In this document: piece after piece, positions 1 to 50,170 of the stretch
Position numbering within the stretch: position 1 is the first letter of the stretch
Layout: every line of letters starts with the position of its first letter
Assembly: GCA_902593075.1 (NCBI GenBank)
Contig: CACJHA010000007.1
Span: forward strand, 1 to 50,170
From: an uncultured Bacteroidota bacterium
Lineage (GTDB): Bacteria > Bacteroidota > Bacteroidia > Flavobacteriales > Flavobacteriaceae
Length of the DNA stretch: 50,170 nt
Direction of reading: 5' to 3'
Notes under the pieces: model-generated
The model's database searches: none
The model's input: only the letters and a program-made list of their open reading frames with translations
What the model was told of the DNA's origin: nothing
Program-made: the position numbers and the translations under genes

Positions 1-2
1 AA

Positions 3-704
3 GTAGCCCAGGAGAAAATGATTAAAATCTTACTTGGAGAAACTGGTTTTCACCAAGGCTTTACAACTGGGCAAAGGATAGGATATGGTAATGCTGATCA
101 ATATTCTCCAAATCCTCTAAAAGATGGAGGTTGTTCAGGTTATTCTGGATTATGTTCATTGGAAGATTCTATGGTTTTAAGAGATATGATTTGGTATATG
201 AGCCCAGACAATGCACAAAGAAAAGGAGATAACGATATAGTTGAGGTTTTTGAGCATGCTCTTCATACTCTACAATCACTTGGTACACGTGGTGCAGTTG
301 ACGGTTCATTATCTGCCTTAAATATGTCTGAGGAAGAAGATATATCTGGAACTGAACTTTTTCTAGCTATGAAAGAAGCTGTTGACAATGGTGTTTTTGG
401 GATAGACGACTATGGCGGAGATATCAATAATCAAGACAGATGGCCGTTACTATTAGTTGAATATCAATACCTTTTGACCTTTGGTATGTGGGAAGTTGGT
501 AAAGAATTATGGGAAGGAGGCTCATTAGCCCCAGAATGGAGTGATAGTGCTAATACACCAAGTGGAATTCAGCAAAACAATCCTCTAGGATATGCTCTTT
601 TCAATAATTATTTAGCACCCGTTCTTTCTAAACCAGATTTATCAGTATTAAGATCAATGTTCCAGGATAACGATGGAGGTCAGTCGGGGTATGTGCCTGA
701 CTAG
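3..704 (+). CDS. unrecognised protein, C-terminal part (5' end outside window)
   Basis: The reading frame is open from base 3, through the ATG at 18, to the left window edge, so this is most likely the C-terminal part of a longer protein rather than a gene starting at 18. About 234 residues are visible. There is no membrane segment. The visible part is acidic and rich in Gly, Asn and Trp. It has an EHALH motif near residue 80 (counting from the ATG), followed by L-Q-S-L-G, which could be a metal-binding helix but is not the standard HExxH order. I cannot assign a family. It lies 48 bases upstream of a metalloprotease-like lipoprotein on the same strand, so the two may be co-transcribed. An extracellular role is inferred only from this neighbourhood. 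Confidence 0.6.
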   Translation, partial: VAQEKMIKILLGETGFHQGFTTGQRIGYGNADQYSPNPLKDGGCSGYSGLCSLEDSMVLRDMIWYMSPDNAQRKGDNDIVEVFEHALHTLQSLGTRGAVDGSLSALNMSEEEDISGTELFLAMKEAVDNGVFGIDDYGGDINNQDRWPLLLVEYQYLLTFGMWEVGKELWEGGSLAPEWSDSANTPSGIQQNNPLGYALFNNYLAPVLSKPDLSVLRSMFQDNDGGQSGYVPD

Positions 705-752
705 TTTATAATTGTTATTTTTGAATTTAGTTAAATATCAAACTTAAAAAAT

Positions 753-1832
753 TTGAGATTCTTTGCCATTATTCCTATTTGCATATTTATTGTTTCTTGC
801 AGTAAAGATGATTCGGACTCTTCCCAACCTGAAACCAATCCGTTGGTAAAGTATGATGTTTCAATTAGTTCATCAGAAGGTGGAAGGATTAACATATTTA
901 CAAGAAATGGCGGGAATACACAGTCAGGTACTTATAAAGCTGGCACTCTTTTAAAAATAACTGCTACTCCTGATGATGGTTATAAATTTATTGGCTGGAC
1001 TGGAAGCAATGAAACTTCAATGGAAATCACGATAACAGTAAATTCTAATATTTCTCTCCAGGCTATTTTTTCAAAAATATTTTCATACAATTCTGAGGAA
1101 TATAGTTATGTGGAATTAAGTGAACCACCATATGGAGGCACAATTTTTATTACAGGAAATATAATCACTCCTTCGAATAAGACTGTTTATGACAGTATAG
1201 TCTATAAAGGAATCGATTCAAGATTTATGTATGATAGAAGAAATGGTGGCGGATTCATAGATCATAACCCCTTTTTGTATGATGCATATTTTTCTGACGG
1301 ATTGGTAACTGAAATTCAGATTAACTCAGAGTTCTCAATTGACCAATCTTTGTTAGAAGCAGAAAAATATGGATTTTTATTAGGTCAATTGTCAAAAGGT
1401 TTAAGAAAACACGTTGAAACTATGTGGATTCATAAAGGAGAAGAGGGTTATGGTGGAGGAAATAACAATATCCTTGTTCACACAGGTATGTCTGAGTTTT
1501 ATGAAAACTATTTTACCGGTAATATAATTGAAGAAACCTTGATTCATGAGGCTACACATACCTCTATAGATGCCTACATCTATCCCGATAGAGAAACAAA
1601 TGGGGAGGGTTGGATAAATGCTGTGGATAAAGATAATTGTTATATTTCCGATTATGCACGAGATTATCCGTACAGGGAAGATTTGGCAGAATTAATGCCA
1701 CTCTATATTGCTGTTAAATTTTTCCCTAACCAAATCTCTGAAGATGAAAGAAATAAAATTCTTAGTTGTTGCATTAACAGAATTTTATACCTAGATTCAT
1801 TGTCTATTGACTTTGAGATATATAATGAATAA
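753..1832 (+). CDS. lipoprotein with InlB-type repeat domain and HExxH metalloprotease-like domain
   Basis: The start is a TTG at 753; an in-frame TAA lies about 20 bases upstream and no ATG fits. Residues 1-16 form a lipoprotein signal (hydrophobic run, then VSC-S with Cys16) followed by a Ser/Asp-rich linker. Residues 33-107 match the divergent InlB B-repeat / 'bacterial repeat' pattern (G-G-x-I, A-T-P-D-D-G-Y-x-F-x-G-W, ending L-Q-A-I-F). The rest is a putative peptidase domain with HEATH at 265-269 and a candidate third zinc ligand in R-E-D-L-A-E (Glu309 or Glu313), an arrangement like gluzincins. The predicted location is anchored in the outer membrane or surface-exposed. Peptidase activity is inferred from the motif alone. 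A similar architecture recurs at 11782-13164. The gene converges on the glycosidase gene, with 10 bases between. Confidence 0.75.
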   Translation: MRFFAIIPICIFIVSCSKDDSDSSQPETNPLVKYDVSISSSEGGRINIFTRNGGNTQSGTYKAGTLLKITATPDDGYKFIGWTGSNETSMEITITVNSNISLQAIFSKIFSYNSEEYSYVELSEPPYGGTIFITGNIITPSNKTVYDSIVYKGIDSRFMYDRRNGGGFIDHNPFLYDAYFSDGLVTEIQINSEFSIDQSLLEAEKYGFLLGQLSKGLRKHVETMWIHKGEEGYGGGNNNILVHTGMSEFYENYFTGNIIEETLIHEATHTSIDAYIYPDRETNGEGWINAVDKDNCYISDYARDYPYREDLAELMPLYIAVKFFPNQISEDERNKILSCCINRILYLDSLSIDFEIYNE

Positions 1833-1842
1833 TTGGATTAAT

Positions 1843-3414
1843 TTATTCTTTTATGAAATACGGAAGTCTTGTAAGAGGGACGTTAACAGTAATAGATTTT
1901 CCACCTTTAAAAACTTTTCCTGTATCTGATTTCCAAGTGCCTTTAGGAAGAATTACTTTTCTTGAACCTTCTCCCTTAGATAAGTATGGTGCGACTAGAA
2001 TGCTGTTTCCTAGCATAAATTGATCTGTAATATCAACATATCCCTTGTGAGGATAAACGTATTCCATAGAGCGCACTATAGGTTCTCCGTTAGTTGAGGA
2101 CTTTTTAGCTAATCTCAAAATAGTTTCCTTGAACTTATTTCTTAGATTAACAGCATCTAAAACAGCTATAAAATGTCTTTTATCCAATATCCGCCAAGGA
2201 GCAACTGAAAACTGCATCATAGGCATGAGTGCATGAACCTGAGTAGAACGAACAACGAGTTCTTGGTCGATGGGCGCATCATCTAAAAATGATGTAAACT
2301 GACCACCACCAATCATGTCAGGGCAGCTAAAAGGATAACCCATAATTCCTTCTAGTAACATATGAGGTATTAATTTTTTAAGATCCTCCCAATCGTGGCT
2401 TTTATCATGTAATCTTTGAACGAGAGGTTGACCTCCCATTTTCCATGTTGCTCTGTATTCATTGTAGGGATAGCTTAATCCAATTTTAGCAAACAATTCA
2501 GTATGTGTGTTAGGATTCACTTCTTTCAATGATTTTATCCCTTTATAAAACCTCCCATCTCCAGCATCTAATTTAAATCCATCAACGCCATAGTCTTTTA
2601 TTAAACCATCAAGTACTCCTTTAAACCATTTTTCACTCTCCGGATTTGTTAGATCTAAAAGTGCACTTACACCATTCCACCACCTAACCATGGCTGGTTT
2701 TTCTGTTTCATCTAACATGAATATTCCTTTTTTCTCCAGTTCCCTGTATACATCAGAATCTGCACTTACAAAGGGACATACCCAGAGCATTACTTTAAAG
2801 CCTAATTCTTTTAATTCTTTCATCATTGCTTTTGGATTAGGAAATCTCCCCTGATGAAAATTCCATTTTCCATAATCTTCTTGCCAGTTATCATCAATCA
2901 TTATAATTCCAGGAGGCATCCCGTTGTCTACTATAGCTCTAGCGTATCGTAGAATATCTTTTTGGTTTTGATTGTAGGTTAATTCAATCCAAGTATTGTA
3001 TTGAGGTACAGAGAAAAAAAGCTCGGGAGGCATTTTACCCGATGGAGGAAAATAATTTTCACTAGCATATAAATAGGCGTCTCTTAGGTTTTTACCCGCT
3101 TTTTTGTACTCAAGTGGAGCATGCGATTTGTCAAATAAGATTTTTTCTTCATTTACTTTAAATCTAAAAGGTTCTTCGGACCAAACCAACTCACCACTAG
3201 TTGACAATAATAATGGTTGTAGTTGATTGTAATAACTTGTTCCATATAACTGTGCTTCATAACCGTTTTTAAGTGGCATTTTATGACCTTCAATTAGAAT
3301 ACCCGCATACCAGTCGACATTTTTTTTAATTTCTACCTCTAAATTCTCATATAAATCTTGGCCATTTGTTTTATGAAATAAAAAAATTAGTGTGGCAAAA
3401 ATGTATTTATTCAT
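1843..3414 (-). CDS. glycoside hydrolase family 31 (MYORG-like), secreted
   Basis: This is a retaining alpha-glycosidase of family GH31. The (beta/alpha)8 signature G-F-K-L-D-A-G-D carries the expected catalytic Asp near residue 289 (counting from an upstream TTG). An H-D-K-S-H-D-W-E region near 341-350 aligns with the acid/base segment. The KLDAG form, rather than the W-x-D-x-x-E form of classical alpha-glucosidases, is typical of the myogenesis-regulating glycosidase branch, some members of which act on alpha-galactosides. The exact substrate is therefore open. I chose the ATG at 3414, which gives a clean signal peptide (M-N-K-Y-I-F...N-G-Q). An in-frame TTG at 3432 would add six polar residues before it. 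The gene is divergent from susC, with 179 bases between, which suggests a shared uptake locus. Confidence 0.85.
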   Translation of the reverse strand: MNKYIFATLIFLFHKTNGQDLYENLEVEIKKNVDWYAGILIEGHKMPLKNGYEAQLYGTSYYNQLQPLLLSTSGELVWSEEPFRFKVNEEKILFDKSHAPLEYKKAGKNLRDAYLYASENYFPPSGKMPPELFFSVPQYNTWIELTYNQNQKDILRYARAIVDNGMPPGIIMIDDNWQEDYGKWNFHQGRFPNPKAMMKELKELGFKVMLWVCPFVSADSDVYRELEKKGIFMLDETEKPAMVRWWNGVSALLDLTNPESEKWFKGVLDGLIKDYGVDGFKLDAGDGRFYKGIKSLKEVNPNTHTELFAKIGLSYPYNEYRATWKMGGQPLVQRLHDKSHDWEDLKKLIPHMLLEGIMGYPFSCPDMIGGGQFTSFLDDAPIDQELVVRSTQVHALMPMMQFSVAPWRILDKRHFIAVLDAVNLRNKFKETILRLAKKSSTNGEPIVRSMEYVYPHKGYVDITDQFMLGNSILVAPYLSKGEGSRKVILPKGTWKSDTGKVFKGGKSITVNVPLTRLPYFIKE

Positions 3415-3593
3415 GTTTTTTGTCTTAAACAAAATCTAATATAATAACTTATTATTTAAGCGTATATTTTACGTCTAATATTGCTATCCACTATTTTATA
3501 AGCACTTAGAGTTTTTGCTTAAAAAAAATATTTCTTACAAATTTATCTTGTCAAAAATTCATTACATTTAAAAAAAATTAATCGAATATTTAT

Positions 3594-6500
3594 ATGAAAA
3601 ATAGTTTAAAGTTGGCAATCGTCCTTTTTTTGGGTGTTTTCCAAATAGCTTTAGCTCAAAGTACCATTAGCGGAACGATTCGTGACGCAAATGGTCCTCT
3701 ACCAGGAGCTAATGTAATTGAAGCAGGGACTAATAATGGCGTTAGCACTGACTTTGACGGAAATTTTGAAATTTCTGTTTCCGATGGTGCAAGTCTTGAA
3801 ATTAGTTATACTGGATATTTTACTCAAACTATAGAAGTTGGAAATCAATCTAGCTTTGATGTTTTGATGGAAGAAGATACAGAACAATTAGATGAAGTAG
3901 TTGTTACCTCTCTAGGTTTTACTGAAAAAAGGGACAATCTTGGATCTACTTATTCTGTTGTAAGCACAGGTGCCGTTCAAAGATCTGGTGAAGCTACTTT
4001 TGCAAATGCATTAAGTGCAAAGGCTGCAGGTTTAAGCGTTTCAAGATCAAGTGGTGATCCAGGTTCTGGAAGTAGAATTCGTATCCGTGGTGCGAATACC
4101 ATTTTAGGGAGTAGTGAACCTTTGATAATTGTTGATGGATCACCATTAAATAGTAGCATTACTAAAATAGTAAATGGTGGTAGTTCGAGTTCAGGTGCTG
4201 TCAATTTTGGATCTCGATTAAATGATATAAACCCCGCCGATATTGCATCTGTGCAGGTTTTAAAAGGTGCATCTGCAGCTGCTCTTTGGGGTAGTAGAGC
4301 AGCGAATGGAGTAATCGTAATTACTACAAAGGAAGGCCAATCTGGAAAAGCTAAAATAACCTTTTCTACCACTTACTCTTTTGATGAAATATCAGAACGT
4401 ATACCTAGACAAAATGTATGGGGTCAAGGTCAGAATGGAAGCTATTCTCCAACTCGGGCTGAATCATGGGGAGATTATATTCCCGATCGTGCAGGAGGTG
4501 CAGATACGGTTAATACAACAGGTGGATTTTTTACTTCGCAAAATGGCAATGTATATTATCCTATCACAACAAAAAATTCTCGAGAGACTTTTATTGAAGA
4601 AAATTTTAATGCTGCTTTTCAGACAGGAACATTTATCCAAAATGATTTAAATATAAGTGGTGGTAATGACAAAAACACCTACTTTTTTAGTTTGACAAAT
4701 TTACAGCAAGAGGGTATCATTCGTGGTTCCACATATGATAGAACTAATATTCGATTCAATTACAATGCAAAGCTTAACGATATAATGGATTTATCCAACA
4801 AGGTTGCTTACACGTACACGAGTTCAAACATGACTCAAGGTAATTCAAATGTTGGTGGAATTCAATTAGGTCACCTTAGAACTCCAGCTGACTTTGATAA
4901 TAGAGATTACATAGGAGTTTATACAAACTCTTCTGGCGAGGAATTTCCAAGAAGACATCGTTCTTACAGAAGATATCTTGGAAATAATGAAAACCCTATT
5001 TACAATAATCCTCTTTGGACAACAAAAGAGCAACTATCTTTAAATCAGGTTAACAGAATAACGGTTACACCTCAACTTACAATCAAGCCAAAAGAATGGT
5101 TGCAGCTAATAACAAGAGCAAATATTGATTTTGCTGACGATAGACGAACCTTCTTCTTCCCAAGAGGAAGTGCAGGATCTTCAATTACCATAAATAGGAG
5201 AGTAGGTTCATATTTAGAAGACGAAATTGCTACTCGTGACTATAATATTGATTTTATTGGGCGTGGAGAGTTTAGCTTAACTGACAACATAGATTTAACC
5301 GCTATAGTTGGATGGAGTTTAAATGATAGAAAGTACAATAGGAGTTCAGGTAGTATATCTGATTTTTTGGTAAATGCGACTAAAAGAACAACTGCATTAA
5401 ATAGTTCTCAGGAATCATCCACTTTTGAAAATATTAAATCGTTCACTAGGTCTAACAGAGGATATGCGATATTAAATTTTGGAATAAGTGATGAATTATT
5501 TGTAAATATGACAGGAGCTGTCGAAGCATCATCTACTATTAAAGGTTCATTCTTTTACCCTGCTGCAGATGTTGCTTGGAACTTTACAAATAGTGCGCTC
5601 GATTCAAGTGTTATTTCATTTGGAAAATTAAGAGCTTCTTATGGGATTGTAGGAGTCCAACCATCACCTCACAGATTTGATACTCTAGCTGAGGGAGGGT
5701 TTTCTTACTCAACATATTCTGACCCACTTGTAATTGATTCTTTCGGTGGTGGATTTAGATTGGATAATAATTTAGGTAACCCTGATCTTAAGCCCGAAAT
5801 GAAAACGGAATGGGAAATTGGAACCGATTTAAGGTTTTTTAACAATGATTTGACTTTTTCATTTACCTATTACAATAATAAAATTGAAGATATTTTATTA
5901 AATGTTAGCTTATCTCCATCTTCAGGTTTTTCAACTCAGTATGGTAACTTTGGTGCTATGAAAAATAAGGGTTATGAAATTGATTTAGGATGGAATGCTA
6001 TTCAGAAACAAGATTTAAATCTAAACACCACTCTTAATTGGTCTAGAAATGTTAATGAAGTAACTGACTTATACGGAACATCAGTTGTAAATATGTCTCC
6101 TGGTGCATCAGTTCAATCGGTTGCTCTTGTTGGTTCTCCACTTGGTACTTTATTTGGTACTGGTTCTAGAACTAATGCTGATGGAAGTTTTGATCTTAAT
6201 GAAAATGGGTTTCCTCAAATAACTTCAAGTTTTGTGGTACTAGGAGATCCTAATCCAGATTGGCGTGCAGGTCTTGGACTCAATTTATCTTATAAAAAGT
6301 TCAATCTTAACGTTGTTTTAGAGCATTCTCAAGGTGGTGAGTTTTCACCACGTACATTGCATGTTCTTAAGCGTTTTGGAACTACTACTGAGACTGCAAA
6401 CAGAGTTACATTAACTGAACCACTAGTAAACGTTAAAGGAACTACATTTCCTGCTGGTACCACAATCCGTGGAAATATAAAGAATTTTGGAGGTGGAAAC

Positions 6501-6830
6501 GTTTTACTTGACGAGCAGTGGTACAGAAGAGATATTGGAGGTGGATTCGGCGACAACCAAGCCTACAACTTTTCTATCTATGATGCAACATGGACTAAGC
6601 TAAGAGAAATCTCACTTAGTTATACTTTAGATTCTCCAAGTTTAAAGTCCACTATTGGGCTTAGCAGTGTTAGATTTACATTAACGGGTAGAAATCTAAT
6701 TAATATAAATAATATTCCAGGTATAGACCCAGAGGTGAATCAATATGGTACTGGTAATGCACTTGGTTTAGATTACTTTACGAATCCTCAAACCCAATCA
6801 ACACTATTGGGCGTAACCTTTAACTTTTAA
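3594..6830 (+). CDS. SusC/RagA-family TonB-dependent outer-membrane transporter
   Basis: This is the outer-membrane barrel of a SusCD-type importer, energised by TonB-ExbBD. In order it has a signal peptide (residues 1-22, cleaved after A-L-A-Q), a carboxypeptidase-D-like beta-sandwich (about 23-95, with the typical S-G-T-I-x-D and D-x-D-G-N-F-E-I), and the linker L-D-E-V-V-V-T-S-L-G-F. The plug domain follows (about 110-250, R-I-R-G-A-N-T and N-P-A-D-I-A-S-V-x-V-L-K-G-A-S-A-A-A-L-W-G), then a beta-barrel ending in an aromatic residue (V-T-F-N-F). At 1078 residues it is of usual length for the family. The susD-like gene follows directly. The cargo cannot be read from the sequence. The neighbouring glycosidase suggests a glycan, while the downstream acylase and amidase-like genes suggest something with amide or peptide bonds. 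Confidence 0.95.
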   Translation: MKNSLKLAIVLFLGVFQIALAQSTISGTIRDANGPLPGANVIEAGTNNGVSTDFDGNFEISVSDGASLEISYTGYFTQTIEVGNQSSFDVLMEEDTEQLDEVVVTSLGFTEKRDNLGSTYSVVSTGAVQRSGEATFANALSAKAAGLSVSRSSGDPGSGSRIRIRGANTILGSSEPLIIVDGSPLNSSITKIVNGGSSSSGAVNFGSRLNDINPADIASVQVLKGASAAALWGSRAANGVIVITTKEGQSGKAKITFSTTYSFDEISERIPRQNVWGQGQNGSYSPTRAESWGDYIPDRAGGADTVNTTGGFFTSQNGNVYYPITTKNSRETFIEENFNAAFQTGTFIQNDLNISGGNDKNTYFFSLTNLQQEGIIRGSTYDRTNIRFNYNAKLNDIMDLSNKVAYTYTSSNMTQGNSNVGGIQLGHLRTPADFDNRDYIGVYTNSSGEEFPRRHRSYRRYLGNNENPIYNNPLWTTKEQLSLNQVNRITVTPQLTIKPKEWLQLITRANIDFADDRRTFFFPRGSAGSSITINRRVGSYLEDEIATRDYNIDFIGRGEFSLTDNIDLTAIVGWSLNDRKYNRSSGSISDFLVNATKRTTALNSSQESSTFENIKSFTRSNRGYAILNFGISDELFVNMTGAVEASSTIKGSFFYPAADVAWNFTNSALDSSVISFGKLRASYGIVGVQPSPHRFDTLAEGGFSYSTYSDPLVIDSFGGGFRLDNNLGNPDLKPEMKTEWEIGTDLRFFNNDLTFSFTYYNNKIEDILLNVSLSPSSGFSTQYGNFGAMKNKGYEIDLGWNAIQKQDLNLNTTLNWSRNVNEVTDLYGTSVVNMSPGASVQSVALVGSPLGTLFGTGSRTNADGSFDLNENGFPQITSSFVVLGDPNPDWRAGLGLNLSYKKFNLNVVLEHSQGGEFSPRTLHVLKRFGTTTETANRVTLTEPLVNVKGTTFPAGTTIRGNIKNFGGGNVLLDEQWYRRDIGGGFGDNQAYNFSIYDATWTKLREISLSYTLDSPSLKSTIGLSSVRFTLTGRNLININNIPGIDPEVNQYGTGNALGLDYFTNPQTQSTLLGVTFNF

Positions 6831-6840
6831 AATGGTAAAC

Positions 6841-8262
6841 ATGAAAAATATATATAAAATTTTAGTTTTCTTTTCATTGATTTTGATAGCACATTCATGT
6901 GAGGATATCGTAGAAGGAATTAATGAAAACCCAAATGATTTGACTCTTTCAGATGTTGAAGAGCGGTTATTTTTAACTGGCGGTCAGTTAGCAAACATTC
7001 AACTTCAATGTGGTCATTTAAACCGTGTTAGTGGAATGTATTCTGGACAACTTATTGGATTTGCAGCATTATATTCAAATATTTATGGATATAATTTATC
7101 TACTGGAGAAGCAAATGATGAATGGAGGCACTTATATGTTGGTGTGACTACTAACATGCGATACATTATTGAAAATTCAGATAGTGAACTTCTTCGTGGT
7201 ATTGCTATGATAATTGAAGGACATTCTTATGGTACTGGTGCATCTCTTTGGGGAGATATTCCTTATTCTGAAGCAGGAAATTCAGAAATTGAGGATCCAG
7301 TATTTGATCCACAAGTTCAGGTGTATGCTCAAGCAATTGCAAGATTAGATGAGGGAATAGCTACACTTGGTAGTGCCCCCTCCGGCCAGATTCCTGAAGA
7401 TATTATATTCGGAGGAGATAAAGCTAAATGGATTGCTGCTGCAAATACACTCAAAGCAAGGTTTTATCTACATCAAAAAGATTACTCTAATGCATTGACA
7501 GCTGCTCAAAGTGGTATTTCTAATGCTAGTGGTGATATGAGATACAAACCAGGGAGTTCTGTTTCTGGAGATACAAATCTTTTCTGGACTATCCTTGCTG
7601 GATCAAGAGCAGGTGATTTAGGTAATAACTCTGATGACGGAACAGAAAGTTTTTTACTACAAATCTTGGATGCTACTAACACTTTGTCTAGAAATCATGC
7701 AAAAACAGACGAAACAGCTCGAAGAGCGTATTATATGATTGATGCTTCTGGTACAAGTAATGCAGGAATTATTGAAGAACGTGAGCCTCAAAATATGGTA
7801 ACCTATTTTGAAAATAAACTCATTATGGCTGAAGCAGCTGCTAGATCTGGTGGTGTTGCTGCTGGTCTTCCACATCTAAACGATGTTCGTGCTTGGCTTA
7901 ACAGTGGTGGTCATCTCAATTCCAGCTTTTCTGGATTAACTTACAATTATGCCCCTTTTGTAGCGGCAGATTTCGATTCAGGTGGAATAGAAAATGCTGA
8001 TGGCATTACAACTGACAATGCTTTTCTTCGTGAGGTCATGGAGGAACGTTACGTATCAGGTTTCGGAATGCATATGCCATACAATGACGCACGTAGATTG
8101 CGTAAATCAGATAGCGCAATTGCTGTTCCTTACATAATGGTTGATGCAGATAATACTCGAAAGCCTGAAAGGATGCCTTACGCACAAAATGAATTAAATT
8201 CCAATTCAAATGCACCAGCTGAAGATCCTGGAATATTTGTAAAAACACCTGTTAATCAATAG
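6841..8262 (+). CDS. SusD/RagB-family substrate-binding lipoprotein (SusD-like 2 type)
   Basis: This is the surface lid of the SusCD pair. The lipoprotein signal is M-K-N-I-Y-K...I-A-H-S-C, with the lipid-bearing Cys about 20 residues in, followed by the familiar E-N-P-N-D-L-T segment near the N-terminus. The remainder (about 473 residues) is the alpha-helical TPR-like SusD fold, including A-K-W-I-A-A-A-N-T-L-K-A-R-F-Y and L-R-E-V-M-E-E-R-Y in the second half. I prefer the ATG at 6841 over the in-frame ATG three codons upstream at 6832, because it gives a standard signal peptide; either is possible. It starts about 10 bases after the susC stop, so the two are co-transcribed. A strong terminator follows at 8271-8307 and closes the susCD transcript. 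Confidence 0.93.
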   Translation: MKNIYKILVFFSLILIAHSCEDIVEGINENPNDLTLSDVEERLFLTGGQLANIQLQCGHLNRVSGMYSGQLIGFAALYSNIYGYNLSTGEANDEWRHLYVGVTTNMRYIIENSDSELLRGIAMIIEGHSYGTGASLWGDIPYSEAGNSEIEDPVFDPQVQVYAQAIARLDEGIATLGSAPSGQIPEDIIFGGDKAKWIAAANTLKARFYLHQKDYSNALTAAQSGISNASGDMRYKPGSSVSGDTNLFWTILAGSRAGDLGNNSDDGTESFLLQILDATNTLSRNHAKTDETARRAYYMIDASGTSNAGIIEEREPQNMVTYFENKLIMAEAAARSGGVAAGLPHLNDVRAWLNSGGHLNSSFSGLTYNYAPFVAADFDSGGIENADGITTDNAFLREVMEERYVSGFGMHMPYNDARRLRKSDSAIAVPYIMVDADNTRKPERMPYAQNELNSNSNAPAEDPGIFVKTPVNQ

Positions 8263-8270
8263 ATTAATAT

Positions 8271-8307
8271 AAATTAGGGTTTGAGTTTTTCAAACCCTAA
8301 TTTTTTT
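8271..8307 (+). terminator. intrinsic terminator after the susD-like gene
   Basis: There is a perfect 14-bp inverted repeat (8271-8284 with 8290-8303; core ATTAGGGTTTGA / TCAAACCCTAAT), a five-base loop GTTTT, and a run of T from 8301 to 8307. It starts 8 bases after the susD stop codon. Its presence argues that susCD is a closed transcription unit, and that the true start of the next gene lies downstream of the hairpin. Confidence 0.9.
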
Positions 8308-8325
8308 AAAGAAAATGTTTGGGAT

Positions 8326-9927
8326 ATGACTTTATCGACAAGTAAAGCTCTACTTACTGTTCTTATTTTACTTTTTCTTTCTTGTGAAAAAACAAGTCAA
8401 AGTCCTTTTAAAAATTCTGTAATATCTTCTGCACATCCTTTAGCTTCTAAAACTGGGATTGAAATTTATAAGAAAGGTGGAAATGCATTTGATGCTTCAG
8501 TTGCTGCTGCTTTCACTTTGTCAGTAGTAGAGCCAAGCATGAGTGGCCTCGGTGGTAGAATTCAAGTCATATATAAAACTTCAAATGGAAATATTGCAGG
8601 TATTGATGGCTCCACTGAGGTTCCTGGAAATTATGTAGATAAGAATGAGAAGTTTAAATACGGTTATCCTACTATTGGAATACCTGGAGTTGTAGCTGGT
8701 CTTCTTTCTTTGCATGAGGGAAAAGGGAACTTACCACTGGACGAGGTTATCGCACCTGCTATTAAATATGCAAATGAAGGATTTAGATTGCTCCCAGGGG
8801 AAGCAATTCGTCAACAAAGTGTGAAAGATAAGTTACTCGAATTTGAGGGAACACGTCACCATTTTATGACTAATGATTCTATAAGTTATAAAGCAGGAGA
8901 TTTATTTGTACAAAATGATTTGGCAAAAGTTTTAGAAGCTATTGCGAACAAAGGAAAGGCCGGTTTTTATGAAGGAGAAATTGCAAATAAAATAGTTAGC
9001 GATCTTCAATCTAACGGTTCCATATTGAGTTTAGAAGATTTGAAAAATTATAAAGCTCTAGAAAGTAAAATCTTAACAGGCAAATTCGCTGATAAAAATA
9101 TTCATAGTCTATTTCTACCATCATTTGGAGCTATAACTATTCAAATTCTTCAAATTCTAGATAATTTAAAACTTCCAGAAAATGAGAATGAATGGGCCTT
9201 ACAACACGGAAGAGTTACTGAAAAAGCATATCAATTTAGAGATTTACAAACTGATTCAATTAAATTAAAAGAAATCATTTCTTATGAAAAAGCGGAGCAG
9301 TTAGCAAATGAAATATTTTATAAACAAAAAGAAATATCATCAGTTGCTGATGAAATGCCTATTTCATGGACATCGATTGATGGTCATACAACTCATTTAA
9401 CGACCGCTGACAAATGGGGTAATGTGGTAGCATTAACTCAGACGATAGGACCAACTATGGGTTCAAAAGTTGCTTCCAAAGGATTGGGATTTTTGTATGC
9501 TGTAACGTTAGGAGGTTATCTTGGAAACTACAAACCCGGTGATCGCGCAAACTCTCATATTTCACCAACTTTAATAGAAAAAAACGGTAAGATTTTATTG
9601 GCTCTTGGTGCTGCTGGTGGCAGTCGTATTATTCCTGCTGTTACTCAAGTAACGGATCGTTATTTCCGTCAAAATCATTCTCTAGAAATTTCATTAAAAT
9701 TACCTCGTGTATATCCTTATAACGACAGTTTATGGGTTGAAAATCACACTGGTATTGAGAAATTAAATGCTTCATTTGCAGATAAAAAATTACCAATTAA
9801 ATATATTGATGAAATTGCCCGATTTGGTCGTGTTCATGCAATAGCATTAAGAGGTCAAAAGTGGATTGGATGTGCCGATCCTGACTGGGAAGGTACAACG
9901 GAATATTTTCCATCCAATGAAGAATAA
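8326..9927 (+). CDS. gamma-glutamyltranspeptidase-fold Ntn hydrolase, lipoprotein, atypical substrate site
   Basis: This is a member of the GGT / cephalosporin-acylase family. Proteins of this family cut themselves before a Thr that becomes the N-terminal nucleophile. That motif is present as G-H-T-T-H-L (Thr355 from the chosen start), with the downstream L-T-Q-T and the oxyanion segment G-A-A-G-G-S-R-I. The family opening G-G-N-A-F-D-A-S-V-A-A-A is also clear. I start at ATG 8326 (533 residues), not the in-frame TTG at 8281 that lies inside the terminator. This start gives a lipoprotein signal (L-F-L-S-C). The residues that hold the gamma-glutamyl group in E. coli GGT are absent: the I-D-F-R-E Arg becomes I-D-G-S-T, and the N-Q-M-D-D-F Asp region becomes A-V-T-L-G-G-Y. 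It is probably an amidase/acylase with another substrate, at the outer surface or in the periplasm. Confidence 0.85.
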   Translation: MTLSTSKALLTVLILLFLSCEKTSQSPFKNSVISSAHPLASKTGIEIYKKGGNAFDASVAAAFTLSVVEPSMSGLGGRIQVIYKTSNGNIAGIDGSTEVPGNYVDKNEKFKYGYPTIGIPGVVAGLLSLHEGKGNLPLDEVIAPAIKYANEGFRLLPGEAIRQQSVKDKLLEFEGTRHHFMTNDSISYKAGDLFVQNDLAKVLEAIANKGKAGFYEGEIANKIVSDLQSNGSILSLEDLKNYKALESKILTGKFADKNIHSLFLPSFGAITIQILQILDNLKLPENENEWALQHGRVTEKAYQFRDLQTDSIKLKEIISYEKAEQLANEIFYKQKEISSVADEMPISWTSIDGHTTHLTTADKWGNVVALTQTIGPTMGSKVASKGLGFLYAVTLGGYLGNYKPGDRANSHISPTLIEKNGKILLALGAAGGSRIIPAVTQVTDRYFRQNHSLEISLKLPRVYPYNDSLWVENHTGIEKLNASFADKKLPIKYIDEIARFGRVHAIALRGQKWIGCADPDWEGTTEYFPSNEE

Positions 9928-10675
9928 ATGCTCCTTTTTTTTAGTATTTTTTATTTTTTCTTTTGGATTTACTCAGGAAAAGGTAAAATTACTAATGATA
10001 GGAAACAGTTTTACGTTTTACTATAATTTACCGATGACGGTTGAACAATTTTCAAAATATAAAGGATTAAATTGGGAAGTTCATCAGTCTACTGCAGGAG
10101 GAGCTTCCTTTAAGCACCACTGGAATAGTGAAAAGGGATTAAATAGTGTCGATAAAATTAAAAACAATACATATACCCATTTAATCTTTCAGGAATACAG
10201 TAATTATCCACTTGTGGCAATAGATACGACGCAAAAATATTTAAACTTGATGCATAAAATTGCTAATCATAATTCTAGAAAATTTCTATATGCTACGTGG
10301 AGCTATCCAAATATTTTAAAAAATAATAATTTATCAACTCCTTCTTCAAAGATTATTGAAGACAAATTAGAAAATATTAAACCATCTTTAGATTTTAATA
10401 TTTTACCTGTAGGCAGAGCATTTGATTTATTTCAATTAAGATTTCCTAATCAAACTTTGTTTACTTCTGACAATAAACATCCAAATCCCATTGGAAGTTA
10501 TTTAGCAGCGTGTGTTATATTTAGCAAAATTAGTAATCAATCTTCGTTGGGATTTCCAAGAAGAGTTTTTGAAAAAAATAATAATGAAAAGGACATATAT
10601 TATTTTATTGTTGAAGAAAAAATGGCTAAAAAATGTCAATTAGTTGCTGATGAGATAGTATTTGATTCTAATTAG
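9917..10675 (+). CDS. SGNH/GDSL-type hydrolase, secreted
   Basis: This is a predicted exported esterase or acetylhydrolase. Block I is I-G-N-S-F-T, with the presumed catalytic Ser31. Block V is D-N-K-H-P-N (Asp185, His188), giving a Ser-His-Asp triad. Between them F-Q-E-Y-S takes the place of the usual G-x-N-D block, as in several Bacteroidota SGNH families. The ATG at 9917 is preferred because it gives a signal peptide (K-N-K-C-S-F-F-L-V-F-F...G-F-T-Q), whereas the frame's earlier ATG at 9866 would place 17 polar residues before it. It overlaps the end of the GGT-like gene by 11 bases, so the two are translationally linked. The stop codon lies in a short palindrome shared with the convergent gene. 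The substrate is unknown; removal of acyl groups from a sugar or peptide is plausible. Confidence 0.8.
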   Translation: MKNKCSFFLVFFIFSFGFTQEKVKLLMIGNSFTFYYNLPMTVEQFSKYKGLNWEVHQSTAGGASFKHHWNSEKGLNSVDKIKNNTYTHLIFQEYSNYPLVAIDTTQKYLNLMHKIANHNSRKFLYATWSYPNILKNNNLSTPSSKIIEDKLENIKPSLDFNILPVGRAFDLFQLRFPNQTLFTSDNKHPNPIGSYLAACVIFSKISNQSSLGFPRRVFEKNNNEKDIYYFIVEEKMAKKCQLVADEIVFDSN

Positions 10676-10677
10676 AA
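10666..10677. repeat. 12-base palindrome carrying both stop codons of a convergent pair
   Basis: TTCTAATTAGAA is a perfect palindrome. Read on the plus strand it contains the last codons and TAG of the SGNH gene. Read on the minus strand it contains those of the FGase-like gene, so both proteins end in Ser-Asn. It may act as a weak bidirectional hairpin but has no long T-run. Confidence 0.5.
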
Positions 10678-11630
10678 GGAAAAATGTCTGAATAATGGAA
10701 CTTCATGTAATCAATTAAAATCTTTGCAAATACTTTTGAAAATCTTTTTCTGTCTTCACTATCTTGACGAAGACCATTTCTGTTTAGTTCAAGTTGGATT
10801 GCATCAACACCATTTTGGTATTTTGATCCATAATTTTTAGTATTTGTTCCTCCTGAAAAAAATGGTTCACCAGATTTAGGGGCACGGTCTGTAGAAGACG
10901 GAACAGTTGGAAATCCATTTTTTGACAAAAGACTCCCAAGAGCATTATCTCCAAAAAGTAAGTCACCTAATTTTTTATTTTCTGGGTGGTTTTCAATTAG
11001 ACTATTGATAGAGGTTTCATTATGTTGTATGAAAGTTTCATCACTAGATAATTCTCTTAATTTTTGACTTGTAATCAGATATCCTAATTCTATACGTTGA
11101 ATAGGGTGCCCGTGCCCGTGAATATCTATTAAAAGACCTCGATTATAATTATTTATAATCTCTTGACGGAAAGTAAAGATTTGATCGTGAAATAATTGCC
11201 ATAATTCATTTGAAGTGTCGTCCTCACAATGTGACGTTTGTAATGAACGATTAAGGTCTATCTTAATTCGGTGAATTTTTGCGTATACTATAAATGGTTG
11301 ATACCCCATATTATTTAATTCATTTTCAATTTGAAAAGCTATATCTAAGGTATAAAGGTCTTTTGTAATTACAGAACCCTGACAATCTCTATTTTCTATC
11401 CATTTTGGTTTTAAATCTCCTCCGTGGGGAGCTACTATAATTAAAGGAATATTTCCTTTTCTAAATTCAACAAAATCACTCCATTGATTAATTTTTTTAT
11501 CATCACTTTGTTCGCAACTAATTAGGATGCTAAGCAACGTAAATAAGATGACAAAATATTTTAGAGTATTATAATTTTTGAGATTATTTGATTTCAAGGT
11601 TTGATAAATTTCTGTTACTAGATTTTTCAA
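10668..11630 (-). CDS. N-formylglutamate-amidohydrolase-like lipoprotein
   Basis: This belongs to the N-formylglutamate amidohydrolase (FGase/HutG) superfamily of zinc amidases, which are related to carboxypeptidase-like and aspartoacylase folds. Supporting motifs in order are A-P-H-G-G (68-71), K-I-H-R-I-K-I-D-L-N-R (118-128), L-I-D-I-H-G-H-G-H (about 167-175) and I-Q-L-E-L-N-R near 280. Residues 24-39 form a lipoprotein signal ending L-I-S-C with Cys39, after a rather long (about 23-residue) N-region; no later Met is available. The protein is exported, whereas true HutG is cytosolic, and no hut genes are nearby, so histidine breakdown is unlikely. Amide-bond cleavage of a peptide, a formylated amino acid or a wall fragment fits better. 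It converges on the SGNH gene with an 8-base overlap. Confidence 0.75.
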   Translation of the reverse strand: MKNLVTEIYQTLKSNNLKNYNTLKYFVILFTLLSILISCEQSDDKKINQWSDFVEFRKGNIPLIIVAPHGGDLKPKWIENRDCQGSVITKDLYTLDIAFQIENELNNMGYQPFIVYAKIHRIKIDLNRSLQTSHCEDDTSNELWQLFHDQIFTFRQEIINNYNRGLLIDIHGHGHPIQRIELGYLITSQKLRELSSDETFIQHNETSINSLIENHPENKKLGDLLFGDNALGSLLSKNGFPTVPSSTDRAPKSGEPFFSGGTNTKNYGSKYQNGVDAIQLELNRNGLRQDSEDRKRFSKVFAKILIDYMKFHYSDIFPSN

Positions 11631-11695
11631 TTATAAATATATTAAACTTGATAAATATTATTTCGAGATTGTAATTGATTTGATTTAATTGTACA

Positions 11696-11740
11696 ATAAT
11701 CTGTATAAAGATTATAAATAGCTGAAATACAGCTATTTGT
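11696..11740. promoter_or_regulatory. two adjacent dyad symmetries in a divergent promoter region
   Basis: In the 151-base divergent gap between the FGase-like gene and the metalloprotease-like gene there are two back-to-back inverted repeats. The first is 11696-11702 (ATAATCT) with 11709-11715 (AGATTAT). The second is 11716-11724 (AAATAGCTG) with 11730-11738 (CAGCTATTT). The second ends 43 bases before the ATG at 11782. Neither is followed by a convincing T-run, so operators or a structured 5' leader are more likely than terminators. The function is inferred. Confidence 0.4.
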
Positions 11741-11781
11741 ATTATATAGTTTAAATAATTTTTGTTACATTAGGTATTGTT

Positions 11782-13164
11782 ATGAAAAAAATACTATCAT
11801 TTGTATTCTTAATGTTTCTATTTTTTTGTTCAAAATCTGATTCTAGCGATGTCATTTCTTCTGAAGAAAATAATTCAAATCTACCCGAAACATTTGGTAA
11901 TTGGAGCCCAGATTTTACCAACCAGACCACAAATTTCAATCAAACAAGAACAGGTTCTAAAGGTACTAATGAAACAAGGGAAATTACTGTTACTGGTTCT
12001 GATGAAGTTTTGTTATCTATTGAATCAAAATTGCTAACGGATATTAATGAAGATGGTGACAATTTTGATATAACAAGCCAAACAATTACAACTTTTACAG
12101 CAAGTGAGGGATTAGGTAGTTTCATTTCATCTGGAACTACTTTGATAAAATCTGATATAAATATTGAATTAAAAAACGCTGGTCAAGTTGATGTAGATAT
12201 TACTTCGATTTCAACTGGGGAGGTATTAATTAATGCTAATCCTTCTGATGGTTATAGGTTTCTCGGTTGGGATGGCATCTCTATATCAACACCAACTTCT
12301 GTAAATCCTTTATCAATGGACATTGAATCTGATAATAATATTAAGGCAAATTTTTTAAATATAAATGACCCTGATTATAGTGGGATTGGGTTTTATGCAG
12401 ATCCAATTTATAGTCAAATAGATCCTAATAATCTCTATAGTTATTTAGATGTTTTTATTTTAGATGCAAAACGATATGGAGTTGATCTTAGTTATGTACA
12501 TGAAGGTTGTGCTAATATGATTTTAGATCCAAATTTTACAGGTGCTGCTGGAGCTTCATTTGGTGGATGTATAGATAATCAAGTTAGAATTAAAATAAAT
12601 AAAACTTATTGGGAGGAGCAATTTCAAATACTTATGTCTAGACCATATGCTAATCCATTATATTCTGATACTACTATCTACGGTTTTCATTTAATTTGGC
12701 ATGAATTAGGTCACGATATTTTAAATATAGATCATACCTGTAATGAAACTCCAAATTTTTTAAATCATTTTGCAGGTTGTGGACAAGATTCTGGAGTAAA
12801 CCTTCAATATACTTCTGATATGCTTTGGTTCACAGACGATAGTAAACCTGATACAAGTCAACAAAATAGAGGATTTCATACAGCAGTGAGTAATTATTAT
12901 AGAAAAGTAAATCAGGTCATAACAAATCAATCTAGTACAGGATGTGATTGTCCACTTCCTGAGACATGCATAAGAACTTTTTGTAGCAGTGGATGGTCTC
13001 GAACTCAAAATTGGGGATCCGAAACCTACACAACTAATTGGTGTCAAACTCTAGATCGAATAAACGTAAATTATTCAGAGGAATATGTAGGAAGTTGTCC
13101 TGGTAAAAATTTAGTCTTTTACACTAATAATAATGAGTTGATATGCGAAGGGGTTCCTTTATAG
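11782..13164 (+). CDS. lipoprotein with InlB-type repeat and metzincin-like HExxH domain
   Basis: Residues 1-16 are a lipoprotein signal (F-L-F-F-C, Cys16) followed by a Ser/Glu-rich linker. Residues 40-120 contain a Thr/Asn-rich segment (F-T-N-Q-T-T-N-F-N-Q-T-R-T-G) that I do not recognise. Residues 125-192 look like a divergent InlB B-repeat (N-P-S-D-G-Y-R-F-L-G-W-D-G, ending I-K-A-N-F). The catalytic-type segment is W-H-E-L-G-H-D-I-L-N-I-D-H (His307, Glu308, His311, His318). Asp-Met-Leu-Trp follows at about 346-349 and could be the metzincin Met-turn. The spacing to the third His is one residue longer than the classic HExxHxxGxxH. The C-terminus has a Cys-rich stretch (C-D-C-P-L-P-E-T-C...C-S-S-G-W), suggesting disulfides outside the cytoplasm. 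The predicted protein is a surface peptidase; no substrate can be assigned. Confidence 0.75.
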   Translation: MKKILSFVFLMFLFFCSKSDSSDVISSEENNSNLPETFGNWSPDFTNQTTNFNQTRTGSKGTNETREITVTGSDEVLLSIESKLLTDINEDGDNFDITSQTITTFTASEGLGSFISSGTTLIKSDINIELKNAGQVDVDITSISTGEVLINANPSDGYRFLGWDGISISTPTSVNPLSMDIESDNNIKANFLNINDPDYSGIGFYADPIYSQIDPNNLYSYLDVFILDAKRYGVDLSYVHEGCANMILDPNFTGAAGASFGGCIDNQVRIKINKTYWEEQFQILMSRPYANPLYSDTTIYGFHLIWHELGHDILNIDHTCNETPNFLNHFAGCGQDSGVNLQYTSDMLWFTDDSKPDTSQQNRGFHTAVSNYYRKVNQVITNQSSTGCDCPLPETCIRTFCSSGWSRTQNWGSETYTTNWCQTLDRINVNYSEEYVGSCPGKNLVFYTNNNELICEGVPL

Positions 13165-13166
13165 CT

Positions 13167-13203
13167 AAAAAACCCTAATACGTTTATAATAAACACATTA
13201 GGG
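13167..13203 (-). terminator. terminator of tRNA-Ser (possibly bidirectional)
   Basis: Arms CCCTAAT (13173-13179) and ATTAGGG (13197-13203) pair, with an inner GTTTA/TAAAC stem. Read on the minus strand, the hairpin begins 11 bases after the tRNA 3' end and is followed by six T (plus-strand A-run 13167-13172), so it fits a terminator for the tRNA transcript. On the plus strand it lies just after the metalloprotease stop but is followed only by GAATTT, so it is weaker in that direction. Confidence 0.75.
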
Positions 13204-13213
13204 AATTTAAACG

Positions 13214-13298
13214 CGGAGAAAGAGGGATTCGAACCCCCGGAGGTGTGACCCTCAACAGTTTTCAAGACTGCCGCATTCGACCACTCTGCCATTTCTCC
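13214..13298 (-). tRNA. tRNA-Ser(UGA)
   Basis: The reverse complement folds as a class II tRNA of 85 bases. The acceptor arm is GGAGAAA / TTTCTCC with discriminator G. The anticodon stem GCAGT / ACTGT closes the loop CTTGAAA, with anticodon TGA (plus strand 13262-13264), which reads UCA serine codons. The long variable arm is typical of tRNA-Ser, and the T-arm contains GGTTCGAATCC. The CCA end is not encoded. It is a single gene with no other tRNA nearby. Confidence 0.97.
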
Positions 13299-13308
13299 AT
13301 AGATTTTG

Positions 13309-13316
13309 CAAATATA
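13309..13316 (-). promoter_or_regulatory. -7 element of the tRNA-Ser promoter (TATATTTG)
   Basis: On the minus strand TATATTTG matches the Bacteroidota -7 consensus TAnnTTTG and sits 10 bases upstream of the mature tRNA 5' end, the right place for a short tRNA leader. No clear TTG -33 element is present at the usual spacing, so the call rests on the -7 box and its position. Confidence 0.45.
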
Positions 13317-13348
13317 GTATGCTTAATTAAAGTTTAAAACTTTTTTGT

Positions 13349-14128
13349 ATGTTATCCATAAATTTGAAATTAATTTTGGATAATATTTATTTATATATCA
13401 TCATTTTTATATCGGGTTTAATAGCAGGGGTTATAAATACTCTTGCTGGAGGTGGTTCTCTCTTAACCTTACCAATTCTTATATTCTCTGGTTTACCACC
13501 TAATATTGCTAATGGTACAAATAGAGTGGGTCTTTTAATACAATCAATTTTTGGAACTGCAGGGTATCATTCAAAAGGAATATCCTCCTATCCCTTCAGT
13601 ATATATTTAGGTTTGTCTTCTTTAGTAGGTGCATTAATAGGTGCTCAAATAGCAATAGATATTAATCCATATTTATTTAACAAGATTTTATCTGTAGTAA
13701 TGGTGACAATGGTTTTAATCATGCTGATAAGAAAAAAATCATTTAAAGATAATTTACCTGAAAGAACATCTGGGAAATATTTATTTTTAAGCCTAGTGGC
13801 ATTTTTCTTCATAGGAGTATATGGAGGTTTTATTAATGCCGGGATAGGTTTTATTATCATGTTTTTTTTAAATCAAGTAAATAGATTACCCCTTGTTAAA
13901 ACAAACGCAACCAAAGTATTACTTGTTTTAATATATAGCTCAGGCGCACTCTTCCTTTTTGCTTTTAATAATGCGGTCGATTGGAAATTAGGATTCATTC
14001 TAGCTTTAGGAAGTTCAATAGGGGCTTGGTGGTCAAGCAGATGGTCAGTTGAAAAGGGAGAGGGGGTAATTAAACAGATTCTTGTTATAGTTGTTAGTGT
14101 AATGGCTGTAAAATTGTGGTTTTTTTAA
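13349..14128 (+). CDS. TSUP (TauE/SafE) family membrane permease
   Basis: This is a multi-pass inner-membrane protein of about 260 residues with the family's duplicated hydrophobic layout. The N-terminal signature is G-L-I-A-G-V-I-N-T-L-A-G-G-G-S-L-L-T-L-P, with N-G-T-N-R nearby. The second-half counterpart is G-V-Y-G-G-F-I-N-A-G-I-G, with L-V-K-T-N-A-T-K following. TSUP proteins export or import small organosulfur or organic anions such as sulfite, sulfoacetate or 2-oxo acids. Nothing here fixes the substrate. Its stop overlaps the stop of the convergent ribBA gene by three bases. It stands alone, next to tRNA-Ser. Confidence 0.88.
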   Translation: MLSINLKLILDNIYLYIIIFISGLIAGVINTLAGGGSLLTLPILIFSGLPPNIANGTNRVGLLIQSIFGTAGYHSKGISSYPFSIYLGLSSLVGALIGAQIAIDINPYLFNKILSVVMVTMVLIMLIRKKSFKDNLPERTSGKYLFLSLVAFFFIGVYGGFINAGIGFIIMFFLNQVNRLPLVKTNATKVLLVLIYSSGALFLFAFNNAVDWKLGFILALGSSIGAWWSSRWSVEKGEGVIKQILVIVVSVMAVKLWFF

Positions 14129-15258
14129 AACTTGACGTAGTCGACAATTTCAAGTCCATATCCAGTAATTCCTACTCTTGGTTTTTGTTTTGTATTGGTT
14201 ATAACTCTTAATTTTCTTATTGATAAATCATGTAAAATTTGTGCCCCAATACCAAAGTCCCTTGAATCCATTTTGAGCCTTGGTATCTTATCTTTTTTGC
14301 TTTTAAATTTTTTTATTTTCTTTAATCTGGCCAGTAAATTTTCAGATTTTGCAGGCTGGTTGATAAAAATAACAGCTCCTTTACCTTCTTTATTTATTAA
14401 TGAAAAGACTTTATCGATTTCTTCCTCCTTTGTTCCCATTAATAAACTTAATAGATCATTTCTGCTTTGTGAAGAGTTTATTCTTACTAAAGTAGATTCA
14501 TTTTTAGACATTGTACCTTTTGTTAACGCTAAATGAACTTGATCATTTGTGGTTTGTTGATATGCTCTAAGTCTGAACTCACCAAATCGAGTATTTAAAA
14601 AAGTATCTTCACGTTTAATTATCAAGCTATCATGTTCCATTCTATAGGCTACAAGATCTTCAATAGAAACTATTTTTAATCCAAACTTGTTTGATACTTT
14701 ATATAACTCTGGAAGTCTTGCCATTGAACCATCTTCATTCATTATTTCAACTATAACTCCTGCGGGTTTTAATCCGGCTAATCTAGCAAAATCTATTGCG
14801 GCTTCAGTATGACCTGTTCTTCTCAAAACACCACCCTCTTTACCTATAAGAGGGAATATGTGACCTGGTTTTGAAAAGTCATTAGACTTTGTTTTTTGAT
14901 CTACTAGAGCTTTTATTGTTAATGCTCTGTCGTTAGCAGAAATACCTGTTGTAACACCATTTCCTTTAAGATCAACAGAAATTGTAAAAGCTGTCCCCAT
15001 AGGGTCTGCGCTATTTGAAACCATACGGTCTAATTTAATTTCTTTACACCTTTTTTCAGACAAGGGAACGCAAATTAAGCCTCGACCTTCTTTAGCCATA
15101 AAGTTTATTATTTTAGGAGTAATTTTTTCAGCCGCGGCAAGAAAGTCTCCTTCATTTTCCCTATTTTCATCATCAACGACAATAATAACCTCACCTTTCC
15201 CGACTGATTCAATGGCATCTTCAATGTTATCGAGCTTTATTTTTTCTTTTTTACTCAT
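14125..15258 (-). CDS. ribB: 3,4-dihydroxy-2-butanone-4-phosphate synthase with degenerate GTP cyclohydrolase II domain
   Basis: The N-terminal ~205 residues are a complete DHBP synthase, which turns ribulose 5-phosphate into the four-carbon precursor of riboflavin. Key segments are D-D-E-N-R-E-N-E-G-D, G-I-S-A-N-D-R and R-x-G-H-T-E-A, all intact. The C-terminal ~170 residues align with GTP cyclohydrolase II (F-G-E-F-R, R-D-F-G-I-G-A-Q-I-L-H-D-L), but the three zinc-binding Cys and the R-Q-E-G-R-G-I-G-L segment are missing (L-V-R-I-N-S-S-Q-S-R-N-D and F-I-N-Q-P-A in their place). The second domain is therefore probably not a cyclohydrolase, a state I recall from other Flavobacteriia, which carry a separate ribA. 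It is the last gene of the ftsK-lolA-lptF/G-ribB operon and overlaps its upstream neighbour by four bases (ATGA). Confidence 0.93.
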   Translation of the reverse strand: MSKKEKIKLDNIEDAIESVGKGEVIIVVDDENRENEGDFLAAAEKITPKIINFMAKEGRGLICVPLSEKRCKEIKLDRMVSNSADPMGTAFTISVDLKGNGVTTGISANDRALTIKALVDQKTKSNDFSKPGHIFPLIGKEGGVLRRTGHTEAAIDFARLAGLKPAGVIVEIMNEDGSMARLPELYKVSNKFGLKIVSIEDLVAYRMEHDSLIIKREDTFLNTRFGEFRLRAYQQTTNDQVHLALTKGTMSKNESTLVRINSSQSRNDLLSLLMGTKEEEIDKVFSLINKEGKGAVIFINQPAKSENLLARLKKIKKFKSKKDKIPRLKMDSRDFGIGAQILHDLSIRKLRVITNTKQKPRVGITGYGLEIVDYVKF

Positions 15259-16715
15259 CTGACTTTTTTCTTAATTCTTTCAAAAATATCTGATAAAGGA
15301 TTAAAAATAAAATTATAATTTATTAAACCCCTATCGTTTGTTGCTCTATTTACCAAGTAAATAGCAAAAGGGATAATCATTATAACAGCTATCCAACTAC
15401 CTAGGAGAGGTGACATTGTATTGTCTTCTGCTGCATTTTTCCCAAATAACCCTATATAATGATAGGTCAAAAAAATAAGTATAGCTAATACAATTGGTAA
15501 ACCTAAACCACCTTTTCTTATAATTGCTCCTAAAGAAGCACCTATAATAAAAAGGAAAAAAACACTAAATCCAAGTGTGTATCTTTCATTTAAAGTAGTT
15601 TTATGAAGATTAATGACCTTTTGGTTTGAAAAAAAAACCCTTTTTTTTGATTCTAAGTTTCTAATAATAGTTTTTACATTATTGGAAGCTCTATTCAAAG
15701 TGAGAATGTGTTGATTATATAGCGAATCAACAATAAAAGTTAGTGGATTCGGATTTTCACAATAGATAGAACTTACCCTTGCTGATTTTTTTTGATTTAA
15801 ATCAACTTTTTTCGGATTTATATTAATCCTTGTTTTAATTAAATTTTCTGCGTAGGTGTTTTTAGAGTCGCTAAATTTTTTTTCTAAAGAATCAATACTC
15901 ATGTAAAGGTCATTTACTTTTTGCATTTTATATGTACTTGTGTATTTTTCTTCAGCTAAATCGACATTATTAAAATCAGACAAGTCTACATTCATAATAT
16001 ATTTTTCAAATGAAACTTTGGCATGTTGGTATCTTAATCTCTCATCAGGTTTTTTAGTATAAATCTCTTCATATCTATTTCCATTAAATAGAATTAATTT
16101 CAACTCTTGGTCAATACTTGCCGAGACTAGCTCACCACTTTTTGCCTTGATTACAATTCTATTTTTATTATCAGGAGACTTCTCATGAATAATTACATCT
16201 TCAAGAAAACGATTGTCTTCACCAAATTTTTTAGAAACTTTAATATTTATTTCCCCTATTTCATTGAAAACCCCTTCAGTAATTGCTAATGCTGGTTTTA
16301 GTTTAGCCAAGTTTCTCCTTAAATTATAATACTTAAACTCTCCTAAAGGAATGATATAATTTGAAAAATAATAACTACCGAAGCCTAAAAATAGATGAAA
16401 TATAATCAATAATTTCATTGACTTTTGAAGTGAAATTCCAGTTGATTTCATTGCTGTGAATTCATTATTTTCCGCCAAAGAACCATAAGTCATGATTGAT
16501 GAAAGTAAAACTGATAAAGGAAAAACTAATGGGAATAGTTTTGGGGTATAATAAATCAAAAACTTGAATATTGTCTCAGAATCTAATCCTTTTCCAGCAA
16601 ACTCATCTATAAAGAGCCAAAAGGTTTGAATTATGAAAATTAGCATTAACACAATAAACACGGAAATAAGTCTACTTGTATAAGCTTTTAAGATGTATAA
16701 ATTAAGAATCTTCAT
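15255..16715 (-). CDS. LptF/LptG-family permease (lipopolysaccharide export)
   Basis: This is an inner-membrane subunit of the LPS-extracting ABC transporter, YjgP/YjgQ family. Three N-terminal membrane helices contain L-F-P-L-V-F-P-L-S-V-L-L-S-S-I-M-T-Y-G and the family motif N-E-F-T-A-M-K-S-T-G-I-S. A large periplasmic beta-jellyroll domain follows (about 110-380). The C-terminal helices contain F-S-V-F-F-L-F-I-I-G-A-S-L-G-A-I-I-R-K-G-G-L-G. The length (486) is above the roughly 360 of E. coli LptF/G because the periplasmic part carries an insert with charged helices, as is usual in Bacteroidota. I cannot tell LptF from LptG. It overlaps lolA by 14 bases. Confidence 0.9.
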   Translation of the reverse strand: MKILNLYILKAYTSRLISVFIVLMLIFIIQTFWLFIDEFAGKGLDSETIFKFLIYYTPKLFPLVFPLSVLLSSIMTYGSLAENNEFTAMKSTGISLQKSMKLLIIFHLFLGFGSYYFSNYIIPLGEFKYYNLRRNLAKLKPALAITEGVFNEIGEINIKVSKKFGEDNRFLEDVIIHEKSPDNKNRIVIKAKSGELVSASIDQELKLILFNGNRYEEIYTKKPDERLRYQHAKVSFEKYIMNVDLSDFNNVDLAEEKYTSTYKMQKVNDLYMSIDSLEKKFSDSKNTYAENLIKTRININPKKVDLNQKKSARVSSIYCENPNPLTFIVDSLYNQHILTLNRASNNVKTIIRNLESKKRVFFSNQKVINLHKTTLNERYTLGFSVFFLFIIGASLGAIIRKGGLGLPIVLAILIFLTYHYIGLFGKNAAEDNTMSPLLGSWIAVIMIIPFAIYLVNRATNDRGLINYNFIFNPLSDIFERIKKKVR

Positions 16716-17361
16716 TTATAAAATAATCTTTATATAATTCAGTATCAAAATTAAAGTGGTTTTCAGGAAGTGAAATATTGTATGATTGATTTTCTATTTT
16801 TAAAGTTGTATTTGTACCATTCTTACCAATTTCTATTATTTTAAATAGATTTAGATTATTAATATCAACACCAATTAAAAGATATTTTACATCACTATTT
16901 TCTTCAATAGGCAATAATTTTACGTATTGAATTGTTCTGCCCATTACAATTTGTTTTATATCCCATTCATATCCATATCCACTTGTGTAAAAGTTTATTA
17001 AATTAGTTGGTTTAATCATTAAATCTGAGTTTCCATCACCAGTTTCAATGTTTATCTCTTCGTTTTCTGGAATAATAGTGTAAGTTTTGTAACCATCATA
17101 AATTTGTTGAATATCCATAAAATTCAATTTGTATTTTTCTCCAGAAATTTGTGCATTTCCTTTAATTTCTTGAGTAATTTTTTCTTTACTATTTTCAAGT
17201 TTGTATACAAATTCAAAATTCATATTTTCCTTACTAAGCATATTTTTTGATACTCTATCAAGAAGCATTCTAGATTTCTCATGACCTTGACTGAATGCAA
17301 GGCAATATGGTATTATTTGTAATAAAATTAATTTTAGTATAAAATTTAATTTAGCTGTCAT
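16702..17361 (-). CDS. LolA-like periplasmic outer-membrane lipoprotein carrier
   Basis: A secreted protein of 219 residues with a signal peptide (residues 1-24, I-P-Y-C-L-A-F-S-Q) and an all-beta half-barrel pattern: M-N-F-E-F-V-Y-K-L-E, K-I-T-Q-E-I-K-G-N-A, K-Y-K-L-N-F-M-D, I-Y-D-G-Y-K-T-Y-T-I. This matches the LolA/LolB fold that carries lipoproteins across the periplasm. Sequence similarity to E. coli LolA is low, as is usual in Bacteroidota, so the call also rests on its position between ftsK and an lptF/G gene. It overlaps the ftsK 3' end by 11 bases. Confidence 0.8.
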   Translation of the reverse strand: MTAKLNFILKLILLQIIPYCLAFSQGHEKSRMLLDRVSKNMLSKENMNFEFVYKLENSKEKITQEIKGNAQISGEKYKLNFMDIQQIYDGYKTYTIIPENEEINIETGDGNSDLMIKPTNLINFYTSGYGYEWDIKQIVMGRTIQYVKLLPIEENSDVKYLLIGVDINNLNLFKIIEIGKNGTNTTLKIENQSYNISLPENHFNFDTELYKDYFINEDS

Positions 17362-19645
17362 TTCTTAAAAATTGTTCAAGTGTACTTAAATCAGGTATTA
17401 ATACCTGTCTTGCTTTACTTCCTTCAAAGGGGCCAACGATACCCGCAGCTTCCATCTGATCGATAATGCGGCCAGCTCTATTATAGCCAAGTTTTAACTT
17501 TCTTTGGATTAATGAAGCTGAGCCTTGTTGAGCAATAACAATAACTTTTGCGGCTTCATCAAATAACTCATCTCTATCCTCAATATTGATTTCACCTATT
17601 TCGTTTTCTTCTCCCGAAAACTCTGGAAGTAAATGAGCATCTGGATAGCCTTTCTGAGATCCTATAAATTCAGAAATTTTTTCAACTTCGGGTGTATCCA
17701 CAAATGCGCATTGAATTCTTATAAGTTCGTTTCCTTGAGTGTAAAGCATATCTCCCCTTCCAATTAATTGGTCAGCGCCACTTACATCTAAAATAGTTCT
17801 CGAATCAATTTTTGAAGTAACTCTAAATGCTATTCTAGCCGGAAAATTTGCTTTTATTATACCTGTTATTACATTTACTGAAGGTCTTTGTGTTGCTATA
17901 ATCAAATGTATTCCTATTGCTCTTGCAAGTTGAGCCAATCTTGCGATGGGTGTTTCAACTTCTTTTCCAGCGCTCATGATTAGATCTGCAAATTCGTCAA
18001 CTACCAATACAATATAAGGCAGGAATCTGTGACCATTATCAGGATTTAATTTTCTGGATTTATATTTCTGATTATACTCTCTAATGTTTCTACACATTGC
18101 ATTTTTTAGTAACTCATATCTGTTATCCATTTCTATGCAAAGTGAATTTAGGGTATATATTACTTTTTTATTGTCAGTAATTATAGATTCCTCTGAATTC
18201 GGCAACTTTGCTAGGTAATGCCTTTCAATTTTACTATAAATATTTAACTCAACCTTTTTTGGGTCTACAAGAATGAATTTAACTTCCGATGGATGTTTTT
18301 TATAAAGAAGTGAAGTTAATATAACATTTAATCCAACAGACTTTCCCTGACCGGTTGCCCCAGCCATAAGTAAGTGTGGCATTTTGACTAAATCTACGGT
18401 AAAGGTTTCATTACTTATAGTTTTACCAAAAGCTATTGGCAATTCCATTTCTGCATTTTGAAATTTTTGTGACGAGATGACTGATTTCATTGATACAATT
18501 GCGGGGTTGTTATTTGGAACTTCAATACCTACAGTCCCTTTTCCTGGAATCGGAGCAATTATTCTAATTCCAAGTGCAGAAAGAGATAAAGCTATATCAT
18601 CTTCCAAGTTTTTAATTTTGGAAATCCTTATTCCTGCAGCAGGAACAATTTCGTATAAAGTTACGGTTGGGCCAATATTAGCTTTAATTTTAGCAATTTC
18701 AATTTTATAATTTCGAAGTGTTTCAATGATTGTGTTCTTGTTTGATTCAAGTTCTTTTTCATCAATTTTAATTGATCCGCTTCCATAATCTTTTAATTGT
18801 TCTAAACTAGGAGATCTGAATCCACTAAGTTCCAAAGTAGGGTCAAATTCTCCGTATTTTTCCACAAGATTTGCAGAAACATCTTCTACAGTCTCTTCCT
18901 CTTTATTTTTTGATATTTCCATCACAACGTCGTCACTTTTCTCTTTGACCTCGTTATAATTATTGGAATCAACTTCAGTTTTTGTATAATCTTCATTATC
19001 ATTATCATCTAAATTTTCTGTATTAGAAATAATGGATTCATTTATTATAATATTACCTTCATCTTCATCTGATTCAATATCCTTTTCTTCTTGATTCCAA
19101 AAATCTGCTGCAATTTTCTTTGGTAAAATTTTAAAGTGAATAACCATAGAGAATAAAGTAAGAAATAAAATAATCGACCAAAATCCAATAATGCCCGTAT
19201 AATCAATTATAAAATCACTTATTTCATAGCCTACGGTCCCACCCAGAAATGGAAAAATTGTTTTAACTTGACTCAATATAAGGGACAATAAAATGGTGTA
19301 GAATAGTCCCCAACTCCATGTTCTAAGTAAACTCAGTTTTTTAAATTCAAAAAAAAGTGAAAGACCAGTGATGCATAATAATAATGAAAAAATGAGTGAT
19401 GAAGCACCAAATCCCTCGTATACGAATATATGGCTAATTTCAGCCCCTATTTTTTTTAATACATTTTTAGAGTCAATATTTCTATCTAAAATCTTGTTAA
19501 TATTACTTTGATCATTTTCCCAAGTAAAAAAATAAGATGATAGCGATATAAAAAGAAGAAAAGATATAATTATAAGAAAAGAACCAAAAAGGATTTCTCT
19601 AGAACGTTTTCTGTTATAATTAACTTCGCTTGTTGTTTTTGACAC
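17351..19645 (-). CDS. ftsK: DNA translocase FtsK
   Basis: This is a septum-located ATP-driven DNA pump that clears the chromosome dimer region during division. Four hydrophobic segments lie within residues 20-170. An acidic, low-complexity linker (about 185-265, rich in Asp/Glu/Asn) follows. The motor comes next, with Walker A G-A-T-G-Q-G-K-S-V (about 429-437), F-I-L-V-D-P-K-K-V-E-L, and Walker B I-V-L-V-V-D-E-F-A-D-L. The C-terminal winged-helix gamma domain (A-S-L-I-Q-R-K-L-K-L-G-Y-N-R-A-G-R-I-I-D) reads DNA orientation. The start is GTG at 19645. The linker is short compared with E. coli FtsK (764 versus about 1330 residues), which is normal for this phylum. It is the first gene of a four-gene operon. 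Confidence 0.96.
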   Translation of the reverse strand: MSKTTSEVNYNRKRSREILFGSFLIIISFLLFISLSSYFFTWENDQSNINKILDRNIDSKNVLKKIGAEISHIFVYEGFGASSLIFSLLLCITGLSLFFEFKKLSLLRTWSWGLFYTILLSLILSQVKTIFPFLGGTVGYEISDFIIDYTGIIGFWSIILFLTLFSMVIHFKILPKKIAADFWNQEEKDIESDEDEGNIIINESIISNTENLDDNDNEDYTKTEVDSNNYNEVKEKSDDVVMEISKNKEEETVEDVSANLVEKYGEFDPTLELSGFRSPSLEQLKDYGSGSIKIDEKELESNKNTIIETLRNYKIEIAKIKANIGPTVTLYEIVPAAGIRISKIKNLEDDIALSLSALGIRIIAPIPGKGTVGIEVPNNNPAIVSMKSVISSQKFQNAEMELPIAFGKTISNETFTVDLVKMPHLLMAGATGQGKSVGLNVILTSLLYKKHPSEVKFILVDPKKVELNIYSKIERHYLAKLPNSEESIITDNKKVIYTLNSLCIEMDNRYELLKNAMCRNIREYNQKYKSRKLNPDNGHRFLPYIVLVVDEFADLIMSAGKEVETPIARLAQLARAIGIHLIIATQRPSVNVITGIIKANFPARIAFRVTSKIDSRTILDVSGADQLIGRGDMLYTQGNELIRIQCAFVDTPEVEKISEFIGSQKGYPDAHLLPEFSGEENEIGEINIEDRDELFDEAAKVIVIAQQGSASLIQRKLKLGYNRAGRIIDQMEAAGIVGPFEGSKARQVLIPDLSTLEQFLRNDS

Positions 19646-19757
19646 CTAGGTATTAGTATTGATTCGAGGATTATTTTTATTAATATCAAATTTACAAAAT
19701 ATTGACTTTAAAATAAATGAATGTTAATCCTATTAATTAAAAGGGTGAAATAGATTC

Positions 19758-21194
19758 TTAGGGAATTAGTTTTTTAATTTTTATTCCAAAATAAGCATAA
19801 ATAAGTGTAACAAAAGGAGATATCAAATTAAATACAGCATAAGCGAAATAATCAATGACAGAAACACCAAGGACACTTGACTGATAAGCTCCACAAGTAT
19901 TCCAAGGAATTAGTACGGAAGTTACAGTGCCAGAATCTTCAAGTGTTCTACTAAGATTTTCGGTTGCTAAATTTCTTTTTTGATATGCTTTTTGAAACAT
20001 TTTGCCAGGGACAACAATTGATAAGTATTGATCGGAAGCGGTTAAATTGACAGTAAGGCAGGATGCTGAGGTGCTAAAAATCAACTGAAATGTGTTTTCT
20101 GCTTTTTCAAGAAGTTTTTCGCTAATCTTTTTGAGTGCCCCAATAGCATCCATTACACCACCAAATACCATAGCACAAATGATTAGCCATATTGTACCTA
20201 ACATACCTTTCATTCCACCAGACTTAAATAATTCTGCTAAAATTTCATTTGATGATTTTATGTTTGTTTCAATTGTTATCGCATCAATTATTCCTCTGTA
20301 AGCTGAATTTAATGTTAGTTTATTTGAATTTGTTATTTCAAGAACAATATTTGGTTGAAAAACCAGTGCAAATAGCGCAGCTAAAATAGTTCCTGTCATC
20401 AGTGCTATTAAAGGAGGTGTTTTTTTTAAAATCATAACTATTACTATAATAGGAACAGTAAATAAAATAGGGTTTATGAAGAATTTTTCTTTAATAGAGT
20501 TGACTAAAGATATATTATTAACATCTTCTGTTGTTACCTGAAAAAAACCAATTAATATGAAAAATAAAAGAGAGATTATGATACTTGGTACTGTTGTAAG
20601 TGTCATATATCTAATGTGATTAAAAAGATTTGAGTTTGCCATTGCGGCAGCCAAATTGGTAGTATCACTAAGTGGTGATAATTTATCTCCAAAATATGCT
20701 CCAGATATAATCGCTCCAGCAACGATTCCGGTATTAATCTCCATTGCTTTTCCTATTCCAACCAGAGCAATTCCAATTGTTGCCGATGTAGTCCAGCTAC
20801 TGCCAGTTGAAATTGATATAATTGCACAAATAATTACACATGCAGGCAGAAAAAATAACGGATGAAAAATTTGAAGTCCATAGTATATCATAGCAGGAAT
20901 AATTCCACTTATCAACCAAGTTCCAGCCAATGCACCAACAAAAAGTAAAATTAATATCGGAGAAGTTGTAGTTTTTACACTTTTACTAATAGAATTAATT
21001 ATTTTTTTATAGCTTATCTTATGAAAATATCCGATTATAGCTGCTGTAAAAGCTCCAACAAGTAAAATAAATTGGTTAGATCCGTTTAAAGAATCATCTC
21101 CATAAATTCCAACATTTACTGCAAGTAAAATAATTAGGATTATTATTGGTAAAATCGAAGCTGTAATGCCGATTTCTATTTTTTTTTCTTTCAT
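19758..21194 (-). CDS. NhaC-family Na+/H+ antiporter
   Basis: This is a 478-residue inner-membrane protein with about a dozen hydrophobic segments. NhaC-type signatures include the paired re-entrant regions I-S-I-S-T-G-S-S-W-T-T-S-A-T-I-G and G-A-Y-F-G-D-K-L-S-P-L-S-D-T-T-N-L-A. The second-half counterpart is C-L-T-V-N-L-T-A-S-D-Q-Y-L-S-I, with L-E-D-S-G-T-V-T-S-V-L-I-P-W-N-T-C-G. It probably exchanges internal Na+ for H+, or a related cation-coupled solute such as malate/lactate as in MleN, a close relative. It is a single gene, divergent from lpd with 103 bases between, and is not part of the ftsK unit (112-base gap). Confidence 0.88.
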   Translation of the reverse strand: MKEKKIEIGITASILPIIILIILLAVNVGIYGDDSLNGSNQFILLVGAFTAAIIGYFHKISYKKIINSISKSVKTTTSPILILLFVGALAGTWLISGIIPAMIYYGLQIFHPLFFLPACVIICAIISISTGSSWTTSATIGIALVGIGKAMEINTGIVAGAIISGAYFGDKLSPLSDTTNLAAAMANSNLFNHIRYMTLTTVPSIIISLLFFILIGFFQVTTEDVNNISLVNSIKEKFFINPILFTVPIIVIVMILKKTPPLIALMTGTILAALFALVFQPNIVLEITNSNKLTLNSAYRGIIDAITIETNIKSSNEILAELFKSGGMKGMLGTIWLIICAMVFGGVMDAIGALKKISEKLLEKAENTFQLIFSTSASCLTVNLTASDQYLSIVVPGKMFQKAYQKRNLATENLSRTLEDSGTVTSVLIPWNTCGAYQSSVLGVSVIDYFAYAVFNLISPFVTLIYAYFGIKIKKLIP

Positions 21195-21297
21195 TAATAA
21201 TTAAACTTAATGTATTTAAATTATTTATAAAATAAATTTTAATAAATAAGATTCAAAAATAATTAGAATCATTTAATTTTATAGATAAATATAATCT

Positions 21298-22695
21298 ATG
21301 GAAAAGTTTGATGTTGCAGTAATAGGTTCTGGTCCTGGGGGATATGTAGCTGCGATTAGATGTGCTCAACTAGGTATGAAAACAGCTTTAGTTGAAAAAT
21401 ACAAAACTCTTGGAGGTACATGTTTAAATGTTGGATGTATTCCATCAAAATCATTACTGGATTCTTCTCATCACTATGAGGAGCTCATAAATAATTTTGA
21501 TGCTCATGGAATTGAGGTTCCAAAAGGAATAAAAATCAATTTTGAAAAAATGATTTCTAGAAAATCTAAGGTAGTTGAAGACACAACTAAAGGAATAAAC
21601 TATCTAATGGATAAAAATAAAATAAAAGTTTTTTATGGACATGCTACATTTGTCGACAAAGAAAGTATTCTTTTGAGTGGTAGCAAGGAGAAAATTTATT
21701 CAAAAAATTTTATAATAGCTACCGGATCTAAACCTTCTAATTTACCATTTATTGATATTGATAAGGAAAGAATTATAACTTCAACTGAGGCATTAAAACT
21801 TAAAGAAATACCTAAAAATCTTATAATTATTGGCGGTGGGGTTATAGGTTTGGAACTTGGTCAGGTATACAATAGGCTTGGTTCTGAAATCTCAGTCATA
21901 GAATATGCTGATCGAATTACTCCACTCATGGATAGTTCAATATCACGTGAATTAACAAAGGTGTTTAAGAAACATGGTTTCAAATTTTATCTAAATCATA
22001 AGGTTAATAAAGTTGAAAGGGTAGGAAAAAACGTACATGTTAAAGCATTAGATGTTAAAGATCAGGAGATGTCATTAACAGCGGATTATTGTTTAGTGTC
22101 AGTTGGAAGAAAACCTTACACAGAAAATCTAGGACTTGGAAATTTAAATATTACTTTAAATCAAAATGGACAAATTGAGGTTAATGATCATTTGCAAACT
22201 TCAGAATCAAATATTTATGCCATAGGAGATGTAGTCCGTGGAACTATGTTAGCTCACAAAGCTGAAGAGGAAGGTGTAATGGTTGCAGAAATTTTAGCTG
22301 GCCAAAAACCACACATTGATTATAATCTTATCCCCAATGTTATATATACATGGCCTGAGGCAGCATCTGTGGGAAAAACAGAGGAGGAGCTAAAAAGTTT
22401 GGGAGTTGATTATAAAACAGGCCAATTTCCTATGCGTGCACTTGGGAGAGCAAGAGCCAGTATGCATACGGATGGTTTTGTAAAAATACTTGCCGATAAG
22501 TCCACTGACGAAGTACTTGGCGTCCATATGGTTGGTCCTAGGGTAGCTGACTTAATATCTGAGGCCGTAACTGCAATGGAATTTAGAGCCTCTGCAGAGG
22601 ATATTGCTAGAATGAGTCATTCTCACCCAACATACGCTGAAGCAGTTAAGGAAGCCGCTTTAGCAGCTAGTGAAAACAGGCCCCTTCATATTTGA
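21298..22695 (+). CDS. lpd: dihydrolipoyl dehydrogenase (E3)
   Basis: This flavoprotein reoxidises lipoamide in the 2-oxoacid dehydrogenase and glycine-cleavage complexes, passing electrons to NAD+. The FAD site is G-S-G-P-G-G-Y (10-16). The redox disulfide is G-G-T-C-L-N-V-G-C-I-P (Cys42, Cys47). The NAD site is I-I-G-G-G-V-I-G-L-E-L-G, and the second FAD motif is I-Y-A-I-G-D-V. The catalytic His-Glu pair lies in H-S-H-P-T-Y-A-E-A near the C-terminus. At 465 residues it is full length. It has no E1 or E2 partner nearby, so it probably serves several complexes. It ends seven bases before the convergent ThuA-like gene. Confidence 0.97.
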   Translation: MEKFDVAVIGSGPGGYVAAIRCAQLGMKTALVEKYKTLGGTCLNVGCIPSKSLLDSSHHYEELINNFDAHGIEVPKGIKINFEKMISRKSKVVEDTTKGINYLMDKNKIKVFYGHATFVDKESILLSGSKEKIYSKNFIIATGSKPSNLPFIDIDKERIITSTEALKLKEIPKNLIIIGGGVIGLELGQVYNRLGSEISVIEYADRITPLMDSSISRELTKVFKKHGFKFYLNHKVNKVERVGKNVHVKALDVKDQEMSLTADYCLVSVGRKPYTENLGLGNLNITLNQNGQIEVNDHLQTSESNIYAIGDVVRGTMLAHKAEEEGVMVAEILAGQKPHIDYNLIPNVIYTWPEAASVGKTEEELKSLGVDYKTGQFPMRALGRARASMHTDGFVKILADKSTDEVLGVHMVGPRVADLISEAVTAMEFRASAEDIARMSHSHPTYAEAVKEAALAASENRPLHI

Positions 22696-22701
22696 TTGAA
22701 A

Positions 22702-23574
22702 TTAATTGCATTTAGCGGATTTATCAGCAGCCCATAAAATACCTGATTTAATAACCTCCAAATGCAATGGTTCTAAAAAATATTTGCCTTTATGACCCAT
22801 TGCTGAATAAAATGCTTTTCCTTTACCGACACAATTTGTCCAAACAATTGGATGATCATCACCCATGCTTGACTCACGAATTACACCATCTTTAATATTT
22901 GTCATCACCAAATTATTTACAATTAAATTATAAATCACATTTGATCCCTTTTTTTTTGGACTTTCATTAAATACGTACCACTCTTCCTCTCTATCCCACC
23001 TATTTGGTAATTTTTCACAATTAGAAAAATTAGAATTACATTTTTTTTCTAAAGTTCCATTTTGGAACTGATATTCTCTATTAGGATGATGACTAAATCT
23101 TGCTTTCAAAAGAACCTCATAGTACCATTTCCATTTTTTTGAACTATCACCAGCACCATGTATGCCAACATAACCACCTCCGTTTTCAATATAATTTTCA
23201 AATGAATTCATCTGTTTTTCATCTAAAGTATTTCCGGTAGAATTATTCCATATTACAACATTGTAATTTTTTAGAGATTCATTGTTAAATAGACTTGGAT
23301 CATTGCTAAATTCAAGATGCCAATTGTTTATAATCCCCATTTTTCTAATTTCTACTTTAAAAGCCTTAATCGCATCTTTGTGATCAAAAGCTCCAACAGC
23401 TGAGTAAATAAGAGCAGATAAAACCTTATCAGAGTCATTTTTTAGGTTTACTTTGATGTTTTTATCCGCATTTTCATATGGTTTATTTAAATATTTATAA
23501 TAAAAAAGCGAGAGCCCTTTGTAACCGAAAAAACCTAGTAGGAATAAAATAAAATAAGTGAAAATTTTTTTCAA
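22702..23574 (-). CDS. ThuA-like domain protein, membrane-anchored
   Basis: The N-terminus has one hydrophobic segment (residues 4-20), either a signal anchor or an uncleaved signal. The rest matches the ThuA (trehalose-utilisation) class-I-glutamine-amidotransferase-like fold: a V-I-W-N-N-S-T-G-N strand end, G-G-G-Y-V-G-I-H-G-A-G-D (about 132-144), H-P-N-R-E-Y, and the late H-P-I-V-W-T plus A-M-G-H-K-G-K-Y-F. The family is widespread in Bacteroidota, often next to sugar-uptake or glycosidase genes, and its reaction is poorly defined. A role in carbohydrate turnover is inferred. It lies 58 bases downstream of argH on the same strand and could be read through from the arginine operon, though nothing links the functions. 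Confidence 0.85.
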   Translation of the reverse strand: MKKIFTYFILFLLGFFGYKGLSLFYYKYLNKPYENADKNIKVNLKNDSDKVLSALIYSAVGAFDHKDAIKAFKVEIRKMGIINNWHLEFSNDPSLFNNESLKNYNVVIWNNSTGNTLDEKQMNSFENYIENGGGYVGIHGAGDSSKKWKWYYEVLLKARFSHHPNREYQFQNGTLEKKCNSNFSNCEKLPNRWDREEEWYVFNESPKKKGSNVIYNLIVNNLVMTNIKDGVIRESSMGDDHPIVWTNCVGKGKAFYSAMGHKGKYFLEPLHLEVIKSGILWAADKSAKCN

Positions 23575-23632
23575 AATTGAAGGTTAATAGTACTTCTCTA
23601 TTACTGTATGGAAATTAAACACCCTAACTGAT

Positions 23633-24916
23633 TTAATCAATTAAACTTTTCATTTTTTCTTTTATTTTATCAATACATAAGTTTCCTATGCTCCCAATGT
23701 GCGAATATTCAGCATCTTTAAGTGGCTCGTAATTTCCTTCATTAATATCCTTTTTTAAATCTAAATATGCGTCTCTAAAAGAAGTACCATCTTGGACCTT
23801 TTTGTTTAAATTATTTACACTGAATGTATAGGCATACTTGTTATTTAGCTCTAATTTTTTATTGATTTTAATTTTAGGTATTACACTACATATGACATTT
23901 AAAATCTCCTTTGTTTCCTCTATACTATCAATTATAGTTTTTTTAATTATTTGAAAATCCCTATGATATCCACTTGGAAGACTTGAACTGACTAAAGAAA
24001 TCTCAATATTCACACTCTGTAATTTCATTCCTTTTGCTCTAATTATTTCAAATAAATCCGGGTTTTTTTTATGTGGCATTATACTTGAACCGGTAGTGAG
24101 GTTATCTGGAAAACTAATAAATGAGAAGTCTTGACCCATGTATAGACAGATATCCATGCAAAATTTTGAAATAGTTGATCCTAAGCTGTTAATAAAAAAA
24201 GAAATTGACTTTTCAATTTTACCTCTTGATATTTGTGAAGCTAATGAGTTTACTTTTAAGTGTTTAAATTTCATTTCATCTTTTGTAAAATTTCTATCAA
24301 TAGGAAATGAGCTTCCAAATCCGGCAGCACTACCTAATGGGCTTTGATCAGCAGTTTTGAAGGCGGCGTCTAATAAGAGTAAATCATCTATGAGGGTTTC
24401 TGCATAAGCCGAAAACCAGAGTCCAAATGAAGATGGCATGGCAACTTGAAGATGGGTATATCCTGGCATAAAGTCATTTTGATATTTATCTGCCAAAACT
24501 AAAAGTTTATCAAAGAATTGAATGATTAATTTTTTGATTGATTTTAGTTCACTTTTGAAATATAAATTTAAACATGTAAGGATTTGGTCGTTTCTGGATC
24601 TTGCTGTATGTATTTTCTTTCCTGTTTCTCCAAGTTTTTCAATTAATATAGATTCAATCTTAGAATGTATGTCTTCGTAATCATTTTCTATTATAAAATT
24701 CCCAGCTTTTGCATGCTTTTTGATTTCTTGAAGAACTTCTATAATTTTTTTCTCCTCCTCAGCTTTCAAAAATCCTGCTTTTGACAGCATTTTTGCGTGA
24801 GCTATAGAACCTTCACAGTCGAATTCAGCCAAATAAAGATCGTACTGTCTGTCTTCACCCACAGTAAAGTTTTTTATATTTTCGTCTTCTTTTTTATTTT
24901 TTCCCCACATATTCAT
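23633..24916 (-). CDS. argH: argininosuccinate lyase
   Basis: Last step of arginine synthesis: argininosuccinate to arginine plus fumarate. The fumarase/aspartase-superfamily signature is G-S-S-I-M-P-H-K-K-N-P-D. The earlier regions I-H-S-K-I-E, T-A-R-S-R-N-D-Q and Y-T-H-L-Q-V-A-M-P-S are typical of argininosuccinate lyase. At 427 residues it is slightly short of the usual 450-460, with a trimmed C-terminus. The ATG at 24916 overlaps the argE stop (ATGA); an alternative ATG two codons in (24910, M-W-G-K) is equally good and matches family N-termini. It is the final gene of the arginine operon. Confidence 0.96.
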   Translation of the reverse strand: MNMWGKNKKEDENIKNFTVGEDRQYDLYLAEFDCEGSIAHAKMLSKAGFLKAEEEKKIIEVLQEIKKHAKAGNFIIENDYEDIHSKIESILIEKLGETGKKIHTARSRNDQILTCLNLYFKSELKSIKKLIIQFFDKLLVLADKYQNDFMPGYTHLQVAMPSSFGLWFSAYAETLIDDLLLLDAAFKTADQSPLGSAAGFGSSFPIDRNFTKDEMKFKHLKVNSLASQISRGKIEKSISFFINSLGSTISKFCMDICLYMGQDFSFISFPDNLTTGSSIMPHKKNPDLFEIIRAKGMKLQSVNIEISLVSSSLPSGYHRDFQIIKKTIIDSIEETKEILNVICSVIPKIKINKKLELNNKYAYTFSVNNLNKKVQDGTSFRDAYLDLKKDINEGNYEPLKDAEYSHIGSIGNLCIDKIKEKMKSLID

Positions 24917-25971
24917 ATTATTAACTTTTTAATTAGTTTTTTCATTATCTCGTAACCTTTCTCAATTTCATTGGTGTAAATGAATTCATTGGCTGTGTGT
25001 GATCTAGATGAGTCACCTGGCCCTATTTTTATAGAGGGACATGATAATTTTGTCTGATCTGAAAGAGTAGGGGAGCCGTAAACAGGAATACCAATTTCAT
25101 TCACCGCTTTGACAATTGGGTGGTTATTTGAAATTGATGATGAATTTAAATCCACTGATCTTGGGTAAACATCGGCGTTTACATTTTCTTTAATTAACTC
25201 TACTATTTCTTCGTTGCTGTATAATTCGTTTACTCTTACATCTAACACCATTTCAACGGATGAAGGAACAACATTGTGTTGAGTTCCTGCATTTATTTGA
25301 GTGATGGTCAATTTTACAGGCCCAAGAAGTTTAGATATTTTTTTGAATCTAATTTTTTCAAAAGATTTTATAATGTCTGGTATTTTTGAAATTGGATTTT
25401 CAGAGTTGGGATGAGCTGCATGAGAGGCTTTTCCTTTAATAATACAATCAAAAACAATCAATCCTTTTTCTGCAATTGCAGCTTTCATTAAAGTTGGCTC
25501 TCCTACAATTGCAAAATCGATTGGGGGTAGCCTTTTAAGTAAGCATTTGAGTCCGTTAGGCCCAGAATTCTCTTCTTCACCAGTGGCAGCAATTATTAAA
25601 TTTACTTTTAAGTTTTTATTATCATAAAAATCCTTAAATGTATTAAGTAAAGTTACTAGAGCTCCCCCAGCATCGTTACTTCCTAAACCATATATTTTAC
25701 CATTAGACATTTCAGGATTGTAGGGGTCTTTACTATACCCTTCGTTGGGTTTTACCGTATCATGATGAGAATTTAAAAGAAGTGTTTTTTTCTCTTTTTT
25801 ATAATATTTGTTAAATGCATATATATTGTTTTTATGTCTACTGCATTTTATACCATTTTCTATAAACCAATTCTCAATTCTGTCTGCACTTTTATCCTCT
25901 TTTCCTGAAAATGAGGGAATAGAAATCAAATCTTTAAGGAGTTCTATATGATTTTGATTTTTGTCAACCAT
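24913..25971 (-). CDS. argE: M20-family N-acylornithine/N-acylcitrulline deacylase
   Basis: This zinc amidohydrolase removes the N-acyl group in arginine synthesis. Metal-site motifs are N-S-H-H-D-T-V, G-S-N-D-A-G-G and A-T-G-E-E-E-N-S-G, all intact. The dimerisation domain has K-G-K-A-S-H-A-A-H-P. At 352 residues it is of the short ArgE/DapE/LysK type. Because the operon's carbamoyltransferase works on acylornithine, the natural substrate here is probably N-acylcitrulline rather than acylornithine. If the pathway is succinylated, as argued for argF', it would be a desuccinylase. It overlaps argB by one base and argH by four. Confidence 0.92.
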   Translation of the reverse strand: MVDKNQNHIELLKDLISIPSFSGKEDKSADRIENWFIENGIKCSRHKNNIYAFNKYYKKEKKTLLLNSHHDTVKPNEGYSKDPYNPEMSNGKIYGLGSNDAGGALVTLLNTFKDFYDNKNLKVNLIIAATGEEENSGPNGLKCLLKRLPPIDFAIVGEPTLMKAAIAEKGLIVFDCIIKGKASHAAHPNSENPISKIPDIIKSFEKIRFKKISKLLGPVKLTITQINAGTQHNVVPSSVEMVLDVRVNELYSNEEIVELIKENVNADVYPRSVDLNSSSISNNHPIVKAVNEIGIPVYGSPTLSDQTKLSCPSIKIGPGDSSRSHTANEFIYTNEIEKGYEIMKKLIKKLII

Positions 25972-26747
25972 TACGGAATAATTTCTGTGTAAGTTTTGTT
26001 TTCTATGATCCCATTTAAAGAACCAATAAGTATTTTTGAAATCCCTTTTTTAAGTCCATTAAAGCAATTATTCACTTTTGGTATCATTCCTTTAGAAATA
26101 ATCCCTTTAGACTTTAAGCTTTTATAAGTAGCCATATCCAATTTATCAATTAATTTTTTTTGCATACTATCTTGGTATACACCTTTTTCCTCAAAGCAAT
26201 ACCATAACTGAGTTTCATAGATTTTTGACATATTTGAAGAAATTTCAGAGGCAATGGTGTCAGCGTTTGTATTTAATAGTACCCCATCTTTATCATAAGT
26301 TATGGAGCTACAAACAGGAATTATATTATTCTCTAAAATTAATTTGAAAAAATCTGAGTTTATGCTAACTACATCTCCAACATATCCATAATCTAGTTCT
26401 TCTTTACTTCTGATTTCACATAGGACAGAGTTTGCATCTGCTCCACAAAGACCTAATGAGTTTAATTTTAAAGATTGGAGTTTAGCTACAATCTCTTTGT
26501 TTATTTTTCCAGCATAAACCATTAATGCGTAATCAAGAGTCTTTTTATCTGTAATTCTTCTGCCATTTAGCATTTTAATAGGATGATTGTTCTTTTTTAA
26601 AAGAACATCTAGTTCTCTACCCCCTCCGTGAACCAAAATTTTTTTACCCTTGATTTTTGTGAAATTATTTAAGAATTTATCAAGTAGTAATTTATTTTGT
26701 GTAACTGCGCCACCAACTTTTAAAACTGTTAACTTATCCATTCTCAA
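25971..26747 (-). CDS. argB: N-acylglutamate kinase
   Basis: This amino-acid kinase-fold enzyme phosphorylates N-acylglutamate. The nucleotide/substrate glycine loops are L-K-V-G-G-A-V and I-L-V-H-G-G-G-R-E-L-D. Later motifs are V-C-S-S-I-T-Y-D-K-D-G, N-T-N-A-D-T-I-A-S-E-I-S and K-G-M-I-P-K-V-N-N-C. At 258 residues it lacks the N-terminal arginine-sensing helix found in feedback-inhibited kinases, so direct arginine inhibition is less likely. Whether the acyl group is acetyl or succinyl cannot be read from this protein, but it should match argF'. The first ATG is at 26747; a second two codons on (26741) is possible. It overlaps argF' by 14 bases. Confidence 0.94.
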   Translation of the reverse strand: MRMDKLTVLKVGGAVTQNKLLLDKFLNNFTKIKGKKILVHGGGRELDVLLKKNNHPIKMLNGRRITDKKTLDYALMVYAGKINKEIVAKLQSLKLNSLGLCGADANSVLCEIRSKEELDYGYVGDVVSINSDFFKLILENNIIPVCSSITYDKDGVLLNTNADTIASEISSNMSKIYETQLWYCFEEKGVYQDSMQKKLIDKLDMATYKSLKSKGIISKGMIPKVNNCFNGLKKGISKILIGSLNGIIENKTYTEIIP

Positions 26748-27681
26748 TAATTGTTTTTAAAACTGATTGAGCAGAATATATTCTATTTTCAACTTGATTT
26801 AAAATCAAGGAGCTATTGCTGTCAATCACTTCGTCGGATGCAACAACATTTCTTCTGATAGGCAAACAGTGCATAAACTTAGCATTGTTTGTTAAATTCA
26901 TCTTTGATTTTGTAATCATCCAGTCAAGGTCTTTTTTAAGCACTTTACCGTAATCATTAAATGACGACCAATTTTTTGCATAAATAAAATCAGCATTTTT
27001 AAAAGCTTCATTTTGATCACTGGTAACGTAAATACCATTTGTAACATCTGGGTTAAGATCGTAACCTTCCGGGTGAGTAATTGTAAGTTCCACATCCATT
27101 CTTTTTGTTATATTAATAAATGAGTTTGCTACAGCATGAGGTAAAGCTTTTGGGTGGGGTGCCCACGAGAGAACAATTTTGGGAGTTTTATTTTTTTTAT
27201 TCTCTTGTATTGTTATTGCATCAGCTAAAGCTTGCAAAGGGTGTGCTATTGAACTTTCCATGTTTATTACTGGGACGCTAGCATATTTTTTAAAACCGTT
27301 TATAACTTTATCTGCGAGGTCTTCTTTTTTGTTCTCTAAAGATGGGAAGGCCCTAACAGCAATAAAATCACAATAGATTGACAAGACCCTTGCAGCCTCC
27401 TTAATATGTTCTGACTTATTTTGATCCATGACTATTTTATCTTCTAATTCAATTGGCCATCCCTCACCTTTAAAGTTCATTATAACGGTTTTTATACCTA
27501 GATTTTGAGCAGCTTTTTGAGTACTTAGTCTAGTCCTTAAGCTAGGATTAAAAAAAATCACTCCCAAAGTTTTATTATCTCCTATCATAGAATACTTATT
27601 GGGGGTTTCCTTCAACTTTATCGATTTATCTATAAAGCTATTTAAGTCAATTATATCAGATGTGTAAATAAAATTTTTCAT
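26734..27681 (-). CDS. argF': N-succinylornithine-type carbamoyltransferase (ArgF')
   Basis: This is a transcarbamylase that acts on an N-acylated ornithine. The carbamoyl-phosphate loop is F-F-N-P-S-L-R-T-R, and the C-terminal H-C-L-P-I-R-R-N is present. It belongs to the AOTCase/SOTCase branch (S-T-Q-K-A-A, W-A-P-H-P-K-A-L-P, H-P-E-G-Y) and not to ordinary OTCase. In the loop that discriminates the acyl group, M-D-Q-N-K-S-E-H has Ser at residue 90. The Xanthomonas acetylornithine enzyme has Glu92 there and the Bacteroides fragilis succinylornithine enzyme Pro90. As I recall, Ser, Pro or Val at this place gives succinyl specificity. The carboxylated Lys302 of the acetyl enzyme is Val280 here. 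Succinylornithine is the likelier substrate. It overlaps argD by four bases. Confidence 0.92.
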   Translation of the reverse strand: MKNFIYTSDIIDLNSFIDKSIKLKETPNKYSMIGDNKTLGVIFFNPSLRTRLSTQKAAQNLGIKTVIMNFKGEGWPIELEDKIVMDQNKSEHIKEAARVLSIYCDFIAVRAFPSLENKKEDLADKVINGFKKYASVPVINMESSIAHPLQALADAITIQENKKNKTPKIVLSWAPHPKALPHAVANSFINITKRMDVELTITHPEGYDLNPDVTNGIYVTSDQNEAFKNADFIYAKNWSSFNDYGKVLKKDLDWMITKSKMNLTNNAKFMHCLPIRRNVVASDEVIDSNSSLILNQVENRIYSAQSVLKTIIENG

Positions 27682-28799
27682 AAAATATCTTTTAATGCAT
27701 CAAAAAAGATATTTAGATGCTTTTTGCCAATTGTCAATGGTGGTAATATTCTTATAAGATTTTTATTGCTACTGCTTCCGGTAAAAATTCTTTTTTCATA
27801 AACAAGTTTTTTTCTAAGCTCGGATACTTCAAAATCAAATTCTAAACCAAGCATAAGCCCTTTTCCCTTTACCTTACAGATATTCATTGTATTAATTGAA
27901 TCTTTAAAATATGATTCCAGTAAGCTGGCATTTTTCTGTAAATTCTGGTTTTTTATAATATCCAAAACTGAAATTGAGGCAATGCAGGCAAGATGGTTTC
28001 CTCCATATGTAGTTCCTAAAAGACCAATACTGGGTTTAATTTTTGAATTAATTAAAATACCACCTACAGGAAACCCATTTCCCATTCCTTTAGCCATGGT
28101 AATTATATCAGGTTTTATATCGTTAAATTGGTAAGCAAAAAATTTACCTGATCTAGAAAAACCAGATTGGACCTCATCAGCTATAAGACATGTCCCATAC
28201 TGCTTACATAATTTATCCATATAGCAAATAAAATCTCCCTTTGGCATATCCAATCCACCGACTCCTTGAATTGTTTCAAAAATCACAGCACAGACGTCTC
28301 CTTTTTTTAGTTCTATTTCAAGATTTTCATAATCATTTAATTTTAAAAAAGTGACATTTTGTTGTTTATTTAAAGGTGAACTTATTTTATCGTTGTCAGT
28401 TACTGCAACTGCTGCAGAAGTTCTTCCATGAAAACTGTTTTTAAATGCAATTACTCTTTTTTTGTTCGTATGAAAAGAAGCAAGTTTTAATGCATTTTCT
28501 ATTGATTCTGCACCGCTACTACAAAGAAAAAGCTGATAATCTCCAAGATCTGCATGCTCATTGATTTTTTCAGCAAGAACCGATTGTAAGGGATTTTTTA
28601 CTGAATTTGAATAAAATGATATTTTATCAAGTTGTGATTTGATGTTTTCTACAAAATATGGATGTGAATGACCAACTGAAATTACTGCATGCCCACCATA
28701 TAAATCTAAATATTCTTCTCCAGCATCGTCATATACATATACATCTTTAGCTTTTATTGGTGTAACATCAAAAAGAGAATAAACATCAAATAATTTCAT
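27678..28799 (-). CDS. argD: N-acylornithine aminotransferase
   Basis: This class III PLP aminotransferase converts N-acylglutamate semialdehyde to N-acylornithine. Motifs in order are Y-L-D-L-Y-G-G-H-A-V, F-L-C-S-S-G-A-E-S-I-E-N-A-L-K-L-A, F-K-N-S-F-H-G-R-T-S-A, I-A-D-E-V-Q-S-G-F-S-R-S-G and the PLP lysine in I-T-M-A-K-G-M-G-N-G-F-P-V-G. T-T-Y-G-G-N-H-L-A follows. At 373 residues it is compact but complete. It starts two bases after argC and overlaps argF' by an ATGA. Confidence 0.95.
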   Translation of the reverse strand: MKLFDVYSLFDVTPIKAKDVYVYDDAGEEYLDLYGGHAVISVGHSHPYFVENIKSQLDKISFYSNSVKNPLQSVLAEKINEHADLGDYQLFLCSSGAESIENALKLASFHTNKKRVIAFKNSFHGRTSAAVAVTDNDKISSPLNKQQNVTFLKLNDYENLEIELKKGDVCAVIFETIQGVGGLDMPKGDFICYMDKLCKQYGTCLIADEVQSGFSRSGKFFAYQFNDIKPDIITMAKGMGNGFPVGGILINSKIKPSIGLLGTTYGGNHLACIASISVLDIIKNQNLQKNASLLESYFKDSINTMNICKVKGKGLMLGLEFDFEVSELRKKLVYEKRIFTGSSSNKNLIRILPPLTIGKKHLNIFFDALKDIL

Positions 28800-28801
28800 C
28801 T

Positions 28802-29764
28802 TTAAAATATATTTGCTTTGAATTCTAAACCCAACTTTTCACCCCAACCCATTATAATATTCAAATTTTGAACTGCTTGACCAGATGCTCCTTTTATTAA
28901 ATTGTCAAGAGCACCAGTAACGAGTAATTTATCTTTATGTTTATGTAGGTGTAAAACACAATTATTTGTGTTAACAACTTGTTTTAATGATATTTCATTT
29001 TTACTCATAAATGTAAAGGGCTCAAATTTGTAATAATCTTCAAATATTTTTTTAGCATAGTTTAAATTATGTTCAAATTTAGTATAGCATGTTAGAAAAA
29101 TACCTCTAGTAAAATTTCCCCTCTGGGGGATTAAATTGATTTTACTAAAATTTATATTTTCAATTATTTCATCTAAATGTTGATGGTTAAATGCTTTGTA
29201 CCATGAAAGGTTATTGTTTCTCCAACTAAAGTGAGAGGTTTCAGACATACCAACTCCGGCACCAGTACTGCCAGTTGTAGCGTTTGAATGAATTTCTTCT
29301 TTTAGTAAACCATTTTCAGCCAATGGCAATAACGCTAATTGTAATAGAGAAGCGAAACAACCAGGATTTGCAATAGCCTTAGCGTTTTTAATACTCTCTC
29401 TTTTTAATTCAGGAAGACCGTAAACAAAATTTAAATCTTTAAATGAATTATTATTTTTTAATCTAAAGTCATTACTTAAGTCAATAATCACTGTTTTTTT
29501 TAAAAAAGAGTTTTCTTTCAAAAACTTTGAACTGTTTCCGTGTCCTAAACAAAGAAAAACAACATCAATATTTTTATTTACTTTTTTGGTAAAAAAAGGA
29601 AGGTTTTTTCCAATCAAGTCTGAATGAATATCTTGGATTTTTTTTCCATCATTAGTTCTACTGTAAACAAAATCAATTTCAACATTCGGATGATTGACTA
29701 GTATCCTAATTAATTCACCCCCTGTGTAACCTGAACCTCCTACAACACCAATTTTTTTAGTCAT
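28802..29764 (-). CDS. argC: N-acyl-gamma-glutamyl-phosphate reductase
   Basis: NADPH-dependent reductase of the arginine pathway. The Rossmann motif is V-V-G-G-S-G-Y-T-G-G-E-L. The catalytic Cys is in A-N-P-G-C-F-A-S, and the substrate region is T-G-S-T-G-A-G. The conserved late segments F-N-H-Q-H-L-D-E-I and I-P-Q-R-G-N-F-T-R-G-I are present. The length (320) fits the short type found in Bacteroidota. It overlaps the 3' end of argG by eight bases, so their translation is probably coupled. Confidence 0.95.
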   Translation of the reverse strand: MTKKIGVVGGSGYTGGELIRILVNHPNVEIDFVYSRTNDGKKIQDIHSDLIGKNLPFFTKKVNKNIDVVFLCLGHGNSSKFLKENSFLKKTVIIDLSNDFRLKNNNSFKDLNFVYGLPELKRESIKNAKAIANPGCFASLLQLALLPLAENGLLKEEIHSNATTGSTGAGVGMSETSHFSWRNNNLSWYKAFNHQHLDEIIENINFSKINLIPQRGNFTRGIFLTCYTKFEHNLNYAKKIFEDYYKFEPFTFMSKNEISLKQVVNTNNCVLHLHKHKDKLLVTGALDNLIKGASGQAVQNLNIIMGWGEKLGLEFKANIF

Positions 29765-30947
29765 TTTTATTAATTTTTTGATAAATCTTATTTTGATTAG
29801 AAAGTATTTTAATAAATCCTTTTACCTCATCAGCGGACCATTTTTTATTCATCTCGCCATAATTTCCAAATTTTGAATCCATTAAATCAAATTTTGATTT
29901 AATTCCAACAAACTCATACCTGTATGGGTTGAGTTTTATAAAGACATCTCCAGAAACATTTTTTTGACTACTTGTTAGAAATTGTTCTATATCTCTCATA
30001 ACGGGATCAAGATACTGTCCTTCGTGAAGCAATAAACCGTAATTTATGCATAATTGCTCCTTGTATATCAATTGCCACTTAGTAAGCGTATGTTTTTCTA
30101 AAAGATGATGGGCTTTAATTATTAAAATTGGAGCAGCTGCTTCAAAACCAACTCTTCCCTTAATTCCTATTATTGTATCTCCAACATGAGTATCCCTGCC
30201 GATTCCAAATTTGCTTGCTATTTTTTCAATTTTTTTAATGTTTTCAATTGGAGTCGCTTTTGAATTGTTGACAGCTACAATCTCACCTTTTTTAAATGTT
30301 AGAGAAATGTTCTCTTCCTTTTTTTTCTCAACTTTTGAAGGATAGGCACTTTCAGGAATGTTATGCCTTGATCCTAAAGTTTCTTTTCCACCAATACTTG
30401 TTCCCCATAGGCCTTTGTTGATGGAATATTTTTTTTCATCCCAGTTTAATTTAATACCATTTTTTTTAAGAAAACTTATTTCTTCTTCTCTAGAAAATTT
30501 ATTATCCCTAATTGGGGTGATAATTTTTATATCACTTGATAAAATTTGAAAAATTAAATCGAATCTAACCTGATCGTTACCAGCACCTGTGCTTCCGTGG
30601 GCAATTGAAGAAGCTTTAATTTTTTTTGCATACTTTATAATTTCAATTGCTTGAATAATTCTTTCTGAGCTCACTGATAATGGATAGGTTGAGTTTTTTA
30701 AAATATTTCCATAAATTAAAAATCGAATAATTTTTTCATAAAAATCTTTTTCAGCATTAATAGATTCAAACTTATTAGAGCCTATCACCTTTGAATTATG
30801 CTTTATCAATTTTAGATCACTTTTTGTAAAACCACCCGTATTAATTAGAATTGGATAAACATCAAACCCCTCGTCAATGAGTTTTTTAAGACAAAAGCTT
30901 GTGTCAAGTCCGCCGCTGTAAGCAAGAACAACTTTATTGTTTTTCAT
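29757..30947 (-). CDS. argG: argininosuccinate synthase
   Basis: ATP-dependent joining of citrulline and aspartate. The N-type ATP pyrophosphatase loop is A-Y-S-G-G-L-D-T-S (residues 9-17). Other family segments are I-A-H-G-S-T-G-A-G-N-D-Q-V-R-F, K-K-Y-S-I-N-K-G-L-W-G-T-S-I-G-G, and G-R-D-T-H-V-G-D-T-I-I-G-I-K-G-R-V-G-F-E-A-A. At 396 residues it is full length. It starts one base after the stop of the GNAT gene. Its place before argC is as in other Bacteroidota arginine operons. Confidence 0.97.
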   Translation of the reverse strand: MKNNKVVLAYSGGLDTSFCLKKLIDEGFDVYPILINTGGFTKSDLKLIKHNSKVIGSNKFESINAEKDFYEKIIRFLIYGNILKNSTYPLSVSSERIIQAIEIIKYAKKIKASSIAHGSTGAGNDQVRFDLIFQILSSDIKIITPIRDNKFSREEEISFLKKNGIKLNWDEKKYSINKGLWGTSIGGKETLGSRHNIPESAYPSKVEKKKEENISLTFKKGEIVAVNNSKATPIENIKKIEKIASKFGIGRDTHVGDTIIGIKGRVGFEAAAPILIIKAHHLLEKHTLTKWQLIYKEQLCINYGLLLHEGQYLDPVMRDIEQFLTSSQKNVSGDVFIKLNPYRYEFVGIKSKFDLMDSKFGNYGEMNKKWSADEVKGFIKILSNQNKIYQKINKND

Positions 30948-30948
30948 A

Positions 30949-31473
30949 TTATTTTTTTTTATCGTTTAGCATGCCAGTACATAAACACATTTTTTTATCA
31001 GTTCTAGTTAATATATCATAATTCACACAAGTTCTGCAGCCCTTCCAAAATTCTGGATCGTCGGTCAACTCTGAAAAAGGAACCGGTCTATATCCTAATT
31101 CAAAGTTAATACGCATTACAGTTTTAGAAGTGGTTATTCCAAAAACTTTTGAATCTGGATACTTTTTCTTAGAAAGATTAAAAATTTCAGTTTTGATTTT
31201 CTTAGCTAAACCTTTTCCTCTAAATTTTGGTGCAACTATCAAGCCTGAATGAGCAACATATTTTCCGTGCCCCCATTTCTCTATGTAACAAAAACCGGCA
31301 AACTCCTCTTTGTCAAGAGCAATAACTGCATTGCCAGCTTCTATTTTTTTTATGATGTATTCTGGGGTTCTTCTGGCAATACCAGTACCCCTCATCTTAG
31401 CTGATTCATCAATGCATTTGCTTATTTGCTCTGCAAATTTTTTATGTTTGATATTTGATATATATATTTTCAC
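30949..31473 (-). CDS. GNAT acyltransferase heading the arginine operon (candidate N-acylglutamate synthase)
   Basis: A 174-residue GNAT-fold protein. The acyl-CoA pyrophosphate loop is R-G-K-G-L-A (85-90), after the beta4 strand H-S-G-L-I-V-A-P-K-F. A conserved-looking R-x-x-P-E-Y-I near residue 35 may bind the amino-acid substrate. The C-terminus has four cysteines, G-C-R-T-C (146, 149) and C-L-C (163, 165), which could bind a metal. Position is the main functional clue. It is the first gene of a complete arginine operon that otherwise lacks an argA or argJ. It could therefore make the first intermediate, N-acetyl- or N-succinylglutamate; the argF' residues favour succinyl. The family assignment is firm; the substrate is inference. 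Confidence 0.85.
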   Translation of the reverse strand: MKIYISNIKHKKFAEQISKCIDESAKMRGTGIARRTPEYIIKKIEAGNAVIALDKEEFAGFCYIEKWGHGKYVAHSGLIVAPKFRGKGLAKKIKTEIFNLSKKKYPDSKVFGITTSKTVMRINFELGYRPVPFSELTDDPEFWKGCRTCVNYDILTRTDKKMCLCTGMLNDKKK

Positions 31474-31640
31474 TGAATAGTTATAAACTTTTCGTTTTCT
31501 GAGTTAATAAATTTTATTTAGAAATGCTCTATAAGAGCCAAAAATGAATTTATCCCCTTAAGTTTAGAGGACGAAAGGAACGGTTGTTACGCGCTTTTAT
31601 ATTTAAAAAATATTTATTCATTTGGATGCAAATTTATATC
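31474..31640 (-). promoter_or_regulatory. candidate structured 5' leader of the arginine operon
   Basis: The 236-base divergent gap before tilS is A/T-rich except for an island at about 31554-31595. On the minus strand a TAAATTTG box (31636-31629) matches TAnnTTTG, though without a good -33 TTG. This would give a leader of roughly 150 bases. In the leader are a hairpin 31554-31570 (CCTCT / AGGGG with a 7-base loop) and a hairpin 31526-31538 (GCTCT-TAT-AGAGC), plus a G/C-richer segment at 31571-31595 (GCGCGTAACAACCG...). I do not recognise a known riboswitch. Confidence 0.35.
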
Positions 31641-31709
31641 TTTTATTATTAAAAAAAAAAATAAAATTTGATTTTAAACCTTTAGATTACAAAATTTCGT
31701 TTTTATAAA

Positions 31710-32996
31710 ATGTTTAATAAAGTAAAAGAACACATAAAAAAATATGAATTAAAGGAAGGTGACATTATGCTTTTAGCATGTAGTGGAGGTATAGACAGTA
31801 TGGTTTTGTTTGATATTTTTAAAAAATTAAACATTGATTTTTGTGTGGCTCATTGTAATTTTATGCTTAGAGCAAATGAAAGTACCGGAGATGAAGAATT
31901 TGTTAAAGAAAAGTGTGAAGAAAACTCAATTACATTTTTTTCTAAATCATTTGAAACAAAAAAAGAGGCTTTACGATCTGGAAAATCAATTCAAATGATT
32001 GCTAGAGAATTAAGATATTCATGGATGAAAAATCTATTGAAAGACCATCATTTAAATTATATTGTTACAGCTCATAATTTGAATGACCAGTTTGAGACAT
32101 TTCTTATTAATTTCTCAAGAGGTTCAGGATTAAGGGGGCTTACAGGTATATCTGATTTTCCGATTTTAAGGCCTCTAAGATCTTTTTCAAGGCAGGATAT
32201 AGAATTGTATGCACATAAAAATGAAATTATCTGGAGAGAAGATTCATCAAATTCACAAAATTTATACACAAGAAATAAAATACGAAACAAAATTACTCCT
32301 GAGCTATTGAAAATATTCCCCAATTGGATTAATAATTCTAAAAAGAGCTTGATTTATTTAAATGAGTCAAAGCATGCCCTTCATAACATACTAAAAGCCT
32401 GGAAAAAAGAAAATTTTATTAAAAAAAAGGATTGCTTTATAATTAACAAAAAGGACTTAAAAAAACTACAACCAAACGAATTCTTTATTTATGAGATATT
32501 TTTTGAGTTTGGTTTTTTAAATGAGAAAGATCTGTTTTCAATTGTAAATTCTGAGACAGGAAAGTTTTTAGAGTCAAAAAAATACAGATTGATTTCTAAT
32601 AGAGACCATTTAATTTTACAAAAAATAAGCAAAAAAAGAATTAACGAATTTTATAAATGGGATAAAAAAAAATCCTTTAATAAGGATATAAAAATTGAAA
32701 TAGTTAAACAATCAAGAAATACAGGAGAATATGCTATTCTTGATAGATCAAAATTAGACTGTGAATTGGTAATTAGAAAATCAATTTCGGGTGACTTCTT
32801 CTATCCATCCGGAATGAAAGGAAAGAAAAAACTAAGTAAGTATTTTAAAGACGAAAAGTATTCTCTCGTGGATAAAGAAAAACAATGGTTACTCTGTTCT
32901 GCTGAAAAAATAGTATGGGTGATTGGAAAAAGAGTTGATCGAAGATTTGCAGCAGGAGAAAAACAAGAAAATCCCTTAATTTTGAAATTAAGTTGA
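31710..32996 (+). CDS. tilS: tRNA(Ile)-lysidine synthetase
   Basis: This enzyme modifies C34 of the CAU-anticodon tRNA-Ile to lysidine so that it reads AUA. The PP-loop is A-C-S-G-G-I-D-S-M (23-31). The family continues with V-A-H-C-N-F-M-L-R, A-R-E-L-R-Y-S-W and T-A-H-N-L-N-D-Q-F-E-T-F, then R-E-D-S-S-N and a Lys-rich C-terminal tRNA-binding part. At 428 residues it is normal length. It is the first gene of a plus-strand run, and its stop overlaps the TTG start of dsbD. It is divergent from the arginine operon. Confidence 0.96.
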   Translation: MFNKVKEHIKKYELKEGDIMLLACSGGIDSMVLFDIFKKLNIDFCVAHCNFMLRANESTGDEEFVKEKCEENSITFFSKSFETKKEALRSGKSIQMIARELRYSWMKNLLKDHHLNYIVTAHNLNDQFETFLINFSRGSGLRGLTGISDFPILRPLRSFSRQDIELYAHKNEIIWREDSSNSQNLYTRNKIRNKITPELLKIFPNWINNSKKSLIYLNESKHALHNILKAWKKENFIKKKDCFIINKKDLKKLQPNEFFIYEIFFEFGFLNEKDLFSIVNSETGKFLESKKYRLISNRDHLILQKISKKRINEFYKWDKKKSFNKDIKIEIVKQSRNTGEYAILDRSKLDCELVIRKSISGDFFYPSGMKGKKKLSKYFKDEKYSLVDKEKQWLLCSAEKIVWVIGKRVDRRFAAGEKQENPLILKLS

Positions 32997-34936
32997 AAAA
33001 AATACAAATATTCCTTTTTTGTTTAATCGCGTTTTCTTGTTATTCACAAGAGCCCGTAAAATGGGATTTTGCGGTTTCTGATATTAAAAATGGAGAATTA
33101 AAGCTTACAATTAAAGCTGAGATAGACGAAAATTGGCGTCTTTATTCTCCAAAAGTTTATGAAGATGGTCCCTTAGCTACCGAAATCAATTTTTTTTCAG
33201 ATACCTTAAACGTTAGAAAAAAAGGTTTTCTATTGTCATCAAAGCCGTTAGACGAATTCGATCCATATTTTTTTAAAAACATCTCTTTTTTTAAAAATGA
33301 GGCAGAATTTTACCAAACATTATATTATAGAAAGAGTTCAGGTGAGGCCATAAAAGGGGAGATATCCTACCAAGTTTGTGATGATAGGTTGTGTATATTT
33401 CGAACCAATCCTTTTAGCCTTTCTATTGAAGGACAAATATTAGAATCTAATCTTAAGGAGCTCAAAGAATATGATGTTATAAAAATTGATGAAATGACTC
33501 TAGATCTAAGTAATAAGGATTTGTTGTCATCATCCACTAATCTTGAATCCAAAAATCAATCATTTTTTTCTATTTTTTTATTAGGTGTTTTAAGTGGATT
33601 ACTTGCTCTATTAACTCCTTGTATTTTTCCAATGATTCCATTAACAGTTTCATTTTTTATAAAACAAAGTCAATCAAATCGAAAAGGAATTTTTGATGCA
33701 ATCTTGTATGGTTTTTTTATAATTTTAATCTATGGTTCTCTAAGCTTACCTTTTCATCTAGTTGATTCTTTAAATCCACAAATTTTAAATGATTTGTCCA
33801 CAAGTGTCTTTTTGAACCTGATATTTTTTATTGTATTTGTATTCTTTGCATTTTCTTTTTTTGGATATTATGAGTTAACCTTACCTGTATTTTTTTTAAA
33901 TAAAACTGAATCAAAGTCATCGATATCTAGCATAGTAGGTATTTTTTTTATGGCCTTGACCTTGGCACTCGTTTCCTTCTCATGTACTGGACCAATACTT
34001 GGTTCTTTATTGGTAGGATCGTTATCCATTAATGGAGGTGCTTATCAACTAACAGTTGGAATGCTTGGTTTTGGTATTTCATTAGCTCTCCCTTTTGCTA
34101 TATTGGCTCTTTTTCCAAATATGATTAAAAACTTACCAAAATCAGGTATTTGGATGAAAAAGTTCAAAATAACGTTAGGGTTTATTGAACTTGCGCTGGC
34201 ATTGAAATTTTTATCAAATGCAGATCTTGTTTCAGGATGGGGCTTGTTAAAAAGAGAAGTTTTTATTTTTATTTGGTTGGTTTTGTCTCTTCTTTTATCT
34301 CTGTATCTCCTTGGATTATTTAAAAATAGAGGTGAAAAAAAATCTAATATTGAAAAGATATTTGGTGTAATCAGCTTAATCTTCTCAATATATCTTTTAA
34401 ATGGTCTTTTAAACAAAGACAATAAATTGAAATTTGTTAGCGGATTTACACCTCCTGTTTTCTATAGCCTGTTTTCTAATGATAATGGTTGTCCCTTAAA
34501 TTTGGATTGTTATAAGGACTTTGATGCTGCTCGTGAAAAAGCAAATTCTCAAAACAAACCAATTTTAATTGATTTTACTGGATGGGCTTGTGTAAATTGT
34601 AGGAGAGTAGAGGAAAATATTTGGTCTAATCCAGAGGTTTACGATATTTTAAAAAGTAGTTTTATAATTAGTTCGCTTTATGTGGACGATAGAAAAAAAC
34701 TTAGTTCTGAAGAATCTTTTAGTTTTAAATTTCCAGATGGTAGGATTAAAAAAATTAGAACTATTGGTGAAAAGTGGTCAACGTTCCAGCTTCAAAATTT
34801 CAATTCTGCTTCACAGCCATATTACATTATAATTCATCCCAATGGAAGGATACTTAATTACCCTATACAATATACTTCTAGTATAAATAAATACAGAAAT
34901 TGGCTAAATAAAGGACTAGACAACTATGGTTTATGA
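32993..34936 (+). CDS. dsbD: DsbD-type thiol:disulfide interchange protein
   Basis: This protein carries electrons from cytoplasmic thioredoxin across the inner membrane to periplasmic disulfide reductases. In order it has a signal peptide (1-19), an N-terminal alpha domain with the paired Cys C-D-D-R-L-C (about 129-134), and an eight-helix membrane domain. The two membrane redox cysteines lie in L-L-T-P-C-I-F-P-M-I-P-L-T and V-S-F-S-C-T-G-P-I-L-G. The C-terminal thioredoxin-like gamma domain has W-A-C-V-N-C-R. The three Cys pairs are thus complete. The start is TTG at 32993, overlapping the tilS stop by four bases; no ATG gives the signal peptide. It ends in an ATGA overlap with the transporter gene. 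Confidence 0.93.
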   Translation: MKKIQIFLFCLIAFSCYSQEPVKWDFAVSDIKNGELKLTIKAEIDENWRLYSPKVYEDGPLATEINFFSDTLNVRKKGFLLSSKPLDEFDPYFFKNISFFKNEAEFYQTLYYRKSSGEAIKGEISYQVCDDRLCIFRTNPFSLSIEGQILESNLKELKEYDVIKIDEMTLDLSNKDLLSSSTNLESKNQSFFSIFLLGVLSGLLALLTPCIFPMIPLTVSFFIKQSQSNRKGIFDAILYGFFIILIYGSLSLPFHLVDSLNPQILNDLSTSVFLNLIFFIVFVFFAFSFFGYYELTLPVFFLNKTESKSSISSIVGIFFMALTLALVSFSCTGPILGSLLVGSLSINGGAYQLTVGMLGFGISLALPFAILALFPNMIKNLPKSGIWMKKFKITLGFIELALALKFLSNADLVSGWGLLKREVFIFIWLVLSLLLSLYLLGLFKNRGEKKSNIEKIFGVISLIFSIYLLNGLLNKDNKLKFVSGFTPPVFYSLFSNDNGCPLNLDCYKDFDAAREKANSQNKPILIDFTGWACVNCRRVEENIWSNPEVYDILKSSFIISSLYVDDRKKLSSEESFSFKFPDGRIKKIRTIGEKWSTFQLQNFNSASQPYYIIIHPNGRILNYPIQYTSSINKYRNWLNKGLDNYGL

Positions 34937-36123
34937 TTGGGAGATTTTTTTTTAATCCTGCCTTTGTAGTCACGGCTGCCTTTATCGGTCCTGGTACAAT
35001 AACGATGTGTATACTTACGGGTACAAATTATGGTTTTGATTTACTATGGGCCGTTTTATGTTCCACACTAATAACAATATTTATTCAAAATATTGCTGCT
35101 AGAATATCTTTTTATTCAAAAAAGGGTTTAGCTACAACTATTCTTAACAATGAAAAAAATAGGACTTTAAAAATTTTATTGACATGCTTAATTTTTTCAT
35201 CAATTTTCATAGGTAATTCTGCCTACGAAGCGGGTAATTTATCAGGCACTCTTATAGGTACCAACGGGATTCTGAATTTGTTATCTATTAATCTTTCCAA
35301 TTTTATTCAGCTAATGATACTATGTATTGTTATATCCATTTTAATTTTCATAAACAATTTCAAAATTTTATCAAATATATTGATGCTCATCGTTGGATTT
35401 ATGAGTTTATCTTTTCTGATATCTTCTTTTCTTACTAAACCAGATTTTATGGAAATTTTAAAAGGTTTATTTATTCCTAGATTCAATTCAAATAACATTT
35501 TAAATATTGTTGGTATAGTGGGTACTACTGTGGTTCCTTACAATTTATTTTTACACGCGGCACTAGTAAATAAAAAGTATAAAGATATTAAGAGTATTAA
35601 GTTTGATACATTTATTGCTGTAACTATAGGAGGTGTAATATCTATTTGTATAATAGTCACTGCAGCTTCAATACAGGGGGCTGATATTGTAAATCCATCT
35701 GAAATTGGTAGTTTATTGGAACCACTTTACGGAAATATTTCTAATTGGATTATTAACTTAGGGTTTTTTTGTGCTGGATTAACTTCTTCAATAACGGCTC
35801 CAATTGCAGCTGCAATTATTTTTTGTGAATGTTTTAATTTAAAATTAAATGGATTTTATTACAAGTTAGTATCCATTTCAGTCGTATTGATTGGATTTAT
35901 ATTTTCTTCAATCTATAAACTACCAATTCAGATTATCTTGTTTGCTCAAGTTGCTAACGGGATTTTACTTCCGGTACTTGGGGTATTACTTTTTGTTTTA
36001 ATTAATAAAAAAACAAATGATTCTCCCAAAAAAAATGATTTTGATAAAATTATTCTTTTATTGATTGAGTTATTTTTTATCTTCTTGTGTGTGTCTAGTA
36101 TTTTAAAAATATTTAATGTATAG
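34933..36123 (+). CDS. NRAMP-fold transporter lacking metal ligands, linked to 5-oxoprolinase genes
   Basis: A 396-residue, ~11-helix membrane protein of the NRAMP/SLC11 fold (opening F-N-P-A-F...A-A-F; helix 6 T-T-V-V-P-Y-N-L-F-L-H-A-A-L-V). True NRAMP metal carriers have D-P-G-N in helix 1 and M-P-H in helix 6. Here these are G-P-G-T (Gly19, Thr22) and V-P-Y (Val201), so the Asp, Asn and Met that coordinate Mn2+/Fe2+ are all gone. The gene overlaps dsbD by 4 bases and pxpA by 8. In Bacillus subtilis the NRAMP-like ycsG also sits in the ycsF/kipIA (pxp) operon. I infer an organic or non-transition-metal substrate connected with 5-oxoproline, perhaps pyroglutamate itself. Mn2+ uptake is unlikely. 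Confidence 0.82.
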   Translation: MIGRFFFNPAFVVTAAFIGPGTITMCILTGTNYGFDLLWAVLCSTLITIFIQNIAARISFYSKKGLATTILNNEKNRTLKILLTCLIFSSIFIGNSAYEAGNLSGTLIGTNGILNLLSINLSNFIQLMILCIVISILIFINNFKILSNILMLIVGFMSLSFLISSFLTKPDFMEILKGLFIPRFNSNNILNIVGIVGTTVVPYNLFLHAALVNKKYKDIKSIKFDTFIAVTIGGVISICIIVTAASIQGADIVNPSEIGSLLEPLYGNISNWIINLGFFCAGLTSSITAPIAAAIIFCECFNLKLNGFYYKLVSISVVLIGFIFSSIYKLPIQIILFAQVANGILLPVLGVLLFVLINKKTNDSPKKNDFDKIILLLIELFFIFLCVSSILKIFNV

Positions 36124-36841
36124 TATAGATTTAAATTGTGATTTAGGGGAAGGTACGGGTAACGACCCTTTTGTAATGCCCTTTATATCATCATGTTCAA
36201 TTGCGTGTGGTGGTCACTTTGGTAACAAAAGAACTATAAAAGAAGCCATTGAACTAGCTGAAAAACACAATGTTAAAACAGGTGCACACCCATCTTATTT
36301 GGACACAAAATTTTTTGGCAGGAAGTCACTTGACATACTATTAAAAGAGTTACAAGATTCTATTAGATTTCAATTGGATCTATTCTTCAATATTTCAGCT
36401 AACTCTACTCATATTAAGCCACACGGAGCGCTTTACAATGACTTGTTTTATGATTTAGAAAAAGCAGAGGCTGTAGTTGAAGTTTTTAAGGAATATGGTA
36501 ATTTATATGTTTTCTGTCAGCCATCCAGTAAATTATCAACCGTTTTAACTTCACAAAAAGTTAATCAAATTCATGAAGGTTTTGGTGACAGGCTTTATAG
36601 CACAAATGGAACTTTGTTATCTAGAAAAAACCCATCTTCAGTTCTTGAAAGCAAAAAAAAAATATTGGATCAGGTTACAAAACTTGTAAAGGAAAGTTCA
36701 GTTATAACGGAAGATAACAAAAGTCTTAAGTTGAAAGTTCAGACTATTTGTTTACACGGAGACAACAAGAATGTAATTAATAATATTTCATATCTAGTTA
36801 AAGAATTAAAACAATTATCCATATATGTTAAATCTTACTGA
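36116..36841 (+). CDS. pxpA: 5-oxoprolinase subunit A (LamB/YcsF family)
   Basis: Part of the ATP-dependent PxpABC enzyme that opens 5-oxoproline (pyroglutamate) to glutamate. Family motifs are D-L-N-C-D-L-G-E-G (4-12), S-C-S-I-A-C-G-G-H-F-G, G-A-H-P-S-Y, the region around F-F-G-R-K, and T-H-I-K-P-H-G-A-L-Y-N. The C-terminal I-C-L-H-G-D is also present. At 241 residues it is normal length. It overlaps the transporter by eight bases and pxpB by 17, so the operon is very compact. Confidence 0.94.
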   Translation: MYSIDLNCDLGEGTGNDPFVMPFISSCSIACGGHFGNKRTIKEAIELAEKHNVKTGAHPSYLDTKFFGRKSLDILLKELQDSIRFQLDLFFNISANSTHIKPHGALYNDLFYDLEKAEAVVEVFKEYGNLYVFCQPSSKLSTVLTSQKVNQIHEGFGDRLYSTNGTLLSRKNPSSVLESKKKILDQVTKLVKESSVITEDNKSLKLKVQTICLHGDNKNVINNISYLVKELKQLSIYVKSY

Positions 36842-37520
36842 ATTTTATTATTTAAACTCAACAACAATTACATTTAGTTTTAGTGAATGTAAAACAGATA
36901 ACCTTATAGGTCTTTTTCAAAATTTGAAAAAAAACAGTAAAATTATCGAGGTTGTAACTACTGATCATAGTATGACGTTATTTTTGAGAGAAGCTATGAA
37001 CCACGATAAGATTCTAGATATTATTAATCAAAGTATAAATTCAAACAAAAAGAATCATAATAAATCAAAAACCTTCCATCTTCCAATTTGTTTTGATGAT
37101 TCATTTCATGATGATATTTTAAATCATTATGATGGTGATTTAAAACTTACCCGAAAATTTAAAGAATCATTTTTAAAAAACAAATTTACTCTTGAGTATT
37201 ACGGCTTTTTACCAGGCTTTGCATATTTCTCTGGTTTAGAATCAAAATTACATTTACCAAGGAAGAAAATACCCAGTAGTAAAATAGATAAAGGGACTGT
37301 CGCAATTGGCGGAGAATATGTTGGCATTTATCCACAAGATAGTCCAGGAGGCTGGAACTGTATTGCTAATTGCCCAATTCCGTTAGTTGATTTTGGTTCT
37401 AATCTAAAAATTAACATTAACGTATTTGATCAAGTAATTTTTGAAGAAATTGAATTTGAAAATTATAAGAAAATTAAGTTGGATTATGAGCTCGATGTTT
37501 ATGATTTTAAAATTCTTTAA
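36825..37520 (+). CDS. pxpB: 5-oxoprolinase subunit B (KipI/allophanate hydrolase subunit 1 family)
   Basis: The KipI-family C-terminal half is clear: Y-Y-G-F-L-P-G-F-A-Y-F-S-G-L, L-P-R-K-K-I-P, G-T-V-A-I-G-G-E-Y-V-G-I-Y-P, S-P-G-G-W-N-C-I. The N-terminal half is poorly conserved, as usual in the family. At 231 residues it is complete. It ends immediately before the pxpC ATG with no gap. PxpB and PxpC together form the cyclophilin-like kinase partner that activates the 5-oxoproline ring for PxpA. Confidence 0.92.
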   Translation: MLNLTEFYYLNSTTITFSFSECKTDNLIGLFQNLKKNSKIIEVVTTDHSMTLFLREAMNHDKILDIINQSINSNKKNHNKSKTFHLPICFDDSFHDDILNHYDGDLKLTRKFKESFLKNKFTLEYYGFLPGFAYFSGLESKLHLPRKKIPSSKIDKGTVAIGGEYVGIYPQDSPGGWNCIANCPIPLVDFGSNLKININVFDQVIFEEIEFENYKKIKLDYELDVYDFKIL

Positions 37521-38369
37521 ATGATAGAAGTCATTTCATCAGGATATTTTACTACAATTCAGGATTCTGGAAGAAAAGCCTACAGACATTTGGGAGTTCC
37601 CATATCAGGTCCTATGGACTTGAATTCATTTTACCTGGCAAATTTATTGTTGCCGGGGCTTGATAGTGATTCGGTTTTTGAATGTACATTAATAGGTCCA
37701 AAATTGAAACTCATGTGCAATTCTAGGTTTGTTATCACGGGAGCTGAGTTTGACTCATACTTGGATAACGAGCCAATCGAAAATAATAAGGTTTATTCTT
37801 TTCGAGCTGGACAAATTCTAAATTTAGGCCGAGTGAAGACTGGTTTAAGATGCTACTTAAAATTTGAAGGAACTTTTAACATTCCTAAAATTTTAAACAG
37901 CAAATCTTTTTATTATCCCATAACAAAATCAAAATCTATAAATGATGGTGAAAAGTATGGCTTTATGTCTAAAACTTTAGATATTAATTCTAAAGTCATA
38001 AACTTAAAGATTTCTAAAAATTCATTTTCTAAAAAAACTTTATTTGCCAAGCCTGGACCGGATTGGGACTTTCTAACCGATGAAATTAAAAAACAAATAA
38101 TAAATGAGATTTATTGTATAAAAAGTCAAAATAGAATGGGGTACAGGTTGACTTCAAAACTTAAAAATGATTTTTATAATCTAAGAAGTAAAGTAGTAAT
38201 TCCTGGTATAGTTCAATTTACACCTGGAGGCGAGATAATTATTGCAACTGCTGATTGTCAAGTTACTGGAGGGTATTTGCAAATTCTTTTATTGACTCTC
38301 GATTCTCTCTCAAATCTCGTACAAAAGCCGGAAGGTTCTGAGGTAAAATTTACTTTATTAGATAATTGA
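37521..38369 (+). CDS. pxpC: 5-oxoprolinase subunit C (KipA/biotin-dependent carboxyltransferase-like family)
   Basis: KipA-family signatures are F-T-T-I-Q-D-S-G-R-K-A-Y-R-H-L-G-V-P-I-S-G-P-M-D near the N-terminus, and N-R-M-G-Y-R-L and I-V-Q-F-T-P-G-G-E-I-I-I near the end. I-T-G-A-E is also visible. At 282 residues it is at the short end for the family. It is the last gene of the tilS-dsbD-transporter-pxpABC run and converges on an aldehyde dehydrogenase gene with nine bases between. No clear terminator is visible there. Confidence 0.92.
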   Translation: MIEVISSGYFTTIQDSGRKAYRHLGVPISGPMDLNSFYLANLLLPGLDSDSVFECTLIGPKLKLMCNSRFVITGAEFDSYLDNEPIENNKVYSFRAGQILNLGRVKTGLRCYLKFEGTFNIPKILNSKSFYYPITKSKSINDGEKYGFMSKTLDINSKVINLKISKNSFSKKTLFAKPGPDWDFLTDEIKKQIINEIYCIKSQNRMGYRLTSKLKNDFYNLRSKVVIPGIVQFTPGGEIIIATADCQVTGGYLQILLLTLDSLSNLVQKPEGSEVKFTLLDN

Positions 38370-38378
38370 TTTAATTAT

Positions 38379-39758
38379 TTAAGTAAAAAAATTTAAAACT
38401 TTTTTTAACCACTTAAAAGAACTTGGGTAGGGTGCGTATCTTAAAGGAATGTCTACCCATGTACCTCTTTCAATAAATGGTTTGAAGTGAGTAAAAGCAT
38501 CGAAAGAGTATTTACCATGATATTTTCCCATCCCACTATGACCAATTCCTCCAAAAGGCAAATTATTGTTAACAAATTGAATTATACAGTCATTTGAAAC
38601 ACCACCACCAAATGAAAAATATCTACTCATTTTTTTTATAAAATCCCTTTTTTCAGAGAAAATGTAAAATCCTAAAGGTTTCTCATTCTCTAAAATAATT
38701 TCACGTAGCTCTTCTTCATTACTAAATGTAATTATTGGTAGGATGGGCCCAAAAATTTCAGATTTCATTAATTTACTTTTGGAATTTTGAATTTCGATGA
38801 TTGTTGGTCCAAAATATAATGATTCTCTATCATGATCTCCTCCAAATAAAATTTTTTCATCAGAAATAAATTCAATCATTCTTTCAAAGTGTTTAATATG
38901 GGCAATTTTCCCGTAACTCTCAGAGTCAATCGCTTTCTTTCCGTAAAGATTTCTTATTTCAGAAGACAATCCTTTTATTAATTTTTCCTTTATGTCATCA
39001 TGAACCAAAATATAGTCGGGCGCGATACAAGTTTGACCACAATTGATAAATTTTGCCCATGCAATTCTTTTTGACGAGACCTTGATTTTCGCAGTTTGAT
39101 CTACTATGCAGGGACTTTTTCCACCTAACTCTAAAATTGTTGGTGTAAGATGTTTCGCAGCAGCAGCAGCTATTATCTTGCCAATTTTAGTACTGCCAGT
39201 AAAAATTATATGGTCCCATCGAAGTTTGAGCAGTTCGGTCGCTACTTTAGGTCCTCCTGTTACTACGTTAACATGACCTTCTTCAAAAATACTAGATATA
39301 ATCTCAGAGATTATTTCTGAAGTCTTAGGAGCATATTCCGAAGGTTTTAAGATAATTGTATTGCCTGCAGCAATTGAACCTATTAATGTAGCCATAGATA
39401 GTTGAAAAGGATAGTTCCAGGGACTTATTTGTAGGGTACATCCATATGGATCAGATAATAGATAATCTCTCGACGGAAAGTTTAAAATGGAGGATTTAAC
39501 TCGTTGTGGTCTAGTCCAAACATTTATATTTTTTATTGTTTTCTTAATTTCAGATATTATCATGAAATATTCTGTTAAATATGATTCATAGTAGTGTTTA
39601 CCTAAATCTTTATTAATTGCACTTAGAATATCTGCCTCATTATTAATTAAAGTATTTTTTAGTTCAATTAATTTTCTTTTCCTAAATCCAACACTTTTGG
39701 TCTTATTTGAATTAAAAAATAACCTTTGTTTTTCGTAAATATTAGTAACTGATGACAT
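38379..39758 (-). CDS. aldehyde dehydrogenase, ALDH3-like
   Basis: A 459-residue NAD(P)-dependent aldehyde dehydrogenase. The substrate region is S-P-W-N-Y-P-F-Q-L-S. The general-base Glu is in L-E-L-G-G-K-S-P and the catalytic Cys in N-C-G-Q-T-C-I-A. The C-terminal P-F-G-G-I-G-H-S-G-M-G-K-Y-H-G-K is typical of class 3 (fatty or aromatic aldehyde) enzymes, which share the short length and dimeric form. The natural substrate is probably a membrane-derived medium or long-chain aldehyde. It stands alone, convergent with pxpC and divergent from the ilv operon. Confidence 0.9.
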   Translation of the reverse strand: MSSVTNIYEKQRLFFNSNKTKSVGFRKRKLIELKNTLINNEADILSAINKDLGKHYYESYLTEYFMIISEIKKTIKNINVWTRPQRVKSSILNFPSRDYLLSDPYGCTLQISPWNYPFQLSMATLIGSIAAGNTIILKPSEYAPKTSEIISEIISSIFEEGHVNVVTGGPKVATELLKLRWDHIIFTGSTKIGKIIAAAAAKHLTPTILELGGKSPCIVDQTAKIKVSSKRIAWAKFINCGQTCIAPDYILVHDDIKEKLIKGLSSEIRNLYGKKAIDSESYGKIAHIKHFERMIEFISDEKILFGGDHDRESLYFGPTIIEIQNSKSKLMKSEIFGPILPIITFSNEEELREIILENEKPLGFYIFSEKRDFIKKMSRYFSFGGGVSNDCIIQFVNNNLPFGGIGHSGMGKYHGKYSFDAFTHFKPFIERGTWVDIPLRYAPYPSSFKWLKKVLNFFT

Positions 39759-39839
39759 TTCTAAAATTTTATCAAATTTATGATTTTAGTTTCAATTCAT
39801 ATTTTTGAATAAAATATCATGATATTTATTTTTTTAATA

Positions 39840-39868
39840 TTGTAAAAATTACAAAAAATTTATATTTG
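39840..39868 (+). promoter_or_regulatory. predicted ilv operon promoter (TTG-N18-TATATTTG)
   Basis: A TTG at 39840-39842 and TATATTTG at 39861-39868, spaced by 18 bases, fit the Bacteroidota sigma-factor consensus (TTG, about 19 bases, TAnnTTTG). Transcription would start near 39875, giving a leader of about 135 bases before the ilvD ATG. This leader has no ATG, so a classical leader-peptide attenuator is not visible. Confidence 0.6.
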
Positions 39869-39943
39869 AAAATCTATAATATATCTATATAAAATATTGA
39901 TTTACAATAGGATAAATAACATAAATAGTATTTGAACATAATA

Positions 39944-39959
39944 ACAAATTTTAATTTGT
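39944..39959. promoter_or_regulatory. palindrome in the ilv leader, possible operator
   Basis: ACAAATT-TT-AATTTGT forms 7-base perfect arms about 70 bases downstream of the predicted start of transcription and 50 bases before ilvD. It could be an operator for an Lrp-type or other amino-acid regulator, or a chance dyad in AT-rich DNA. Confidence 0.35.
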
Positions 39960-40009
39960 AAAAGCATAAGGATTTATTCAAAACTAATTTTGCTTTGCTT
40001 CTTTTAATT

Positions 40010-41689
40010 ATGTTAAATAAATACAGTAAAACAGTTACTCAAGACTCAAGTCAACCTGCTGCCCAAGCTATGCTGCATGCTATTGGCTTAAGTGAAGATG
40101 ATTTAAAAAAACCTTTCGTAGGAATTGCAAGTACAGGTTATGAAGGTAACCCCTGTAATATGCATCTAAACGATTTATCAAAACTTATAAAAAATTCTGT
40201 CATATCTAGTAATTTAGTTGGTTTAATTTTTAATTCCATAGGTGTAAGTGATGGAATATCAATGGGAACACCTGGGATGAGATTTTCTTTACCTTCAAGA
40301 GATATAATTGCTGATTCTATAGAGACTGTTGTTCAAGCAATGTCATATGACGCTCTAGTAACTGTTGTTGGATGCGATAAAAATATGCCTGGTGCTTTAA
40401 TGGGAATGTTAAGATTAAATAGACCCAGTATTCTTGTCTATGGTGGAACGATAGCCCCTGGTTTTCATAGAGAAAAAAAACTAGATGTTGTATCCGCTTT
40501 TGAAGCCTGGGGAGAAAAAGTTTCTGGGAAAATATCTGAAGATGAATTTAAATGTGTTATTAAAAATGCTTGCCCTGGAGCCGGTGCATGTGGAGGAATG
40601 TATACCGCAAATACCATGGCTTCAGCTATAGAAGCATTAGGAATGTCTCTTCCTTACAATTCTTCTAATCCAGCTGTAAGCGAAAACAAAGAAAAAGAAT
40701 GTGATCATATTGGAAATGCAATCAAAAATATATTGGAGTTAGATTTAAAGCCGCGAGATATTGTAACAAGAAGCTCAATTGAAAATGCAATAAGATTGAT
40801 AGCGGTTCTGGGAGGTTCTACTAATTCAGTATTACACTTTTTGGCAATCGCAAAAGCTGCAAAAGTTGACTTTAATATAAATGATTTCCAAAAAATAATG
40901 GAATCAACTCCATATCTTGCTGATTTAAAACCTAGTGGCAGATTTTTAATGGAAGATTTACATAAAGTTGGAGGTGTACCCTCTGTATTAAAGTTAATGC
41001 TTAAAAATAATCTTTTAAATGGTGATTGTATTACGGTAACAGGTAAAAGCCTCTCTTCTAATTTGGAAGATTTACCTGAGTTAAAAGAAAATCAAAAGAT
41101 TATTCATCCTATTGAAAAACCAATTAAAAAAACAGGTCATATTCAAATCCTAAAAGGTAATATTGCAAATGATGGAGCTGTTGCAAAAATTACCGGAAAA
41201 GAAGGTTTGGTGTTTAAAGGTCCTGCAAAAGTTTTTGACAGCGAAAAAGCTGCAAATGATGGAATTAAAAATGGTCTCGTTAAAAAAGGACAGGTCATTG
41301 TGATACGCTACGTAGGTCCAAAAGGAGGCCCTGGCATGCCTGAAATGCTTAAACCAACTGCTGCTATAATGGGAGCTGGTTTGGGTAAAGATGTAGCGCT
41401 AATTACTGATGGTCGCTTTTCTGGAGGTACCCACGGCTTTGTTGTAGGTCACATTGTTCCTGAAGCTCAGGAGGGTGGAAATATTGCACTTATTGAAGAT
41501 AATGATCTGATAGAGATAAATGCAGAAAAAAACACCATAGAACTTCTTGTCGGAAAAGAAGAATTAATTGAACGAAAAAATAAATGGTCTCAACCTCAAT
41601 ATAAATTTAAAACTGGAACTTTACTAAAGTATATAAGAAACGTTTCTAGTGCTTCTAATGGTTGCATAACAGATGAATATGAAGAATAA
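40010..41689 (+). CDS. ilvD: dihydroxy-acid dehydratase
   Basis: Fe-S enzyme that dehydrates dihydroxy acids to the 2-oxo acids of valine and isoleucine synthesis. Cluster cysteines lie in [15 protein letters not shown] and [11 protein letters not shown]. The catalytic serine region is [11 protein letters not shown]. At 559 residues it is complete. I start at ATG 40010, giving M-L-N-K-Y-S-K-T. An in-frame TTG at 39995 would add only L-L-L-I. It is the first gene of ilvDBNCA, and its end overlaps ilvB by about 17 bases. Confidence 0.96.
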
Positions 41690-43379
41690 GAGATTAAATA
41701 TTTCAGGTGCTGAGGCGCTAATTAGGGCTCTGTTGGAGGAAGGTGTCGATTTACTTTTTGGATATCCTGGAGGTGCAATTATGCCTGTTTATGATGAGTT
41801 GTATAAATTCAGCGATAAAATCAATCATATCTTGACAAGACACGAACAAGGTGCTACTCATGCAGCACAGGGCTATGCTCGTTCCTCTGGAAAAGTAGGA
41901 GTAGCTATTGCTACATCAGGTCCAGGTGCTACAAATCTAGTTACAGGAATTGCAGATGCTCAAATTGATTCAACACCCATTGTATGTATAACAGGTCAAG
42001 TGGCTTCTCATTTGTTAGGATCAGATGCGTTTCAAGAAACAGATATAATTGGTATTTCAACTCCCGTTACAAAATGGAACTATCAAATCACAAAAGCAAG
42101 TGAGATTCCAGATATAATTTCCAAAGCCTTTTATATTGCTTCAACAGGTCGACCGGGCCCTGTATTAATTGATATAACCAAAGACGCGCAATTTGAATTT
42201 TGTGATTACAATTATAAAAAATGTAAAGGTATAAGGAGTTATTTACCTGTTCCCGAACTTCAAAATGAACAAATTGCTGAAGCAGCAAAAGTGATTAATT
42301 CTTCAAAAAAACCACTAATTGTTTGGGGTCAAGGAGTAATCTTAGCTGAAGCTGAAAATGAATTTAGAGAATTTGTAGAAAATTCAGGAATACCTGCTGT
42401 TTGGACAATCTTAGGCCTATCAGCCCTCCCGACCGATCACCCTCTAAATATGGGAATGGTTGGAATGCATGGTAATTATGGTCCAAACATACTTACAAAT
42501 CAATGTGATGTTTTAATAGCTGTGGGGATGAGGTTTGACGATAGAGTTACCGGAAACCTAAATACTTATGCAAAACAAGCAAAAATAGTTCATTTGGAAA
42601 TTGACCCAGCTGAAATATCCAAAAACGTTTTTTCTCATTTTCCGATTTTAGGTGATTGTAAAGAAAGTTTAAAAAAACTTTCAAATCTAATTAACAAAAA
42701 GTCACTTGATAGTTGGATTGGTCTTTTTGATAAGCATATGAAAATTGAGTATAAATCTGTAATTGAAAAGGATTTGTTTCCAAACAAAGATGGACTTACA
42801 ATGGGAGAAGTAATTAATTCAATAAATAAACACTCTAAGGGTGATGCTATTATAGTTACAGATGTTGGTCAACATCAAATGGTTGCGTGTAGATATGCCA
42901 AATTTAATTCTTCAAAAAGTAATATAACCTCTGGTGGATTAGGCACTATGGGTTTTGCCTTACCTGCCGCCATAGGTGCTAAAATTGGTGCCAGTCACAG
43001 AGAAGTTGTTGCTGTAATTGGTGATGGTGGATATCAAATGACTATTCAAGAATTGGGAACAATTTTTCAAACTAAAACGGCTGTAAAAATAGTTGTATTA
43101 AACAACGATTATCTTGGGATGGTAAGGCAATGGCAACAATTATTTTTTGATAAAAGATATGCTTCGACCGAAATGGTAAATCCAGACTTTGTAAAAATTG
43201 CAGATGGATATAGCATTAAGGCATCAAGAGTATCTGATAGAAAGCATTTAGATAATGCTGTTAAATTATTAATTGAATCCAAAGATGCATATTTTTTAGA
43301 AGTATGTGTTGAAAAAGAGGATAATGTTTTCCCAATGATTCCATCTGGTGCATCTGTCTCTGATATAAGATTAGAATAA
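41673..43379 (+). CDS. ilvB: acetolactate synthase large subunit
   Basis: Thiamine-diphosphate enzyme making acetolactate or acetohydroxybutyrate. The N-terminal motif is [16 protein letters not shown]. The catalytic Glu region is [15 protein letters not shown]. The FAD region is G-M-V-G-M-H-G, and the TDP motif runs from G-D-G-G-Y-Q-M-T to [13 protein letters not shown]. At 568 residues it is normal. The ATG is at 41673, with a second ATG two codons later (41679). The stop overlaps the ilvN start (TAATG). Confidence 0.96.
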
Positions 43380-43924
43380 TGGAAGAAAAAAATCAATACA
43401 CAATTTCAATCTATTCGGAGAATAATGTGGGACTTCTCAATAGAGTATCTGCAATTTTTTTGAAAAGACATGTCAATATTATGAGTTTTTCGACTTCTCA
43501 ATCTGAAATAAAAGATGTTTATCGTTTCGTTATAGTAGTTTCTGTAAGTGAGGTACAAATTAAAAAATTAGTTCAACAAATTGAAAAACAAGTTGATGTA
43601 ATTAAAGCATTTTATCATACAGATAAGGAAACTATCTTTCTTGAATCAGCACTATATAAGGTTAAATCTAGTTCCCTTTTTGAAGAGAGACAAATACAAA
43701 ATATTATAAAGGATAGTCATGCAAATATAGTAACAGTGTCACCTGAATATTTTGTTATTGAAAAAACAGGATTTAGAAAGGATACAGAAAAGTTAAGGGA
43801 AGACCTTTCACAATATGGACTTTTACAATTTGTAAGGTCTGGCAGAATTTCTGTAACAAAAGCACCAATGGGAATATCACAAATATTGAATAACTTTAAA
43901 AATCAAAACAAAAAAAATGAGTAA
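43379..43924 (+). CDS. ilvN: acetolactate synthase regulatory subunit
   Basis: The N-terminal ACT domain (residues 6-80: [20 protein letters not shown]) binds valine and carries feedback inhibition. The C-terminal domain (about 85-170: [27 protein letters not shown]) is of the ILVN C-terminal type. At 181 residues it is the long form seen in Bacteroidota. It overlaps ilvB by one base and ilvC by eight, consistent with equal translation of the two synthase subunits. Confidence 0.94.
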
Positions 43925-45392
43925 TTATTTTAATAAACTATCTCTAAGTGAAAAAATAAATCAGCTTGGTAAATGTAGGTTTATGTCACAGTCAGAATTT
44001 GGAAATGGGGTAGAAGCTTTAAAAAGTAAAAAAATCGTTATAGTCGGGTGCGGAGCCCAAGGTTTAAATCAGGGGCTAAATATGAGAGATTCAGGTTTAG
44101 ATATTTCTTTTGCCTTAAGACAAGAATCAATTGACCAAAAAAGAAATTCATTTTTAAGCGCTACAAAAAATAATTTTAAAACTGGAAATTTTAATGATCT
44201 CATTCCAACTGCTGACTTGGTTCTAAATTTAACCCCAGATAAAAATCACACCTCAGTTGTAAATTCAGTTATGCCTTTAATGAAAAAAGGATCTATTCTT
44301 TCTTATTCACATGGATTCAACATTGTCGAGGAAGGAATAGAGGTTCGAGATGACATTACTGTAATCATGGTGGCCCCAAAATGTCCTGGAACTGAAGTGA
44401 GAGAAGAGTATAAAAGAGGTTTTGGTGTACCAACTTTGATTGCAGTTCATCCTGAGAATGACCCTAATAATAAAGGTTTAGAAATTGCTAAAGCATACGC
44501 TGTAGCTACAGGAGGCAACAGAGCAGGTGTTTTGGAATCCTCTTTTGTTGCTGAGGTTAAATCAGATTTGATGGGAGAGCAAACTATTTTATGTGGGATT
44601 CTTCAAACAGGCTCAATTTTATGTTTTGATAAAATGGTTGAAAATGGAATTGATAGTGGATATGCCTCTAAGCTAGTTCAATTTGGTTGGGAAACAATTA
44701 CAGAGGCTCTGAAGCACGGTGGAATTACTAATATGATGGACCGTCTTTCTAATCCAGCAAAAATTAAAGCTTTTGAATTGTCTGAAAAATTAAAATCCAT
44801 CATGACTCCTTTGTTTAAAAAACACATGGACAATATAATGTCAGGAGAATTTTCTAAAACTATGATGGAAGATTGGTCAAATAAAGATCAAAATCTTTTG
44901 AAATGGAGGTCTGAAACCGCTGACACTTCATTTGAAAAAACGAAAATTACCAATAAAAAAATATCTGAGCAGGAGTTTTTTGATAATGGTGTCTTAATGG
45001 TTGCATTTGTTAGGGCAGGAGTAGAACTTGCATTTGAAACAATGGTTGCAGCTGGAATAAAAGAAGAATCCGCTTATTACGAATCTCTTCACGAAACACC
45101 CTTAATTGCGAATACAATAGCTAGAAAAAAGTTGTATGAAATGAACAGAATTATTTCTGATACAGCAGAATATGGTTGCTATCTATTTGATCATGCTTGT
45201 AAACCACTTTTGAAAAAATTTATGGACGAAATTGATGTTGATGTTATTGGCAAGTCATATAATAGTGGTAAAGATAATTATGTGGATAATAAAAAATTAA
45301 TTGATATTAACGAAATTATTAGATTTCATCCAGTTGAAAATATAGGATACGAATTAAGAGAATCAATGACTGGAATGAAAAAAATCATATAA
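43917..45392 (+). CDS. ilvC: ketol-acid reductoisomerase, class II
   Basis: NADPH-dependent isomeroreductase of valine and isoleucine synthesis. The Rossmann loop is [20 protein letters not shown], followed by A-L-R-Q-E-S, whose Arg binds NADPH phosphate. Mg2+-site segments are present: [23 protein letters not shown], and the repeat E-L-A-F-E-T-M-V. The 491-residue length with a duplicated knotted domain makes it the long class II (E. coli-like) enzyme, and the sequence is strikingly close to E. coli IlvC by eye. It overlaps ilvN by eight bases and ilvA by one. Confidence 0.97.
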
Positions 45393-46639
45393 TGAATTTC
45401 CCTACAATTGAAGGTTGTTATGAAGCCAAAGAAAGACTTAATAATGTTTCAGTAAACACACCTTTCCAATTTCTGGATAGAATATCTAAAAATTTTAATG
45501 CTGAGATATACACGAAAAGAGAAGATTTACAATTAGTTCGGTCATTTAAAATAAGAGGTGCATTTAATAAGATTGTTGCTCTTTCTAAGCAGGAGCTTAA
45601 TAGAGGTATAGTTTGCGCTAGTGGAGGAAACCATGCTCAAGGATTTGCATTTGCTTGTAATCATTTAAAAATTAACGGGACAGTATTTATGCCTTTGCCA
45701 ACTCCAAAGCAAAAAATAGATAGAGTAAAAATGTTTGGAGCTGAATATATTAAAATCATTCTTAAAGGTGATACTTATGATGATTCACAAAAAGAAGCTG
45801 AAAGTTTTCAAAAAAAAACAAATTCTATTTTCATTCATCCTTTTGATGATGTAGAAGTTATTCATGGACAAGCTACTATCGCACTTGAAATTCTGGATCA
45901 AATTGATTTTGATCTTGATTACATGTTTATTCCAGTTGGTGGTGGAGGTCTTATTTCTGGGTTTTTGACTGTTTTTAAAAAGTTGTCACCAAAAACTAAA
46001 ATAGTAGGTGTCGAACCCTCCGGTGCAACTTCATTTATAACATCTTTAAAGAATAATAGAAATACTCAGTTAAAAACGATTGATAAGTTTGCGGAAGGTG
46101 TTGCTATTCAAAAAATGGGAGATATTTGCTTTAATTATTGTAAAGATTTAATTGATAAAACTGTTTCGGTTGACGAGGGAAGAATTTGTAAAGAAATTTT
46201 GGATTTATATAACAAGGAAGGTATCGTAGTAGAGCCAGCTGGTGCAATTTCTCTTGCCTGTCTTGATCAATTCTCAGATGAAATTAAAGGAAAAAAAATT
46301 GGTACTATTATTTGTGGAGGAAATAACGATATCACGAGAACTCCAGAAATTAAAGAAAGAGCCCTTCTTTACAGTAATTTAAAACATTATTTTATTGTAA
46401 GATTTCCTCAAAGAGCTGGTTCTTTGAAAAAGTTTGCGTCAGAAATACTTGGTCCTACAGACGATATAACTTTTTTTGAGTACTCAAAGAAAAGTAACAG
46501 AGTTGTTGCTCCTGCAGTTGTTGGTATTGAACTGAAATCCAAAAACGATTTAACACCTCTTATTAAAAGAATGAAAGAGGGTGGTTTTTATGGGGAGTAT
46601 TTAAATGAAAAGCCAGATCTATTTCAATATCTAATCTAG
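45392..46639 (+). CDS. ilvA: threonine ammonia-lyase (threonine dehydratase)
   Basis: PLP enzyme that deaminates threonine to 2-oxobutyrate, the entry to isoleucine. The PLP lysine is in R-S-F-K-I-R-G-A-F-N-K. The phosphate-binding glycine loop is V-G-G-G-G-L-I-S-G, and S-G-G-N-H-A-Q-G-F-A is also present. The C-terminal ~80 residues (H-Y-F-I-V-R-F-P-Q-R-A-G-S-L-K-K-F) form a single ACT-like regulatory domain, so feedback control by isoleucine is likely. This 415-residue architecture is the short biosynthetic form. It is the last gene of the ilv operon, and its stop overlaps the convergent transporter gene by four bases. Confidence 0.95.
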   Translation: MNFPTIEGCYEAKERLNNVSVNTPFQFLDRISKNFNAEIYTKREDLQLVRSFKIRGAFNKIVALSKQELNRGIVCASGGNHAQGFAFACNHLKINGTVFMPLPTPKQKIDRVKMFGAEYIKIILKGDTYDDSQKEAESFQKKTNSIFIHPFDDVEVIHGQATIALEILDQIDFDLDYMFIPVGGGGLISGFLTVFKKLSPKTKIVGVEPSGATSFITSLKNNRNTQLKTIDKFAEGVAIQKMGDICFNYCKDLIDKTVSVDEGRICKEILDLYNKEGIVVEPAGAISLACLDQFSDEIKGKKIGTIICGGNNDITRTPEIKERALLYSNLKHYFIVRFPQRAGSLKKFASEILGPTDDITFFEYSKKSNRVVAPAVVGIELKSKNDLTPLIKRMKEGGFYGEYLNEKPDLFQYLI

Positions 46640-48063
46640 TTAAAGATCAAAGGGATAAAAAACTTATACATCATAATTAGTAGCAGTATCGATATAATAT
46701 TTATAAGAATTCCAGCCCTAACCATTTCAGAAACTTTAACATAACCGCTAGCAAAAACAATCGCATTTGGTGGAGTTGCCATTGGTAACATAAAAGCACA
46801 ACTGCTAGCCATAGTTATTGGAATTAAAAGGTGTAAAACAGGAATCTCTATACCAATCGCGATTCCGGCCATAACTGGTGCAAGGACAGCTACTAAAGCT
46901 ACATTACTCATCAACTCTGTCATGAATAACATCATGGTTATTAAAAGAGATACGGTTAATAAAATATTTAAATTAGCACCAGAAATGGTATCAGTAATAA
47001 GAGAAACAATCCCGGTTTCGGACATTCCTTTTGCCAACGCAAGTCCACCACCGAAAAGAATAAGTATTCCCCAAGCTAAGTTTTTTGTATCGTTCCAATT
47101 TAATATAAATTCAGGTTTTGAGAATTTGGAAGGGATTGCAAAAAGAGAAATTGCACAACCAACGCTGATAATTGTATCTGATAATTTAAATCCAGGAATT
47201 AATTTATTTATAAGTGTTCTAAAAATCCATAAAAAAACGGTTATTCCAAATATTGTCAGTACATGTATTTCTTTTTTATTCAATTTGCCTAGTTCGTTTA
47301 ATTTATTGCTAATTAGTTCTGATGAGGATTTAAATTTTATACTTTGATTTCTAAATAATACCTTAGTTAAAAGGAAGTAGATTATAGCTAGCAACGTTAT
47401 TGAAAAAGGAAGACCGATAATCATCCAATTTAGGAATGATATTTCAATATTGTATTCATTTTCTAATAGACCAATTAGAACAGAATTTGGCGGTGTTCCT
47501 ATAACCGTAGCTATACCACCTGAATTTGCTGAAAAAGCTATTCCAAGCATGACACTTAGAGAAAAGTTTTTCTCACTTTTTGAACCCCCCTTTTTATTAT
47601 CAATTAAAAGATTTATGACCGAAAGGGCAATAGGAAGCATTACAACTGTACTTGCAGTATTGGATATCCACATACTCATAAAGGCAGTTGCAATCATAAA
47701 ACCCAGAATAACTCTGTTTGGGGAAGTTCCAGTTTTATTTATTATTGTAAGAGCAATTCTTTTATGTAGATTAACCTTTTCAAGTGCCAGAGCTAAAACA
47801 AATCCTCCGAAAAAGAGAAAAACTATAGAACTTCCGTAATTTGCTCCAACCTGATTTATTTCCATAATCTCAAACAAAGGAAATACCACTAGAGGCAAAA
47901 GCGATGTAACAGAAATTGAAACCGCTTCTGAAATCCACCAAATTACCATCCAAGCAGCAAGAGCAATAACAATAGATGCTTTTTCATCTATATTCTCAAA
48001 AGCAAGAAAATTGAAAAATATAAAAGATAATGGGCCTAATATTAAACCTGTTTTTTTGATCAT
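46636..48063 (-). CDS. DASS/SLC13-family Na+-coupled carboxylate (or sulfate) transporter
   Basis: A 475-residue inner-membrane protein with both signature SNT motifs of the family: V-I-G-T-P-P-N-S in the first half and M-A-T-P-P-N-A-I-V-F-A-S-G in the second. M-L-P-I-A and M-L-P-M-A-T precede the helical hairpins, and W-I-S-N-T-A-S-T-V-V is also present. The two-repeat elevator layout is complete. Members carry succinate, malate, citrate or sulfate. The first-half motif resembles dicarboxylate carriers, but the substrate is not fixed. It is divergent from the gapN-like gene, with a 111-base gap containing a spaced direct repeat. Confidence 0.9.
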   Translation of the reverse strand: MIKKTGLILGPLSFIFFNFLAFENIDEKASIVIALAAWMVIWWISEAVSISVTSLLPLVVFPLFEIMEINQVGANYGSSIVFLFFGGFVLALALEKVNLHKRIALTIINKTGTSPNRVILGFMIATAFMSMWISNTASTVVMLPIALSVINLLIDNKKGGSKSEKNFSLSVMLGIAFSANSGGIATVIGTPPNSVLIGLLENEYNIEISFLNWMIIGLPFSITLLAIIYFLLTKVLFRNQSIKFKSSSELISNKLNELGKLNKKEIHVLTIFGITVFLWIFRTLINKLIPGFKLSDTIISVGCAISLFAIPSKFSKPEFILNWNDTKNLAWGILILFGGGLALAKGMSETGIVSLITDTISGANLNILLTVSLLITMMLFMTELMSNVALVAVLAPVMAGIAIGIEIPVLHLLIPITMASSCAFMLPMATPPNAIVFASGYVKVSEMVRAGILINIISILLLIMMYKFFIPLIFN

Positions 48064-48099
48064 AAATATTTGGAAAAGATATTAAATTAAAATCAACAA

Positions 48100-48132
48100 G
48101 TAAAACTTTTAAAATTCATTTGTAAAGCTTTT
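48100..48132. repeat. two 11-base direct repeats spaced by two helical turns, possible operator
   Basis: GTAAAACTTTT (48100-48110) and GTAAAGCTTTT (48122-48132) differ at one base and start 22 bases apart, so both would face the same side of the DNA. Each is close to symmetric around its centre. They lie in the divergent gap between the DASS transporter and the gapN-like gene, about 45-75 bases before the latter's ATG. An operator role is inference. Confidence 0.4.
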
Positions 48133-48174
48133 TTTTACTTACAATTATATTTTTTATTTTCGAAAAAAAAATTA

Positions 48175-49776
48175 ATGATTACAAATCCTTCAATACCAGA
48201 TTTAAACGAACCTTATGAAAATTTTGTTGAATGTAAAACTTATCTAGTCGATGGAAAATTAAAAAATTGGTCGGGTAAATCAAGTGAAGTTTTTTCTAAT
48301 ATCTATACAAGAAACAAGGATGGAGAAATTAAACCTACACTTTTGGGATCAATTCCTGACATGGAAACTGAACCAGCACTCGAAGCTTTAGATTCTGCTG
48401 TGGGTGCCTTTAATAGAGGCAAAGGCAAGTGGCCTACAATGAGGGTAGGGGAAAGAATAAAGTGTTTAGAAAAGTTTGCTGGTAAAATGAAAAATTACCG
48501 AGAGGAGGTTGTAAACTTATTGATGTGGGAAATATCTAAAAATAAGGTCGATTCATATAAAGAATTTGATAGAACGGTTGATTACATATATGATACTATT
48601 GAAGCCTACAAGGAGATCGATAGAAAAAGCGCAAAATTTGAAAAACAATCTGGTATTTATGCTCATATAAGAAGAGGACCTTTGGGTGTAATTTTATGTT
48701 TGGGGCCTTATAATTACCCTTTAAATGAGACCTTCTGTTTGCTAATACCTGCCATCATTATGGGAAACACAGCAGTCTTTAAGCCGGCTAAACATGGTGT
48801 TTTATTAATAACTCCCCTTTTAAAAGCCTTTAAAGATAGCTTCCCTCCAGGGGTTGTAAACATTTTATTTGGCCGGGGTAGAAAAATAGCTTCACCCATA
48901 ATGAAAACTGGTAAAATCGACGTTTTAGCTCTGATAGGACACTCTTCTTCAGCAGTCGCTCTCCAAGATTTACATCCAAATAAGAATAGGTTAAGGCTAG
49001 TTTTAGGCTTAGAAGCTAAAAATCCTGGTATAGTTCTACCTGATGCAGATTTGGACTTAACAATTAAAGAATGTATTTCAGGGACTTTATCATACAATGG
49101 TCAGAGATGTACCGCGCTAAAAATTTTATTTGTTCATGAATCTATAGTTGAAGACTTCAACAAAAAATTCGCAAAAGCGGTTGATAATTTAAAATATGGA
49201 CTCCCATGGGAAGAAAATGTTTTTCTCACTCCTTTACCCGAGCCGCATAAAGCAAATTATATGCAAGATTTGATTCATGATGCCGTTAAAAAAGGAGCTA
49301 AGGTTATAAATAAAAAGGGTGGAACCTTATCTCATAACTATTTATATCCCGCTATTTTATATCCTGTATCTACAGATATGAATATATATCATGAGGAACA
49401 GTTTGGTCCTGTGATTCCTGTTATGTCTTACAAAGATATAGACGAACCTCTAAATGTTATGTCTGCATCAGAATATGGACAACAGGTTAGTTTATTTGGT
49501 AATGATGTATCTAAAATTGGTCCATTAGTTGATATTTTAGCAAATTTAGTTTGTAGGGTAAATTTAAACAGTGCTTGTCAAAGAGGACCAGATGTTTATC
49601 CTTTCACAGGTAGAAAAAATTCTGCTGTTAGTACCTTAAGTGTTCACGATGCTCTAAGGTCTTTTTCTATTAGGACATTTGTTGCAGCAAAAGACAATCC
49701 TAAAAACAATGAAATAATAGGCTCTTTGTTAAACTCTAAAGATTCGAATTTTATAAATACAGAATACCTTTTGTAA
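48175..49776 (+). CDS. gapN: NADP-dependent glyceraldehyde-3-phosphate dehydrogenase-like (non-phosphorylating, GapN type)
   Basis: An aldehyde-dehydrogenase superfamily member of 533 residues. The active site has the general base in V-L-G-L-E-A-K-N-P and the catalytic Cys in [10 protein letters not shown]. The Q-R-C-T-A form with following Lys, the [10 protein letters not shown] substrate region, and the C-terminal [13 protein letters not shown] are typical of GapN. GapN oxidises glyceraldehyde 3-phosphate directly to 3-phosphoglycerate while making NADPH. The N-terminal extension of about 40 residues over classic GapN is common in this branch. It is a single gene whose stop lies two bases from the convergent leuB end. 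Another sugar-phosphate aldehyde is possible. Confidence 0.85.
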
Positions 49777-49777
49777 A

Positions 49778-50170
49778 TCAACTTGATTTGATGTAGTCAC
49801 AAATTTTATCACCTACCTCAGATGTAGAGTAATAACGATTATCATTTGATAGGTCCTGAGTAACAAATCCTTCTTCAATCGACTTTTCAACTGATTTTTT
49901 TATTAAATCTGATTCTGATTTAAGGTTGAAAGACATTTCAAGCATCATCGCAGCGGAAAGAATTGTAGCTAAAGGATTAGCGATATTTTTTCCTGTAGCT
50001 TCAGGGAATGAACCATGAATGGGTTCATACAACGAATTGACTTCCCCTATTGACGCGGATGGCATCAAACCCATTGATCCTGAAATAACTGAGGCTTCAT
50101 CTGTCAAAATATCACCAAATAAGTTTTCTGTTATAAGTACATCATAATTTTTTGGTGTCTGAATCAAACG
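49778..50170 (-). CDS. leuB: 3-isopropylmalate dehydrogenase, C-terminal part (cut by window edge)
   Basis: The frame is open to the right edge, so the N-terminal two thirds lie outside. The visible ~130 residues carry the LeuB C-terminal hallmarks: V-L-I-T-E-N-L-F-G-D-I-L-T-D-E-A (with the Mg2+-binding Asp), G-S-M-G-L-M-P-S-A-S-I-G, and the NAD-binding Y-E-P-I-H-G-S-F-P-E-A-T-G-K-N-I-A-N-P. It catalyses the oxidative step of leucine synthesis. The remaining leu genes are presumably just beyond the window. It is separate from the ilv operon and on the opposite strand. Confidence 0.95.
   Translation of the reverse strand, partial: RLIQTPKNYDVLITENLFGDILTDEASVISGSMGLMPSASIGEVNSLYEPIHGSFPEATGKNIANPLATILSAAMMLEMSFNLKSESDLIKKSVEKSIEEGFVTQDLSNDNRYYSTSEVGDKICDYIKSS

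Follow-up and report, generated by a model that had tools for sequence, protein, structure and literature searches.

Transporters of Mn2+ and Fe2+ in the SLC11/NRAMP family are recognised, according to passages of PMC8806188, by DxxN in transmembrane helix 1 (TM1) and A/CxxM in TM6, and NRMT Mg2+ transporters by DxxG-TxxA/T. The same passages describe the TM1 Asp as universally conserved across SLC11 proteins and retained in NRMT and NRAT, report that its mutation strongly compromises transport by EleNRMT, and propose that a TM10 Gln contacts the ion in the occluded state. For NRAMP-fold proteins encoded in pxp operons, the published accounts disagree. B. subtilis YcsG was reported in 2023 as an Mn2+ importer under MntR control. 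Its overexpression raised cell Mn, and a triple mutant of mntH, mntA and ycsG could be made only when ycsG was also supplied at an ectopic site (passages of PMC10448178). The YcsG homologue PxpT was found to be required for C. glutamicum growth on 5-oxoproline, with complementation (passages of PMC13274462, 2026), and transport of 5-oxoproline by NRAMP-fold proteins has thus been proposed before, for PxpT/YcsG. A separate sequence group has been described under the name Slc11 “orphan outgroup” (passages of PMC10606218); passages of PMC9606685 and PMC10606218 propose no substrate for it, and “oxoprol” has no occurrence in the available text of PMC9606685.

The window analysed here, a stretch of 50,170 nucleotides from an uncultured marine Bacteroidota bacterium, contains on its forward strand a gene for a 396-residue NRAMP-fold (PF01566) protein with an ATG start (34933..36123), a candidate 5-oxoproline importer of what we call the GPGT/TTVVPY clade. 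It is followed on the same strand by the genes for 5-oxoprolinase subunits A (pxpA, LamB/YcsF family, 36116..36841; PF03746, 218.9 bits), B (pxpB, 36825..37520; PF02682, 121.8 bits) and C (pxpC, 37521..38369; PF02626, 179.7 bits). All three Pfam matches lie above the Pfam cut-offs, the TIGR00370 match of pxpB (81.4 bits) and the TIGR00724 match of pxpC (183.6 bits) lie below the curated ones, and with all three subunits present the locus is a pxp operon for the 5-oxoprolinase PxpABC. As originally observed, the NRAMP gene and pxpA share 8 bp (36116-36123). The further description of the gene as fused into the operon holds for the overlapping genes but not for the products, as there is no fused protein. 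The chain of overlaps extends further upstream, running from a tilS-like gene through a gene for a DsbD-like thiol:disulfide interchange protein (32993..34936, forward strand, 4-bp overlap with the NRAMP gene), NRAMP and pxpA to pxpB. The dsbD-like gene adjoins the NRAMP gene in six other loci of the genus too and is perhaps co-transcribed with it while lying outside its function. Within the genus, the NRAMP gene was found in 7/7 genomes of the search, with five complete copies besides the window's at 88–94% identity and one further copy cut at a contig end; this retention, together with a dN/dS of 0.12–0.15 (three pairs), argues that the gene is not a chance frame.

In the Pfam profile search the protein scores 223.5 bits against PF01566 (cut-off 29.8), and its predicted model has the LeuT/NRAMP fold. 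The model, a check that had been called for, has a pLDDT of 90.2, breaks its helices at residues 18-19 (TM1) and 200-201 (TM6), and matches DraNramp (6c3i) with Z 47.3 and EleNRMT with Z 45.4. Alignment to E. coli MntH confirms and extends the residue replacements that were first read from the sequence: Gly19-Pro20-Gly21-Thr22 (codons 34987..34998, forward strand) stands in place of Asp-Pro-Gly-Asn in TM1 (D34 to G19, N37 to T22), and Thr198-Thr-Val-Val201-Pro-Tyr203 (TTVVPY, 198-203; codons 35524..35541, forward strand) in place of Ala-Thr-(Val/Ile)-Met-Pro-His in TM6 (A206 to T198, Met209 to V201, H211 to Y203). In TM3, E112 is replaced by N102 and D109 by E99; several SLC11 proton-path residues are replaced as well, and the TM10 Gln (Q339) is retained. 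The protein accordingly carries neither the SLC11/NRAMP signature, having GPGT and T198..V201 instead, nor that of NRMT, with Gly19 at the Asp, Thr22 at the Gly and Val201 at the Ala/Thr position. The NCBIfam model NF037982, “Nramp family divalent metal transporter”, nevertheless matches it with 62.3 bits (cut-off 50), and this automatic annotation is, as had been warned, probably wrong.

Phylogenetic analysis placed the GPGT/V-P-Y group in one clade (support 97/97), as the original prediction had asked, separate from MntH, NRMT and a YcsG-like lineage (lineage B); because the groups were set by motif (GPG[T/S] with TM6 TT for the window clade, DPGN for MntH, GPGF for lineage B), only the TM6 Val, Tyr203, Asn102, Gln339 and the tree itself are independent of the group definition. 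The TM6 Met position is Val in 172/172 clade rows, window counted. MntH forms its own clade (100/100, five MntH rows) that excludes the window protein. Lineage B, comprising rows from Bacillus badius, Fusobacterium, Deinococcus and Klebsiella plasmid records and from nine Bacteroidota genomes, likewise forms its own clade (100/100). Its branches are long, its motif is GPGF/GTVGGY, the TM10 Gln is absent, and identity to the window protein is 17–21%; the data neither establish nor reject a joint clade of the two (AU p 0.29). B. subtilis YcsG was not among the matches in a sequence search of solved structures, and appeared among the fold-search matches as integrative model 9a52, with 20–22% identity to the window model. 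From this identity and from gene order we infer that YcsG and PxpT belong to lineage B. The parallel originally drawn with ycsG thus stands for an NRAMP-like gene in a pxp operon and is looser in sequence and descent. The simple equation of the window protein with YcsG was rejected on tree, motif and identity, which place it in a different lineage; oxoprolinases are thus associated with a second line of NRAMP proteins. As a separate observation, the protein of locus L248 has some 510 additional residues ahead of its NRAMP domain; this N-terminal stretch has no Pfam match and is probably a chance open frame.

Among 57 Bacteroidota pxpA loci, window counted, 31 have a clade NRAMP gene upstream within 1.2 kb, nine a lineage B gene (eight adjacent, one about 2.4 kb away) and one an unclassified NRAMP fragment at a contig end, while the remaining 16 have no NRAMP gene within about 7 kb; such a gene is therefore no universal feature of pxp loci. 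Counted from the transporter, 36 Bacteroidota genomes have a close clade member, and in 31 of them it lies on the strand of pxpA, at most 1.2 kb upstream. Most of the linked loci that were read have PxpABC as the partner, but the analysis newly shows that partners are not limited to it: they include HyuA-HyuB enzymes of other Pfam families, either split or fused. The hyuA gene adjoins the clade member in 7/8 haloarchaeal loci read, and split or fused hyuA/hyuB does so in nine Bacteroidota genomes (four more have it within about 5 kb); the fused HyuAB gene adjoins it in two Bacteroidetes MAGs (L177, L179). In a tree thinned to 61 rows, sister rows have different partners (L257 with Hyu and L128 with Pxp, 100/99), and L203 (Pxp) groups with haloarchaea (100/98). 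The 80 named loci are the top-ranking ones among at least 594 confirmed stretches and were picked with peptide patterns that include the motif. In 44 of them the stretch holds no pxp or hyu gene, and all but two of these are gammaproteobacterial, judged by record title; open frames were listed around 12 mostly unlinked copies.

Linkage in the stretch is matched by co-occurrence in the genome. PxpA or HyuB is encoded in 62/62 Bacteroidota genomes with the clade compared with 39/234 others (296 genomes), and in the window's family in 10/10 compared with 2/20. For family f23 the figures are 27/27 and 4/8, a contrast limited to genomes with an NRAMP match of some kind. In the gammaproteobacterial order to which a Pseudoalteromonas genome belongs, where PxpA is common anyway (63/119), it is present in 10/10 genomes with the clade and 53/109 others. 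Unlinked gammaproteobacterial copies were considered as rule-breakers and dismissed, as all 21 searched genomes with an unlinked member encode an enzyme elsewhere (20 PxpA, the remaining one HyuB). Since the genomes are related, Fisher p-values overstate the significance of these counts. Bit-score tiers were placed at visible gaps after the lists had been seen: the Bacteroidota clade comprises 36 genomes at 452 bits or more and 26 at 283–359 (next 227.5), and the Pseudoalteromonas order ten at 444 or more (next 217). All 62 Bacteroidota members were read and carry the motif. A genome under the gap (G178) carries the motif too, and PxpA. The counts leave out a weak PxpA match (G106), which would raise the number of non-clade genomes with the enzyme by one, and disregard a second, short PF03746 match in G186. 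The expected pxp linkage of homologues across phyla is thus found, in that they are linked to or co-occur with oxoprolinase-type enzymes in several phyla.

The model fold, the loss of metal ligands in TM1 and TM6, the single clade and the genomic tie to PxpABC and HyuA-HyuB form the basis in hand for a functional proposal: the window protein is probably a LeuT-fold secondary importer of 5-oxoproline, possibly of wider cyclic amides, feeding PxpABC. It is the genomic context that makes 5-oxoproline its most likely substrate; together with the substrate, we infer import direction and binding site. Imported 5-oxoproline (pyroglutamate) would be opened by PxpABC of the same operon in an ATP-dependent reaction to yield glutamate. 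With Gly in place of the TM1 Asp, the unwound GPGT could supply backbone amides and a hydroxyl to the carboxylate, like APC amino-acid carriers, and N102, Y98, T198, Y203 and Q339 may surround a neutral pocket of larger size. The carboxylate of the GkApcT substrate touches TM1 backbone amides (passages of PMC5803215). A precedent for the proposed function is PxpT, which C. glutamicum requires to grow on 5-oxoproline. For the orphan outgroup at large, we lean towards widespread importers of 5-oxoproline (cyclic amides) in bacteria and haloarchaea, with PxpABC, split HyuA-HyuB and fused HyuAB as interchangeable partners.

Family names and fold would also suit an importer of a divalent metal (Mn2+ or Mg2+) that provides a cofactor to the adjoining oxoprolinase or hydantoinase, and a metal need common to PxpABC and HyuAB would equally explain the co-occurrence. 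The TM10 Gln, the proposed ion contact (passages of PMC8806188), is kept in 156/156 clade rows, and YcsG, also encoded in a pxp operon, has its reported Mn2+ import and MntR control (passages of PMC10448178). We nevertheless consider metal import unlikely: none of the three ligands Asp, Asn and Met remains, not even the Asp that NRMT and NRAT retain, and the YcsG work concerns, by its low identity to the window model, what appears to be another lineage. Genomes with MntH, moreover, have no comparable oxoprolinase tie, with PxpA or HyuB in 11/105 of those scoring for MntH and lacking the clade (108 genomes at 359 bits or more, three also with the clade; 32 were read, all DPGN).

HyuAB-type enzymes include hydantoinases, caprolactamase and carboxylases, and among solved structures the closest relative of the L257 fusion bears the name N-methylhydantoinase, so the common substrate could exceed 5-oxoproline. 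Another organic substrate of the same chemistry (hydantoins, lactams/imides), or export of glutamate or 5-oxoproline, would fit the HyuAB-type partners, whose best NCBIfam models are caprolactamase subunits (every match below cut-off), and a gene of the arylmalonate-decarboxylase/Asp-Glu-hydantoin-racemase families behind them in some haloarchaeal loci. We hold this to be quite improbable, given that PxpABC, a 5-oxoprolinase by published work, is the prevailing partner and that 5-oxoproline is the simplest substrate common to both enzyme kinds. That the gene merely stays near pxp through operon inheritance with an unrelated function, as its unlinked state in many Gammaproteobacteria might suggest, is very improbable, because partners swap between enzymes of different families, co-occurrence persists without linkage, and dN/dS in the genus is low.

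A 5-oxoproline importer would give a testable substrate to a PF01566 branch called orphan, and it bears on the disagreement over YcsG as an importer of Mn2+ or of 5-oxoproline. It also suggests that many genes of Bacteroidota, Gammaproteobacteria and haloarchaea are mislabelled by the common annotation “Nramp family divalent metal transporter”, and it would mark a point at which one fold has naturally switched between metal and organic substrates. If the proposal for the whole outgroup is true, the nearest non-metal relatives of NRAMP would be organic-acid carriers, and the change of substrate would rest on a handful of residues in TM1, TM3 and TM6.

Compared with the described systems, the window protein shares fold and Pfam family with the MntH/SLC11 Mn2+-Fe2+ transporters, whereas the ligand side chains of TM1 and TM6 and several proton-path residues are replaced and the clades are separate. 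NRMT Mg2+ transporters have, like the window protein, Thr at the TM6 Ala position, but retain the TM1 Asp that the window clade has lost (passages of PMC8806188). PxpT of C. glutamicum, YcsG (MntG) of B. subtilis and PxpG of C. difficile are likewise NRAMP-fold proteins of pxpABC operons; lineage B differs in its motif, its TM10 position and its low identity. No transport measurement on any window-clade member was found in the literature searched. A further counterpart is Cellier's orphan outgroup, whose substitutions, as tested in passages of PMC9606685 and PMC10606218, are D to G and N to T in TM1, Y/N in helix 3 and T/V/Y in helix 6: these are the residues of the clade and, as G19, T22, Y98, N102, T198, V201 and Y203, of the window protein, a match to the residues named in the papers' text.

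In the window, the NRAMP-fold gene (34933-36123, + strand; PF01566, 223.5 bits, above cut-off) overlaps pxpA (36116-36841, +; PF03746, 218.9 bits, above cut-off) by 8 bases at 36116-36123, as the original prediction had stated, and is followed by pxpB (36825-37520, +; PF02682, 121.8 bits) and pxpC (37521-38369, +; PF02626, 179.7 bits), both likewise above cut-off. Upstream lie a tilS-like gene named by eye (31710-32996, +) and a DsbD-like gene (32993-34936, +). The overlaps from the tilS-like through the DsbD-like, NRAMP and pxpA genes to pxpB are 4, 4, 8 and 17 bp in order, and pxpB and pxpC abut, which makes 31710-38369 an unbroken series. The DsbD-like neighbour is also present at six other loci of the genus, and none was seen in the ~1.4 kb upstream of the NRAMP gene at six loci from other genera. 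A search of 60 relatives found the NRAMP gene in 7/7 genomes of the genus, with one copy cut by a contig end, and some NRAMP match in 23 further genomes, 16 of them at 41-46% identity. The window genome (65% complete) encodes one more PF01566 protein, which is very divergent and lies on contig C51 (L002:1390-2604, -; 49 bits), separate from that of the window; no third was found. This second protein has GVSH in TM1 and WMPAPL in TM6, neither the metal nor the GPG signature, sits on an end branch of ~7 in the tree, and has neighbours that by eye are lipA-like and sigma-factor-like genes.

The predicted loss of the metal ligands (GPGT for DPGN, Val201 for Met) was borne out by alignment to E. 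coli MntH (NC_000913). Asp34 and Asn37 of MntH correspond to Gly19 and Thr22 in TM1, Ala206, Met209 and His211 to Thr198, Val201 and Tyr203 in TM6, and Glu112 to Asn102 in TM3, while the TM10 Gln is unchanged (Gln353 in MntH, Gln339 in the window protein). The proton-path residues TM1 Asp, TM6 His211 and TM3 Glu112 are all missing, while another TM6 His, His208, is almost invariant in 40 rows. Clade-wide, 156/156 rows have Asn in place of Glu112, 156/156 have Tyr in place of His211 and 156/156 keep the TM10 Gln, and the TM6 Met is replaced by Val in 172/172; Gly at the TM1 Asp position is part of the clade definition and hence no independent result. Met-Pro-His occurs in 34/34 MntH rows, these being chosen by DPGN. 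The central site was also inspected, as had been proposed, in an AlphaFold2 model (pLDDT 90.2, pTM 0.90) whose input was the window protein plus 39 of its relatives in the clade. The predicted helix breaks fall at residues 18-19 (TM1) and 200-201 (TM6), which is where the LeuT fold binds its substrates. The closest solved structure to the model is DraNramp (Z 47.3, rmsd 2.5 over 373 residues), followed by EleNRMT (Z 45.4); an integrative model of B. subtilis YcsG (9a52) gives Z 40.6 at 20% identity (22% by Foldseek), and KimA, the amino-acid carrier ApcT and like LeuT-fold carriers rank lower (Z ~31).

Thinning by identity and omission of one extreme branch left 60 PF01566 proteins for the tree (61 rows in an earlier one), in which the GPGT members form the anticipated single clade (97/97, in 96% of 200 bootstrap trees). 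Lineage B (YcsG/PxpT-like, GPGF/GTVGGY) and MntH are each a clade of their own (both 100/100), and forcing the GPGT group and lineage B together was not rejected (AU p 0.29). The window clade is real and the original sequence observation right; the window protein belongs to a second lineage of the NRAMP fold that has ties to oxoprolinases. The lineage B gene order in Bacillus badius is pxpA-NRAMP-hydro-lyase, as described for YcsG, YcsI being a hydro-lyase of this kind. In Fusobacterium (L155) it is pxpA-NRAMP-pxpB-pxpC, matching the pxpAGBC order reported for PxpG (PMC13274462). A Klebsiella plasmid (L160, NZ_CP012994 76116-87276) carries a lineage-B NRAMP gene together with pxpA, a gene for biotin carboxylase and a pxpBC of the urea-amidolyase type; 93 Klebsiella plasmid records match the lineage-B NRAMP, and the gene surroundings given here are those in L160. 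Some other PF01566 proteins (L086, L087, L091, L092, L278) show GTGS/TT.... or GPGS/SSFSI[AV] signatures and lie outside all named groups, and a 930-aa open frame (L248:4878-7667, -) has an NRAMP domain from about residue 511 on, preceded by a stretch with no Pfam match. The changes that Cellier gives as mimicking the Slc11 'orphan outgroup' (helix 1 D to G and N to T; helix 3 Y and N; helix 6 T, V and Y; PMC10606218) are the residues of the window clade, which is therefore very probably that outgroup, as matched by the residues given in the text of that paper.

Among 296 Bacteroidota genomes, 36 have a close clade member (at least 452 bits), and in 31 of these, the window included, the NRAMP gene lies upstream of pxpA at <1.2 kb. 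pxpA is located elsewhere in four (G053, G076, G111, G194), and the remaining genome, G282, yielded no PxpA match. There, a fused HyuA-HyuB gene (1281 aa; L257:8825-12667, -) is convergent with the NRAMP gene (L257:6929-8206, +) at a distance of ~620 bp, an apparent enzyme replacement of the oxoprolinase genes. pxpABC adjoins the transporter in the five genus-mates of G282 in the draw. In the second tier (283-359 bits, 26 genomes), hyuA/hyuB or the fused form is directly adjacent in nine and within ~5 kb in four, the remaining genomes having HyuB (8) or PxpA (5) elsewhere. Overall, PxpA or HyuB is present in 62/62 clade-bearing genomes versus 39/234 others (Fisher 3e-37, the genomes not being independent). 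The same holds within the window's family (10/10 with versus 2/20 without the clade) and another family, f23 (27/27 versus 4/8, only genomes with some NRAMP match); where a genome encodes an MntH-scoring protein but no clade member, PxpA or HyuB is present in 11/105.

Beyond Bacteroidota, PxpA was found in 10/10 clade-bearing genomes versus 53/109 others (p 0.0015) among 119 genomes drawn from the order to which a Pseudoalteromonas genome belongs. The fetched stretches of 80 named loci, the best 80 of at least 594 and picked by patterns that include the motif, hold pxpA in 32 cases, hyu genes in four (two haloarchaea and two Bacteroidetes MAGs with the fused form) and neither in 44. From these 44, 23 were submitted to genome search and 21 genomes were searched, giving PxpA elsewhere in 20 and HyuB in the remaining one, Endozoicomonas sp. 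G2_2. Members with pxpA in the same stretch include Kangiella, Flavobacteriaceae, Streptomyces sp. TRM49041, Clostridia, Alkalihalobacillus and Microbulbifer. In haloarchaea (6/23 matching plasmid records read), hyuA is directly downstream of the NRAMP gene in 7/8 loci read, abutting in four with both annotated and as adjacent open frames in three; none stands beside the Natrononativus NRAMP gene. The plasmid records of Pseudoalteromonas sp. THAF3 and Qipengyuania citrea show neither enzyme near the NRAMP gene.

Fused and split partner proteins alike contain Hydantoinase_A/B domains, and the Hyu family overall performs ATP-driven opening of cyclic amides or ketone carboxylation. The NCBIfam models that score best against these partner proteins are for caprolactamase subunits, under cut-off. 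For the L257 fusion, the top solved chain is named N-methylhydantoinase, followed by 6yra_A, named 5-oxoprolinase; 6yra_B, the chain that pairs with it and is named Hydantoinase, comes sixth. Several kinds of amide would be compatible with the sequences of these partners. That one transporter clade accompanies enzymes of different families, all opening a lactam or cyclic imide, is most readily accounted for by an organic substrate common to them, which the presence of PxpABC narrows to 5-oxoproline. As the putative substrate of the window clade, 5-oxoproline is well supported by genomic context. By analogy with the amino-acid carrier GkApcT, where TM1 backbone amides hold the substrate carboxylate (PMC5803215), the GPGT segment might hold that of the substrate. 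Bacteroidetes exported proteins have a pyroglutamate N-terminus (PMC5837995, PMC10653852), from which we infer a possible substrate source in the phylum.

Evidence against an organic substrate and for a metal role comes from B. subtilis, where cell Mn is reported to rise with raised ycsG expression and a mutant lacking mntH, mntA and ycsG was obtainable only if it carried an additional copy of ycsG (PMC10448178). In the window clade a metal role would have to do without the Asp kept by MntH, NRMT and NRAT (PMC8806188).

We found no joint treatment of NRAMP, oxoprolinase and hydantoinase in the literature searched, which mostly lacked subscription papers, so absence from print is not established. 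NRAMP appears together with 5-oxoprolinase and pxpA in PMC13274462 and PMC10448178, and among the matches listed for the wider literature only PMC13274462 concerns such a transporter. An organic substrate is in line with the B. subtilis ycsG deletion, upon which 5-oxoproline is not usable as nitrogen source (Niehaus 2017, as cited in PMC13274462), a result for which a polar effect is not ruled out according to PMC10448178. In C. glutamicum, growth on 5-oxoproline stops on pxpT deletion and returns with a plasmid copy (PMC13274462); PxpT is of the sister type, for which an organic substrate thereby has genetic support.
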